Below are positions 1-42,539 of a stretch of 42,539 bases of DNA, in pieces. The notes under the pieces were generated by a model that saw only the letters and a list, made by a program, of their open reading frames with translations, did no database searches and was not told the origin of the DNA. The DNA is from a virus: positions 1 to 42,539 of the IMG/VR virus record IMGVR_UViG_3300045051_000584, one strand, 5' to 3'. Positions within the stretch are counted from its first letter, which is position 1, and each line of letters begins with the position of its first letter. A program made the position numbers and the translations under genes.

Positions 1-177
1 GCACTTTGTCGACGCGCCTGGTGATGAACGCCTTCAGCGCTTCGCGGTCATTGCGGCTTGTGTTGAGTATGGACATCTCGGCCAGCTCGATTATCCACTT
101 GCCCTGCATGTTCGCTATGGTGTCCTTGTTCGACGGGTCCACGGCGAAGTCGGCGCCCCACTTCCAGCCCAGCGCCG
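1..177. repeat. Contig-end direct repeat, copy 1
   Basis: These bases recur at 42363-42539 in the same orientation. I find one difference: A at position 50 against G at 42412. On the coding (minus) strand this is AAT versus AAC, both Asn, within the primase-helicase gene. A repeat inside an essential coding frame with a silent polymorphism fits overlapping ends of a circular or circularly permuted assembly better than a physical terminal repeat. Confidence 0.9.
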
Positions 178-1573
178 CGCAGAGCATAGACTTGCCGGCG
201 TCCTGGGCGCCTTCGAGGATTACGACGTGGTCGAACTTGCAGCCGGGGTGCATTACGCGGGCGACGGCCGCGCAGAGCAGCTTGCGGGCGACGGCCCTGG
301 TGTAATTATTGTCCTCGACGCCGCAGTAGTCGCGCAGCCAATAGTCAAGCCGCTTGACGCCGTCCCACTTCAACCCCGTGAGGTATTCACGCACGGGATG
401 GAACTTGTTCTTGTGCCCGACGTTCACCATAGCCTCGGCTATCTCGGGGACCTTGGCCTCGTAGCCGTGCTGCACGGCCAGGTAGCCCTTCAGCAGCATG
501 AGGTCGTTGTCGGAGATGGCCGTCGTGCTCGGCATTATCCCCTTATGCCACGGCGCCGGGTTTATGAACTCCACCATGCCCGTGAACTCGTTGAGCCCGA
601 AGATTTTATAGAGCCCGCCCTCGGGCAGCTTCAGGTAGTTCAGGAGATTGTAGAAGCACTTTTTAAGCTGGCCATTGTCGAGCGTGACCCAGGAGATTTC
701 CTCCTCTTTCTCGGGCGCCGGCGCCGGCTTCGCGGCCATTATCGTGTCGAAGTCGGCCGCCGGGTGCTTATTGCCGGCTGCCGCCTTCGCGTACTTGTAG
801 GCGTGTATGACCTTCGATTCGAGCTCGTTGCGCGTCCTGGCTATGGCCCGGCGAGGGTTCCAATAGTCCATCATGAGCTCTAGCGTGAGGCCGGGCGGCA
901 GGCCCAGGTCCCGGCCGTGGCAGGCTACTTTGTAGCTGCCCTGAACAGGCGCCGCGTTCTTCAGGTAGTCGACGTAGCGGCCCTGCGTCGCGGCGTCGTT
1001 CTTATACTCGCCGGTGCCCTTCCCCAGCTCGGAGAACGGCACGGCCGAGCGGCGTATGAGCTTCAGCAGCCCCTCGGGCGCCTCGGCCGGCGCGGCCAGG
1101 CTAGAGATGACCTCGTACATCTTCCCGGTGTCGGGGTGCACGCTGCCAGGGCCGACGACCTGCTGGCCGACGGTGCGGCAGTCTATGCCGGGATAATCTT
1201 TGAGGGAGTAACGGACCAGGGTGTCGGGTGATTTGGTGAAGTAGATATGGAAGCCGCCGCCGCCCGTGCGGACGACGAACGTCTTCGATAAATCCACGCC
1301 GCCGTCCTTGGCCAAACGGGCCAGCGGTTTGTCGCCGGCGGCGAAGTGGCGCGGGTCAACGTCGAGCACGACGTCGCCGGGCTTCAGCGCTACGCCGTAG
1401 TTCCCGGCGAGCAGTTCATGCTCGGGGAAGGTAAGCGGCCCAGCCTTGGGCCAATCCGTCGTTGTCGGCGTCTTGCCGTTGAGCGGTATGAGGGTATAGC
1501 CGGCCGCACGCAGGGCGCGGACCATATCGGTCTTGGTCTGCTGGGCCGTGGGGGGAATCGTGGTGTCGGCCAT
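1..1573 (-). CDS. Primase-polymerase / SF3 (VapE-type) helicase, N-terminal 524 codons
   Basis: This is the 5' part of a 715-aa replicative primase-helicase; the rest lies at 41788-42539 and the frame is continuous across the contig join. The start is ATG at 1573, 3 nt after the stop of the HTH gene. The N-terminal ~170 residues resemble an archaeo-eukaryotic primase (prim-pol) domain, with an acidic pair in VLDVDP (D71, D73) and GGFHIYF (H109). After a linker comes a VapE/VirE-like superfamily 3 ATPase with Walker A GAQDAGKS (455-462) and an acidic segment GKWIIELAEM (491-500) as Walker B. Such fusions prime and unwind DNA at phage and plasmid origins. Family assignment is from motifs only. 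It is probably the replication initiator or works next to it at the repeats near 6.1-6.5 kb. Confidence 0.9.
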   Translation of the reverse strand, partial: MADTTIPPTAQQTKTDMVRALRAAGYTLIPLNGKTPTTTDWPKAGPLTFPEHELLAGNYGVALKPGDVVLDVDPRHFAAGDKPLARLAKDGGVDLSKTFVVRTGGGGFHIYFTKSPDTLVRYSLKDYPGIDCRTVGQQVVGPGSVHPDTGKMYEVISSLAAPAEAPEGLLKLIRRSAVPFSELGKGTGEYKNDAATQGRYVDYLKNAAPVQGSYKVACHGRDLGLPPGLTLELMMDYWNPRRAIARTRNELESKVIHAYKYAKAAAGNKHPAADFDTIMAAKPAPAPEKEEEISWVTLDNGQLKKCFYNLLNYLKLPEGGLYKIFGLNEFTGMVEFINPAPWHKGIMPSTTAISDNDLMLLKGYLAVQHGYEAKVPEIAEAMVNVGHKNKFHPVREYLTGLKWDGVKRLDYWLRDYCGVEDNNYTRAVARKLLCAAVARVMHPGCKFDHVVILEGAQDAGKSMLCAALGWKWGADFAVDPSNKDTIANMQGKWIIELAEMSILNTSRNDREALKAFITRRVDKV

Positions 1574-1576
1574 TTA

Positions 1577-1789
1577 CTATTCCCCTTTGTCTTCGCGCTT
1601 CGGCGCCGTGGGTTTCACCACGACGGTAAGCGCGGCTATCTGCGCTTCGGTGAAGAAATACCGCGCGCCGCCGGCGTGGCGGGTATGCTCCACCACCTTA
1701 TCCCGGCAAAGCTGCCGCAGGTATTGCTCGCTGTAGCCGGCGCGCTTGGCGGCCTCGGGCAGCGTGTATAACTTGTTGTCGTTGTCCAT
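1577..1789 (-). CDS. Small helix-turn-helix (MerR/excisionase-like) DNA-binding protein
   Basis: A 70-aa protein with the pattern LYTLPEAAKRAGYSEQYLRQL, typical of a winged HTH of the MerR/excisionase type, then a basic segment (CRDKVVEHTRHAGG) and RYFFTEAQIAAL, where such domains usually read the wing. I chose the ATG at 1789 rather than 1795 because AAGGGG lies about 7 nt before 1789 but touches the 1795 ATG. It sits immediately upstream of the primase-helicase with a 3-nt gap, so the two are co-translated. A role as a repressor, or as an origin-binding partner of the primase, is inference. No integrase is present, so excisionase function is unlikely. Confidence 0.75.
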   Translation of the reverse strand: MDNDNKLYTLPEAAKRAGYSEQYLRQLCRDKVVEHTRHAGGARYFFTEAQIAALTVVVKPTAPKREDKGE

Positions 1790-1799
1790 AGTCATCCCC

Positions 1800-1976
1800 T
1801 TATTTGCAGAAAATGCTTGCGGCTATCATCGCCAGGCCCAGGGAGATGATTACCCATGTGCCTATCGCGTCCGCTGTGCTGTCGAATCCGAGGCCCGCCC
1901 GTCGTAACTGAATGACGGTATAGAGCGGGAGAGTAAGCACGAGCCCGAGTATAACGCCCGCGATTTTGATACCCAT
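1800..1976 (-). CDS. Small membrane protein, 58 aa, two predicted TM segments
   Basis: Starts at ATG 1976, preceded by GAGGAAAATAAT (good ribosome site), with the start overlapping the end of the upstream gene (stop 1978-1980). It has two hydrophobic stretches, IAGVILGLVLTLPLYTVI (about residues 5-22) and WVIISLGLAMIAASIF (about 40-55), joined by a short polar loop with arginines. A longer ORF in the same frame starts at 2126, but its first 50 codons overlap the upstream gene and have no ribosome site, so I reject that start. Function unknown. Small early membrane proteins of phages can act in superinfection exclusion or membrane takeover; nothing here proves that. Confidence 0.7.
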   Translation of the reverse strand: MGIKIAGVILGLVLTLPLYTVIQLRRAGLGFDSTADAIGTWVIISLGLAMIAASIFCK

Positions 1977-1977
1977 A

Positions 1978-2253
1978 TTATTTTCCTCTGTTCCCGTAGT
2001 GTAGCGGATTTCCGTTTTCCTTGTCAAGCTCGCGCTGCACAATGCGGCGCTTCTCGACGTGGTAGCGCTCAATCCAAAGCGCCTTATACTTCTTGCGTGC
2101 GAGCCGCGAAAGCATAAGCAGCTCATGCGCGATAGCGCCGCCCTCCCGTGCGGCGCGGTTAAAATGCAGCTCCGTGGCCTTCAGGGCCCGCGAGTGCACA
2201 TCGGCGGCGTGCATAGCCCAATAGACCCTTTTCATGTTGTCGTACTCGGTCAT
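1978..2253 (-). CDS. Hypothetical basic early protein, 91 aa
   Basis: A mostly helical, charged protein rich in Arg, Lys and His (for example ARKKYKALWIERYHVEKRRIVQREL). The start ATG 2253 overlaps the upstream stop as ATGA and is preceded by AAGGGGGCC, giving strong translational coupling. No recognised domain or catalytic motif. The C-terminal codons contain a candidate promoter (1998-2027). Highly basic early phage proteins often bind nucleic acid or host proteins; that is a guess here. Confidence 0.7.
   Translation of the reverse strand: MTEYDNMKRVYWAMHAADVHSRALKATELHFNRAAREGGAIAHELLMLSRLARKKYKALWIERYHVEKRRIVQRELDKENGNPLHYGNRGK
1998..2027 (-). promoter_or_regulatory. Candidate sigma-70 promoter, TTGACA-N18-TACACT
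   Basis: On the minus strand a perfect -35 TTGACA (2022-2027) and -10 TACACT (1998-2003, one mismatch) are separated by 18 nt. It lies inside the 3' end of the 91-aa gene. It would give transcripts starting near 1991, just before the small membrane protein, HTH and primase-helicase genes. It could boost or time the replication genes separately from the early promoter at 6.03 kb. Found by eye. Confidence 0.55.
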
Positions 2254-2438
2254 TTGGCCCCCTTTTTCACTAGCTTCCCCCGCAGTCTTTCGGCGGCGGC
2301 CTTCCAGGTATCGAACATGAGCGCGGACGGGCTGACTGCCGCAATCATGGACGCCTGGTTAATGCGGCGCGCTACCGTCCAATGCTTGCCCCGCTCGTCT
2401 ACCACGCCGACGGTTATAATTGTTATCAGCTCGGTCAT
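2250..2438 (-). CDS. Hypothetical early protein, 62 aa
   Basis: A small protein with a beta-like start (MTELITIITVGVVDERGKHWTVARRINQ) and a basic helical end finishing in KKGAK. The start ATG overlaps the stop of the upstream 81-aa gene (ATGA) behind GGAGGGGC. Its last four codons double as the ribosome site for the next gene (AAGGGGGCCAAATGA). Function not recognised. Confidence 0.7.
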   Translation of the reverse strand: MTELITIITVGVVDERGKHWTVARRINQASMIAAVSPSALMFDTWKAAAERLRGKLVKKGAK

Positions 2439-2680
2439 AGCTCGCCCCTCCTTCGCGCGGCCCTTTTGGCCTTGCGTTCTTCCAGCTTCGCGGCGTAAAC
2501 CCGCCTGGCCTCAATCTTGACGGCCAGGTCGAACGCCGACACAACGGCCAGCGGATACTCGCGCCGTGTCCCCTTCAGCCTGAACGTAAGCAGGGACGGC
2601 GGCCGCATGGCTACGATTATATCCCGGCCACGAAACGCCGCGCCGGTTATCCGGCGTACTTCTTTGTGTAGCCGTATCAT
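2435..2680 (-). CDS. Hypothetical early protein, 81 aa
   Basis: Begins MIRLHKEVRRITGAAFRGRDIIVAMRPPSLLTFRLKG, a predicted beta-rich N-terminal half, followed by a basic helix (KLEERKAKRAARRRGEL). From memory the N-terminal pattern resembles small conserved phage or plasmid proteins of unknown function, often encoded beside the family represented by the 110-aa gene upstream. The start overlaps the upstream stop (ATGA) with AAGGGGGCC as ribosome site. No function can be assigned. Confidence 0.7.
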   Translation of the reverse strand: MIRLHKEVRRITGAAFRGRDIIVAMRPPSLLTFRLKGTRREYPLAVVSAFDLAVKIEARRVYAAKLEERKAKRAARRRGEL

Positions 2681-3009
2681 TTGGCCCCCTTTGCGCTCAC
2701 GCGCGGCGCCGCAAAGCGCGGTAAGAAGCAGCCCGCCAGCTTCCCCGTCGTGCGCTCGATGTGCCGCTGTATGCCCTGGACGTCGTGGGCCAGGTCCACG
2801 GCGCGCGCCTTTGCCAAGTCTGCCAGCCGCAGCTTGCAGCCGTTCGCGTGGCAGGCCGTAAGGTCCATTATCAGGTCCAGCGGCCTTATTTTTATGGCGT
2901 CCTTGCCGGCTATCAGCTCGACGGTATCGATGTACCGCCGCGCTATTATCTCTATCAGCAGGCGCTCGGTCTTCGACGCCTTCCAGCTAATTTCCCGTGT
3001 CGTCTTCAT
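2677..3009 (-). CDS. Conserved phage protein, DUF6874-like, 110 aa
   Basis: The stretch IMDLTACHANGCKLRLADL ... DLAHDVQGIQRHIERTTGKL closely matches the pattern I remember for a conserved family found in phages and mobile elements (DUF6874: 'TAxHxNGCPLRL', 'HDVxGIRRHIDRxTGKL'). The family has no established function. The protein ends in AKGAK, whose codons carry the ribosome site and overlapping start of the 81-aa gene. Start ATG 3009 overlaps the previous stop. The family name is from memory and should be confirmed by a profile search. Confidence 0.75.
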   Translation of the reverse strand: MKTTREISWKASKTERLLIEIIARRYIDTVELIAGKDAIKIRPLDLIMDLTACHANGCKLRLADLAKARAVDLAHDVQGIQRHIERTTGKLAGCFLPRFAAPRVSAKGAK

Positions 3010-3197
3010 TTGGTCCTCCCTTTGGCCCCTTGGCCTATGTGATTTTTAGCCTTCAATCCCTCTACCGCCCTGCGCTCTACCGTAACAACGCCGAAGCCGC
3101 AGCGCCAGCAATTCATGGCGTAGACTGCGCGCCCGTCGGGCAGCGTCTTTACAAGGCGCCGCTTTTTGTAAACGTGTTCGTGCTTGTGCCCGTGCAT
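3006..3197 (-). CDS. Hypothetical early protein with Cys pair, 63 aa
   Basis: A compact, His- and Cys-containing protein: MHGHKHEHVYKKRR at the N-terminus, then AMNCWRCGFGVVTVERRAVEGLK. The single CxxC and three early histidines hint at metal binding, but a full zinc site is not obvious. Start ATG 3197 has GGGAGGG 7-8 nt upstream. The gene ends in GRTK with a variant of the AGG-CCAAATGA stop/start junction feeding the next gene. Confidence 0.65.
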   Translation of the reverse strand: MHGHKHEHVYKKRRLVKTLPDGRAVYAMNCWRCGFGVVTVERRAVEGLKAKNHIGQGAKGRTK

Positions 3198-3211
3198 AGT
3201 TATGCCCTCCC

Positions 3212-3289
3212 TTACCTTTCAGTCCACCAGCCGTAGACGTCCACGGCGTAGATAAAATTCCACCAGGCCACAAAGAGCGCGGCCTTCAT
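3212..3289 (-). CDS. Very small early protein, 25 aa
   Basis: Reads MKAALFVAWWNFIYAVDVYGWWTER, a tryptophan-rich hydrophobic peptide that could sit at a membrane. Its ATG (3289) overlaps the stop of the 162-aa gene through the same GGGGGGCCAAATGA arrangement used at three other junctions in this operon. That placement is the main reason to believe it is translated. Too short for homology; function unknown. Confidence 0.55.
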   Translation of the reverse strand: MKAALFVAWWNFIYAVDVYGWWTER

Positions 3290-3774
3290 TTGGCCCCCCG
3301 GTATCCGTTCATGAACGCCACAAGCCGCGCGGCCTGGCGGTACGACTTGCAGCGGGCGTACAGTTCCCCGTCGGCGGTTACGACGGCCGGGTAAACCGGC
3401 GCGCCCGCCTCTACGCATACTTCGGGCGCGCTCTCGACCTTAAAAACCGCCGTATGAAAATTGCGATGTTTATAGAGATAGCCGCCCCCGCCGCTATTCT
3501 CTTTTATGGCCACAACGGCCGAAGACAGCACGGCGCCGCCGCCGATACTGCGCGCATTTGGTATCAAGAGCGCCGCTTTTATCTCGGGGCCGAAAGAGCG
3601 GCCAATATAGCCAGTTACGTCGTTTTCTTCGTTCCAGGCTTTGCCCGTTTCCTGGTCCCCGTAGAAAAGCCGGACCCGCAAGCCCTTAACGCGCGCCAGC
3701 TCTAGTGCTACCGCCACGTCCTCGGGCGTGTCTTCGGTAAAATGCGTACCACCGATTAGCTTATACTCTTTCAT
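3286..3774 (-). CDS. Conserved hypothetical phage early protein, 162 aa
   Basis: Begins MKEYKLIGGTHFTEDTPEDVAVALELARVKGLRVRLFYGD and continues GKAWNEENDVTGYIGRSFGPEIKAALLIPN. It is a well-ordered alpha/beta protein, and from memory this motif set recurs in an uncharacterised protein family of phages and plasmids. The C-terminal third (ADGELYARCKSYRQAARLVAFMNG) looks like a separate small domain. Start ATG 3774 follows AAAGGA and a GC hairpin (3790-3813). Location in the early operon suggests a host-takeover or anti-defence role, which is inference. Confidence 0.75.
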   Translation of the reverse strand: MKEYKLIGGTHFTEDTPEDVAVALELARVKGLRVRLFYGDQETGKAWNEENDVTGYIGRSFGPEIKAALLIPNARSIGGGAVLSSAVVAIKENSGGGGYLYKHRNFHTAVFKVESAPEVCVEAGAPVYPAVVTADGELYARCKSYRQAARLVAFMNGYRGAK

Positions 3775-3789
3775 AATGTTTTATCCTTT

Positions 3790-3813
3790 GCCCGGCGTTC
3801 CGCGCCGCCGGGC
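3790..3813 (-). promoter_or_regulatory. GC hairpin in the leader before the 162-aa gene
   Basis: Perfect 8-bp inverted repeat GCCCGGCG / CGCCGGGC with an 8-nt loop, between the stop of the 70-aa gene and the AAAGGA ribosome site of the next gene. No T-run follows, so it is probably an RNA-stability, processing or translation-control element rather than a terminator. Confidence 0.5.
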
Positions 3814-3832
3814 TTGCGCGTCTTCCCGTTGT

Positions 3833-4045
3833 CTAGCGCTCAAACTGCGCGCGCCGCACTATCACGGCGCCTTTCAGGTAGCTGGCGCGGCCCGTCTTAT
3901 TGCGGAGTGCGCGGCGCCCCAGGCGCGCGGCCAGGGCATTGAAGTCTACCGAGATATCAACGGGCACGTCTTCGACGTTGTGCGCGTCATCGGGCGTACC
4001 GTCGATAATCCAGCGCTGGGTAACTGTTCCGTTTTTCACAGGCAT
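3833..4045 (-). CDS. Hypothetical early protein, 70 aa
   Basis: MPVKNGTVTQRWIIDGTPDDAHNVEDVPVDISVDFNALAARLGRRAL, then a short basic end with LKGAVIVRRAQFER. Acidic first half, basic second half. The start at 4045 has AAGGGGGA about 10 nt upstream and lies 2 nt downstream of the stop of the 317-aa gene. No recognisable domain. The protein is likely real because of its ribosome site and tight packing. Confidence 0.65.
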   Translation of the reverse strand: MPVKNGTVTQRWIIDGTPDDAHNVEDVPVDISVDFNALAARLGRRALRNKTGRASYLKGAVIVRRAQFER

Positions 4046-4047
4046 GA

Positions 4048-5001
4048 TTATTTATCCCCCTTTTCTGCGTCCCGCTGGTCTATGAGCGCCCCGACGCGCT
4101 CCACTTCGGCCCGCTCTATGGTGTGGCAGCCGATTTTCAGGACGCCGTTAAACGCCGTTACCGTGAAGCCTTCCACAACGGCGCCGACAATATCCCGGCC
4201 GGCCTTAATAGCGTGCCAAAGTACGCGCGCGGCCTTTATAGACACTACCGCGCCCCTGGACGTTTCGACGGCCGCGCCCTTCAGACGTAAGCGCGTAGGC
4301 AGCGGCGCCCCCATAAGGGACCAATAAGACGGCGCCCGCACGCCTTCAACACCAGCGGTCCAGGCGTCAAGCTGCCGCATTTTCTCGGCCCGCTCGGCGG
4401 CCGCCGCCTTTGCGCGGCGCTCGGCCGCTTCCTTATCCGCTTTGCGGGTCGCTGCCGCTTTCGCGTTTATGCGTGCGCGGTCTGTTTCGCTTATCAAGGT
4501 CCCGGCCTCGGCCTCGGCGGCCTTCGCCAGGATAAGGCGCCCGCGCTTGTGCGCGTCCTTATACATGAGGCCTTTAATCGGGAACAGCCGCACATACTCG
4601 GCCGCCTCGCGCAGCACGGCCAGCAGGTCGCGCTCGCACATCTCGGCGTATTTGCGCGTTTTCATGAGCGCGGCCTGCGCGGCCTCTATGCGGGCCAGGT
4701 AGTCCGCGCGGTTTGCGTCTATATCCTCGGGCGCCGTGTCGGGGCGCGTTACGTTGAAGACTTTCAGGCCCAGGCCGTGAAGCGCGCCGCGCGCATAGCT
4801 CTGATGTTTGGAAGTGGTCACGCTATAGCGCCCGTTATTCATGAGCGCGCAGCGCGTGCCCTCCGAGGTGGTGGCCAGCAGGCCGACAACAAAATGCCGG
4901 CCGTAACTGTAGAGCGCCGGGCCCTCATAGTAAAAGCTGCTGCCCGTGCCCCTGCTGCCCGTCTGATTTGCCCAATTATGCGCTACTTGTGAATTGTTCA
5001 T
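4048..5001 (-). CDS. Conserved hypothetical early protein, 317 aa
   Basis: The N-terminal ~100 residues carry SQVAHNWANQTG, GSSFYYEGPALYSYGRHFVVG and YSVTTSKHQSYARGALHGLG. From memory this set resembles a widespread but uncharacterised domain in phages and plasmids (pattern 'Y-S-Y-x-H-F/IA', 'TxxYSxTTSxHxxxxR'). The middle (about 190-225) is an Ala/Lys/Glu/Arg-rich coiled coil, and the end (about 265-317) is a separate basic alpha/beta segment. The start at 5001 follows AAGGAAAGG and the leader ACTAAAATGAAC, also found before the 303-aa gene. It is the second gene of the early operon. Function unknown. Confidence 0.75.
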   Translation of the reverse strand: MNNSQVAHNWANQTGSRGTGSSFYYEGPALYSYGRHFVVGLLATTSEGTRCALMNNGRYSVTTSKHQSYARGALHGLGLKVFNVTRPDTAPEDIDANRADYLARIEAAQAALMKTRKYAEMCERDLLAVLREAAEYVRLFPIKGLMYKDAHKRGRLILAKAAEAEAGTLISETDRARINAKAAATRKADKEAAERRAKAAAAERAEKMRQLDAWTAGVEGVRAPSYWSLMGAPLPTRLRLKGAAVETSRGAVVSIKAARVLWHAIKAGRDIVGAVVEGFTVTAFNGVLKIGCHTIERAEVERVGALIDQRDAEKGDK

Positions 5002-5032
5002 TTTAGTGTACCTTTCCTTTTTGTGATTTGGC

Positions 5033-5944
5033 CTACTCGCCTTTCATTTTCCGTTCAACGGCCCGCGCGGCGCCCAGCACGTCCAGGTAGCCGGGCCTTT
5101 CGGGATTTTCCGCGCAGCGGTTCATATTCTCTAAAGCACGCAGCAGTTCCGCGCGTTCCCCTGCTACGGCGCGCAGCCTTTCGCGCAGCGCGTCGCGCTC
5201 GCCCGTCATCTTTACCAGGTCATCGGCCAGGCGCCCGGCCTTCTCGCGCATTTTGTCGAGCTCGCGCGCTTTCGCGTCCTGGTCTATGGCGTCGGCCGTG
5301 GCGGCGTTCGCGCAGTCCGCGCACGGCTGGACAACGCCGGCGGCGTCGGCGCTGCTGGCGTATTTAGCGCCGCATATAGGGCAGGGCACATTTTCGGCGG
5401 CGTCTTCCTTCTCTATGCGGTCAATAATAGGCTGTACGGGCGGCAGCGCGTCCAGGCCGCAGCGCTCGCGCATGGCCCGCCCCTGGTCTATATTGGTATC
5501 GAAAGCGCGGCGCGCGCGGGCCTTCTCTATGGCGGCGTCATAATCGGCGCGCGCGGTGTCCGCTGCTAACTTCGCCGCGCGGGCCTGGGCGCTATCCTTG
5601 CCGCTCTTGTAATCCCGGCACGCTTCCTTATAGTCATGGTCTGCGCGCGCCCAGGTTGTAAAATCGGACCAAATGGCGGTATTTACTAGGTCATCCGCCT
5701 CTGTGCGGCCTAACGTGTCGAAGGCGTGCGGAAAGCCCAGGGCCACGGCCAGGCCGCGCCGCGCGTCCTTCTCGGCCCATTCCCGGCGCTCGCCCTCGCG
5801 GCTGTAGGCGTTGCGGCTTATGCCCGTCCGGCTGTGGTAGGCGTCGCGGTTGATTATGCGGCGCGCCAAGACGCGCTCGGCCGCGCGCAGCTCGCGCGCT
5901 ACAAGCGCGGCCGCTTTTCGGTTTTGTCCGTTGTTCGTGTTCAT
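5033..5944 (-). CDS. Early-operon first gene, putative zinc-ribbon/coiled-coil protein, 303 aa
   Basis: First gene after the leftward promoter. The ORF is open from 6037, but that ATG lies upstream of the predicted transcription start. ATG 5944 has AAGGAAGGA at good spacing, so I use 5944. A segment CPICGAKYASS...CADC near residues 187-212 is a typical zinc-ribbon pair. It is followed by a long coiled coil (AKARELDKMREKAGRLADDLVKM...). The N-terminal half is basic and helical, with AYHSRTGISRNAYSR. No catalytic motif. As the most promoter-proximal early gene it may act on host transcription or defence; this is inference. Confidence 0.75.
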   Translation of the reverse strand: MNTNNGQNRKAAALVARELRAAERVLARRIINRDAYHSRTGISRNAYSREGERREWAEKDARRGLAVALGFPHAFDTLGRTEADDLVNTAIWSDFTTWARADHDYKEACRDYKSGKDSAQARAAKLAADTARADYDAAIEKARARRAFDTNIDQGRAMRERCGLDALPPVQPIIDRIEKEDAAENVPCPICGAKYASSADAAGVVQPCADCANAATADAIDQDAKARELDKMREKAGRLADDLVKMTGERDALRERLRAVAGERAELLRALENMNRCAENPERPGYLDVLGAARAVERKMKGE

Positions 5945-5980
5945 TTTAGTGTCCTTCCTTTTGTGTCGTTTCACGTCGGG

Positions 5981-5994
5981 CGCCGCTTGCGGCG
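5981..5994 (-). promoter_or_regulatory. Short GC palindrome in the early mRNA leader
   Basis: CGCCGC/GCGGCG around a 2-nt centre, inside the ~75-nt 5' leader between the predicted transcription start (~6019) and the first gene. The leader also carries ACGACACAA twice, at about 6005-6013 and 5963-5972. This could stabilise the early mRNA 5' end. Confidence 0.35.
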
Positions 5995-6025
5995 TGCGCT
6001 CGCGCTTGTGTCGTTGTCTAGTATT

Positions 6026-6054
6026 AGTATACATCACTAAACGCTGTTTGTCAA
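6026..6054 (-). promoter_or_regulatory. Leftward early promoter, TTGACA-N17-TATACT
   Basis: On the minus strand a perfect -35 (6049-6054) and TATACT -10 (6026-6031) are separated by exactly 17 nt. An AT-rich segment (about 6060-6090, including TAATATATTTAA) sits where an UP element would lie. It would start the leftward operon near 6019 and transcribe the early genes and, with read-through, the whole replication cluster across the contig join. The repeats starting at 6141 lie about 90 nt upstream, suitable for regulation from the origin region. Confidence 0.85.
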
Positions 6055-6140
6055 TGGGTCAACGTAATATATTTAACGATGATTTTTGAGGCCCTAAAAA
6101 TGGGCCTAAAAACGGCCCCGAAAACGGGCACGAAAAAGCC

Positions 6141-6534
6141 TTACACAATTCCTTACACATGAACGCCGCGCAAGTGTAAGGCGGGCCGAAGTGTAAGGAA
6201 ATAAGGGCGCGCGGCGTGGCGCTGGCGCGCACATAACGCGCGGCGCCGCGCTAACGCCTTACACTTACACATAAAAGGGCCGTTTTGCGTAGATGTGTAA
6301 GGACTTGTGTAAGGCCGCAATTCTCCTATGAGGATTGTATATCCTTACACATCTTACACATCTTTTAGAGGTACAAGAGTATAAAGGGGGCAGTATACGC
6401 GGTATACGTCCTATACGGCGTATAGGTATAGAGTTTGAAAGTTTGCGAAAAGATGTGTAAGATGTGTAAGACCTCTAAAAACGCTCGCCGGAAAATCCTT
6501 ACACATCTACTCTTACACATCTACTCTTACACAT
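6141..6534. repeat. TTACAC iteron-like cluster, candidate replication origin
   Basis: Counting by eye there are 15 copies of TTACAC: nine forward (6141, 6153, 6259, 6265, 6345, 6354, 6499, 6513, 6527) and six reversed (6174, 6191, 6295, 6307, 6455, 6464). Ten extend to TTACACAT. The last three forward copies are exact 14-bp direct repeats of CTTACACATCTACT. Two doublets (6345/6354 and 6455/6464) face each other across a TATAC-rich centre. The segment is non-coding and lies between two divergent operons. Clustered iterons like this mark replication origins and operator arrays; which it is here is not proven. TTACACA is not a standard DnaA box. Confidence 0.85.
6363..6480. repeat. TATAC ladder between inverted TTTTAGAGGT arms
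   Basis: Inverted arms TTTTAGAGGT (6363-6372) and ACCTCTAAAA (6471-6480) bracket a core where TATAC/TATAG recurs every 9 bp (6394, 6403, 6412, 6421). The core contains the palindrome CCTATAC-GGC-GTATAGG (6410-6426). The iteron doublets lie just outside the left arm and just inside the right arm. The near-symmetric layout suggests a protein-binding core, perhaps an AT-rich melting site or a repressor operator. Confidence 0.7.
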
Positions 6535-6540
6535 CTTAAA

Positions 6541-6905
<365 letters not shown>

Positions 6906-6970
6906 GAAAAATTTTTAAAATTTTGCCCCGCCCCACCTGCCACCGTGAAAAATTTTATAAAAATTTTGGG
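6906..6970 (+). promoter_or_regulatory. Two A/T-tract blocks, UP-element-like
   Basis: Two related blocks, GAAAAATTTTTAAAATTTTG (6906-6925) and a near-copy at 6947-6968, stand out in GC-rich DNA. The second sits directly upstream of the -35 at 6978, in the position where RNA polymerase alpha subunits bind an UP element. They may also be intrinsically bent, easily melted DNA near the origin. Confidence 0.6.
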
Positions 6971-6977
6971 GCCCCTA

Positions 6978-7007
6978 TTGACAGCCCCCCGGCCGATAGC
7001 CTATACT
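6978..7007 (+). promoter_or_regulatory. Rightward structural-operon promoter, TTGACA-N18-TATACT
   Basis: A perfect -35 (6978-6983) and TATACT -10 (7002-7007) with an 18-nt spacer and A-tracts immediately upstream. The predicted start is near 7014. It would drive the rightward operon beginning with the lipoprotein at 7017. With no phage RNA polymerase in the genome, this host-type promoter is probably the main late promoter, unless held off early by something binding the adjacent repeats. Confidence 0.85.
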
Positions 7008-7016
7008 CTAACCAAT

Positions 7017-7223
7017 GTGAAGAAACTTATTCTGCTGCTAGGCATTGGCGCCGTCATCCCGTTAAGCGGCTGCTGTACGGTTCGCCACTCGACAGTCGGA
7101 GAACGCATAGCCGACCTCGAAATGGAGAACGCAGCGCTGCGCGCCGCTAATGCCTATCTGCTCGAAAGCAAACAGACAGGAGGAACAGAGGAATGGAAAA
7201 TAACGATAACCTTGCCGCGCTGA
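7017..7223 (+). CDS. Putative small lipoprotein, 68 aa, GTG start
   Basis: Reads MKKLILLLGIGAVIPLSGCCTVRHSTVGERIADLEMENAALRAAN. It has a charged N-terminus, a hydrophobic core, the lipobox LSGC (Cys at residue 18), then a short coiled coil. This is a classic outer-membrane-type lipoprotein signal. The GTG lies only ~3 nt from the predicted transcription start and no Shine-Dalgarno is present, so translation would be near leaderless. The 3' end overlaps the next gene by 31 nt. A role in superinfection exclusion is possible, as in other phage lipoproteins, but this is inference. The alternative is a chance ORF; the lipobox argues against that. Confidence 0.55.
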   Translation: MKKLILLLGIGAVIPLSGCCTVRHSTVGERIADLEMENAALRAANAYLLESKQTGGTEEWKITITLPR

Positions 7224-7861
7224 TGGCCGAGCTCAACGGGGACACCACCGTCGCCGACGTCGACCCCGCGCCCAGCGCCCCCGCCGACCCGCTGAAGGTG
7301 GGCCCGGCCGCCCAGCAGACCGCCGTCAAGGCGTTCACCGCCGGCGCCGCCTCCCGCAACGTGCGCGGCTACGCCATCACCGTCGAGGGCCTGTACCTGG
7401 CCCCGTCGAACGAGATAATGGGCAAGAAGACCCGCAAGCCGTACTCCCTGGTCGTGAAGCTCGAAAAGCTCGACGGCGCGCTGTCCACCATCAAGAACAA
7501 AATGCTGGACAAAATGCTGAAGCACAAGTACCCCGACTATGTCACCTACACCACGCACGAGATAACCCGCGTGGAGCCGATGACACCCGACACCCCGCCC
7601 GTCGACAACGTGCAGTTCATGGACGAGGCCAAGCTGCTCTCGTTCATCGAGTTCAAGAAGGTTCCCGTGAGCCCGAAGAACTATGAGGGCGACGTGAAGA
7701 ACCTCCGCGCCGCCGTCGTCGACTTCCTCCTCAACCCCAAGGGCTTCGAGGAACGCGAGGCGAAGCGCCTGGTCAGCATAGCCGAAGACCGCGAGCTGGC
7801 CAAGCTGAACCCCGAGCTCGGCGAAGACGCCGCTGCCAATGGCGACACCGCTGCTGCCTAA
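7193..7861 (+). CDS. Hypothetical protein upstream of terminase, 222 aa
   Basis: Starts at ATG 7193 behind AGGAGGAACAGAGGA, one of the strongest ribosome sites in the genome. An acidic/Ala-Pro N-terminal tail (1-40) is followed by an ordered region (SRNVRGYAITVEGLYLAPSNEIMGKKTRKPYSLVVKLEKLDG) and a helical acidic end. No recognised family. Its position as first well-expressed gene of the late operon suggests a DNA-packaging accessory or regulator. The C-terminal codons overlap the next gene by 23 nt. Confidence 0.75.
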   Translation: MENNDNLAALMAELNGDTTVADVDPAPSAPADPLKVGPAAQQTAVKAFTAGAASRNVRGYAITVEGLYLAPSNEIMGKKTRKPYSLVVKLEKLDGALSTIKNKMLDKMLKHKYPDYVTYTTHEITRVEPMTPDTPPVDNVQFMDEAKLLSFIEFKKVPVSPKNYEGDVKNLRAAVVDFLLNPKGFEEREAKRLVSIAEDRELAKLNPELGEDAAANGDTAAA

Positions 7862-8438
7862 CGGCGAACCGGCGCCCGTCGCGCCCCCGCCCGCCTCTAC
7901 CCCCTTCCCGCCGGTGCCCCTGGGCGCTGAAGACAGCGGGAAGGGGGCGGCGGTCGTGGTGCAGCGTCGCGTCATCACCTGGACCCCTGAAGGCTTGCCC
8001 GTCCCCACGTCCCAGCCGCTACTCTCCAAGCGCGGCATAGAGGAGCTGGCCTCCGTCGCCCTTTCCCTGCCCTACGTCGTGCCGCAGCCCGAGCTGCCGC
8101 CCGAGCCCGCGCCCGAGGCCCCGCTCACCGTCACCGAGAAGTATGAGCGGGAGCGCGACGCTATCCTCGACAAGTATCACGCCGAGGTAGAGAAGTTCGC
8201 CGGCATGACGAACGCCGAGGTCATGATGGTCAGGCAGGCCGAGAAGGCCGCCAATGGCGACAGCGGCGCCGCGAACGACATTCTCGACCGCGTGCTCGGT
8301 AAACCCAAACAGTCCGTCGAGAGCAAGAACCTCAACCTGACCTACGAGGACATGCTGAAGGAGAAAGCGGCCCGCGCGTCCGAAGTCGTAGACGCCGAGG
8401 TCGTGCGCTCGGACGACCTTTGGGGAGGGCTGAAATAG
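7839..8438 (+). CDS. Putative terminase small subunit, 199 aa
   Basis: The C-terminal half contains EVMMVRQAEKAANGDSGAANDILDRVLGKPKQ followed by NLTYEDMLKEKAAR. This is a pattern common in phage small-terminase or packaging-associated proteins encoded just before TerL. The first 60 residues are Pro/Ala-rich and probably disordered. It lies 1 nt before the large subunit start and overlaps the previous gene, so the three are co-translated. The classical N-terminal HTH is not obvious, so recognition of packaging sites is inferred from position. Confidence 0.65.
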   Translation: MATPLLPNGEPAPVAPPPASTPFPPVPLGAEDSGKGAAVVVQRRVITWTPEGLPVPTSQPLLSKRGIEELASVALSLPYVVPQPELPPEPAPEAPLTVTEKYERERDAILDKYHAEVEKFAGMTNAEVMMVRQAEKAANGDSGAANDILDRVLGKPKQSVESKNLNLTYEDMLKEKAARASEVVDAEVVRSDDLWGGLK

Positions 8439-8439
8439 C

Positions 8440-10068
8440 ATGAGCCCTCTCCCGCCCGAGCTCGCAGCGATAGACCAGCGCCTCACCGACGACCTGTTCT
8501 ACTTCATGCGCGAGGCCCCGATGATGGTCCTCGACAAGCAGGGGCGGCTTGTTCCCTTCCGGCCGAACAAGGCCCAGCAGTACCTCCACTTTCGCCTCGA
8601 GGAGCAATTGAAGCGTACCGGCATGGTGCGCGCCCTGATACTGAAGGGTCGCCAGGAGGGCTGCTCGCTCTACATGACGGCGCGCAACAGCCACAAGACT
8701 ATGCGGAAGGCCGGCCTGTCCGCGCTGCTTATCAGCCACCTGGGCGGGGCCACCGGCCACCTGTTCTCGATGGTCGACCGTTACGTCAACCACATGGACC
8801 CGCGCTTGAAGCCCGAGGTCGGTGCGTCGAACAGGAACCAGCTTTACTTCTCCGCGCTCGAGAGCAAATTCGCGGTCGGCACCGCCGGCAACGAGGACGT
8901 CGGGCGCTCGGGCACGAACCAGCTTTTCCATTGGTCAGAAACCGCGTACACCGACAACGACATGGCGATTCAGGACGGCGCCATGCAGACCATCCCCGAC
9001 CTGCCCGGCACCGAGATAGTCCTTGAATCGACGGCGAACGGCCCCAAGGGGCTATTCTATACGATGTGCCAGGAGGCCCTGCACGGTCGCGGAGCGTATC
9101 AGCTTATCTTCATCCCCTGGTGGTGGATGGACGAGTACGAGGCGGCGTCGAGCTCCTATCCGGCGCTTGACGACGAGGAGGCGTATCGCAAGGAGAACCT
9201 GGCCGACTACCCGCCCGTAGTGGCCGACCGCAAGATTTTTTGGCGCCGTAATAAGGTATACGAGTTCTCCGCTGAAGGAGGGCTGAAGGCCGGCCTGCGG
9301 AAGTTCCGCATGATATATCCAGCGAACCCCATCGAGGCGTTCCAGGCGTCCGGCGACGGGCTGTTCGAGCCCGGCGCTATCACGGCCGCCCAGGCGAACA
9401 TCGGCCTGTCCGACGATGGCGCGCCGCTCGTCATGGGTATCGATTCGGCGGGCAACGGGGGCGGGGGCGACCGCACCATCATCACCTTACGGCGGGGCCG
9501 CGTTATCGAGGAGTTCATCAAAGTACCGAAGCAGCCGAACATGGACATGGCCGTCGCCGGCGTGGCTATTCGTCTTATCAAGGAGCGCGGCGTCGACATG
9601 TCGTTCATCGACGTGGGTTACGGGCACGGCACCTATGACCGCATGTGCGAGCTCGGCTTCCGCAACAAGGTCATTGGCGTGAGCTTCGGCGAGGGCGCCC
9701 TGCGGCCCGACGTCTACATGAACAAGCGCTCGGAGATGATTATAACGATGGCCGGCTGGATTAACGGCGGCGATGTGCGGATTCCGAAGAACGAGGAGTT
9801 CCACGCTGACCTGGCTGTTATCCCCCAGGAGCAGACGACCTCGGACGGCAAGCGCTACATAGTCCCGAAGAAAGACATTAAAAAGGTGTATAATGGAAAG
9901 TCGACCGACTATGTTGACTCGGCCGGACTGACTTTTGCCTACCCTGTTCGCAGGTCTATGTCGGGCGCCGTCGGAGGCGAAGGCAGCAATAACGGGGGCT
10001 GGGTAAAGAAGAACTCGGGGAAAAGCCCGCTGTCGTCGGAGAACTTTTTCAGACGGGGAGGAAAATAG
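8440..10068 (+). CDS. Terminase large subunit, 542 aa
   Basis: ATP-driven DNA-packaging motor with headful or end-cutting nuclease. The N-terminal ATPase has a variant Walker A, LKGRQEGCS (68-76), as in other 'KxRQxGxS' terminases, and LESTANG (195-201) in the Walker B/coupling region. The C-terminal RNase H-like nuclease shows acidic residues in VMGIDSAGNG (D336), FIDVGYGHG (D392) and DYVDSA (D494). Length is normal. Starts 1 nt after the putative small subunit and is followed 1 nt later by the next gene. Confidence 0.92.
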   Translation: MSPLPPELAAIDQRLTDDLFYFMREAPMMVLDKQGRLVPFRPNKAQQYLHFRLEEQLKRTGMVRALILKGRQEGCSLYMTARNSHKTMRKAGLSALLISHLGGATGHLFSMVDRYVNHMDPRLKPEVGASNRNQLYFSALESKFAVGTAGNEDVGRSGTNQLFHWSETAYTDNDMAIQDGAMQTIPDLPGTEIVLESTANGPKGLFYTMCQEALHGRGAYQLIFIPWWWMDEYEAASSSYPALDDEEAYRKENLADYPPVVADRKIFWRRNKVYEFSAEGGLKAGLRKFRMIYPANPIEAFQASGDGLFEPGAITAAQANIGLSDDGAPLVMGIDSAGNGGGGDRTIITLRRGRVIEEFIKVPKQPNMDMAVAGVAIRLIKERGVDMSFIDVGYGHGTYDRMCELGFRNKVIGVSFGEGALRPDVYMNKRSEMIITMAGWINGGDVRIPKNEEFHADLAVIPQEQTTSDGKRYIVPKKDIKKVYNGKSTDYVDSAGLTFAYPVRRSMSGAVGGEGSNNGGWVKKNSGKSPLSSENFFRRGGK

Positions 10069-10069
10069 T

Positions 10070-10399
10070 ATGGGTGTCGAAACGATTTTACTTGCAACGC
10101 TGGTCGCCAGCTCGGCGGTGAGCACGGTGGGGGCTATCAAGGCCGCGAAGAAAGAGGAGAAGGCCGCCAAAGAGCAGAAGAAATTAGCGAAGCAGCGCGA
10201 GGCCGAGCTCGCGGCCGAAGCCGCTGCCACCGAGGCCGCGCGCAAGAAAGCGGAAACGTCCGGCTCGCGCGCCGGCGCCGGCACGGGGCAGTTCGCCTCA
10301 CGCTCGACCTTCCTGTCTACCAGCGGGGTAGGCGGCCAGGGCACGGGCTTCTCGTCCTCGGAGGATTCGATGTCGCGCGGGACGCTGTTCGGGAATTAA
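10070..10399 (+). CDS. Small virion-associated protein with N-terminal TM, 109 aa
   Basis: ETILLATLVASSAVSTVGAI (residues 4-23) is hydrophobic. It is followed by an Ala/Lys/Glu coiled coil (25-65) and a Gly/Ser-rich tail ending in LFGN. Small proteins of this build lie between terminase and portal in several T7-structural-type podoviruses and are often virion components. It abuts terminase (1-nt gap, ribosome site GGGAGG). Function unknown. Confidence 0.7.
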   Translation: MGVETILLATLVASSAVSTVGAIKAAKKEEKAAKEQKKLAKQREAELAAEAAATEAARKKAETSGSRAGAGTGQFASRSTFLSTSGVGGQGTGFSSSEDSMSRGTLFGN

Positions 10400-10427
10400 G
10401 GGAAGTAGGTGGCCCCCAAAGCCCCCT

Positions 10428-10467
10428 CCGTGGGTCGGCGCTCCTCCTCTGTGGCGCCGCCCCACGG
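10428..10467 (+). terminator. Hairpin before the portal gene
   Basis: Paired segments CCGTGGG/CCCACGG (7 bp) and GGCGC/GCGCC (5 bp, after a small bulge) enclose a 12-nt loop, followed by CCCTAAAGTTTTAACC. It resembles a weak intrinsic terminator or an RNA-processing site in the 98-nt gap. The portal ribosome site (AAGGAG) follows. Confidence 0.5.
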
Positions 10468-10497
10468 CCCTAAAGTTTTAACCATAAGGAGAATATC

Positions 10498-12306
10498 ATG
10501 GCCGACAACCTTTTAGACGCAGCGCGCGTGGGCAGGTACCTCGCTCGGAACAATGACCTGAAGACGATAAAGGACCCCTGGAACACGCACTACCAGCGCC
10601 TCGCCCAGGTCTTCCTCACGAGGAAACAGGACTTCACGAACGTCGTGGCGCCCGGCGAGTTCCTCTATTCCACCATCTTCGATAACACCGGCGAGTTCGC
10701 GGCCCAGCAGGCCGCTTCCGTTTTCCTGTCTATGCTGTGGCCCGACGGGCCGCGCACCTTCCGGCTGAAGCCGGTCGAGGAGCTGAAGGACGCGCAGGGC
10801 GCCGAGGAGTTCTTCAGGAACGCCACTCGCCAGCTCCACCGCTATATGGACACGCCTCGCGCGGGCCTGGCCTTGGCGCTTCAGGAGTACGAGATAGACA
10901 TGCAGGTGTTCGGCACCGCCGGCGTCGGCGCCTTCGAGAACGGAGACGACTCCGTCCCGGTCGTCTACGAGGCGTGGGGCGTGAAGAACATGTGTATCTC
11001 GGAGAACGCGCAGGGCTTCGTCGATAACATCTATTTCACGGAAGCGCGCACGGTACGGCAGCTCGTCGAGGAGTACCGCGACGACGTCGCGCCCCAGGTG
11101 AAGGAGCTCTACGCGCAGGGCAAGTTCGAGGAGAAGGTAGAAGTCCTTCGCGTCCTCGAGCCTCGCCCCCTGGCCGACAGGCAGATAATCGACCAGGCCG
11201 GCGTTGTCATGGGGACCAAAGAGGGCTTTCTCGGGATGGCCACCCGCACGCTGCACATCGACCTGAAGAACAAGTTCATCATGCGCGAGGGCGGCTACGA
11301 GGAGTTCCCGGTCGCCGTGGGGCGTATGATAAAGACCATCGGCGAGGTCCAGGGCCGGTCGCCGGCGATGACCGCGCTGCCGCATACCAACTCCCTGAAC
11401 TCCCTGTACGAGGCCGTGCTCCGCGCCTCGGAGAAGCAGCTCGACCCGCCGCTGGGCGTGCTGGACGACGGCCGCCTAGGTGGCGGCGTCATCGATACGT
11501 CGGCCGGCGCGCTCAACGTCTTCAACTCGTCCGGCCGGCTCTCGGGTGAAAAGCCGGTGTTCCAGCTCTTTACCGTCGGGGAGCTACAGGACGCCGAGAA
11601 GCGTATAACGGAGCTGAAGGACTCCATCATGCAGGCGTTCAGCCTGGACAGGCTGCTAGACCTGAACAATCAGACGCAGATGACGGCGTTTGAAACGAGT
11701 GTTCGCAACCGCATGCGCGGCGAGTCCCTCAACGCCATGTTCTCTCGGCAGAAAGTCGAGGTCTTTGTCCCGCTTATCGAGCGGTCGTTCAATATCCTCT
11801 ACCGCAAGGGGTACTTCGGCGCTCCCGCCGAGGGCGGGCTTGTGTCCTGGGCGCGCCGGGCCTGGGCCAAGCTCCTGAAGAAAGACCTGATGACGATACC
11901 GCCCGCTATAGTCGACGCCATAAAGGCCGGGCTCGACATATACGACATCGAGTTCATCTCCCCCGCGCAGCGCTTCTCGCAGTCCGAGAAACTTCAGGGC
12001 ATTTTCACCGCCGCCGAGTTCCTTCAGAAGATGGCGGTTATCCCCGGCTTCGAGGAGATAGCGGATAACGTCGATATCGACGACATGGCCAGGAATGTTA
12101 TAGACTATTCAGGGTCGCCGTCCACTATGCAGCGCACCCAGGCCGACATTAAGGCCATACGCGAGGGCAGGCGCGCGCAGCGCGAGCTCGAGGCGAAGCT
12201 CAACGCCGCGCAGCAGGTTTCGGAAGTCGCGCGTAACGCCGCGCAGGCCCGCATGGGCGCTGGCGGCGGTGGCGCGGCGGGCGGCAGCACCGCAGCCGCT
12301 AGATAA
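10498..12306 (+). CDS. Portal (head-to-tail connector) protein, 602 aa
   Basis: Forms the dodecameric ring at one capsid vertex through which DNA enters and leaves. The N-terminal third shows the T7-type connector pattern: an early basic helix, then GEFAAQQAASVFLSMLWPDGPRTFRLKP. The core has NSLYEAVLRASEKQLDPPLGVLDDG, typical of podovirus portals of about 500-600 aa. The C-terminal ~40 residues are Ala-rich and helical with a Gly-rich end. A good ribosome site (TAAGGAG) precedes ATG 10498. Confidence 0.9.
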   Translation: MADNLLDAARVGRYLARNNDLKTIKDPWNTHYQRLAQVFLTRKQDFTNVVAPGEFLYSTIFDNTGEFAAQQAASVFLSMLWPDGPRTFRLKPVEELKDAQGAEEFFRNATRQLHRYMDTPRAGLALALQEYEIDMQVFGTAGVGAFENGDDSVPVVYEAWGVKNMCISENAQGFVDNIYFTEARTVRQLVEEYRDDVAPQVKELYAQGKFEEKVEVLRVLEPRPLADRQIIDQAGVVMGTKEGFLGMATRTLHIDLKNKFIMREGGYEEFPVAVGRMIKTIGEVQGRSPAMTALPHTNSLNSLYEAVLRASEKQLDPPLGVLDDGRLGGGVIDTSAGALNVFNSSGRLSGEKPVFQLFTVGELQDAEKRITELKDSIMQAFSLDRLLDLNNQTQMTAFETSVRNRMRGESLNAMFSRQKVEVFVPLIERSFNILYRKGYFGAPAEGGLVSWARRAWAKLLKKDLMTIPPAIVDAIKAGLDIYDIEFISPAQRFSQSEKLQGIFTAAEFLQKMAVIPGFEEIADNVDIDDMARNVIDYSGSPSTMQRTQADIKAIREGRRAQRELEAKLNAAQQVSEVARNAAQARMGAGGGGAAGGSTAAAR

Positions 12307-12324
12307 AACGCAACGGAGGAAAAC

Positions 12325-12636
12325 ATGACAGAGGAACAGAGGACAAAAATGGTAGAGGACCGCAAGGCTTATGAGGAGGCCGTTAAGGCCGAAGTCGAAC
12401 GCCGGCGGGTAGTGATAGCCGACATGGCCGTGACGCCGCAGGGGAAAAGATTTCTCCGGCTGCTGCACGGCCTGTGCGGCTTCGACAAGGCTGACCGGGT
12501 CGTCCGCAGCGACGGTCAGGTGGACCCCATCGCCACGTCGCTCAATGCCGAGCGCCGCCTGGTGTACCTGGAAGTCCGCAAGAGCGTCCCTACGGACGTG
12601 CTGCGCGAAGTAGAATTCATGGAGGAGAAGAAATAA
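12325..12636 (+). CDS. Bbp19-like phage protein, 103 aa
   Basis: A small helical protein with VTPQGKRFLRLLHGLCGF ... NAERRLVYLEVRKSVP. It matches the pattern of the Bbp19 family named after Bordetella phage BPP-1 ('GxRxLxxLLxxxGxF', 'EGRRxVGLxLL'), which is encoded between portal and capsid genes. Function unknown, possibly an assembly factor. ATG 12325 follows ACGGAGG. Identified from memory of the family pattern. Confidence 0.75.
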   Translation: MTEEQRTKMVEDRKAYEEAVKAEVERRRVVIADMAVTPQGKRFLRLLHGLCGFDKADRVVRSDGQVDPIATSLNAERRLVYLEVRKSVPTDVLREVEFMEEKK

Positions 12637-12637
12637 T

Positions 12638-13489
12638 ATGCCCGACGAAAAACCCAATCCGCAGCCCCCGCAGACCCCGGCCCCCGGCGGCGCCCCGACC
12701 CCGACTCTCGAAACCCTCATACCCGAGGAGTTCAAGAACCGGGCGTACCTCAACGACCTGAAGGCGCTCCCCGTGGGCCCTGACGGCTACAGCGCCCTGT
12801 TCAAGAAGCTGGACGGCGCGCAGACGCTTATCGGCAAGAAGACCGGCGTACCCGAGCAGGGCGCCGCCCCCGAAGCCTGGGAGGAGTTCCACAAGCTCAC
12901 CAGGCCGGGCAAGGCCGAGGAGTACGAGTTCACCGTGGCCGAGGGCGTCCAGGCTGACGAGGAGTTCCTGGGAGCCATGCGTGGCATGTTCTACGAGGCC
13001 GGCGTATCGAAAGCGCAGGCCAAGAAGCTTCAGGCGGGCTATGAAAAGTTCGTCGTGGAGAAGTACGGGGCCCAGGTGGCCGAGCGGAAGCGGCTGGACG
13101 CCGAGTTCCAGCAGCTCATGACCTCCACGTTCGGGACCGAGAGCAAAGCCAAGTTCGACACCGGCAAGGCGCTGCTCTCCCAGCTTACGCCCGACTCCCT
13201 GAAGCCGCACCTGAACCGCCTCTCCAACGAGAGCTTGGTCGTGCTCACCGGGATAATGAGCACCGTTAAGGAGAAGTTCATGAAAGAGGACGGCTCCTTT
13301 AACGGCTCGGGCGGCACCCCGCCTGTCGGGGAGGACGAGAACGGCCTGCACGACAAGGGCCGCAAGCTGATGGCGTCGGAAGCATACACTAACTTCCGGC
13401 ACCCCGAGCACGCGAAGGTGGTGGCCGATGTCGGCGCCATCTACAAGAAGCTGGGCGACATGAAGACTGCCGCCGGCAATAAGAAGTAA
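12638..13489 (+). CDS. Capsid scaffolding protein, 283 aa
   Basis: A Pro-rich disordered N-terminus (about 1-25), a central acidic helical body and a charged C-terminus ending YKKLGDMKTAAGNKK, as scaffolds use to contact the capsid shell. LTRPGKAEEYEF matches the 'P-x-K-x-Y-x-F' element common in podovirus scaffold/assembly proteins. It lies directly before the capsid gene, and 1 nt after the Bbp19-like gene. No protease motif seen. Confidence 0.8.
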   Translation: MPDEKPNPQPPQTPAPGGAPTPTLETLIPEEFKNRAYLNDLKALPVGPDGYSALFKKLDGAQTLIGKKTGVPEQGAAPEAWEEFHKLTRPGKAEEYEFTVAEGVQADEEFLGAMRGMFYEAGVSKAQAKKLQAGYEKFVVEKYGAQVAERKRLDAEFQQLMTSTFGTESKAKFDTGKALLSQLTPDSLKPHLNRLSNESLVVLTGIMSTVKEKFMKEDGSFNGSGGTPPVGEDENGLHDKGRKLMASEAYTNFRHPEHAKVVADVGAIYKKLGDMKTAAGNKK

Positions 13490-13499
13490 GTGGAAAATG

Positions 13500-13541
13500 C
13501 CTGCCCGCAAGAAAGTCCTTGACAAGGCGCTTGCGGGCAGG
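13500..13541 (+). promoter_or_regulatory. Perfect 12-bp inverted repeat overlapping a promoter
   Basis: CCTGCCCGCAAG (13500-13511) and its exact reverse complement (13530-13541) are separated by 18 nt. The right arm is the spacer of the promoter at 13519-13547 and the -35 lies in the loop. It could be a repressor operator on DNA, or a terminator-like hairpin in read-through transcripts. Confidence 0.75.
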
Positions 13542-13547
13542 TATACT
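13519..13547 (+). promoter_or_regulatory. Capsid-gene promoter, TTGACA-N17-TATACT
   Basis: A perfect -35 (13519-13524), 17-nt spacer and TATACT -10 (13542-13547), 226 nt before the capsid start. It shares both hexamers with the promoters at 6.03 and 6.98 kb. A separate promoter would raise capsid output, the most abundant virion protein, above its neighbours. Confidence 0.85.
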
Positions 13548-13710
13548 ATCTTCGATTTGTAATGAGGACACGGCGCGTCCGCGCCCCCTCTGATAGCGGT
13601 CAGCCCGCTCGCGTCCGCGCGCACCAGGAGAGCTCACCCGTCGTAGTCGAAACGGATACTGCGCTCGAAAAACCCAAAGCAGTTGTTTTTGCAGCAAGGA
13701 TGAAAAGCTA

Positions 13711-13727
13711 CTCCTCCCTTTGAGGAG
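13711..13727 (+). promoter_or_regulatory. Small CTCCTC/GAGGAG hairpin in capsid mRNA leader
   Basis: CTCCTC and GAGGAG pair around a 5-nt loop. The CTCCTCCCTTT strand could alternatively pair with the true capsid ribosome site (GGGGAGGAG, about 13757-13765). A translation switch is therefore conceivable but unproven. Confidence 0.4.
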
Positions 13728-13773
13728 GGGGGCTATCTTTTGGTACACCCTTTTTAGGGGAGGAGAAAAAGTT

Positions 13774-14658
13774 ATGGCAGAACCTATCGACAATGCGATG
13801 GTGACGCAGTTCTCGGACATGGTGCACAACGCGGCCCAGCAGACCAAGGCCCGCCTGCGCCCCTACGTTTCCATCAAGCAGATGACCGGCGACGTGTTCG
13901 CCTACGACGGCCTGGGCCCGGTGGAGGCGTCCGAAATCGTCGGTATGCACCAGCCGGTCGTCTTCGCCGACATCGACCACAAGAGGCGCAAAATCAGCCG
14001 CCGCCGCTTCGCGGTGACGCTGCCCATCGACGCCTCGAACGTGCGCGGTATGCTGCTCAACCCGCAGTCCGAGTACGCGATGGCCTGCGTGCGCGCTATG
14101 GAGCGCGTGTTCGACCGCGTGGTGGTCGGCGCCCTGTTCGCCGACGTCTACACCGGCCGCGACTTCGGCACGACCGTCACCTTCGCCAACGACGGCGGCA
14201 AGACCGTGGTGGCCACCGCCGGCCTGACCTACGAGAAGCTGCTGGAAATCAACCAGAACTTCATCGACAACGAGGTCGGCAACGACAGCCCCGTGACGAA
14301 GGTCATGGGCATTTCCGGCGACGAGCACACCGCGCTCATGAAGGAAACCGAGCTGGTGTCCGGCGACTATAGCCGGCAGTACGTCATCGACGGCGGCGAA
14401 ATGCAGAAGGCGGCCGGCCTCGGCCTGGTGAAGTTCGCCGGCGCCATCAACCGCCCCATCCTCGACGTCACCGGCGGCGTGCGCTCGTGCTTCGTGCTCG
14501 CCCAGGGCGGCATGGTGGTCGGCATGTCGAAGGACATGGCCCTGACCATCAAGGACCGCTCCGACCTGCACGAAACCACCCAGGTCGAGATAGTCTTCGA
14601 GTTCGGCGCCGTCCGCACCGAGGGCCTGCTGGTGCAGAAGGTCACGACCACCGAATAA
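13774..14658 (+). CDS. Major capsid protein, 294 aa
   Basis: Position after the scaffold gene, strong ribosome site (GGGGAGGAG) and own promoter fit the major head protein. Sequence features agree with the podovirus capsid group (Phage_capsid_2-like, HK97 fold): a helical N-terminus, an alpha/beta body and the C-terminal strand pattern MALTIKDRSDLHETTQVEIVFEFGAVR. I use ATG 13774 because the upstream in-frame ATG at 13720 lies before the ribosome site. The family call is from context and pattern; no cleavage site seen. Confidence 0.85.
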   Translation: MAEPIDNAMVTQFSDMVHNAAQQTKARLRPYVSIKQMTGDVFAYDGLGPVEASEIVGMHQPVVFADIDHKRRKISRRRFAVTLPIDASNVRGMLLNPQSEYAMACVRAMERVFDRVVVGALFADVYTGRDFGTTVTFANDGGKTVVATAGLTYEKLLEINQNFIDNEVGNDSPVTKVMGISGDEHTALMKETELVSGDYSRQYVIDGGEMQKAAGLGLVKFAGAINRPILDVTGGVRSCFVLAQGGMVVGMSKDMALTIKDRSDLHETTQVEIVFEFGAVRTEGLLVQKVTTTE

Positions 14659-14677
14659 TCGGGGGCCAGCCGCATAA

Positions 14678-14709
14678 CCCCCGCTCCCGACTTGAAACCG
14701 GGGGCGGGG
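14678..14709 (+). terminator. GC-rich hairpin after the capsid gene
   Basis: CCCCCGCTCCCG pairs with CGGGGGCGGGG (one G-U pair and a small bulge) around a 9-nt loop, followed by TTTAAG. The U-tract is short, so it is likely a partial terminator or mRNA 3' stabiliser separating capsid from downstream expression levels. Confidence 0.6.
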
Positions 14710-14753
14710 TTTAAGTAGAATCTGAAGACCCCTATGGGGGAGGAGAAGAAACA

Positions 14754-15242
14754 ATGACCGCAACGATAAAGTGGATTAACGACGACGTGGCCGCCGGCAA
14801 GAAGGCCGCCGTGTCGAAAGTCATGCCCGGCAAGACGTACAGCTTCGCGGCTACCTTCGAGAAGGCTGCCGCCGACGGCGACGGCTCGGTCTTCTACCTG
14901 GCCAGCGTGGGCGCCAAGATGGTGCCTTACGAAATCATGCTGAACTGCGATTCGCTGGCCGGCTGCACCAGCGTCGACCTGGGCTTCTACAAGGAGAACG
15001 GGGTCGTGGCTGACAAGGACGTCCTGATGGCCGCGCACGACATCAACGCCGGCGCCGCCCTGGGCTCCGAGATAGACGGCCTGCACGACATGGGCGTCGA
15101 CAAAATCGGCAAGCAGGTGTACGAACTGCTGGACAAGACCGTCGACACCCGCGAGAACGCCTACCTCCTGGCCCTGACCCTTAACACGGCGGGCTCGGCG
15201 GCGGGCACCATCTCGGTGCGCGGCCTGTTCATCCAGGGCTAA
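14754..15242 (+). CDS. Putative head decoration/minor capsid protein, 162 aa
   Basis: A predicted beta-rich protein (TYSFAATFEKAAADGDGSVFYLASVGAKMVPYEIMLNCDSLAG ... ISVRGLFIQG) directly after the capsid gene, with the strongest type of ribosome site (GGGGGAGGAG). Podoviruses of this structural type often have a protein of this size here that is abundant in virions. Assignment rests on position, size and beta-rich character; a specific family is not recognised. Confidence 0.6.
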   Translation: MTATIKWINDDVAAGKKAAVSKVMPGKTYSFAATFEKAAADGDGSVFYLASVGAKMVPYEIMLNCDSLAGCTSVDLGFYKENGVVADKDVLMAAHDINAGAALGSEIDGLHDMGVDKIGKQVYELLDKTVDTRENAYLLALTLNTAGSAAGTISVRGLFIQG

Positions 15243-15271
15243 CCTGGGCGAGCGCAGCGACAGTTCCGACG

Positions 15272-15307
15272 GCCCCCGTCGCCCTACTCTAGTGGGGTGA
15301 CGGGGGC
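15272..15307 (+). terminator. Hairpin between decoration and tail genes
   Basis: GCCCCCGTC (15272-15280) and GACGGGGGC (15299-15307) form a 9-bp stem, extendable by CCC/GGG after one mismatch. No T-run follows. Probably an RNA-stability or processing element; a weak terminator is possible. Confidence 0.5.
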
Positions 15308-15342
15308 TTCACGGTTAATCACGGGTTAACGGAGGCCGGCCA

Positions 15343-15978
15343 ATGGGCGTTCCTACTACTGAAGTCGATATCTGCAACCTCGCGCTGGACAGGCTGGGCC
15401 AGCGGGCCATAGCGTCCATCGAAACCCCTACCACGGAAATCGAGGAGGTTTGCGCGCGGCACTATCCCGCTGCGGTGCGCGAACTGCTCCGGCGATTCAT
15501 TTTCAATTTTTCCAAGAAGTACGCGGTCCTCACGAAGTCGGCCACGAAGACCCCGGCGTTCGGATATACCTCGGCGTATCAGCTTCCGAACGACTTTGTG
15601 CGGCTCCTGGCCCTGGGGGACATCGCCATCAACGACGACACCCCGGCGGGGCTTTACGACATGAGCGAGGGGCATATCTTCACCGACGCGGCTGACGCGG
15701 CCGGGCTGAAGATTTCCTACGTCTACGACGACCCCGCCATCTCGACGTGGGACCCGCTGTTCGTGCGGCTGGTCACGCTGCACCTGGCCGCGAACATGGC
15801 GTACAAGTTCACGCTGAAGAACAGCCTTATCGATAAGATACGCCAGGACGCCGACGACCTAGCGGTCACGGCCGCAGCCGTCGCCGGCCAGGAGAAGCCC
15901 CCGCGCCGCATAGAGCGGAGCAAGATAGTGACGGCGCGCCGCATGGGGAGTACCGGCTCTGACCCGAGGTACTATTAA
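15343..15978 (+). CDS. Tail tubular protein A-like adaptor, 211 aa
   Basis: Head-tail adaptor that sits below the portal and links it to the nozzle. The N-terminus TTEVDICNLALDRLGQRAIASIETPTTEIEEVCARHYPAAVRELLRRFIFNFSKKYAVL is the classic gp11/TTPA pattern ('CNxAL-x-x-LG ... A-x-x-C-x-x-Y-x-x-x-R-x-x-L-x-x-x-x-F-F'). Length is typical. Its stop overlaps the start of the nozzle gene (TAATG). Confidence 0.88.
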   Translation: MGVPTTEVDICNLALDRLGQRAIASIETPTTEIEEVCARHYPAAVRELLRRFIFNFSKKYAVLTKSATKTPAFGYTSAYQLPNDFVRLLALGDIAINDDTPAGLYDMSEGHIFTDAADAAGLKISYVYDDPAISTWDPLFVRLVTLHLAANMAYKFTLKNSLIDKIRQDADDLAVTAAAVAGQEKPPRRIERSKIVTARRMGSTGSDPRYY

Positions 15979-18668
15979 TGAGCAACGCCGCCCTTGTAAA
16001 TTTCGCTGGTGGTGAAACGTCCCCCAAGTCGCGGGGCCGTTTCGACATCGGCGGCTATCCGTCTTCATGCCGCAAAATGCGTAACTTCTTCGCCGAGGTC
16101 CAGGGCCCGGCCAGGTTCCGCACCGGCTTCAGGAAGCGGCTAGACGTTCTCGGTAACGTCGCCGGCGTGATGGTCCCGTTCCAGGTGAATTCCAGCCTGG
16201 GGTATATGCTCGAGTTTACGCCGGGCAAAGTCCGCGCCATCCGCAATCACGTTGCCGTGGCCACGGTGGACACGCCGTACTATACCTACGAGGACCTGCT
16301 GGACCTCTCGGTCACGCACAACGGAACGCTTATACAGCTCACGCATTGGAAGTACGCGCCCCGCATACTGCTGATGACGGCCCTCGATACCTTCTCGCTT
16401 ATAACTCCACCGCGCGTAAATGACCCGTTCGGCGTAACCGCCGTCGAGAGGGATAAGACTACGGTCAGCGGCGTGAGCCGCGCGCCCAAGGCTGTCGTGA
16501 CGGTCGGCGACGCCACCGGCATTGACGGCTCCTGGGGGTACATCACGGGCGTAGTGGGCCTGACGGAGATTAACTATCGCCTGGTGAAGTTCAAGCTCCT
16601 GTCCAGCCTTCAGTTCTATCTGCTGGACCCGTTCACCGGCGAGTATATCAGCACGACGGGCGCCGCGCAGGCGTGGTCCTCCGGCGGCGCGGTTCATCTC
16701 CTTACGGTGGGCGCCTACAACGACGCCTGCAATATCGTCGATATCCACCTGGGCACTACGACCTATGTGACGTTTCCGGTGGGAACTGTTCGGTCTACCG
16801 GGGACCTAGCGAATCTGTATTACTTTGACGGGCTCGGGGGCACCACCGAGCTTAACGGGAAGCTGTATAGCCTGACCAATATGAGCGACGACGCGCAGGG
16901 CAGGCCGCGCTCCCTCGTCCGCACCGTCGGCAACAACGACGTGGATTCCTCGACCTGGGGCGCGTATACCGGGGGCGGGTACTGTACCCGTAACCGGGAC
17001 CTTCCCGGCGCCGCTGCGTTCCACGAAACCCGCCTAGTGTACGGGGGCACGTCGATACGTCCCGGCACCATATTCGGCAGCCGGGCCACCGGCGACCTGG
17101 GCGACGACCGCTTCAACGATTTCACCGGCGGCACGAACGACGATGACGCCTACTTCTTCACGCCCTCGCCGGTAGACGGCGCGCCTACCGAGATTCTTTG
17201 GCTGCGGAGCTCCGCGAAGTTCCTCCTGGTGGGGGCGCTCGGCGGCGTGCTCCGCATGTCCGGCGCCGGGCTGGACGAGGCCATATCCCCGAACTCCGTC
17301 GTAGTGCGGCAGGTGGATAACCGGGGCGGGATATATAATGACGCCCCGGTGGTAGACGGCGCCAAGGCGTTCTTTATCCAGCGGGGCGGGCGCGCGCTGC
17401 GCGGGCTCCGCTACAACATCTCGATAGACGAGCTCGAGGGCTATGACGTGGGCCTGGGCGCGGAGCACATAGCCCAGGAGGAGGGCATACGCAAAATCGC
17501 CTTCCAGGCTGGGGCTACCGACGTGATATGGGTCCTCCGCAACGACGGCGAGCTGGCTGCCGTGACCGTTAACTCCGGCGAGAACATAACCGGCTGGCAC
17601 CGTCACCGCATAGGCGGCACGGACGCTAAAGTTCTCGACGTGGCGGTAATGCCGCGTTCGGGGGAAGCGGACGAGCTGTGGATACTCACGTCGAGGACGA
17701 TAAACGGCAGCACCGCGTACTTCCTTGAAACGCTGACCGACGAGGTTACGTTTCCCGACCTCGAGGACTTTTTCACCGGCGCGGCTAACAGGATTTCCGA
17801 CCGTACACGCTTCCGTGCGGCGCTCTACTCCCGCCAGGAGGACTTCGTCTTCATGGACGCGGCTTCCTCCTACTACGGCGATGACCGGGGCGTAGCGGAC
17901 AGCGTGACCATCACCCTCGGGTCTTACACCGGGACCGGCGTCAGCTTTGCGGTGTCCTCCGACATATTCACCGCCGGCGACGTAGGCTCCGAGATATGGG
18001 TTAAACCCGACAGGACAACGGGGCAGGGCGCGGGCCGGGCCGTCATAAAGTCCATTCACGTCGGGTATATCCTCGTCGACATCGAGGTCGACTTCAAGGA
18101 CAGGAACGGCGCTAACGCTACGTCCCTGGCGCCGGGGGAGTGGTACATCGCCGTCGACGCCATCTCGGGGCTAGACTACCTGGAAGGGGAGCACGTCGCG
18201 GTCCTGTATGACGGCGCTGTGTACGCCGACGGCAAGACCGGCGCCTATACCAGCGTTGTCGTCACGGCGGGCGCTATCGAGCTGGATAAAGCCGCTGCGG
18301 TCGTCCATGTCGGGCTGCCTTACGAGGGCGTGCTGGAAACGCAGAACCTCGAGCTGGGCGGCCGGTCGGGCCCAGCGCAGGCCAAGCCGCGCAACATCTG
18401 CGGGCTCAATATCCGCTTCCTGAACACTATGGGCGGGGAGTACGGGACCGAGCGCTACGCCACCCAGGAAATAGTGGACCGCGATAACACTATGGACACC
18501 GACAGGCCCGTGCCTCCGTTCTCGGGTGTCCGCAAGCTACAGTATTCGGACAATTGGAGCGGGAACGATTCTAACAATGAGAAGCGGGTCGTAATCGTGC
18601 AGCAGCTCCCGCTCCCGTGCATAGTGCAGTTCGTCGACATCGAGTTTGACACGTCGGACGAGGGCTAA
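15978..18668 (+). CDS. Tail tubular protein B-like nozzle protein, 896 aa
   Basis: Forms the distal tail nozzle and anchors fibres in T7-like and related podoviruses. The start ALVNFAGGETSPKSRGRFDIGGYPSSCRKMRNFFAEVQGPARFRTGFRK follows the family's 'NFxxGExSPxxxGRxDxxxY ... NFxxxxxGpxxrRpG' signature. The rest is beta-rich with WD/propeller-like segments, as known for nozzles. Length of about 900 aa is usual. Overlaps the adaptor stop by 1 nt. Confidence 0.88.
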   Translation: MSNAALVNFAGGETSPKSRGRFDIGGYPSSCRKMRNFFAEVQGPARFRTGFRKRLDVLGNVAGVMVPFQVNSSLGYMLEFTPGKVRAIRNHVAVATVDTPYYTYEDLLDLSVTHNGTLIQLTHWKYAPRILLMTALDTFSLITPPRVNDPFGVTAVERDKTTVSGVSRAPKAVVTVGDATGIDGSWGYITGVVGLTEINYRLVKFKLLSSLQFYLLDPFTGEYISTTGAAQAWSSGGAVHLLTVGAYNDACNIVDIHLGTTTYVTFPVGTVRSTGDLANLYYFDGLGGTTELNGKLYSLTNMSDDAQGRPRSLVRTVGNNDVDSSTWGAYTGGGYCTRNRDLPGAAAFHETRLVYGGTSIRPGTIFGSRATGDLGDDRFNDFTGGTNDDDAYFFTPSPVDGAPTEILWLRSSAKFLLVGALGGVLRMSGAGLDEAISPNSVVVRQVDNRGGIYNDAPVVDGAKAFFIQRGGRALRGLRYNISIDELEGYDVGLGAEHIAQEEGIRKIAFQAGATDVIWVLRNDGELAAVTVNSGENITGWHRHRIGGTDAKVLDVAVMPRSGEADELWILTSRTINGSTAYFLETLTDEVTFPDLEDFFTGAANRISDRTRFRAALYSRQEDFVFMDAASSYYGDDRGVADSVTITLGSYTGTGVSFAVSSDIFTAGDVGSEIWVKPDRTTGQGAGRAVIKSIHVGYILVDIEVDFKDRNGANATSLAPGEWYIAVDAISGLDYLEGEHVAVLYDGAVYADGKTGAYTSVVVTAGAIELDKAAAVVHVGLPYEGVLETQNLELGGRSGPAQAKPRNICGLNIRFLNTMGGEYGTERYATQEIVDRDNTMDTDRPVPPFSGVRKLQYSDNWSGNDSNNEKRVVIVQQLPLPCIVQFVDIEFDTSDEG

Positions 18669-18671
18669 ACT

Positions 18672-19088
18672 ATGGTGGTCCCCTTTCTAGCCGAGCACCT
18701 TTCGCGTATGCGGGCAACCGCTAGCGCGAAGGCGTGCCCCGACCTGGGGGGCGCGCTGGCCCGGCTGGCCAGCAGCGGGTTAAGCCGGACCATAGTCAAC
18801 GACGCCGGCGTCGTCCTGGGCGTGCTGGGGGCGGTGCCTACCATGCCCGGCGTTTGCGAGGTCTTCATAGTCGCCTCCGAGGACCAGCAGCGGTTCCCCC
18901 TGGTCTTTGTGCGGGGCGTGCGTGAGGAGCTATATACTTTGCGAAGTAAATATCGTAGAATACAGGCGATATCAAAAAACGATAAATTTCATTCGCGCTG
19001 GTTGTCTTGGCTCGGATTCGAGCGAGAGGGTCTAATGAAAAAATACGGTCTTAATGGCGAGGACATGCTTATGTGGGGGCTGGTCTAG
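18672..19088 (+). CDS. T7 gp13-like / GNAT-fold internal protein, 138 aa
   Basis: A compact alpha/beta protein between the nozzle and internal core genes, where T7 encodes gp13 (internal protein A; DUF2833, GNAT-related fold). GVVLGVLGAVPTMPGVCEVFIV and the ending FEREGLMKKYGLNGEDMLMWGLV fit a GNAT-like layout. No acetyl-CoA-binding P-loop (RxxGxG/A) is visible, so enzymatic activity is doubtful. It is probably needed for ejection-complex assembly. Assignment from position and pattern. Confidence 0.65.
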   Translation: MVVPFLAEHLSRMRATASAKACPDLGGALARLASSGLSRTIVNDAGVVLGVLGAVPTMPGVCEVFIVASEDQQRFPLVFVRGVREELYTLRSKYRRIQAISKNDKFHSRWLSWLGFEREGLMKKYGLNGEDMLMWGLV

Positions 19089-19089
19089 T

Positions 19090-19551
19090 ATGGGCGCGGC
19101 TTCCGCTTACCTGACCGGCGCGTCCGGCGGGCTCGACCTACTCTCGGGCATTTACGGCATGGACGCCGCGAACTCCCGCGCCAGCCTGCTCAAAAGCCAG
19201 GCCAGCCTTGCCGTGGCTGAATCGGAGGCCGAGGCTGCGCGTTATGCCTCCGAGGCCAGGTCATTCAAGGCCACGCAGAAGATGGCCTACGCAAAGTCCG
19301 GCGTGAAGATAGACGGCTCTCCGCTCGACGTGCTGGACAAAACCGCCCGCACGGCGGCCGAAAATATAAGCGCGATACGCGCGCAGGGCCAGGCCAAAGC
19401 GGGGGCGCTACGGGCCGAGGCGGCCGGCGCTAAAGCCCAGGGCAGGCTCGCCCTGCTCAAAGGGGTCTTCAGCGCCGCAACGTCTACCGCAAAGATGGGC
19501 GACAAGCTGGGCTGGTGGGACAAGACAGAGAAGACGACCGAGGAATCGTAA
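19090..19551 (+). CDS. T7 gp14-like internal virion (ejection) protein, 153 aa
   Basis: Starts at ATG 19090 (1 nt after the previous stop); the in-frame ATG at 19054 lies inside the upstream gene. An Ala-rich helical protein with GLDLLSGIYGMDAANSRASLLKSQASLAVAESEAEAARYA and a hydrophobic C-terminal part. This matches the build of internal virion protein B, which inserts into the outer membrane during ejection. A TAATG overlap couples it to the next gene. Confidence 0.75.
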   Translation: MGAASAYLTGASGGLDLLSGIYGMDAANSRASLLKSQASLAVAESEAEAARYASEARSFKATQKMAYAKSGVKIDGSPLDVLDKTARTAAENISAIRAQGQAKAGALRAEAAGAKAQGRLALLKGVFSAATSTAKMGDKLGWWDKTEKTTEES

Positions 19552-21083
19552 TGCCTAAAATACCGCAGATGAACCTGGGCAACAGGCCCTCGGCCGTAGT
19601 AACCGGCGGGGGCTCGGACAACGTGGCGTCCGAGGCTATGGCGCGGGTAGCCGACGTGCTCGGCACCGCTGCCGATGTCGCGTCTAACGCGGAGCTTCGG
19701 GAGCGCGAGCGCCTGGCGAAGATATGGGCCGAGAAGCAGAAGATAGTCGACACGCTTGACGCCGGCGTCAGGACCGGGGATTTTGAGGAAGCAGCCAGGG
19801 GACTGTCCGAATCGTTCAAGGAGCAGTACGCCGATAACCCGCTCGACGCCGCAGAGAATTTCCGCAAAGAGGCGCAGACGTTAGCGAAGACGCACGTCGA
19901 CGGGGGCACGAACCCGGCGGTGAAGCTCGAGCTTGCCCAGGCCACGCAGACCCGCATAACGATGATGACCCGCGACCTGCACGATTGGGCGTCGGCCAAG
20001 CAGACGCAGAACGCGAAAGGTAATATGGCCCTCCTGGCCAATTCGACCATCAACGGCGCGGCTGCATATTCCTCGGCCGGCGAGCTCTCGGCCGGCATAC
20101 AGGCCGCTGAAGTGAAGCTGGCCCCGTTCTTACAGGTGGCGTATGGCGCGAAAGCTGACGAGGAGTGGGGCAGAATCACGTCGGGCATGGCGAAGATGTA
20201 CGCGGATAACGCCGCCGCGAAAAATCCCCTCCTCCTGGCCGAGGAGCTGGATAAGTCCCCGCTGCTGAAGAAGCACCTGGCGCCCAATGACTACGCTGCC
20301 GCCAAGGACGCGGCGGTGTCGGGGTATAACGGGCTCCGTGACCGTATGCTCTACGACCAGGCCAGGGCGGCGTTTCAGAATGGCGAGGAGCTGGCCCGGC
20401 TGGTGGGCTCCGAGGAATTCCCCACCGTGGCGCTTAAACGCGAGAACGCGCTGATAGAGCGCCGCAAGAACATCGCTATAGGCGCCGGCGAGGGCGCGAA
20501 GCTGAAGGAGGGGGACAGGAAATCGGCGATAGCGAAGATAGACGCGGAGCTCGGCCGGATTAAGGCCCTGAAGGCCATCGCGTATAAACAGGCCGACGTC
20601 ACCGCCACCGACGACCCCGTTCTGCTCGACGAGCTTACCCGCTACCAGGACGAGCTTTTCGGCAAGAAGGCGAAGCGCTCGGCCAAGGAGAACCTGGACC
20701 TCCTGGTCGCGCAACAGGACCGGCTTATAGCCGCGCGCGACGCGAAGCGCATAACCTACGGGAAGTTTCAGACCCTTTTCGATGACGTGTCGACGGCCTA
20801 CAAGGCCGCCGAGAAGCGCGAGAGCGGCGACACCGGCTTCCTTTGGTGGCAGAACGCCCGCCAGGCCGGGAACGACGAGCTCAACAGGCAGTTCGACGAC
20901 AGGTTCGCCGGACTTTCTGCCGATATAAAGTCCCAGGTACGGGTGGCGTATATACGCCGCCTTCAGGACCTTCAGCGGCGTAAGGGCGAAGGCGCCGAGA
21001 TAACGGAGGCCGAGGGAGTGCAGGCAGCGCTTCAGGCGTTATCGCTTGAATCCGGCCGCAATATCCCCGGTGCGTTTAAATAA
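19551..21083 (+). CDS. T7 gp15-like internal core (ejection) protein, 510 aa
   Basis: Start at 19551, overlapping the previous stop by 1 nt. An almost entirely helical, Ala/Glu/Lys-rich protein with repeated hairpin-like helices, starting IPQMNLGNRPSAVV, a short N-terminal motif often seen in podovirus core proteins. In T7 gp15 lies between gp14 and gp16 and forms the periplasmic channel. The gene order here (gp13-, 14-, 15-, 16-like) supports the call. Next gene overlaps (TAATG). Confidence 0.75.
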   Translation: MPKIPQMNLGNRPSAVVTGGGSDNVASEAMARVADVLGTAADVASNAELRERERLAKIWAEKQKIVDTLDAGVRTGDFEEAARGLSESFKEQYADNPLDAAENFRKEAQTLAKTHVDGGTNPAVKLELAQATQTRITMMTRDLHDWASAKQTQNAKGNMALLANSTINGAAAYSSAGELSAGIQAAEVKLAPFLQVAYGAKADEEWGRITSGMAKMYADNAAAKNPLLLAEELDKSPLLKKHLAPNDYAAAKDAAVSGYNGLRDRMLYDQARAAFQNGEELARLVGSEEFPTVALKRENALIERRKNIAIGAGEGAKLKEGDRKSAIAKIDAELGRIKALKAIAYKQADVTATDDPVLLDELTRYQDELFGKKAKRSAKENLDLLVAQQDRLIAARDAKRITYGKFQTLFDDVSTAYKAAEKRESGDTGFLWWQNARQAGNDELNRQFDDRFAGLSADIKSQVRVAYIRRLQDLQRRKGEGAEITEAEGVQAALQALSLESGRNIPGAFK

Positions 21084-24000
21084 TGGCTGACGAATTCGAG
21101 GCTCGCACTTTTGTAGGTAATCCGAATCCGGCCCCCGACTTTTCTAAAGTCAGGGTGTCCACTCCCGCGCCCCAGGCCGAGCAGCCGTCCGCGCCTAGCG
21201 CCCCGGCCGCGCCTGCCGAAAGCGAGCCCGCCGCTACCAAGAGCCCCGGCGTCTACACCGTTGCGACGGACAGCGAAGGGCGCCGCGCGGTCTACCTCTC
21301 CACGGACGACCTTCAGACGAACAAGCTCGGCTTTATCTCCATCCCCGACGCGGACACGGTGCTCAACCAGGCCGGCAAATTTAACGAAACCGATAAGTCC
21401 TGGGAAGTCCCCCAGGATATAGCGCTCTCGCTGCTGAAGGGTAAGCAGCCGCTCCCCGAGTTCATACGGCAGCAGTACCAGGCTGGCGACGCCACCGTGC
21501 TTCGTGGCCTGTGGGGCAAGCGCTTCCTCTCGGGCGAATCAGGGTACAACGACGCTGCCGCGCACGCTAACGCCGAGCGGCTGAAGATGGTCGCTAACGA
21601 GCGGCCCGACATCGCCTGGGGCGAGGCGCCGTTCAGCCGGGCTGTGGCCGAAATGCGCTGGGCCGCTGGCGAAGCCGCGAAGCTGGCGCCTTTCATGACC
21701 GGCGCGGCCGAGGAGAGCGCCGGCGGGGCCGCGATAGCGGGCGCGATAGGTCTTGCCGGCGCGGTGGCTATAGGCTCCGGCGGGGCCGCTGTGGCCCTCC
21801 CCGCTATGCTGGGGGGCTCTTTCGCGGTTCCCGCTGCGGCGGCAGCGGTCGCGGGCATGATGTCCACCGGGGCCGCGTACAACACCTTCCGCTACGTCAT
21901 GGACATAGAGGGCGGCAACCTGGCCCTGGACATGATGGAGAAGGGCTTCGACGAGAAGACCGTGCGTGCCGCCGCGCCGGCGTATGGCGCCCTCTCGGCT
22001 GCGCTCGAGCTTGTAGGCTTTAAGTTCCTTACGGCGCCGGCCAAGCGTGCTATGTCCCGCACGGTACTCGGCTCCGCGCCCGTCAAGAAAATCCTGACCT
22101 CCTGGTATATGAACTACGCCAAGGAGCTCGGCGCCGAGGTCAGCGTCGAGGTCGCGCAGCAGGCGACCGAGGACACCATCTCGAACTTCGCCGCCCTGGT
22201 CGACAAGCGCGCCGACCTCATGACCTCGAAAGAGGAGATGATGAAGGCCATGAGCGACACCGCGCTCGCGTCCTTCGCCGGCCTGGCCGTTATAAAGCTG
22301 CCCGGTGTAGCGACGGACTTCGCTGGCGCCCGCGCGCAGCGCTCGAACGCCCGCGTAGCGAAAGCAGCTATAACGTCAGGCGAGCTTGACGCCAAGACGG
22401 TTACGGCCGCGCAGCTCGAGAAGACCATCATGGGCGCGGAGCCGGGCCCCACCATAGAGGCCAAGAAGATAAACGAAATTCTCGGCGCCGGGAAGGACAC
22501 CACGAAGGCCATGTTCGACTTCGGTAAGAAGAACGTGGGCAACGATGACGTCAAAGCCGCGCTGTCGGCCAAGGTGGCCGCGCTCAACCTGAAGCGCGAA
22601 GCTATCCTCGATGGCAAAGAGATAGCCGACCTGACCCCCGAGCAGCAGACCGAGCTCGTCCCCGTGCTGCACGAGCTCAACGCCCTGAACGAGATGGGCC
22701 GGGGCATGGAGGAGGGCGTGAAGCTCTCCGCGAAGCAGGCCGAGGAGCCGATGGTGCCGCTGAAGGAGCCGAAGACCCCTGCCGAGGCTGTCGAGCGCCG
22801 CTACGCCGAGCAGGGCGCCGTCCTCCGCACCCTGGACAAAGAGAGCCGGGCGCTGGACGCCGAGCTCACCGACATCAACGACGACATCACCACGCGCATG
22901 AGCGAGGGCAAACCCACCGCAGCCCTGGCCAATGCCGCCAGCAAAGTCGCGGCCAAGATACGCGAGAACGACGCGCTCGCGGCCGAGATAGTCATGACCC
23001 CTATTCACTTCCTCGACACGGCGGGGGAGGAAACCGTGCGGCAGAGCTTGCTCGACGCCGGCGTTGAGGCTACGCTCCCCGTCGCCGAGCTGGTACGCAT
23101 GGAGAACGACCTGATTTCCCGCGTGCAGCAGGCAGCCGAAGCTGGCCGGCGCCACGGCGCGGCTTACGCCAAGCGCGAGGTCGCCAGGGTGCAGGCGTAC
23201 ATTCAGGAGCTCGTTAAGCGCTCGTCCATCACCGACGCGCAGAAAGCTAAATTTATGGCGGTCATGCGGAACACGAAGACCGTGGAGCAGCTCGAGAAGA
23301 ACTACCCCGAGATTCGGGACCGTATCTTCGAGGCCGAGGCCGTTAACCGGGAGAAGGCCCTGGCAGCGCTTCTGAAGCGCGAGCTGAAGTCGGCCAAGCC
23401 CAAGGTCGTCAACGGCAAGCGGACGGGGCGCTTCGGTGACGCCGACACGCAGGCCATAATGGACACGGTCACGCGCGTCATACGCATGGCCCGCAAAGAC
23501 GCGGCACTCGAGAGCGTAGCGGCCGAGCAGGCCCTCCTCGAGGCGTCCGACGAAAGCGCGCCGGGGTATACCCCCGAGAAGCACGCCCTGGCCGAGTATC
23601 GCTACCGCGCGTCGCGCTATCGCGCCGGCGACATCTCCTCGAAGGAGGCCGCCGCCTTCGTGTCCGACCTGGTGGCTATGGCCGAGGGGGCCAAGGCCAA
23701 GTTCCTCGAGAAGCGCCTGGCTGAACGCGAGGCCCGCCTGGCCAAGGAGAAGGCTGCGACCGGCAACGTGCTCGGTGAGGTAAAACCCCCCGAGGGCTGG
23801 CAGAAGTTTAAGGTAGAGAGCGGCGCCTGGGTCAAAGGGCTGAAGGTGCCGCACGCCCTGACGGGCCTGTGGACCAAAGCCTTCGATTCCCTTCAGTCTA
23901 TCGGCGACCTCCTGGCCTTCCGTTCGGGCGAGCGCAAAGGCGAATCGGCCATAGAGAAAATGCTCGATACCAGCCGTGAGGCCGACCACGAGCGTGGTTT

Positions 24001-25849
24001 TCTGCTGCGCTGGGGTGAGCGGCTTAACGCCGGCATGGACCGGGCCTACGGCATAGAAGGCAAGGACGGCCAGCGCGCCCGCGCGCGGCGCCGCATGGAG
24101 CGCAGGCTCATGCAGTCCTTCGACCTCGGCGTGCATGAGAACGCGGCCGGGCAGAAGGTCCACCTGGTCTTCACCATCGACGAGGCCGTAAAGCGCTTCA
24201 TGGAGCGCCAGGACCCTACGCTGGCCGAGAACTTCACGCACCCCGACGCCCTGGCCTACACGCCCGCGATGGAGGCCGAGATATTCGGACTGCTGACCGA
24301 GGCCGACAAGCGCTTCGCGCTCGAGCAGCTTCAGGTCTACCGCGAGCTGCATAAGGCAGTCAACGCCGTCTACCGCAAGATTCGCGGCATAGACCTGCCC
24401 TTCAACGAATTTTACAGCCCTATAAGGGCGCTGGGCTACGCCGAGAAGGAGGGCGTCGAGGTAGCCTTCGACCCCGCCGCGACGCAGCTCCACGCCAAGT
24501 CGACGCTGGGCGGCTGGTCCATTTCGCGCGTGCGACATGTGCACCCCCTCGAGCAGCTCGGCGCGCTCACGACGATGAACGAGCATATCCGGCAGCTCGG
24601 GCACTATGTCGCCTGGGAGGCCAAGGTGCGGGAGCTGAACTCCCTCCTGGCCAACGGCGAGTTCAAGGCTGCCGTCACCGGCGTATACGGCGACGAGGTC
24701 CTGGCCGCGATGAAGAAAATTGTGGAGCGCATTACGTCGGGCAGGCGCGAGCAGGCTATCATGCGCGCCGGCGAGGCGTTCATAACCCGCCTCATGACCG
24801 CTAACGTGGCCGGCAAGCCGATAATGATAGCGAAGCAGCTTACCTCCCTGCCGGCGTTCGCCTCGGGCGTGCCGGCCGAGGACCTGTTCTTCTTTTTCGC
24901 CCATGCGGCCAAGCAGATGAAGGAGGGCTTCTCGAAGGAGTGGCTGAACTCCGAGTTCGTCAGGTCGCGCGGCTGGAATCAGTTCGAGGAGCTTCAGGCT
25001 TTGGCCGACCTCGGCAAGAAGGGGACGCGCGCTGACAAGGTCGCCGCTGTCGCCGCTGAAGCGCTGGCCCAGCCGATAAAGGTGGGCGACAGGGTTTCCA
25101 TACTGATAGGCGGCGACGCGCTCTACAGGTACCACCGGGCGAAGGGTAGGTCCGTCGCCGAAGCCGTAGAGCTGGCGTCTAAAGTAGCCAGGGAAACGCA
25201 GTCCTCGGGCAGCATTTCCGACCTATCGGTGTTTCAGTCGATGGGCGGCGCGACGCGCCTGTTCACGGCCTACAGGAATCAGCCGATACAGTTCCTCCGC
25301 ATGGAGATGTCGGCGCTGCGGGCTATCGCGTCCAAGGGCTTCTTCAAGGGCGAAGGCCGCATGACCCGCCTCGACGTGGTTAAGACGCTGTTCATCTATC
25401 ACTTCGTCATCCCGTCGCTGTTCCAGGCCATCGTCGACCTGGGCTGGGACGAGGAACATCAGAAGCGCGCCTGGACCTTCGGCAGCTTCAACGACCTACC
25501 CATCATAGCTGACCTGACCGCGAATCTCTACTCGATTATCGCCGGCGAGGAGGGCGGGGTTAAGAAGTCGAACAACGTTATAGATTCGTGGACCGACGAC
25601 ATACTTAAAGCGTCTAAAGAATTCCTGGTGGCGCTGGACACCGGCGACCTCGAGGACTTCGTCGTCGCGTTCAAGCTCCTGGCCGACCCGGCCTTCAAGG
25701 CCATGTGGGGTATACCGGCCAAGCCGATAATCAACACCGCCGAGGGCATAAAGACCATAGCCTCGGGGGATTCCGAGGACTTCGTAGACGCGCTGAAGCT
25801 CATTGTGGGGTACACCCCCAGGGCGATAGAGGAGCAGGGCAGAAGGTAA
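21083..25849 (+). CDS. T7 gp16-like giant internal core (ejection) protein, 1588 aa
   Basis: Largest gene. A disordered Pro/Ala N-terminus (1-55), an Ala/Gly-rich hydrophobic stretch (about 212-270, possible membrane insertion), very long helical regions, and a conserved-looking C-terminal third containing LFTAYRNQPIQFLRMEMSALRA and IYHFVIPSLFQAIVDLGW. Such ejected proteins form the inner-membrane end of the trans-envelope channel. T7 gp16 has an N-terminal lytic transglycosylase; I could not find its catalytic motif here, so wall opening may be done differently. The C-terminal region resembles large phage/plasmid polyvalent proteins. Confidence 0.75.
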   Translation: MADEFEARTFVGNPNPAPDFSKVRVSTPAPQAEQPSAPSAPAAPAESEPAATKSPGVYTVATDSEGRRAVYLSTDDLQTNKLGFISIPDADTVLNQAGKFNETDKSWEVPQDIALSLLKGKQPLPEFIRQQYQAGDATVLRGLWGKRFLSGESGYNDAAAHANAERLKMVANERPDIAWGEAPFSRAVAEMRWAAGEAAKLAPFMTGAAEESAGGAAIAGAIGLAGAVAIGSGGAAVALPAMLGGSFAVPAAAAAVAGMMSTGAAYNTFRYVMDIEGGNLALDMMEKGFDEKTVRAAAPAYGALSAALELVGFKFLTAPAKRAMSRTVLGSAPVKKILTSWYMNYAKELGAEVSVEVAQQATEDTISNFAALVDKRADLMTSKEEMMKAMSDTALASFAGLAVIKLPGVATDFAGARAQRSNARVAKAAITSGELDAKTVTAAQLEKTIMGAEPGPTIEAKKINEILGAGKDTTKAMFDFGKKNVGNDDVKAALSAKVAALNLKREAILDGKEIADLTPEQQTELVPVLHELNALNEMGRGMEEGVKLSAKQAEEPMVPLKEPKTPAEAVERRYAEQGAVLRTLDKESRALDAELTDINDDITTRMSEGKPTAALANAASKVAAKIRENDALAAEIVMTPIHFLDTAGEETVRQSLLDAGVEATLPVAELVRMENDLISRVQQAAEAGRRHGAAYAKREVARVQAYIQELVKRSSITDAQKAKFMAVMRNTKTVEQLEKNYPEIRDRIFEAEAVNREKALAALLKRELKSAKPKVVNGKRTGRFGDADTQAIMDTVTRVIRMARKDAALESVAAEQALLEASDESAPGYTPEKHALAEYRYRASRYRAGDISSKEAAAFVSDLVAMAEGAKAKFLEKRLAEREARLAKEKAATGNVLGEVKPPEGWQKFKVESGAWVKGLKVPHALTGLWTKAFDSLQSIGDLLAFRSGERKGESAIEKMLDTSREADHERGFLLRWGERLNAGMDRAYGIEGKDGQRARARRRMERRLMQSFDLGVHENAAGQKVHLVFTIDEAVKRFMERQDPTLAENFTHPDALAYTPAMEAEIFGLLTEADKRFALEQLQVYRELHKAVNAVYRKIRGIDLPFNEFYSPIRALGYAEKEGVEVAFDPAATQLHAKSTLGGWSISRVRHVHPLEQLGALTTMNEHIRQLGHYVAWEAKVRELNSLLANGEFKAAVTGVYGDEVLAAMKKIVERITSGRREQAIMRAGEAFITRLMTANVAGKPIMIAKQLTSLPAFASGVPAEDLFFFFAHAAKQMKEGFSKEWLNSEFVRSRGWNQFEELQALADLGKKGTRADKVAAVAAEALAQPIKVGDRVSILIGGDALYRYHRAKGRSVAEAVELASKVARETQSSGSISDLSVFQSMGGATRLFTAYRNQPIQFLRMEMSALRAIASKGFFKGEGRMTRLDVVKTLFIYHFVIPSLFQAIVDLGWDEEHQKRAWTFGSFNDLPIIADLTANLYSIIAGEEGGVKKSNNVIDSWTDDILKASKEFLVALDTGDLEDFVVAFKLLADPAFKAMWGIPAKPIINTAEGIKTIASGDSEDFVDALKLIVGYTPRAIEEQGRR

Positions 25850-25853
25850 CTAT

Positions 25854-26411
25854 ATGGCTGTCGCGTCCACCAATCCCTTAAACTCCTACGTCGGAAACGG
25901 CGTACAGACCGCGTTCGACTTCGCGTTCAAGGTCATAGCGGCGACCGACGTCCTGGTCTATGTCGAAACCGGCGAGGGCACGGACGAGTACGACCTGAAG
26001 GTCTATGGCGCCGACTACACCGTGGTCGCTAACCCGACCGACGAGAACGGAACGGTGACGACAACCGTGCCGCCGGCCTACGGGGTGCGGATTAAGATAC
26101 TGCGCTCTACGGAGATGACCCAGCCGTCCCGGCTTCCGCTCGAGGAGAAAATGCCGGCGCGCGTTATCGAGAACGCGCTGGACAAGCTGACCCTCATGGT
26201 GCAAGAGCTTCGCACGCTGTTCGATTTGCCTTTTACCCCAGGTCCATCGCCCAGCGTGCCGTCAAATATCGTAAAATGGTACGAAGGTCCGCAGGCTGAA
26301 AAGCCGGCGGTCATGGCCGAGTGGGCGTTTTGGTACTCGACCGATACACCGGGGGGCGGGCAGCTCGAGATGTACGTCCCTCTTGCGGGGAAGTGGTTTC
26401 TGATAGGTTAG
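25854..26411 (+). CDS. T7-type tail fibre N-terminal (virion attachment) protein, 185 aa
   Basis: The opening STNPLNSYVGNGVQTAFDFAFKVIAATDVLVYVETGEG ... DYTVVANPTDENGTVTTTVPPAYGVRIKILRSTEMTQP is the T7 tail-fibre N-terminal domain (PF03906), followed by the helix ALDKLTLMVQELR. After this anchor only ~50 residues remain, including a small WYEGPQ... segment. The receptor-binding part is thus absent and must be supplied by other proteins. Normal single-chain fibres exceed 500 aa, so this is a stand-alone adaptor. The gene lies 4 nt after the core protein. Confidence 0.9.
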   Translation: MAVASTNPLNSYVGNGVQTAFDFAFKVIAATDVLVYVETGEGTDEYDLKVYGADYTVVANPTDENGTVTTTVPPAYGVRIKILRSTEMTQPSRLPLEEKMPARVIENALDKLTLMVQELRTLFDLPFTPGPSPSVPSNIVKWYEGPQAEKPAVMAEWAFWYSTDTPGGGQLEMYVPLAGKWFLIG

Positions 26412-26437
26412 CGCGCTAAACTAAAAGGAGAAAGACT

Positions 26438-26842
26438 ATGAAAAAGCAGTTCACGTTACTCGGTATAGTGGTGGCCTTCGCCATCATCGGCTTCGCCTCG
26501 ATAGGCGGCGCCCGGTCCCTCGGCTGGCTGTACGGCGACACCCTCGTCATCGGCAACCCGGCCTCCCCCGTGGCGAGCATAAACTCGTCCGGCGTCCTCA
26601 CCGCGACGGGCGTCACGAACACCGGGGCGCTCTCGGGCACGGCCATCACCGGCTCCACCCTGGCCCTTACGGGCAAGCTGGTGCCCGCGTCCAAGACCCT
26701 CGCGCAGCTCGCGGCCATCACGCCGGCGGCCAAGGGCGAGGTATACGCGGTGTCGAACGGCACCATGCTTATCTGCGTGTCCTCGGGGACCGGCACGGGC
26801 GCCTTCACGTCGCCGATAAGCTCGACGACTGCGTGCAGCTAA
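26438..26842 (+). CDS. Exported fibre-locus protein with signal peptide, 134 aa
   Basis: MKKQFTLLGIVVAFAIIGFASIGGARS is a canonical Sec signal (two Lys, ~16 hydrophobic residues, small residues at the likely cleavage site). The mature part is Thr/Ser/Gly-rich and beta-like (GVLTATGVTNTGALSGTAITGSTLALTGKL). It ends in a compact domain, TLAQLAAITPAAKGEVYAVSN ... CVSSGTGTGAF, of the type found at the ends of fibre-like and surface proteins. Two cysteines (113, 133) could form a disulfide after export. Good ribosome site (AAAAGGAG). Role: surface-displayed or fibre-accessory protein, unknown. Confidence 0.8.
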   Translation: MKKQFTLLGIVVAFAIIGFASIGGARSLGWLYGDTLVIGNPASPVASINSSGVLTATGVTNTGALSGTAITGSTLALTGKLVPASKTLAQLAAITPAAKGEVYAVSNGTMLICVSSGTGTGAFTSPISSTTACS

Positions 26843-26851
26843 AGAGGACAA

Positions 26852-27280
26852 ATGAAACAGGCGCTCATAGCTTCTTTCATCCTCCTCGCGGGGGCCACGC
26901 TGGCCCTCGCCGGCGCGAACGACGGCGGCGTGCTGCCGGGGTCTAATCAGACGACCCCGGCGGTCGCTGCCGCTGCCACGCCCGCCGCCGTGGCGATATC
27001 GTCCACGTCCCCCACGCGCATAGACACGGCCGTCAACACGGTGCTGGCCGCCGCCCTGGGCGCGAACTACAACCGGGCCGAGGTTCAGGTCCAGGTGCTC
27101 GACGGGGCTAAAGTCAACTGCGGCTACTCCACCGAGGTCACGACCCAGCCGGCCGGCGGCTTCCAGCTCGTCGTCAATGCGGACCCGAAGCCCTTCAAGC
27201 TCGGGAAGGCGATAGGCATTTACTGCCAGGGCATAGTGTCCACGGCGACGTACATCGTAGGCGGCCTCGGGTTCAAGTAG
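26852..27280 (+). CDS. Exported fibre-locus protein with signal peptide, 142 aa
   Basis: MKQALIASFILLAGATLALA followed by GAND has the textbook ALA cleavage motif. The mature protein has an Ala/Thr-rich linker (25-55), then an ordered domain with two cysteines (90 and 125) in VNCGYST and IYCQGI, consistent with a disulfide formed outside the cytoplasm. No known family. Lies between another signal-peptide gene and the fibre gene; ribosome site AGAGGA. Confidence 0.8.
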   Translation: MKQALIASFILLAGATLALAGANDGGVLPGSNQTTPAVAAAATPAAVAISSTSPTRIDTAVNTVLAAALGANYNRAEVQVQVLDGAKVNCGYSTEVTTQPAGGFQLVVNADPKPFKLGKAIGIYCQGIVSTATYIVGGLGFK

Positions 27281-27288
27281 AGGGCAAC

Positions 27289-30200
27289 ATGAAAAGCAAA
27301 AAAGCGGCTATCTTCCTGGCTGTAGCGCTGGTCCTCGGCGGGGGTCTTTCGGCCCACGCCGGCCCGTTCTATAACCTGTCGCAGAATACTTCGTCGGCGA
27401 CGATGAACCTTTCCGGCGTACTGAAGGTAGCCGCTTCGGCCGCGACGTATACCGTGCCCACCGTGACCATCAATGGCGTCGGCGGCACGGTTATCGCCAC
27501 CGGCACGATATCCGCAGCGCGTTTCGTGGGTGACGGCTCGCAGCTTACGGGGCTGCCCACGCCTGCGGGCTTCTACGCCTCCCTCACCGATTCAAACTAC
27601 TACACCGGGGTCAATCAGTTCCACGCGAACACCTACTTCGACGAGCTGATTTATACCCCTGAAATCTTCCTGACGAGCGCGACGCCGCGCATTATGAGCA
27701 CTTCGCTGCTCCCCATCCTGGTCTATCCTGGCGTCGAGGTTAATTCGTCTACGGGCTACGCGATGAACCGGGTCTACGTCACGACCTCGTCCATCGACGC
27801 CAGCTACTACACCTATCCCGAGCCACGCTCCACGACCATGACGTTCGACCACAATGGCCTGTTCCTGTCGAGCGGCGTTATCGCCGGCGTAGGCCGGACG
27901 ACGGGATTCCCCGGCGTTCAGATAATCAACAACGACGGCAAGATACCGGCGCTGACGTCAGACTACCTTGCCTCCCTGGACGGCTCGGCGCTGACCGGCA
28001 TAGACAAGACCGACGTGACCAAGGTGCCGCTCGGCGGCGGCGTTATGACGGGCTCGCTGATATTCGAGCCGACGTCCATCAGCACGGGCCAGGTAATCTT
28101 CCAGGGCGCCTATCCCCATTCCGTGCAGTTCAATAATCAGTCGGCCACTTCGGCCCAGGAGTTCCTGGGCGAGGTTCAGTTCCTTCAGTCGGGCACCGGG
28201 AAGCGTCGCATTATCGGCTTCGGCGATAACAGCGCGACGTACCCCAAGGAGTTACAGATAGGCGCCGATACCACGTCCCTCGGGACGAACGTCAGGATAA
28301 CCGGCAGCAACACCCTGTCGCCTGACCTGTTCGTGTCCTCGTGGACCTCGGTCGGCGTGAGCAAAATCCCCAATGCTGCGTATAAGCTCGACGTTGCAGG
28401 TTCGATAAACGCTACCGGCATTTACGAGAACGGCGTGCCGCTTACCGGCGGCAGCGGCGGGGACAACCTGGGCTCGCACATAGCCACGATGACGGTGCAG
28501 GCGAACTACGGCCTGGTGACGACCGTGTCCACCCATACGCGGATTTGCCTTGACGGCGACTGCATAGACACCTGGCCCATGTCGGGCACCGACCTGTTCT
28601 TCACCGGCACTTCGGCCGGCGCCGGATACTACCTGGCCATGTCCACGACCAATCCCGCCGGGCAGGCGAGCACCACGACGGTCACGCCTATAACGTCCGA
28701 CGTGATTATCTCCTCCTACGTCTTCGCCAATTTCCAGGCCAGCTTCATAAACGAGGGCTTTTGGATGGTGCACGCCCACGGCTACGTTAATGCCACATTG
28801 GGCAATAAGACCGCGCAGGTCTACTACCGGGTATACGTTTCCACCGGCGGGAAAGGAGCGACCGAAACGCTGCTTCTCACCACCGAGGATTCCCCCGTAC
28901 TCACCACGACCGAAGCGGAGATAGACATGCACGCCTATCTCAACGACTACGCCTGGACGCCTGGCAACTCCCTCATAGTGAAAGCCTTCTCGCGCATATC
29001 CGGCACGGGGTCAGACCCGGCGATAAGCCTGCTGCGCGCCGGCGCCTATGCCTCGCACCTGGCCCTGCCGTCGAACAACAGCTCGTTCGGCGGCTCCTCT
29101 GTTAACCTGCTCCCGCTTGACAACACCTGGACCGGCGCGAACACCTTCTCCCAGGCGATAACCGGGAGCGTAACCGGCAACGCCGGCACCGTGACCAATG
29201 GCGTCTACACCAATGGCAGCTACGCGAATCCGGCCTGGATAACCTCGCTGGCTACGTCGAAGATAGACCTTTCCACCGTCACGACCGCCCTGGCCGGGAA
29301 GCTGTCGAACACCGCCACCGTGCCGACAACCCTGGTCGACCTCTCCACGGTTACGACCGCCCTGGCTGGCAAGCTCTCCAATACCGCCACCGTGCCCACG
29401 AACCTGGTGAATCTCTCGACGGTTACGACCGCGCTGGCCGGCAAGCTCTCCAACACCGCGACGGTCCCCACGACCCTAGTCGACCTCTCGACGGTTACGA
29501 CCGCCCTGGCCGGTAAGCAGGCCACCGGGGACTACCTCACGCGGCTGATTGGCGACGTGCTGGCGATAGGGCCTGGCATGGCCACCGCGACCATAGCGCA
29601 TGTTCCGAACGCGGCCGTGGACCTCTCCACCGTGGCGACGGCGCTGGCTGGTAAGCTCTCGAACACCGCTACGGTGCCGACGACCCTGGTCGACCTCTCC
29701 ACCGTCACGACGGCGTTAAGCGGCAAAGTGGCCAAGGCCGGCGACACCATGACGGGCCAGCTCACGGTCAGCGGGTCCTCCATCACCATAGCTTCGGACC
29801 TGCTGGACTACCAGCTTATCCTGACCGGCGCGAACAAGCGCAACATGAAGTTCGACGACCGCCACGCCGACGCCTCGACGCATAACCTGGCCGAGATAGA
29901 CTTTCTTCAGCTGGGCACGCTGAAACATCAGATATCCGCTTACGGCGATACCAATGCGACGTACCCCCAGGAGCTTCAGCTCGGCTCCCCCTCGGGCACC
30001 GCGTCCAAGGTGCGGATAACCGGCAGCGCCACGCTGAACCCCGACATCTTTGTGTCGTCGTTCAGCAGCGTCGGTATCAACACCGCTAGCCCTAACGCCG
30101 CGTACAAGCTCGACGTGAACGGCGCGTTGCGGGCTACTAACCTGTACGGTGATGGGTCAGGGCTCACCGGGATTGTGGGCACGGGCGCGTCGGCGCTGCT

Positions 30201-31131
30201 GGTGGCCACGAATAGCTGGACCGCGACGCAGAACTTCCTCAATGAAACGAACTTTAACATCGGCACGGGTGGCGGTATCGGATTTCAGAACTACACCGGC
30301 ACCGACTACGGCGGGATAACCTACCAGGGGGGTATCAATTACTTCTTTGGCGGTCCCGCCCAGCTCGGCGCGCAGATATGGAACGGTAAAGTTGGTGGGC
30401 CGTCCGTGACTGTTGTGGACAGCGGCGTCGGCGTCAACGACACGTCGCCGTCTTACGCGCTCGACGTGAACGGCGGGATTCGCGCCACTTCGACCATGAC
30501 CGCCAGCGCGTATTACGGTGACGGGTCTACGCTGACCGGCGTAGCAACAGCGGGGAGCTCAACCACTTTCACCGGGGCCAACACCTTCACCAGGAGCGTA
30601 ACAGCGAGCAGCTTCACCGTCACCCCCGGCGTCGGGAATGTCAGTATGCCGCAGGCGTATGTCCTGGTATGCGACACGCAGACCGCGACGCAGGTAACGT
30701 CCCTCACTTGCTCCAATCTTCCCGGCGCTGGTGCGTACCGCATGGTGGTGGACGTATACAAAGTTACTGCGGGCATTGTGTTTGGCCGGATAAACGCCGA
30801 TACCGCTAATAACTATAAATGGGCAGATATCCGTTTTGCTGCTTCGGGGGTAGGATACTCTGCAACCGTGGATTCGTCTTGGCACTTCTCCGGCCCCGAC
30901 GCTGTGGCTGGCGGGGAGGTCCTGTTCTCCGACGTGTCATTCGCTACCTCGGTCGCTGGGGCCGGCGTCATACGGGGCACTTGGAGCTCGGGGCTAATTA
31001 ACTCGGGCTCTAATTGGGAAACCATAACCGGCTCCGGTTTTTATAACGGCGCCTCCGCTATAAGTTCTTTGTACGTTGCTGTCACGGCGGGGACTTTCAC
31101 CGGGCGCGTTCGCATGTATCGGGCGGAGTAG
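27289..31131 (+). CDS. Giant fibre-like protein with signal peptide, 1280 aa
   Basis: Begins MKSKKAAIFLAVALVLGGGLSAHA-GPF, a clear Sec signal with AHA cleavage site. GDGSxLTG motifs occur at about residues 81, 954 and 1077, each near 'YxLDVNGxIRAT' segments common in fibres and bacterial surface proteins. A 105-residue beta module occurs twice (about 281-386 and 853-961). The shaft has six copies of a 24-aa repeat starting DLSTVTTALAGKL (660-830). Cysteine pairs occur at 420/425 and 1128/1141. It takes the place of the receptor-binding fibre, but a secretion signal on a virion fibre is highly unusual. No S74 chaperone end is seen. Confidence 0.85.
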   Translation: MKSKKAAIFLAVALVLGGGLSAHAGPFYNLSQNTSSATMNLSGVLKVAASAATYTVPTVTINGVGGTVIATGTISAARFVGDGSQLTGLPTPAGFYASLTDSNYYTGVNQFHANTYFDELIYTPEIFLTSATPRIMSTSLLPILVYPGVEVNSSTGYAMNRVYVTTSSIDASYYTYPEPRSTTMTFDHNGLFLSSGVIAGVGRTTGFPGVQIINNDGKIPALTSDYLASLDGSALTGIDKTDVTKVPLGGGVMTGSLIFEPTSISTGQVIFQGAYPHSVQFNNQSATSAQEFLGEVQFLQSGTGKRRIIGFGDNSATYPKELQIGADTTSLGTNVRITGSNTLSPDLFVSSWTSVGVSKIPNAAYKLDVAGSINATGIYENGVPLTGGSGGDNLGSHIATMTVQANYGLVTTVSTHTRICLDGDCIDTWPMSGTDLFFTGTSAGAGYYLAMSTTNPAGQASTTTVTPITSDVIISSYVFANFQASFINEGFWMVHAHGYVNATLGNKTAQVYYRVYVSTGGKGATETLLLTTEDSPVLTTTEAEIDMHAYLNDYAWTPGNSLIVKAFSRISGTGSDPAISLLRAGAYASHLALPSNNSSFGGSSVNLLPLDNTWTGANTFSQAITGSVTGNAGTVTNGVYTNGSYANPAWITSLATSKIDLSTVTTALAGKLSNTATVPTTLVDLSTVTTALAGKLSNTATVPTNLVNLSTVTTALAGKLSNTATVPTTLVDLSTVTTALAGKQATGDYLTRLIGDVLAIGPGMATATIAHVPNAAVDLSTVATALAGKLSNTATVPTTLVDLSTVTTALSGKVAKAGDTMTGQLTVSGSSITIASDLLDYQLILTGANKRNMKFDDRHADASTHNLAEIDFLQLGTLKHQISAYGDTNATYPQELQLGSPSGTASKVRITGSATLNPDIFVSSFSSVGINTASPNAAYKLDVNGALRATNLYGDGSGLTGIVGTGASALLVATNSWTATQNFLNETNFNIGTGGGIGFQNYTGTDYGGITYQGGINYFFGGPAQLGAQIWNGKVGGPSVTVVDSGVGVNDTSPSYALDVNGGIRATSTMTASAYYGDGSTLTGVATAGSSTTFTGANTFTRSVTASSFTVTPGVGNVSMPQAYVLVCDTQTATQVTSLTCSNLPGAGAYRMVVDVYKVTAGIVFGRINADTANNYKWADIRFAASGVGYSATVDSSWHFSGPDAVAGGEVLFSDVSFATSVAGAGVIRGTWSSGLINSGSNWETITGSGFYNGASAISSLYVAVTAGTFTGRVRMYRAE
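29266..29730 (+). repeat. 72-bp tandem repeats in the fibre gene, six copies
   Basis: Copies start at 29266, 29338, 29410 and 29482 (exact 72-bp spacing), then 29620 and 29692 (again 72 bp) after a unique 66-bp insertion. They encode DLSTVTTALAGKLSNTATVP-like units. Silent differences between copies show selection on the protein sequence. Copy number could change by recombination and alter shaft length. Confidence 0.9.
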
Positions 31132-31147
31132 GAGTATTAAGGACATC

Positions 31148-31456
31148 ATGGGCAACAAGCATTGGGACGGCAAAGAGCGCCGCAGGGCCGATAACGACGA
31201 GGGCCGCTGGGAATTCGAGCGGGACGTTATCATGTTCATGGCGCGCATAGACGAGCGCCTGGACAACCGGGACGACACCTGCGACGCGCGCGGCGAAACG
31301 GTGAAGAAACTCGGGGACCGAGTGACCAGCCTCGAAACGTTCCGCAACATCGTCGTATGGACCTTCAAGCTCCTGGGCTACGGCTCGGCGACGGTGGCCA
31401 CGGCCTACGGCGCCGTCGTCGGGATAATGCACCTGCGGGCCATCATAAAACCTTAA
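31148..31456 (+). CDS. Membrane-anchored coiled-coil protein, lysis-cassette candidate, 102 aa
   Basis: Starts at ATG 31148 (TTAAGGA upstream); the longer in-frame ORF from 31076 overlaps the fibre gene. A charged N-terminal half (KHWDGKERRRADNDEGRWEFERDV), a coiled-coil segment (GETVKKLGDRVTSLETFRN), and one C-terminal TM stretch (LLGYGSATVATAYGAVVGIMHL). It lies directly before the endolysin candidate. The topology fits a small phage membrane protein of the hemolysin-XhlA or holin type. Function inferred from position. Confidence 0.65.
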   Translation: MGNKHWDGKERRRADNDEGRWEFERDVIMFMARIDERLDNRDDTCDARGETVKKLGDRVTSLETFRNIVVWTFKLLGYGSATVATAYGAVVGIMHLRAIIKP

Positions 31457-31467
31457 TCGGGGGCACT

Positions 31468-31923
31468 ATGAACGCGACAAGACTGAAGGAAATTCTCGAC
31501 CGGGTGCGGCAGCAGCCCGACCTGGCGCCGCGCAAAGACGGCACCACGTTCTGCAACATCGCCCTGGACCGCATACTCGGGCTCTACGGCGCCGCGCGCA
31601 TGACGGCGCCCAAGAACGTGCCGCTCATGGCGAACGACATGGTCGACTTCATGCGTAACAACCCCCAGCTTTGGGTGCCGGTAAACGGCGACGTGGCCTG
31701 CGCTCGGGCCTCCCAGGGCGTCCTGGTGGTGGCGGCCCAGCAGGCCGACGGCCACGGGCATGTCGCGGCCGTCTATCCGGCGCCGATGGAATATAGCGGC
31801 TCGTGGAACAAAGAGGTCCCCATGCTCAACAACATCGGCAAGAAGAACGCCGTCATGCGCGCCTCGATGTGCTTTCACGCCGAGCCCGAATACTTCTCGG
31901 TGCGTATCTCGGGGGCGGCATAG
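31468..31923 (+). CDS. Putative cell-wall amidase/peptidase (endolysin), 151 aa
   Basis: A single small domain with a candidate catalytic Cys in DGTTFCNIALDRILGLYG (about residues 27-44) and His in GHGHVAAVYP (about 92-101), a Cys-His layout as in CHAP/NlpC-P60 cell-wall hydrolases. MANDMVDFMRNN and FSVRI near the end fit a family of lysins with 'TxCN ... ANDM ... GHVAxV' motifs that I recall from phages. No separate wall-binding domain and no signal peptide, so release would need a holin. Start 31468, after GGGGGCACT. Confidence 0.75.
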   Translation: MNATRLKEILDRVRQQPDLAPRKDGTTFCNIALDRILGLYGAARMTAPKNVPLMANDMVDFMRNNPQLWVPVNGDVACARASQGVLVVAAQQADGHGHVAAVYPAPMEYSGSWNKEVPMLNNIGKKNAVMRASMCFHAEPEYFSVRISGAA

Positions 31924-31926
31924 GCC

Positions 31927-32109
31927 ATGCCCGCAGGCGGCGACGAGGTAGGCGACAAGTGGAGCGCAGCCTATGAACGCTGGTACAGGGGCCCGGCTCG
32001 GTCTTTTAAACAGGCTCATGAGCGCTATCTCGCGGCGCGTGACCGTAACGCTGTGGAGCGAGCGCGACGGCTGGCTCCCATTCGCCGCAAGGACAAAAAA
32101 GATGTATAA
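31927..32109 (+). CDS. Small basic protein in lysis cassette, 60 aa (tentative)
   Basis: MPAGGDEVGDKWSAAYERWYRGPARSFKQAHERYLAARDRNAVERARRL... is a charged helical peptide without a TM segment. It follows the endolysin by 3 nt. No clear ribosome site precedes it, and an overlapping ORF at 31973-32155 competes for the same DNA. The amphipathic helix with WSAAYERWYRG looks protein-like. Spanin function cannot be claimed because neither a TM nor a lipobox is present. Confidence 0.45.
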   Translation: MPAGGDEVGDKWSAAYERWYRGPARSFKQAHERYLAARDRNAVERARRLAPIRRKDKKDV

Positions 32110-32155
32110 TCTGCTGGTAGCTAAATTGAGAGCAATACGGAGGAAATCATGTTAA
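31973..32155 (+). CDS. Alternative small ORF in lysis cassette, 60 aa (tentative)
   Basis: An out-of-frame overlap with the 31927 ORF. ATG 31973 has GGAG 8-9 nt upstream, a better ribosome site than its rival, and its stop overlaps the start of the 130-aa gene (ATGTTAA). The product is basic and moderately hydrophobic, ending YNLLVAKLRAIRRKSC. One of the two overlapping frames, or both, may be real. Confidence 0.35.
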   Translation: MNAGTGARLGLLNRLMSAISRRVTVTLWSERDGWLPFAARTKKMYNLLVAKLRAIRRKSC

Positions 32156-32541
32156 CCGCACTTCTGACTTTCGCGGGCAGCAAACTCGGGCTGGTGAGCG
32201 CCGGCGCGGGCCTGGGCGCCCTGGTCCTGTGGGCCGGCGGCAAGTACCTGCCGAAGTACGCCGGCGGCGCCATGACGTCGCTTATCGGCGGCGCGCTGAA
32301 GAACGTCAACGCCATCAAGGACCCGACCCGCAAGCAGCTCGTCCACAACCTCGCCGTGGACCTGGCCAAGCTGGCCGAGTACGAGATACCCGACAAGGGC
32401 GCCGGCGTCGAGAAGTACGCCAAGGTGGCCGCCCAGCTCTGCACGCTGCTGCCGTTCCTGAAGGGCCGCGACGCCGCTGTCGAGGCCATCATCGAGAACG
32501 CCGTGGCCGCGATGGACGAGGAGCTGAAGCAGGTGAAGTAG
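32149..32541 (+). CDS. Putative holin-like membrane protein, 130 aa
   Basis: The N-terminus MLTALLTFAGSKLGLVSAGAGLGALVLWAGGKYL (about residues 1-34) gives one or two closely spaced TM helices rich in Gly/Ala. The rest is helical and charged (KQLVHNLAVDLAKLAEYEIPDKG ... AIIENAVAAMDEELKQVK). Small membrane proteins at the end of a late operon near an endolysin are usually holins or related. ATG 32149 has ACGGAGG upstream. It is the last rightward gene before the terminator. Specific holin class unknown. Confidence 0.55.
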   Translation: MLTALLTFAGSKLGLVSAGAGLGALVLWAGGKYLPKYAGGAMTSLIGGALKNVNAIKDPTRKQLVHNLAVDLAKLAEYEIPDKGAGVEKYAKVAAQLCTLLPFLKGRDAAVEAIIENAVAAMDEELKQVK

Positions 32542-32643
32542 CCCGCAAGCAGTTTTGGGTTTATGGTCGCGCCCCTGAAAGCGGCGACATGCTCTTTAAA
32601 TTCCTATACGTTTGTGCATAAATCATCCTAACAGGTAAAGCAA

Positions 32644-32703
32644 AGAGGCCCCCTCGAAAGTCGCCCATAGACCAAAAGGCGAATAAACTTCGAGGGGGCC
32701 TCT
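32644..32703. terminator. Bidirectional terminator between convergent operons
   Basis: A perfect 15-bp inverted repeat, AGAGGCCCCCTCGAA (32644-32658) with its complement at 32689-32703, encloses a 30-nt loop that itself contains TCGCC/GGCGA. It is followed on the plus strand by GCACGTTTATTATATTTT. It sits exactly between the last rightward gene and the last leftward gene and can stop both. Confidence 0.85.
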
Positions 32704-32712
32704 GCACGTTTA

Positions 32713-33222
32713 TTATATTTTATGTAAGGATTCTGCCTCGCGGGCCAGCAGCCGTCGGCCGTATTCGGCTATCAGCAGCGCGTCGGCTATCGCGTGCGTG
32801 ATACCCCAGCGCCCCATTTCCATGTCGTAGACCGAAAACAACTCCCTGGCCTTATCCTTGGAGATGTTCTTGGCCCCGCTGGTCATGCAGCCCAGCGCGG
32901 ACTGCCAGGTCATCGGGTAAACGTAGCGCGGCCGGCCAAAGTGCGCCCAGGCCAGGCCGCGCAGCAGTCCGTACACCGAGCCGAAGGTGAAGGAGCCGCC
33001 GGCGCCATCGCCCTTAATATGCTGCTCCTTCTCAATGAATACCTTCGCCCCTGGGTAGTGGGCGGCCCACGTCTTGAAGCTATCAGCCACCATGCTCTCT
33101 GTCCTTGCAGTCAAGTCCAAGGTGCCCAGCGGCCGACCTGTGTCGGTCAACAGCGCTATGCCCCCCTTCACGCCGGGGTCTATGCCGATTATAAGCTCCT
33201 CATAAGCGGCCAGCGACCTCAT
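32713..33222 (-). CDS. RuvC-like Holliday junction resolvase, 169 aa
   Basis: RNase H-fold nuclease that cuts branched DNA, used to clear junctions before packaging. Catalytic acids visible: D15 in [10 protein letters not shown]64 in VFIEKEQ, and the pair H143/D147 in [14 protein letters not shown], as in RuvC-family enzymes of phages. The length matches. Its ATG overlaps the SEC-C gene stop. It is the last gene of the leftward operon. Confidence 0.9.
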
Positions 33223-33452
33223 ATCGGGCCTCCCGACAGATAGTGGCAGCGCTTATACTTCTTGCCGCTCCCGCAGGGGCAGGGCGCGTTCCTGGGCGTG
33301 CCGGCGTACTTGGCCGGCAGGTACGTCGGGATAGCAGGTGGCGCCGGCGGCACGTCTATGTACGGCCCGATACCGATAGCCTCGGCCAGGTCCGAGCGCA
33401 GCGACACCGAGCCGTCGTCGACCAGCAGAACGCGATTAGGTGGGTTAGGCAT
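33219..33452 (-). CDS. SEC-C zinc-motif protein, 77 aa
   Basis: The C-terminus [16 protein letters not shown] is an exact SEC-C metal-binding motif (CxCxSGxxYKxCH), best known from the end of SecA and from many small bacterial proteins. The N-terminal ~45 residues are Pro-rich. A single motif with no other domain suggests an adaptor. It overlaps the genes on both sides (ATGA with RuvC; the start lies in the previous gene's last codons). Function unknown. Confidence 0.85.
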
Positions 33453-33825
33453 GTCCTATCTCCTTCTTCAGGTCCTCGGTCATGCCATCCGTCTTCAGCG
33501 CAGCGGTGCCAGGCGCCGTGCGGCCCTCGACGTTCGACGTGCGGACGGTGCAGCCGCAGCCCTTCTTGGGGCATTTGGCCAGCATGAACCCGACGGACGT
33601 GAAGAACACGCGCATGTCGGTGCCGCAGCTCGGACACGGTATCTTCTCGTGTCGCTCCCACTTTCCGACGACCGGGTCCATTACGTTAACGGCGATGTTG
33701 TCCGGCGCGCAGCGGAAAATCTGTATCTTCCGAAATGGGTCGTAAGCCAGCTCCATCGGCCGCAGGCACAACGGGCACCTGGGCGCCTTGCTCATTATCT
33801 TGTTGAAGTCCACGAACTTTTTCAT
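33445..33825 (-). CDS. Double zinc-ribbon protein, 126 aa
   Basis: Two metal-binding clusters: CPLC ... FRC near the N-terminus and CPSC ... CPKKGCGC in the middle, with an ordered stretch [13 protein letters not shown] between. Likely a zinc-binding nucleic-acid protein. A double ATG starts the frame; I choose the second (33825) because GGAG lies about 6 nt upstream of it. It follows the DNA polymerase by about a dozen bases and is translated with the SEC-C and RuvC genes. Confidence 0.8.
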
Positions 33826-33836
33826 CATCCTCTCCT

Positions 33837-36062
33837 TTATTTTCTATATCGCTTTCCTGTCCATCCCTCGGCGGCAATCGGGCAGCCGAAGCCCCACGAC
33901 GGGAGTTTACACATCGCCTCTATCATCGCCTCGTGCGGCGCGAGCTCCTTCATGCCGGAGAAGGCGTCGGGCAACGTGCTACCCGGCAGCGCCACAAGCC
34001 GCTCCGACTTCATGAACCGCCTCCCCTCGTCAACCTCGCCCAGCAGTTCGTCGTGGACGGTCAGCAGAATCGTTATACCGATGTCCTCGACGTTCAACAT
34101 GCCATTGGCCATGAAGTCACGCGCTATGGCCTGCACCGCGTTCTCGACGAGCGAACCGCCGTAGGTCTTATACTGCGCGAAGTACCCGCTGGGGTCGACC
34201 TCGACGGCGTATTTGGCGTCGGAGTTACTGAACGACGCCCAATAGTGTATCTCGGCCTTCTCGCCGTAGGGCCCGTCAACCGTCTTCAGCGAGGGCCGCA
34301 GGTATCTTAAATGCCGCCCCGACGGTAGCCGCATGACCAGGTACTCGCGCGCGGGGCCCATCCCGAACAGGATTTTGCCGCCGGTGAGGTCGGCGCCACT
34401 CTTGGGGTCCGACGGGAAGAAGCACTTACCTGGGGACTGCACGGCGTTAACAGCCGCGCGTTCCATAGCGTACCAAAGCTGCACGACCTTCTTATACTTG
34501 GCCCGATAGGTCTTGATGACGAGCTGCGCTTTGGCCTCCTCCTTGGTGTAGAACCGCTTCAGCTCCTCGCACCAAACCGTCGAGGGCTCCTGGGTATCGA
34601 GGATGATGCTGTTCTCGCGGCAGCGGGCCATGAACTTCGCCCAGCCCATGCCGTAGCCCGAGCCCAGGATACCTTCTTTGCCGACAGCGTACTCCTTGGC
34701 GTGCGTTTCTTTGGTGATGGCCGGGTCGCCGTAAATCTCCTTCGCCAGGTCGACGTAGAGGTTCACGCCCATTTTATACTTGGCCAGGGCGAAGTCCTCG
34801 CCTGCCAGCCAAAAGAGTACGCGCGCCTCGATGGAGGCGTAGTCCGCTTGCACTAATACTTTCCCAGGCGCCGCCGTCATGGCGCCGCGCAGGCCGGCGC
34901 TCAATGCGTCCATCGCCTTGTTACCGTACTTCATGTCGAACAGGTCCGGCGAGTAGGCCAGCACGTCGTCTATGACCTTGTCAGCCTTGAAGCCTATGCC
35001 CTTGGGGAAGTTCTGCGGCTGCACCAGGCGGCCGCCCCAGCGCCCCGTCGACGCCGCGTGGTACTGAAGCAGCCCGCGCATACGGTGGTCGTTCGGGTCG
35101 GCTACCTTCAGCATGGAATCGTACTTGGCCGTCGAGGACTTACCGACCTGCTGGCGAATCTTGACGATTTCCTTCACCACTTCGGGCACGTCGGGGCGGG
35201 CGAGCAGCTTGGGTATAGCGACCTTGTCGAGGGACGCGATTTCGGTCTTCTCGTCGGGCTTGCCCTTCTCCTTCTTTATGTCGTAGACGCCGCTCACGAA
35301 CAGGAACCGCTTCATGGCGTTGAGCTGCGTTGCCTTGTCGATGACGCCGTGGGAGAGCTTCTGAAGCCTGCTGTTCAGCGACGTGGTGATGACCGCCGAT
35401 ATCTCCTTGGCGCGCTTTGCGGCGACAAGGTCGGCAGTTATACCCCTGGCGTTGATGGTCAGGTCTAGCTCCCATATCTTGCGCTCGTCGGCGGTGAGCT
35501 CGGGCAGCCGCTTGTCCAGCAGCTTCTCGACATCGACGTCGACGCCGCAGTAGGCGTAGAGGCGTTTAAAAAGCTCGGGCTCCTCGGCCTCGGTGATAAA
35601 GCTGCCATCCTTGCGCGGCCTAGCCAGCTTCAGCATTATGGCCCTACCCTCTAAATCCTTCTTGATGGGTAGCCGCAGCGCGGCGGCGGCGCCGGCCAGG
35701 GAGCCCGGTAATCCGCACCTGAATCCGCGCGCCATCGTGCAGTCCCAATTCTTCGGGGAAGACAGGGCGGGCCAGCCATAGCGCTTCACGAGGATATTGT
35801 TATAGATGAAATATTCAAAATGCGCGTTGTGCGCTTCAACCAGGGTATGCAGCGGGGACAGGTTATAGCTGACATGCCCGACGGGGAAGCCGCGTCCTAT
35901 CGCTGCGACCTCGTCGCGGGTGAGCACGCGCGTAGGGCCGTCGCCGAAGGAGATGGCCATGCACATGACGTCGGTAGACGGGTCCATCGAGTAGCGCGGC
36001 GCGCCTACGTCGTCCAGCGCGAGCTGGGAGTGAGTTTCAAAATCGATATGAGTTTTTATCAT
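33837..36062 (-). CDS. Family A DNA polymerase with 3'-5' exonuclease, 741 aa
   Basis: Phage replicative polymerase. Exonuclease motifs: HIDFET (exo I, residues 5-10), EAHNAHFEYFIYN (exo II, ~76-88) and YCGVDVDVE (exo III, ~171-179). Polymerase motifs: A in VQADYASIEAR (D407), B in AVGKEGILGSGYGMG (~459-473) and C in TVHDELL (H670, D671). Start ATG 36062 puts exo I at the very N-terminus, as expected. The upstream ribosome site is poor and an 11-bp GC hairpin sits just before it. Its neighbours DUF2815 and DUF2800 belong to the same cassette in many phages. Confidence 0.95.
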   Translation of the reverse strand: MIKTHIDFETHSQLALDDVGAPRYSMDPSTDVMCMAISFGDGPTRVLTRDEVAAIGRGFPVGHVSYNLSPLHTLVEAHNAHFEYFIYNNILVKRYGWPALSSPKNWDCTMARGFRCGLPGSLAGAAAALRLPIKKDLEGRAIMLKLARPRKDGSFITEAEEPELFKRLYAYCGVDVDVEKLLDKRLPELTADERKIWELDLTINARGITADLVAAKRAKEISAVITTSLNSRLQKLSHGVIDKATQLNAMKRFLFVSGVYDIKKEKGKPDEKTEIASLDKVAIPKLLARPDVPEVVKEIVKIRQQVGKSSTAKYDSMLKVADPNDHRMRGLLQYHAASTGRWGGRLVQPQNFPKGIGFKADKVIDDVLAYSPDLFDMKYGNKAMDALSAGLRGAMTAAPGKVLVQADYASIEARVLFWLAGEDFALAKYKMGVNLYVDLAKEIYGDPAITKETHAKEYAVGKEGILGSGYGMGWAKFMARCRENSIILDTQEPSTVWCEELKRFYTKEEAKAQLVIKTYRAKYKKVVQLWYAMERAAVNAVQSPGKCFFPSDPKSGADLTGGKILFGMGPAREYLVMRLPSGRHLRYLRPSLKTVDGPYGEKAEIHYWASFSNSDAKYAVEVDPSGYFAQYKTYGGSLVENAVQAIARDFMANGMLNVEDIGITILLTVHDELLGEVDEGRRFMKSERLVALPGSTLPDAFSGMKELAPHEAMIEAMCKLPSWGFGCPIAAEGWTGKRYRK

Positions 36063-36074
36063 TGGGAGTTAAGC

Positions 36075-36111
36075 CCCACCCCCGCCGCTAATACGCCGCA
36101 GCGGGGGTGGG
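36075..36111 (-). promoter_or_regulatory. GC-rich hairpin between SSB and polymerase genes
   Basis: A perfect 11-bp inverted repeat, CCCACCCCCGC / GCGGGGGTGGG, with a 15-nt loop, 13 nt before the polymerase start and after the DUF2815 stop. There is no U-run, so it is more likely to shield or process mRNA, or dampen polymerase translation relative to the abundant SSB, than to terminate. Confidence 0.6.
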
Positions 36112-36128
36112 TACTTCACATCACCGCG

Positions 36129-36812
36129 TTAGAGGCCCAGGCCGAGGCCTCCGGTGGGCGCCGCCGACTGCTGGGCGGGGACGGCGCTCTGCGCGCCAGC
36201 CGCCTGGCCGCCGATGGCGTCGAGCGCCGCCGGCGGGGTTTCGATGGAATCGAAGTCCTTCTCGGCGGCGTTCTTCCCGCTGAAGGCTTCGCCGTCGCGG
36301 AGCTTCTGTATGTTCCGCAGGCCGAACGCCACGCCCCTGTTCCCCGCCTTGTCGTAGTAGTAGGGGTTCACGGTCGCGCGGGCGAAGCAGCCGGCGTAGA
36401 AGTCCTTCGGGTCCGTCAGCGGCGCCGGCGTCTTGCCGTCGGGGCCGGGCCACGGGAACACTATGCCGGGCTTCTGCTCGGTGCTGAAGCTCACGAAGAT
36501 GATGTTAGGCCCATAGCCGTCGTAGGTCTTATCGGCGCCGTTGCGGAACGGCAGCCTGAAGGCGAGCTGACCGTTCGGCAGGCGGGGCCATTTGGCCTGG
36601 TCGCCGAACTTGGCGTTGAGCACCTGGGCCACCGCCGCCTCCATCTCCTTCAGACCGGGGATGACCTTCGGGTCGGTCTTGTCGAACAGTCCGACCAGCG
36701 AGAACTTCTTCTTCGCGCCGGGCTGGTCGTTCATCGCCTTGGCCTCCCATACCACGGGGAAGCTCACGCGGAACTCGGGGGTCGTTACCTGCACGTTAAC
36801 TTTGTCTTTCAT
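36129..36812 (-). CDS. DUF2815 single-stranded DNA-binding protein, 227 aa
   Basis: Matches the DUF2815 phage SSB family: an OB-fold-like beta protein beginning VQVTTPEFRVSFPVVWEAKAMNDQPGAKKKFSLVGLFDKTD. It continues with the family's PFRNGADK, FVSFSTEQKPGIV and DFYAGCFARATVNPYYYDKAGNRGVAFGLRNIQKLRDGE elements. The C-terminus is a Gly/Ala/Pro-rich tail ending GGLGLGL, as SSB tails that recruit partners. It binds DNA unwound by the helicase for the polymerase. Good ribosome site (AAAGGA). Confidence 0.93.
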   Translation of the reverse strand: MKDKVNVQVTTPEFRVSFPVVWEAKAMNDQPGAKKKFSLVGLFDKTDPKVIPGLKEMEAAVAQVLNAKFGDQAKWPRLPNGQLAFRLPFRNGADKTYDGYGPNIIFVSFSTEQKPGIVFPWPGPDGKTPAPLTDPKDFYAGCFARATVNPYYYDKAGNRGVAFGLRNIQKLRDGEAFSGKNAAEKDFDSIETPPAALDAIGGQAAGAQSAVPAQQSAAPTGGLGLGL

Positions 36813-36835
36813 GTTTTCCTTTAGCTTGGGTTAGC

Positions 36836-38110
36836 TTAAATGAGCCCGTCGAACAGGTTCTCATTTTTGTTTTCAGGCTGCGCGGCGCTAGGCGCGGGCA
36901 GCAGGCTCCCGAAGTCATCCTGTGCGGACGATACGGTAGCGCGGCGGGGGTCGGTGTCCACGGCTACGGTCTTACCGGCCGGGGGCTTGTAGGTGAGATG
37001 GTCTATCTTACCTTTACCTACGCGCTTCTCGAGCTGCGCGGGGCTTATGACTTCGCGCTCTGTGTAGAGGCGGTCGCCCAGCAGCGGCTCGAATTCGCGT
37101 TTCACTAACTCCACGTCGATGTATTGCCTGTTTGACTTTTTATCGACCAGCTTATAACCGGGGACAGGCCGCCCGGCGTTAAGCTCGTTCTCTATGCGCT
37201 CCTTTATCGCTTTGAACATCTCGGACACTACGGGCTCCCAGGCCAGGAGCTTCACCGCTTCGGCCAGGGAGAGCGCGTTCGTGGGTGCCATCAGCACCGT
37301 CTTGGTGATGACGTCATCCTTGGCGGGTGCGGTGCATGAGAAGTCGAAGCCCGCGACCTCCTGGGAGCGCTGGGCCACCGCGCGGCAGTCGGCCTTGACG
37401 CCGCAGAACTTGCACCACTCACCCGCGCGGAACAGCGCGTTCGGCAGGCGCGTATCAGCGACGTGCCGCTTCAGGCTGTCCGCGAAGCGCCGCAGCTCGA
37501 CTACCGAGGTTTCCCATATACGGACGGGGCCGGCAGCGTGCGGGGCGCGGGGCTGCACGATGATGACGCGAACCTTGTCGAACACCCAGCCGGCGAAGGA
37601 ATCCATAGCGCCTATAGCGTATATCATCCCCTGCTCGTTCTCCTCGGCCTCGACGGCGACGCCCTTGCCGTACTTCAGGTCTATCACTTCGAGCGTGTTG
37701 CCCTTCTGATAGACGTTAGCGTCGCTGGTGCCATACAGGTGCTCGTCGACGGACTTGGCTATGACCTTCTTTTCGACTTCCAGCACGACGGGCGCCGGGC
37801 GCCCCTCGGCCTTCAGCGCTTCGACACGCTGCCTGACGGTGTCGACGTAGAGCAGCACGCCGTCGACCATCTCCTCGTCCACGGTTATCTTAAAGTCATC
37901 GACTTCGATGACCTCGTCGACCATGTCGAGGAGCTGGGCCTTGGTCATATGTCCGCGCAGCACCTTCTCGCCCAGGGTATGCGCGCAGGTCCCCTCGGCT
38001 GCGTATATGCTGGACTTCCGCTCGGGCAGCGCGGCGTTAGCCGCGACTGACCCAGGGCAGTTTATCCAGCGCTTCGCCGCGCTCGGGGAGATGTTAGAGT
38101 GAAGGCCCAT
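36836..38110 (-). CDS. DUF2800 RecB/Cas4-like nuclease, 424 aa
   Basis: The PD-(D/E)XK nuclease family always found with DUF2815 in phage replication cassettes. LHSNISPSAAKRWINCPGSVA opens the protein as usual. Catalytic residues are likely D130 in GTSDA, and E141, D144 and K146 in EVIDLKYGKG. Cys18 with C233, C236 and C242 (CKFCGVKADC) suggests a 4Fe-4S cluster as in AddB/Cas4. Ends in FDGLI, shared with three other proteins of this operon. Role: DNA end processing or recombination during replication. Confidence 0.92.
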   Translation of the reverse strand: MGLHSNISPSAAKRWINCPGSVAANAALPERKSSIYAAEGTCAHTLGEKVLRGHMTKAQLLDMVDEVIEVDDFKITVDEEMVDGVLLYVDTVRQRVEALKAEGRPAPVVLEVEKKVIAKSVDEHLYGTSDANVYQKGNTLEVIDLKYGKGVAVEAEENEQGMIYAIGAMDSFAGWVFDKVRVIIVQPRAPHAAGPVRIWETSVVELRRFADSLKRHVADTRLPNALFRAGEWCKFCGVKADCRAVAQRSQEVAGFDFSCTAPAKDDVITKTVLMAPTNALSLAEAVKLLAWEPVVSEMFKAIKERIENELNAGRPVPGYKLVDKKSNRQYIDVELVKREFEPLLGDRLYTEREVISPAQLEKRVGKGKIDHLTYKPPAGKTVAVDTDPRRATVSSAQDDFGSLLPAPSAAQPENKNENLFDGLI

Positions 38111-38111
38111 G

Positions 38112-38801
38112 TTACTTATGCGCGGCTATCAGGCCGCCCAGCCACTCTATCCACTCGACGCGCTGCGCGTGCACAAGGTCCTGAAGTTTGCCGACCTTGT
38201 AGTGATTCTGCATACGGTCCATCAGCGCGACCTTGCCGGGCGGGGTGTCGTTCTTGGTCAGCAGCAGAAACTTCTCCGTGACCTCGAACAGCACCTTGGA
38301 GCTCTCCGCTTCGGTGTATACCTTGGCGGGGGCGGCAGCGGGGGCAGCAGCGGGCGCGGGCTGCTGCTGGGCCGGGGCGGCGCCGGTCAGGCCCAGCATG
38401 TCGACGCTGCCTGCGGGCTGCGGCGGTACGGTGGGGGCTGCGGGCTGCTGCGGCTGTCCGGCCGGCGGCTGCGCGGCGGGCTGCGGGTCAGCGGCTTTGC
38501 GCGAAGTGCGGGTGCGCTTCGGGGCGGGCTCGCCCAGCGCGGGCTGTATCGGCGAGCCGTTCTGCTCTTTCAGGTACGTCGTAGCCTCGACGGCGAGGTC
38601 TATGAGCACGTCTATCAGCTTGGTCAGTTTCTCCATTATCGTTTCTCCTCTGTTTTCGGCCACCTTGGACTGGTCAACCAAATCGTTAGCGAAGTTTGCG
38701 AGGGCGGCACCTACCATAGCGTCGACGAGGGCCTGGGACGCGCGGCTGTGCCCCTCGTCTAGGCGCCAGCGCCTCATTACCTCTGTGGCGGTAAGTATCA
38801 T
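38112..38801 (-). CDS. Hypothetical protein with two possible starts, 229 or 174 aa
   Basis: Long form from ATG 38801, overlapping the HNH stop as ATGA. A second in-frame ATG at 38636 has a much better ribosome site (AGAGGAG), giving a shorter product starting MEKLTKLIDVLIDLAVEATTYLKEQNG. The centre (about 85-165) is a Pro/Ala/Gln-rich disordered linker. The C-terminal domain (YTEAESSKVLFEVTEKFLLLTK ... RVEWIEWLGGLIA) is helical. No known family. Encoded just before DUF2800, so probably a replication or recombination accessory protein. Confidence 0.75.
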   Translation of the reverse strand: MILTATEVMRRWRLDEGHSRASQALVDAMVGAALANFANDLVDQSKVAENRGETIMEKLTKLIDVLIDLAVEATTYLKEQNGSPIQPALGEPAPKRTRTSRKAADPQPAAQPPAGQPQQPAAPTVPPQPAGSVDMLGLTGAAPAQQQPAPAAAPAAAPAKVYTEAESSKVLFEVTEKFLLLTKNDTPPGKVALMDRMQNHYKVGKLQDLVHAQRVEWIEWLGGLIAAHK

Positions 38802-39133
38802 GCCGCCCTCCGTCGTATCGCTTTATTCTGCCGCCGCGCATTGTCGGACTGCGTCGTCAACAGAAAATTAGACCGACGGTTGTTGAGCCCGTTGCCGTCC
38901 TTATGGTCAACGACGACGCCCGGCAGCGCGCCGGTTATCTCACGGTGCATGTACGTCTTCTTGCCCCGGCCAGGGCCGCTGCGAACCGCATAATATTTGC
39001 GGCTGTTAGGCCCGCAGCCGCAGTTATCGACGAACCACCTGAAGCCCTTCAGGCGCTCGTAATCCTCGGCGTCGAGGATGACGGTATGCAGCTCGTTCTT
39101 TCTCGGCACAAGAATAAAGGCAGCGTCACCCAT
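38798..39133 (-). CDS. HNH homing-type endonuclease, 111 aa
   Basis: His-Asn-His motif: TYMHREITG (H63), VVDHKDGNGLNNRRSNF (H77, N84), followed by T-x-x-D-N. The N-terminal part (EDYERLKGFRWFV) is the short DNA-binding segment typical of free-standing phage HNH enzymes (HNH_3/AP2-associated type). I use ATG 39133, which overlaps the methyltransferase stop (TAATG) behind GGGGAGGC, instead of 39178. It may be a selfish homing gene or a packaging/recombination nick enzyme. Confidence 0.88.
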   Translation of the reverse strand: MGDAAFILVPRKNELHTVILDAEDYERLKGFRWFVDNCGCGPNSRKYYAVRSGPGRGKKTYMHREITGALPGVVVDHKDGNGLNNRRSNFLLTTQSDNARRQNKAIRRRAA

Positions 39134-39804
39134 TAGATTAAGCCTCCCCAATCCGCGAGCTCGCAAGCTCCAAACCATTGAAAAGCCATCGCTTCCGCGA
39201 CGCCCTGATAGGTCTTGGAGCGGAGCTTCGCTCTATCTTTCGACGGGCCAAGTTTATTCTGTCCGCTGGGGGTCTGATTTTTCCAATAGCCGCACGCCGG
39301 GAGAGAGAGAGTTTTAGTAGGGGTGAGTGGGGGCAGCCCTTTCAACCAAAGGCAGGTGGCTTTAGCCTCGGGGTGTCCGAACTGCCAAGGCTGTATAATC
39401 TGCGTGGGGCGTTGAAATCGCGAGGACAAGCACCCTATGGGGTTCTCAATGGAAATCCTCGATATCCCGCAGGCCCAAAGCGCCTGAACGTGTTGTACGG
39501 CCAGCTCGGTAAGCGCCGCTCGACCCGATACGCGCTTGTTCCAATGCAACCCGGAGGAGCAAAGATAAGTGCACGTCGGAAAAAAGAGCGCCGCGTCCCA
39601 GCCGCCCAGCGCGATAGCCGCGAAGACGTCCATCTTTAAATGCCATTCAGGACGTCCCCCCGAGCAGTCTAATAAATCACAGGAGTACGCTTCATGCCCG
39701 AGAGCCCGAAGCGCTTTACATACCGCCTGGCTCTCCTCATGCCCCACAAGAACCCGATAACTGCGCGCCGCTAACTTGTGCGTTTCAATAGGGAGCTGAA
39801 TCAT
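39133..39804 (-). CDS. C5-cytosine methyltransferase-like protein, 223 aa
   Basis: YRVLVGHEESQAVCKALRALGHEAYSCDLL resembles the SAM-binding start of C5 methyltransferases. FFPTCTYLCSSG (74-85) corresponds to the catalytic motif IV, usually PPC, here P-T-C with the Cys kept. SIENPIG (118-124) matches the ENV/ENP motif. It belongs to a short family often seen in phages and annotated as DNA cytosine methyltransferase. It lacks a clear target-recognition domain. It may protect phage DNA from restriction. Start ATG 39804 overlaps the helicase stop. Confidence 0.8.
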   Translation of the reverse strand: MIQLPIETHKLAARSYRVLVGHEESQAVCKALRALGHEAYSCDLLDCSGGRPEWHLKMDVFAAIALGGWDAALFFPTCTYLCSSGLHWNKRVSGRAALTELAVQHVQALWACGISRISIENPIGCLSSRFQRPTQIIQPWQFGHPEAKATCLWLKGLPPLTPTKTLSLPACGYWKNQTPSGQNKLGPSKDRAKLRSKTYQGVAEAMAFQWFGACELADWGGLI

Positions 39805-41165
39805 ATCAACCCCTCAAAAATCTGTTTCTTCGTATCGTCAATCCACTCTTTCAGCGGGTCCACCTGCGGCCACATCGGCAGTATACTGCCCCGCTCCACC
39901 TGGCGGTAACAGGCGTGAATCGTATGGGCCTTGTTGAGCTGCACGCCCATCATGGCGCTCTCGAGGGTGCCCTCGACCAGCGGCATGTAGACGTTCACCG
40001 GCCTGGACATGTCCATGCCCATGCGGCGAAGGCGGCGAATGTTCTGCTGAATCTCCTCGGGGGACCACTCCTGTTCGGCGAAGACGATGGTCCGCGCAAC
40101 CTTCTGAAGTCCGTCGAGGCCGGTGCCGGCGGCCTGAATCTGCCCCAGGAACACGCAGCAGTCCTTCGACTTCATGAACTCGGCCTTGGCGGCGTCCTTG
40201 GCCTCGTCGGTCATGCCGCCCTTGTAGATAGTGGGGCATTGGTGCCCGAGCGCCTGGTCGAGCTGGTACGCGACCTCGGTATGCTTATAGAAGACCACGA
40301 CCTTCTCCTGGCCGGCGTCTACGAGGTCGTCGATGAAGTCGGCCACCGGCTGCACTTTGGCCAGGCCGAGGGCCTTACGCATACGCGACGTATCGCCGAG
40401 CTGCGAAAAGTCTTCCAGCGTCGGAGAGAGGTACATATCCCTATTGGATATTTCAGATTCGAGGGCCAGGAGCTTGTCGAGCTCGGCCTGGGGGAGGGTG
40501 ATGTAGCTGGGGCGAACGATGGCCGGCGGGAGCTGAAGACCGATGGCCGGGTCGTCGGCCAGGCGGCGAATCATTACGCCGGATAATATGCGGGAGAGCT
40601 CGGCCAGGTTGGAGGCGCCGCGCGTGTTCATGCCCCGGCCGGGGCCTTCCCAAAACGCGCCGCAGAAGTGCTGCGTGAAGGACGACCAAGAGGCGTACTG
40701 CCCGAGCTGTTTGCGGAATAGGGTAGACAGGACAGGGTACATCTCCGACGGCCGGTTCATTATCATCGTGCCGGACATGGGCCACTTGAACGTCGCGCTG
40801 CGCGCCAGGCCGCCGTCGCCGAAGATAGCCTGCGTGCGCTGCGATTCGGGGGTTTTGCAGAAGTGGGCCTCGTCGAGGATTATGCCGTCGTAGGACCCAG
40901 CGGGGAACTTCTTATTGGCGGCAGCGTTGTAGCTGTCGATGATAAACCGGCTGGCGTCGAGGCCGCACTCGGCTATCTCGCGCTTCCAATTGGAGCGCAC
41001 CGAGGCCGGGCATATGACGGCCACCCGGCGAAGGTTCCGCAGCTCGCAGGCGGCAAGGGCCTGCACGGTCTTGCCGAGGCCCATGTCATCGCCCATTATG
41101 GCGTGGTAGTTATTCGCTAGAAATTCCGCGCCGACGCGCTGGAAGGGGAGCAATTCTTTTTTCAT
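39801..41165 (-). CDS. SNF2/DEAD-type superfamily 2 helicase, 454 aa
   Basis: Walker A GDDMGLGKT (25-33), motif II DEAH (98-101), motif III MSGT and motif VI QNIRRLRRMG in the C-terminal lobe, with AAGTGLDGLQ as motif V. This is a compact SNF2-like translocase of the kind found in phage DUF2800/DUF2815 replication cassettes. It likely remodels or unwinds DNA during replication or recombination. Ends in FEGLI. A candidate promoter lies inside the preceding gene. Confidence 0.93.
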   Translation of the reverse strand: MKKELLPFQRVGAEFLANNYHAIMGDDMGLGKTVQALAACELRNLRRVAVICPASVRSNWKREIAECGLDASRFIIDSYNAAANKKFPAGSYDGIILDEAHFCKTPESQRTQAIFGDGGLARSATFKWPMSGTMIMNRPSEMYPVLSTLFRKQLGQYASWSSFTQHFCGAFWEGPGRGMNTRGASNLAELSRILSGVMIRRLADDPAIGLQLPPAIVRPSYITLPQAELDKLLALESEISNRDMYLSPTLEDFSQLGDTSRMRKALGLAKVQPVADFIDDLVDAGQEKVVVFYKHTEVAYQLDQALGHQCPTIYKGGMTDEAKDAAKAEFMKSKDCCVFLGQIQAAGTGLDGLQKVARTIVFAEQEWSPEEIQQNIRRLRRMGMDMSRPVNVYMPLVEGTLESAMMGVQLNKAHTIHACYRQVERGSILPMWPQVDPLKEWIDDTKKQIFEGLI

Positions 41166-41220
41166 ATTCGTCTTGGTCGTCCTCTACGACCTTATAGCTT
41201 TGGCGCTCTTTGCGCGCCGG

Positions 41221-41535
41221 TTACTGCTTACCGCACATCTTCGCCAGGTACTCGAACTCACGCTTCAGGACCCGCAGCAGCCAGGGGTCGTCACGCTTCA
41301 CTTTTTTGTTGTTAAGGAATTGTAGCAGACTTTCCTGCGTCCTGTCAACACATTCTTTTGTCGCCCGACGTAAAACTTCGTCGGTTTCGGGTATTGACTT
41401 GTGCCACGGAAAGCTCATGGTCACGCTGTCCTTGCCCTCGCTCGTCGTGACGATGACCTCGTGGTAGTCCTGAAACTCCTGAATCTTGAACACGTTCCCG
41501 GCGAGAAGCGGGGTTATGCGTATGCTGGTCTTCAT
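41221..41535 (-). CDS. Hypothetical protein, 104 aa
   Basis: Begins MKTSIRITPLLAGNVFKIQEFQDYHEVIVTTSEGKDSVTMSFPWHKS (predicted beta-rich), then a basic helical half (RRATKECVDRTQESLLQFLNNKKVKRDDPWLLRVLKREFEYLAK). Start overlaps the stop of the 42-aa gene (TAATG). No family recognised. Its middle carries the candidate promoter for the helicase gene. Confidence 0.7.
   Translation of the reverse strand: MKTSIRITPLLAGNVFKIQEFQDYHEVIVTTSEGKDSVTMSFPWHKSIPETDEVLRRATKECVDRTQESLLQFLNNKKVKRDDPWLLRVLKREFEYLAKMCGKQ
41319..41348 (-). promoter_or_regulatory. Candidate promoter, TTGACA-N18-TACAAT
   Basis: On the minus strand a perfect -35 (41343-41348) and a near-perfect -10 TACAAT (41319-41324) are separated by 18 nt, within the 104-aa gene. 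It would serve the SNF2 helicase and everything downstream to 32.7 kb. Same style as the candidate at 1998-2027. Confidence 0.6.
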
Positions 41536-41663
41536 TATTTAGCCCCCATCACTATGATAGCCGCCACCAGCCCCACAATCGAGAACACTATGACGTAGAC
41601 GCCGGTCCAGGTGAGCGGCTGGCGGCCGCCAGGGCGGCTCGGCGCTTTATACATTATACCCAT
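41535..41663 (-). CDS. Tiny membrane protein, 42 aa
   Basis: Translation by eye: MGIMYKAPSRPGGRQPLTWT then a TM helix GVYVIVFSIVGLVAAIIVM and the end GAK. A ribosome site GGGAGGA lies at good spacing before ATG 41663. The start overlaps the preceding 44-aa gene by 10 nt and the stop overlaps the next start (TAATG). A real but very short gene; function unknown. Confidence 0.65.
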   Translation of the reverse strand: MGIMYKAPSRPGGRQPLTWTGVYVIVFSIVGLVAAIIVMGAK

Positions 41664-41788
41664 GATATCCTCCCGTAAAAATATTCCTCGTAGATGTCCA
41701 TGAACGCCAGCTCGGCCTCGACGATGTATTCTATGCGGCAGCGGCGCCTGCCTTTGCGCGGGCCCCGCGTGTATGGGCGCTTCTTCAT
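41654..41788 (-). CDS. Tiny basic/acidic protein, 44 aa
   Basis: Translation by eye: a strongly basic start (MKKRPYTRGPRKGRRRCR) followed by an acidic aromatic end (EYIVEAELAFMDIYEEYFYGRISWV). ATG 41788 overlaps the stop of the primase-helicase (TAATG, with GACGGG as a weak ribosome site). Co-translated with the primase; function unknown. Confidence 0.6.
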   Translation of the reverse strand: MKKRPYTRGPRKGRRRCRIEYIVEAELAFMDIYEEYFYGRISWV

Positions 41789-42539
41789 TAGATTAACCCG
41801 TCGAGCGCTTCGCCGTACTTTGCCTTCAGCTTTTCAGCCTCGGACTTCGGCTTGCCGTACCCGCGAACCGCGTGGCCGTTCAGCCAGCGGACCTCGGCCA
41901 GGAAGCCCTGGGCCCGCAGAATGTTCGCTATGGCCACTACCTCGCGCCTGGTGAGGGTTTTGTCCATGCCGCCGATGGCGTCGATGTAGACCTCGCGGCT
42001 GGTCACAAAGTCGCGCAGCAGGCCGCTCAACGGGTCCGGCTGCGTCAGCCAGGTCACTATCCGCTCGGTCCAGGGGTGCTCGACCTGCCGCAGCCCGACG
42101 ACGGCCTTGGCCTCCTGTTTAAGTGCGTCGGTTTCCATATAAAGCAGCTCCCCTTCTTTCACGCGCTGGACGGCCTCGGCGTAAAGCATGTTGCGGACTT
42201 CCGTTATCCCTTTGAAGTTAATCCTGTCGGCGACCTCGATAGGCCAAAAGCGGCGATTGCCCGTCGGGTCGTCGAGGTAGGCTTTATCGGCCTGCGGATT
42301 TATCGTGCCGATGAAGATGGACTGCCGCAGAAACTCCTGGGACAGTCGGCCATACGCCGGCCGCACTTTGTCGACGCGCCTGGTGATGAACGCCTTCAGC
42401 GCTTCGCGGTCGTTGCGGCTTGTGTTGAGTATGGACATCTCGGCCAGCTCGATTATCCACTTGCCCTGCATGTTCGCTATGGTGTCCTTGTTCGACGGGT
42501 CCACGGCGAAGTCGGCGCCCCACTTCCAGCCCAGCGCCG
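41788..42539 (-). CDS. Primase-helicase, C-terminal part (continues from 1..1573 across the contig ends)
   Basis: Carries the C-terminal half of the SF3/VapE ATPase: the Walker B region (GKWIIELAEM), ITRRVDKVRPAYGR (sensor-like basic loop), FIGTINPQ (motif C-type Asn) and DPTGNRRFWPIEV, a hallmark of VapE/VirE-family helicases. A winged-helix-like tail (TRREVVAIANILRAQGFLAEVRWLNGH) follows, and the protein ends in LDGLI. Bases 42363-42539 repeat 1-177, so the full gene on the circle is 716 codons including the stop. Confidence 0.92.
   Translation of the reverse strand, partial: ALGWKWGADFAVDPSNKDTIANMQGKWIIELAEMSILNTSRNDREALKAFITRRVDKVRPAYGRLSQEFLRQSIFIGTINPQADKAYLDDPTGNRRFWPIEVADRINFKGITEVRNMLYAEAVQRVKEGELLYMETDALKQEAKAVVGLRQVEHPWTERIVTWLTQPDPLSGLLRDFVTSREVYIDAIGGMDKTLTRREVVAIANILRAQGFLAEVRWLNGHAVRGYGKPKSEAEKLKAKYGEALDGLI
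42363..42539. repeat. Contig-end direct repeat, copy 2
   Basis: Same sequence as the first 177 bases with a single silent change (G at 42412). It marks the circular join; see copy 1. Confidence 0.9.

Follow-up and report, generated by a model that had tools for sequence, protein, structure and literature searches.

A promoter-like sequence embedded in an inverted repeat, followed by a predicted structured leader RNA, upstream of a viral major capsid gene

The stretch of DNA analysed here, called the window throughout, is a virus record of 42,539 bases (IMG/VR IMGVR_UViG_3300045051_000584) in which the head, portal, capsid and tail genes are carried by the plus strand and the replication genes by the minus strand. 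Since its first 40 bases (region 1-60) are repeated at about 42362 (region 42362-42539) and a VapE-domain gene is split over both ends, the record resembles a nearly complete genome whose ends overlap. The gene of the major capsid protein (phrog_3437; 13774-14658, plus strand, ATG at 13774) is separated by a gap of 284 nt from an upstream head gene (12638-13489, plus strand), and the gene found at the homologous position in MW202485 is annotated as a scaffold protein. This gap harbours the hairpin-promoter and the leader described below, and a second hairpin-promoter lies behind the capsid gene. Two further gene-boundary hairpins of the plus strand are devoid of promoter; they occupy the gaps that precede the portal (head-tail adaptor) gene (10428-10467) and the tail gene (15272-15307). 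Elsewhere, an 11-bp perfect GC-rich inverted repeat (36075-36111) is located just upstream of the start of the minus-strand DNA polymerase. The sequence CTTACAC or its complement occurs 15 times within about 400 bp (6138-6532), for an expectation of about 1.7 per strand over the whole genome. Divergent promoters (6054-6026 and 6978-7007) flank this cluster, which has the appearance of an iteron array or an origin.

As announced by the original prediction, a perfect 12-bp inverted repeat spans 13500-13541 on the plus strand. Its left arm (13500-13511, CCTGCCCGCAAG) and its right arm (13530-13541, CTTGCGGGCAGG) are separated by a loop of 18 nt, which holds the -35 hexamer TTGACA (13519-13524). 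The spacer (13525-13541) is 17 nt long and its last 12 bases are the right arm itself, directly followed by the -10 hexamer TATACT (13542-13547), whose end lies 226 nt from the capsid ATG. This arrangement of the -35 and of the right arm had been predicted correctly. The promoter had also been described as an exact consensus, a slight overstatement for TTGACA-17-TATACT, which makes 11 of the 12 consensus matches; hexamers of the sigma70 type with a spacer of 16-18 nt are nevertheless present. The stem can be lengthened to 15 positions at 93% (13497-13511 with 13530-13544), and the RNA of 13490-13560 folds at -31.8 kcal/mol (z -4.7, none of 200 shuffles being as good), a very stable structure that bears out the hairpin proposed for read-through RNA.

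By itself the inverted repeat carries little weight as evidence, as this GC-rich genome contains two perfect 12-bp repeats with a loop length of 3-25 nt where 20 Markov simulations lead one to expect 0.35; what counts is the coincidence with a promoter. The other repeat (7900-7947) is found at no listed promoter, as would suit a neutral coincidence in which hairpins are common in a GC-rich genome and template switching keeps their arms matched. Against this explanation, a hairpin of equal strength and geometry (dG <= -24.5 with at least 10 linking pairs) was reached at no more than 43 of 3000 random positions in the window, versus 2 of the 10 promoter-like sites, both of which flank the capsid gene. 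The recurrence of the element at the same junction in all four members of a clade, and its second occurrence downstream of the capsid gene in two of them, as detailed below, also argue against neutral coincidence, which is judged unlikely.

To compare this junction, 59 capsid relatives from IMG/VR were gathered along with the window and six other loci. Three of these (L046, L059 and L061) were left out beforehand, their capsid gene being too near the contig end, and the removal of 10 duplicates from the 63 regions left 53 distinct pre-capsid regions; eight distant phage records (L069, L073-L079) were read by eye, outside these counts. A Megablast search among phages gave no match to the window, and a search of genome contigs yielded no further relatives. 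Pattern searches returned five and seven stretches, all from contigs with the capsid leader, and another returned three known contigs plus four unrelated matches (L080-L083).

A promoter-like sequence reaching at least 8 of 12 consensus matches was found at the junction in 50 of the 53 regions, and 34 reach 9 of 12, with the proviso that the finder takes the best site and makes an implausible pick at some loci (for example L044, L026 and L023). The independent capsid promoter that had been predicted is credible on account of this presence across the family. In most regions of the wider family the promoter-like sequence is free of any hairpin and often overlaps the upstream stop codon. A perfect stem of 12-13 bp whose loop holds the -35 and whose right arm lies within the spacer was observed in three of the 53 regions (the window, L002 and L013), none of 300 shuffles being as good in each case, and L012 carries an equivalent element with one bulge and a G-T pair. 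L002, L012 and L013 are the three relatives closest to the window, and all four phages fall into a single clade of the capsid (support 0.999). The pre-capsid hairpin-promoter is limited to these four, among listed sites with six or more linking pairs or a consensus match at 11 of 12 positions; the pre-capsid hairpin is absent from L016, L018 and L019. The result that was to refute the original prediction, relatives retaining the promoter but losing the left arm, is seen in most of the wider family but not in the closest clade, where 4 of 4 members have a hairpin.

The second hairpin-promoter of the window (14676-14721, plus strand) comprises a left arm (14676-14689), a -35 TTGAAA (14692-14697), a right arm (14699-14711) and a -10 TAGAAT (14716-14721). 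Its stem includes one bulge and one G-U pair, and TTGAAA-18-TAGAAT is thereby enclosed in a hairpin of -26.0 kcal/mol. Behind the capsid gene of L002, TTGACC-18-TATAAT is found in a hairpin of -33.6 kcal/mol; the two elements of this record of 39,900 bases are 2 of its 26 promoter-like sites, the next strongest site reaching -19.9. Post-capsid gaps were measured in 21 of 51 cases, the rest being shorter than 35 nt, lacking a recognised next ORF or presenting frame problems. All seven GC-rich relatives whose measured gap is 80-124 nt long (the window, L002, L012, L016, L017, L018 and L019) have a hairpin of 11-16 bp there, and the other measured gaps are without such GC-rich stems. A promoter was recognised in only two of these seven hairpins (the window and L002), and their tails contain 0-4 T in 8. 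Since the promoter exists without the hairpin in the wider family, and the post-capsid hairpin without the promoter in the GC-rich subgroup, the two are separable modules that coincide in the clade of the window.

The arm sequences of the window, L002 and L013 are mutually different, and a ACGCAGGG stretch is common to the arms of L012 and L002; the arms also differ between the two elements of one phage. When the partners of six elements were swapped, own arm pairs scored -24.9 to -33.6 kcal/mol and the own partner was the best in every row and column. The strongest of the 30 foreign combinations (L002 left with L012 right) reached -26.1, and the foreign pairs of the two post-capsid elements fold nearly as well as their own (-24.1 and -22.5). 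Because some foreign pairs are nearly as good as the own ones, arm turnover is complete only among the window, L002 and L013.

These observations bear directly on the dimeric repressor that the original prediction had placed on both arms, where it would block RNA polymerase. The dyad symmetry does overlap the spacer and the -35, as in an operator of this kind. However, the arms vary among relatives and also, within one phage, from one element to the other, and no recognition sequence is shared apart from the partial sharing of L002 and L012. The bulge and G-T pair of L012 spoil the symmetry of the DNA and not an RNA hairpin. Moreover, matches to the window arm at up to two mismatches are at chance level (seven including its own two arms, for 7.7 expected), and no repressor family was matched among the 22 distinct window proteins scanned, a part of the proteome. 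The operator was rejected because of these changing arm sequences, and hardly any credence is given to it. Of the double role initially proposed, to insulate and independently control capsid synthesis, insulation is plausible and control by a repressor is unsupported. Arm letters that change while pairing is kept, differing arms within one phage, bulges or G-U pairs and the lack of further arm copies point instead to a boundary hairpin acting as RNA and laid over a promoter, even if matched arms could also be maintained, in the absence of selection, by template switches that correct palindromes.

Pairing would be kept without sequence conservation by a DNA hairpin as well, namely a cruciform extruded by supercoiling that removes the promoter from duplex DNA. 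Cruciform-regulated promoters have a short loop or an AT-rich centre permitting extrusion, and repeats with long loops and GC-rich arms extrude poorly. The perfect stems have loops of 9, 18 and 20 nt and GC-rich arms, without the short loop or AT-rich centre in question, and the bulge and G-T pair of L012 weaken a DNA hairpin. A switch at the DNA level is consequently seen as highly improbable.

The boundary hairpin could also terminate transcription. A canonical intrinsic terminator was rejected, no T-run being present after the hairpin in the window, L002, L012 or L013; in the window, TATACTATCT follows the stem in place of a U-tract. A terminator scan of the window does not list the hairpin, its loop limit of 8 missing an 18-nt loop in any case. 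A fused terminator and promoter, with the AU-rich -10 region serving as a poor U-tract, draws on three relatives (L003, L017 and L020) in which a 12-13-bp hairpin and its T-run end 11-14 nt upstream of the -35, so that a separate terminator and promoter share this junction. In the window, L002 and L013, by contrast, 4-5 T are scattered over 10 bases without forming a run, and the post-capsid hairpins are also without U-tracts; this fused version is doubtful. On a distant branch, L037 possesses (at about 770-830) a 13-bp hairpin with a T-run, whose right arm overlaps a -35-like hexamer, putatively another terminator/promoter overlap.

The preferred explanation, with a rough probability of 0.55, is that a gene-boundary hairpin of read-through RNA is superposed on an independent sigma70-type promoter. 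Two independent functions would thus share the same 48 bases. The promoter would start the capsid message at about 13554, some 7 nt past the -10, and this message would begin with the structured leader, without the hairpin. In RNA that reads through from the head genes lying upstream, this stretch would give rise to an intercistronic hairpin of 12-15 bp, serving to end or punctuate the message of those genes by blocking 3'-to-5' decay, by undergoing cleavage by a double-strand RNase or by weak termination. The predicted fold has the long intercistronic hairpin of a candidate RNase III processing site. The hairpin would also separate the upstream sequence from the leader, allowing the latter to fold alone. 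Promoter use, start site and action of the hairpin in the cell are all inferred from sequence. This composite is an unusual variant of known parts, and the portion of the open-access literature consulted, including PMC2864571, contains no report of the hairpin-promoter or of the leader.

The leader itself extends over 13564-13666 (plus strand) in the window, where it was placed by its motifs and pairing pattern and not by model R1. It includes H1 (13564-13590), H2 (about 13595-13609), a CGCG hairpin (about 13610-13621) and H3 (13630-13666), all on the plus strand. An alignment of 13 relatives (A2) contains three hairpins. The outer strands of H2 coincide in part with those of H1 and H3, and two arrangements therefore fit nearly equally, with 93.1% and 95.4% of cells paired, figures that are favoured by structures drawn by hand from the same sequences. 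Their covariation scores (0.312 and 0.307) compare with at most 0.083 when slid, none of 500 shuffles was as high, and each arrangement has eight pairs with changes on both sides. H1 and H3 contain the same asymmetric motif, mirrored, in which GUAG is opposite U or AUAC is opposite C, with two variants among the 13 aligned relatives. Both copies agree in class in 34 of 38 regions, against a mean of 17.1 and a maximum of 28 over 2000 shuffles, a statistic that includes shared descent within the sample and a regex written after reading the sequences. These 38 come from 52 scanned regions: 10 of the 14 dropped had no two separate regex matches, and in the other four (L014, L041, L045 and L053) the matches were considered to be something other than this pair of motifs. 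The first motif of L002 was placed by hand, the automatic search misplacing the H1 partner in L002, L012 and L013.

Of 23 records, 8 contain the leader according to model R1 (E <= 0.001), each as a single copy located before the capsid gene. Over 62 loci, 15 pass 1e-5; 13 of these had served to build the model, and another, L049, has a leader in common with L048. The model has no match to the leaders of the window, L002, L012 and L013, the sole window match being noise (E 8.2). The version of the window has additional hairpins, and its core CGCGTCC...CACCCGT...ACGGATACTG is common, with small changes, to seven relatives; the two motifs, the pairing pattern and this core assign it to the family. 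Rfam gave no match at the gathering threshold for the window and 20 relatives (21 sources), and a known riboswitch or ribozyme was rejected on this basis, as was c-di-GMP-I-UAU, the best sub-threshold match with 18.2 bits for a threshold of 65.9. In L014 (about 3750-3850), the leader bears a piece resembling a tRNA T-arm (GGTTCGATTCC); a tRNA was rejected, ARAGORN having found none. Part of the leader can be recognised by eye in Alteromonas phage ZP6 (L070). This leader RNA, apparently undescribed and uncatalogued, is probably a more important discovery than the hairpin-promoter and merits a separate study.

A broader and less likely reading would have the capsid gene bracketed by a new kind of composite element, which would work together with a new class of leader RNA. 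A cut of the hairpin in read-through RNA would leave a leader whose 5' end almost coincides with that produced by the promoter, so that both routes would deliver one leader. One partner, perhaps a capsid or scaffold protein, would bind the junction with its two mirrored motifs and tune capsid synthesis. The design is compact, as one stretch of DNA would be a promoter as DNA and a boundary hairpin as RNA, and the changing arms offer natural evidence of pairing. A conserved leader before the major capsid gene provides a testable handle on the way in which these phages adjust their capsid-to-scaffold ratio.

Among known systems, the late region of T7 contains RNase III hairpins between cistrons, with a promoter and a terminator around gene 10. 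The window resembles it by its hairpins between late genes, its capsid gene with a promoter of its own and its structured late leader. T7, however, has a polymerase of its own, and its promoters are not known to lie within hairpins, whereas the putative promoter of the window is of the sigma70 type and is enclosed in a hairpin, the cleavage of which is putative. The GC-rich stem of 12-15 bp at a gene boundary recalls an intrinsic (Rho-independent) terminator, all the more since T-run hairpins occupy this junction in L003, L017 and L020; in the window, a -10 hexamer takes the place of the U-tract. Finally, the covarying helices upstream of one gene family are reminiscent of structured 5' leader RNAs, either riboswitches or protein-binding leaders. 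The capsid leader is set apart from those already known by its pair of mirrored bulge motifs, both of one type, and by the lack of any Rfam match, and it stands as a single copy in each matched record, before the capsid gene.

Follow-up and report, generated by a model that had tools for sequence, protein, structure and literature searches.

Predicted Sec signal peptides on three adjacent fibre-locus proteins of a podophage and a possible split tail fibre in phages of Elusimicrobiota

It is assumed that the tail fibres of tailed phages fold in the cytoplasm and are attached to the virion there. The locus considered here, in a virus contig of 42,539 bases with a podovirus gene set (the window, meaning this whole stretch of DNA), raises the question of why three consecutive genes in fibre position should begin with Sec signal peptides. 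The structural set of the window comprises a large terminase, a portal/head-tail adaptor, a major head protein, tail proteins and internal virion proteins, and the window also encodes a family A DNA polymerase, a Prim-Pol/VapE protein and an SNF2 helicase. Its 896-aa tail protein has the Manatee Spring podophage and Pelagibacter phage HTVC010P as nearest named phages and is 36–39% identical to proteins of Elusimicrobiota prophages across two thirds of its length; the phage is an epsilon15/HTVC010P-like podophage.

The three genes (g1, g2 and g3; Table 1) follow a separate gene for a T7-type fibre N-terminal domain (the stub, or adaptor), which a preliminary description had rightly recognized as a stand-alone gene. 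In T7-type and epsilon15/phiV10/BPP-1 fibres (relatives in phrog_1640), the same virion-attachment domain occupies the same place after the internal virion proteins, with fibre-like repeats downstream as in the window, and the adaptor is 29–36% identical to the N-termini of the epsilon15, phiV10 and BPP-1 fibres. In those phages, however, this domain forms the N-terminal part of a longer fibre or spike that lacks a signal peptide and is produced and assembled in the cytoplasm, whereas in the window it lies outside g1–g3: the stub ends at 26,411, and g3 starts at 27,289 with a predicted signal peptide of its own, as do g1 and g2. The adaptor carries no signal peptide and ends in FWYSTDTPGGGQLEMYVPLAGKWFLIG, a C-terminal motif common to stubs in other loci. 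The window holds a tail fibre locus with a new feature, namely outer parts bearing Sec signals, and the adaptor and g1–g3 are the only receptor-binding candidates left in it. A lysis cassette probably begins downstream of g3 with a small membrane protein for which no family match better than E 0.05 was obtained; a Pfam search with the product in endolysin position gave no match, and the holin-like protein that follows is 27% identical to a protein at the same place in an Elusimicrobiota myoprophage.

Table 1. Features of the fibre locus and adjoining lysis region, in window coordinates.
Feature	Position	Strand	Evidence
Stand-alone T7-type fibre N-terminal domain (stub/adaptor), 185 aa	25854..26411	+	phrog_1640 tail protein, E=2.8e-26
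g1, 134 aa, exported fibre-locus protein (predicted)	26438..26842	+	Signal peptide score 13.8; orthologues
g1 signal peptide, MKKQFTLLGIVVAFAIIGFASIGGA then RSLGW	26438..26512	+	Predictor and orthologue alignment
g2, 142 aa, exported fibre-locus protein (predicted)	26852..27280	+	Signal peptide score 12.7; orthologues
g2 signal peptide, MKQALIASFILLAGATLALA then GAND; cleavage after Ala22 also possible	26852..26911	+	
g3, 1280 aa, exported fibre-like protein (predicted)	27289..31131	+	Signal peptide score 14.7; 0/1000 shuffles
g3 signal peptide, MKSKKAAIFLAVALVLGGGLSAHA then GPFY	27289..27360	+	Predictor and alignments
g3 N-terminal module, GPFYNLSQNTSSATMNLSGVLKVAAS...	27361..27540	+	Found after signal peptides in other Elusimicrobiota phages, E 7e-10 to 1e-3
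g3 shaft section, ...YANPAWITSLATSKIDLSTVTTALAGK...	29161..29640	+	Common to host secreted surface proteins
72-nt tandem repeat within g3 shaft	29266-29518		
Small membrane protein, probable holin or XhlA-like	31148..31456	+	ORF and hydrophobic segment; inferred
Probable endolysin-position gene, without signal peptide	31468..31923	+	Position; inferred
Holin-like membrane protein	32149..32541	+	phrog_6918 holin, E=0.036 only

Signal peptides were called with a rule-based predictor of our own (positive n-region, charge-free h-region and an [AVSTGILC]-x-[AGSC] cleavage site), with each of the three genes scored at its own first ATG. All three N-termini score as secretory, far above shuffles and background: when residues 2–40 were shuffled, the real score was matched in five (g1), one (g2) and none (g3) of 1000 trials, and scores of at least 12 were reached by 28 of 1123 virus-locus genes (at least 150 aa) and 10 of 883 antisense ORFs. 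Ribosome-binding sites are good (AAAGGAGAAAGACT-ATG for g1, and likewise purine-rich for g2 and g3). No signal peptide was called in the other structural genes of the window, where a score of 12 or more was otherwise reached only by two ORFs, one at 6608 (poly-Cys, alternative start) and one at 6903 (lipobox). The latter (6903–7223, + strand) is a small ORF in which an in-frame alternative start gives a lipobox-type signal peptide; it weakly matches phrog_18718 (E=0.0035).

Relatives were gathered by tail-protein alignment (A1), yielding 80 viral loci; single-protein searches of IMG/VR with g2, the adaptor and the 1588-aa internal protein found no close relatives. Several of the contigs compared are partial. 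The closest arrangement is that of G253 (IMGVR 3300009031_000299), which has orthologues of the adaptor, g1, g2 and g3 in the same order; its g1 (67% identity) and g2 (48%) carry strong signal peptides, and its g3 a weaker one (score 10.2; 24/1000 shuffles). G255 (3300009285_003776) encodes g1-like (33%) and g2-like (36%) proteins, both with signal peptides, together with a g3-like N-terminus, and in G254 (3300037117_000201) a 181-aa adaptor is followed by four to five exported genes. The orthologues bear on the cleavage sites that had first been proposed: those of g2 (ALA/GA) and g3 (AHA/GP) stand, but that of g1, initially placed after GARS, is moved by the aligned orthologues (AAA/RTLGW and AVA/RTTG) to a position after GGA-25, so that the mature protein would begin RSLGW. 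Because the signal peptides are conserved among orthologues, the presence of Sec export signals on g1–g3 is well supported, and with it the prediction that the proteins are exported. It is very improbable that these hydrophobic N-termini are instead membrane or tail anchors, or tolerated by-products, of proteins that assemble in the ordinary way in the cytoplasm; the calls do come from a rule-based predictor, but a Lys/Arg n-region, an h-region and a small-residue cleavage site are kept at the same alignment position despite divergence, and three unrelated proteins in a row carry them.

Paired cysteines, also pointed out in the preliminary description, are present in even numbers in g1 (two, at 113/133), g2 (two, at 90/125) and g3 (four, in two close pairs at 420/425 and 1128/1141), while the adaptor and the 1588-aa and 522-aa internal proteins contain none. 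The g1 pair is kept in the G253 orthologue, and the g2 cysteines are both absent in G253 and both present in G255, as expected of a disulphide, in a comparison of three sequences. To judge from sequence, the pairs fit oxidative folding outside the cytoplasm.

The g3 signal peptide followed by a [GS]P[FY]Y module occurs in the window, G253, G254, G140, G136 and G275 and, in diverged form, in G255 and G250. It is found in podophages, in siphophages and, diverged, in one myoprophage, with prophage copies in Elusimicrobiota genomes (G-numbered host genomes were placed in this phylum via that of G001, Elusimicrobiales bacterium STB_10). G140 has siphophage-type tail genes adjoining chromosomal genes, G250 is a contractile-tail prophage (tail sheath, E=9e-138, and baseplate genes), and a profile search recovered the module in siphophage 3300027373_000174 (G275) and its near-copy 3300005403_000103. 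A short non-exported protein with a [YWL][AS][ST]D... motif at its end lies immediately before the exported protein in seven independent loci: the window, G253 and G254 (podophage type), G140, G136 and G275 (siphophage type) and G250 (myophage type). Examples of these ends are YYSTD...GKWILVG and WATDT...YTGD...GGFITLG. The motif stood at the end of 10 of 72 genes preceding an exported gene (six independent systems, with G136 found by hand as the seventh) and of 4 of 1507 others in these loci; since it had been noticed before the counting, the test is partly circular and its P value is not to be taken at face value, though the low background is real. In the siphophage-type loci a 79–81-aa gene with an NGD[VM]PDA..LM..F stretch stands between the tail tip gene and the exported fibre. 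G275, whose tail tip gene is 38% identical to that of G140, reads tail tip, 79-aa stub, 952-aa exported fibre, 88-aa protein in holin position and endolysin-like protein, and between its tail tip and lysis genes nothing but the exported protein qualifies as a fibre candidate. A lake podophage lineage (L264/L265 and L266) has a signal peptide joined directly to the T7-type adaptor domain, in two diverged versions with a strong Shine-Dalgarno site in front.

The conservation of signal peptides amid sequence divergence, the pairing of stub and exported gene in three tail types, the lone fibre candidate of G275 and the adaptor fusion all favour the view that g1–g3 form the outer portion of a split tail fibre in a phage infecting Elusimicrobiota, exported through Sec and joining a stub on the virion around lysis. 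We put the chances of this at about even. Against it stand several observations. The myoprophage, in which a 202-aa fibre-type protein (phrog_4900) takes the stub position, additionally has a conventional non-exported collar fibre (L347); most related podophages fuse the adaptor to their fibre and lack an exported fibre gene; in gut Elusimicrobiota prophages, whose tail genes are related to those of the window, the fibre genes lack signal peptides; ahead of the exported genes of G255 and G007, both partial contigs, no stub was found; and a short adaptor predicts an exported neighbour among 46 adaptor loci as a suggestive trend only (p=0.06). The weaker score of the G253 g3 and the partial circularity of the motif count weigh on the same side. 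The wider proposal, that Elusimicrobiota phages of three tail types keep a stub on the virion, secrete shaft and tip via Sec for periplasmic maturation and capture them at lysis, is advanced more tentatively.

The split fibre would be built as follows. The gaps between adaptor, g1, g2 and g3 measure 8–26 nt, a tight spacing that suggests one late transcript for all four. The stub would attach to the tail in the cytoplasm, leaving a virion that carries only this short protein, while g1–g3 would be made as Sec pre-proteins, pass to the periplasm and be cleaved by signal peptidase I; there their cysteine pairs could be oxidised. Holin holes would allow virions to mingle with periplasmic fibres while the outer membrane is still closed, and around lysis, after the inner membrane has been breached, g1–g3 would dock on the stub of the virion, with g3 binding the receptor. 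The tailspikes of P22 and the fibres of T4 are the last parts to be attached, and in extracts they can still be added to particles; attachment after lysis is therefore feasible.

A different function is suggested by the architecture of g3, which consists of the signal peptide, the N-terminal module, a repeat shaft and a C-terminal region. The best cellular matches of g3 are in Elusimicrobiota, namely chromosomal genes whose large products start with a signal peptide, in most cases followed by a QGRL-type N-terminal domain, and the shaft repeats are 61–75% identical to these in protein and 65–79% in DNA. Many g3 matches consist mostly of a 32–50-aa YANPAWIT stretch that is common in ordinary phage fibres and gives little information on origin. 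Neither g3 nor g2 matched INPHARED phages, and g3 matched no PDB sequence. With regard to a trimeric beta-structured shaft, g3 offers a repeat pattern; AlphaFold2 models of g2 (pLDDT 38) and of the g3 C-terminal region (pLDDT 34) were too low in confidence for use. A weak Pfam match of g3 to DUF6489, and matches of host repeats to Birna_RdRp_C and the like, were taken as chance.

Bdellovibrio mosaic adhesive trimers (MAT) also have a signal peptide; in them it is directly followed by a conserved beta-rich domain of about 130 aa, and they are surface-located as trimers and act on the bacterium's own surface (PMC10769870). Like g3, both they and the Elusimicrobiota surface proteins combine signal peptide, N-terminal domain and long phage-like fibre. 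This shared layout, and the shaft repeats common to g3 and the host proteins, would suit phage-made surface adhesins that are held on the infected cell via the module after the signal peptide and never enter the virion, serving in receptor masking, superinfection block, keeping progeny off debris or cell clumping. Phage-made exported receptor blockers do exist, as in the small receptor-blocking lipoproteins that T5 (Llp) and phi80 (Cor) export to the envelope. We nevertheless regard an adhesin role as unlikely. The signal peptide is followed in the host proteins by an [IS][NS][YF]QGRL domain but in g3 by an unrelated GPFY module, and g3 has no host-type anchor domain; g1–g3 share with Llp and Cor the predicted export to the envelope but have no lipobox, all three cleavage sites being free of nearby cysteines, and g3 runs to 1280 aa. 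An adhesin role would moreover leave the window phage and G275 without a receptor-binding protein, and it explains neither the stub gene beside an exported gene in three tail types nor the signal peptide on a virion adaptor domain.

Similarity to host proteins also raises the question of whether g1–g3 are cargo captured from the host, as moron or lysogenic-conversion adhesins in the manner of lambda lom that alter the surface of the carrier cell. Such an origin agrees with the resemblance of the shaft to secreted host proteins and with exported genes adjoining tail genes in two Elusimicrobiota prophages. In one (L333), a 223-aa exported protein (...LLLAQSIYA/...) lies 13 nt after the tail gene; in the other (L346), a 241-aa protein (...ILKFGITPYS) lies 1313 nt after it. 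Both precede a non-exported fibre, in a lambda Lom-like place, and are possibly outer-membrane conversion proteins. For g1–g3, however, the captured-cargo reading is improbable. Among 248 Elusimicrobiota genomes, the g3 N-terminal module was found only beside tail genes (G140 and G136; diverged in G250) and is absent from the host surface proteins that share the shaft repeats, and g2 likewise gave no match away from tail genes, apart from two weak ones interrupted by stop codons. The three genes are tightly packed between adaptor and lysis genes, and no tyrosine integrase was found in the 42.5-kb record, which may be incomplete. Of the interpretations first offered (surface export, capture of host proteins or joining of fibre parts outside the cytoplasm), export is well supported, and capture is partly borne out: the shaft repeats of g3 resemble host repeats, but g1, g2 and the g3 N-terminal module were not found in hosts outside prophages.

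Exported genes lie near tail genes in other phages as well. In podophages L216, L217 and L218 the adaptor is followed by exported genes with no evident homology to g1–g3, and in related podophages signal-peptide genes, several of them fibre-like, are placed before the tail gene rather than after the adaptor (L139 6950–7627, L141 1923–3447, L144 2454–3454 and L152 3809–4663). In L220 (IMGVR 3300029893_000045; 4542–7157), an 871-aa tail-nozzle-like protein with no PHROG match opens with a signal-peptide-like MFKAAAALLLALPGLSCA followed by AELH; if this signal peptide is real, export in that phage might go beyond the fibre. Two unrelated viral contigs, one siphophage-like (L033 5329–10017 and L064 155–8723), contain runs of exported fibre-like genes, including a 753-aa pectate-lyase-type tailspike and a 1254-aa fibre, both of which bear signal peptides. 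Genes of this exported fibre-locus type may not be confined to Elusimicrobiota phages. Gut Elusimicrobiota prophages were considered as closest relatives of the window phage and set aside, given fibre genes without signal peptides and many loci that look like remnants. Among the 248 Elusimicrobiota genomes, podo-type tail genes occur in 50 and a sipho-type tail tip in 30; in many gut-type genomes the tail loci (L115–L126, L128, L129 and L131; L322–L325) run on into chromosomal genes, with no fibre gene and no gene for a large internal virion protein, and look like remnants or domesticated GTA- or tailocin-like elements.

No account of a tailed phage exporting its tail fibre through Sec came up in a search of the open literature, with most subscription papers and preprints outside its scope; a rumen phage paper describes unspecified signal-peptide proteins in Bacteroides phages (PMC5723332). 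Among cultured phages, Rhodoferax phage P26218 encodes right after its fibre genes an exported 169-aa protein, gp24 (KP792623; L263 7280–7789; MKHLRKLIQLIGLFVLCFSAQA followed by QYVS). No similarity of gp24 to g1–g3 was seen, and the phage is a convenient laboratory model for an exported fibre-locus protein. For the window phage, a split fibre predicts that virions contain the processed N-termini RSLGW, GAND and GPFY. If true, receptor-binding proteins that carry disulphide bonds or mature in the envelope would become accessible to phages, which could also keep from binding host material within the cell, and phage fibres would be tied to the secreted, fibre-like adhesins that their hosts make. 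That podo-, sipho- and myophages of a single phylum carry the same module would point to the biology of the host envelope as an influence on how fibres are assembled.
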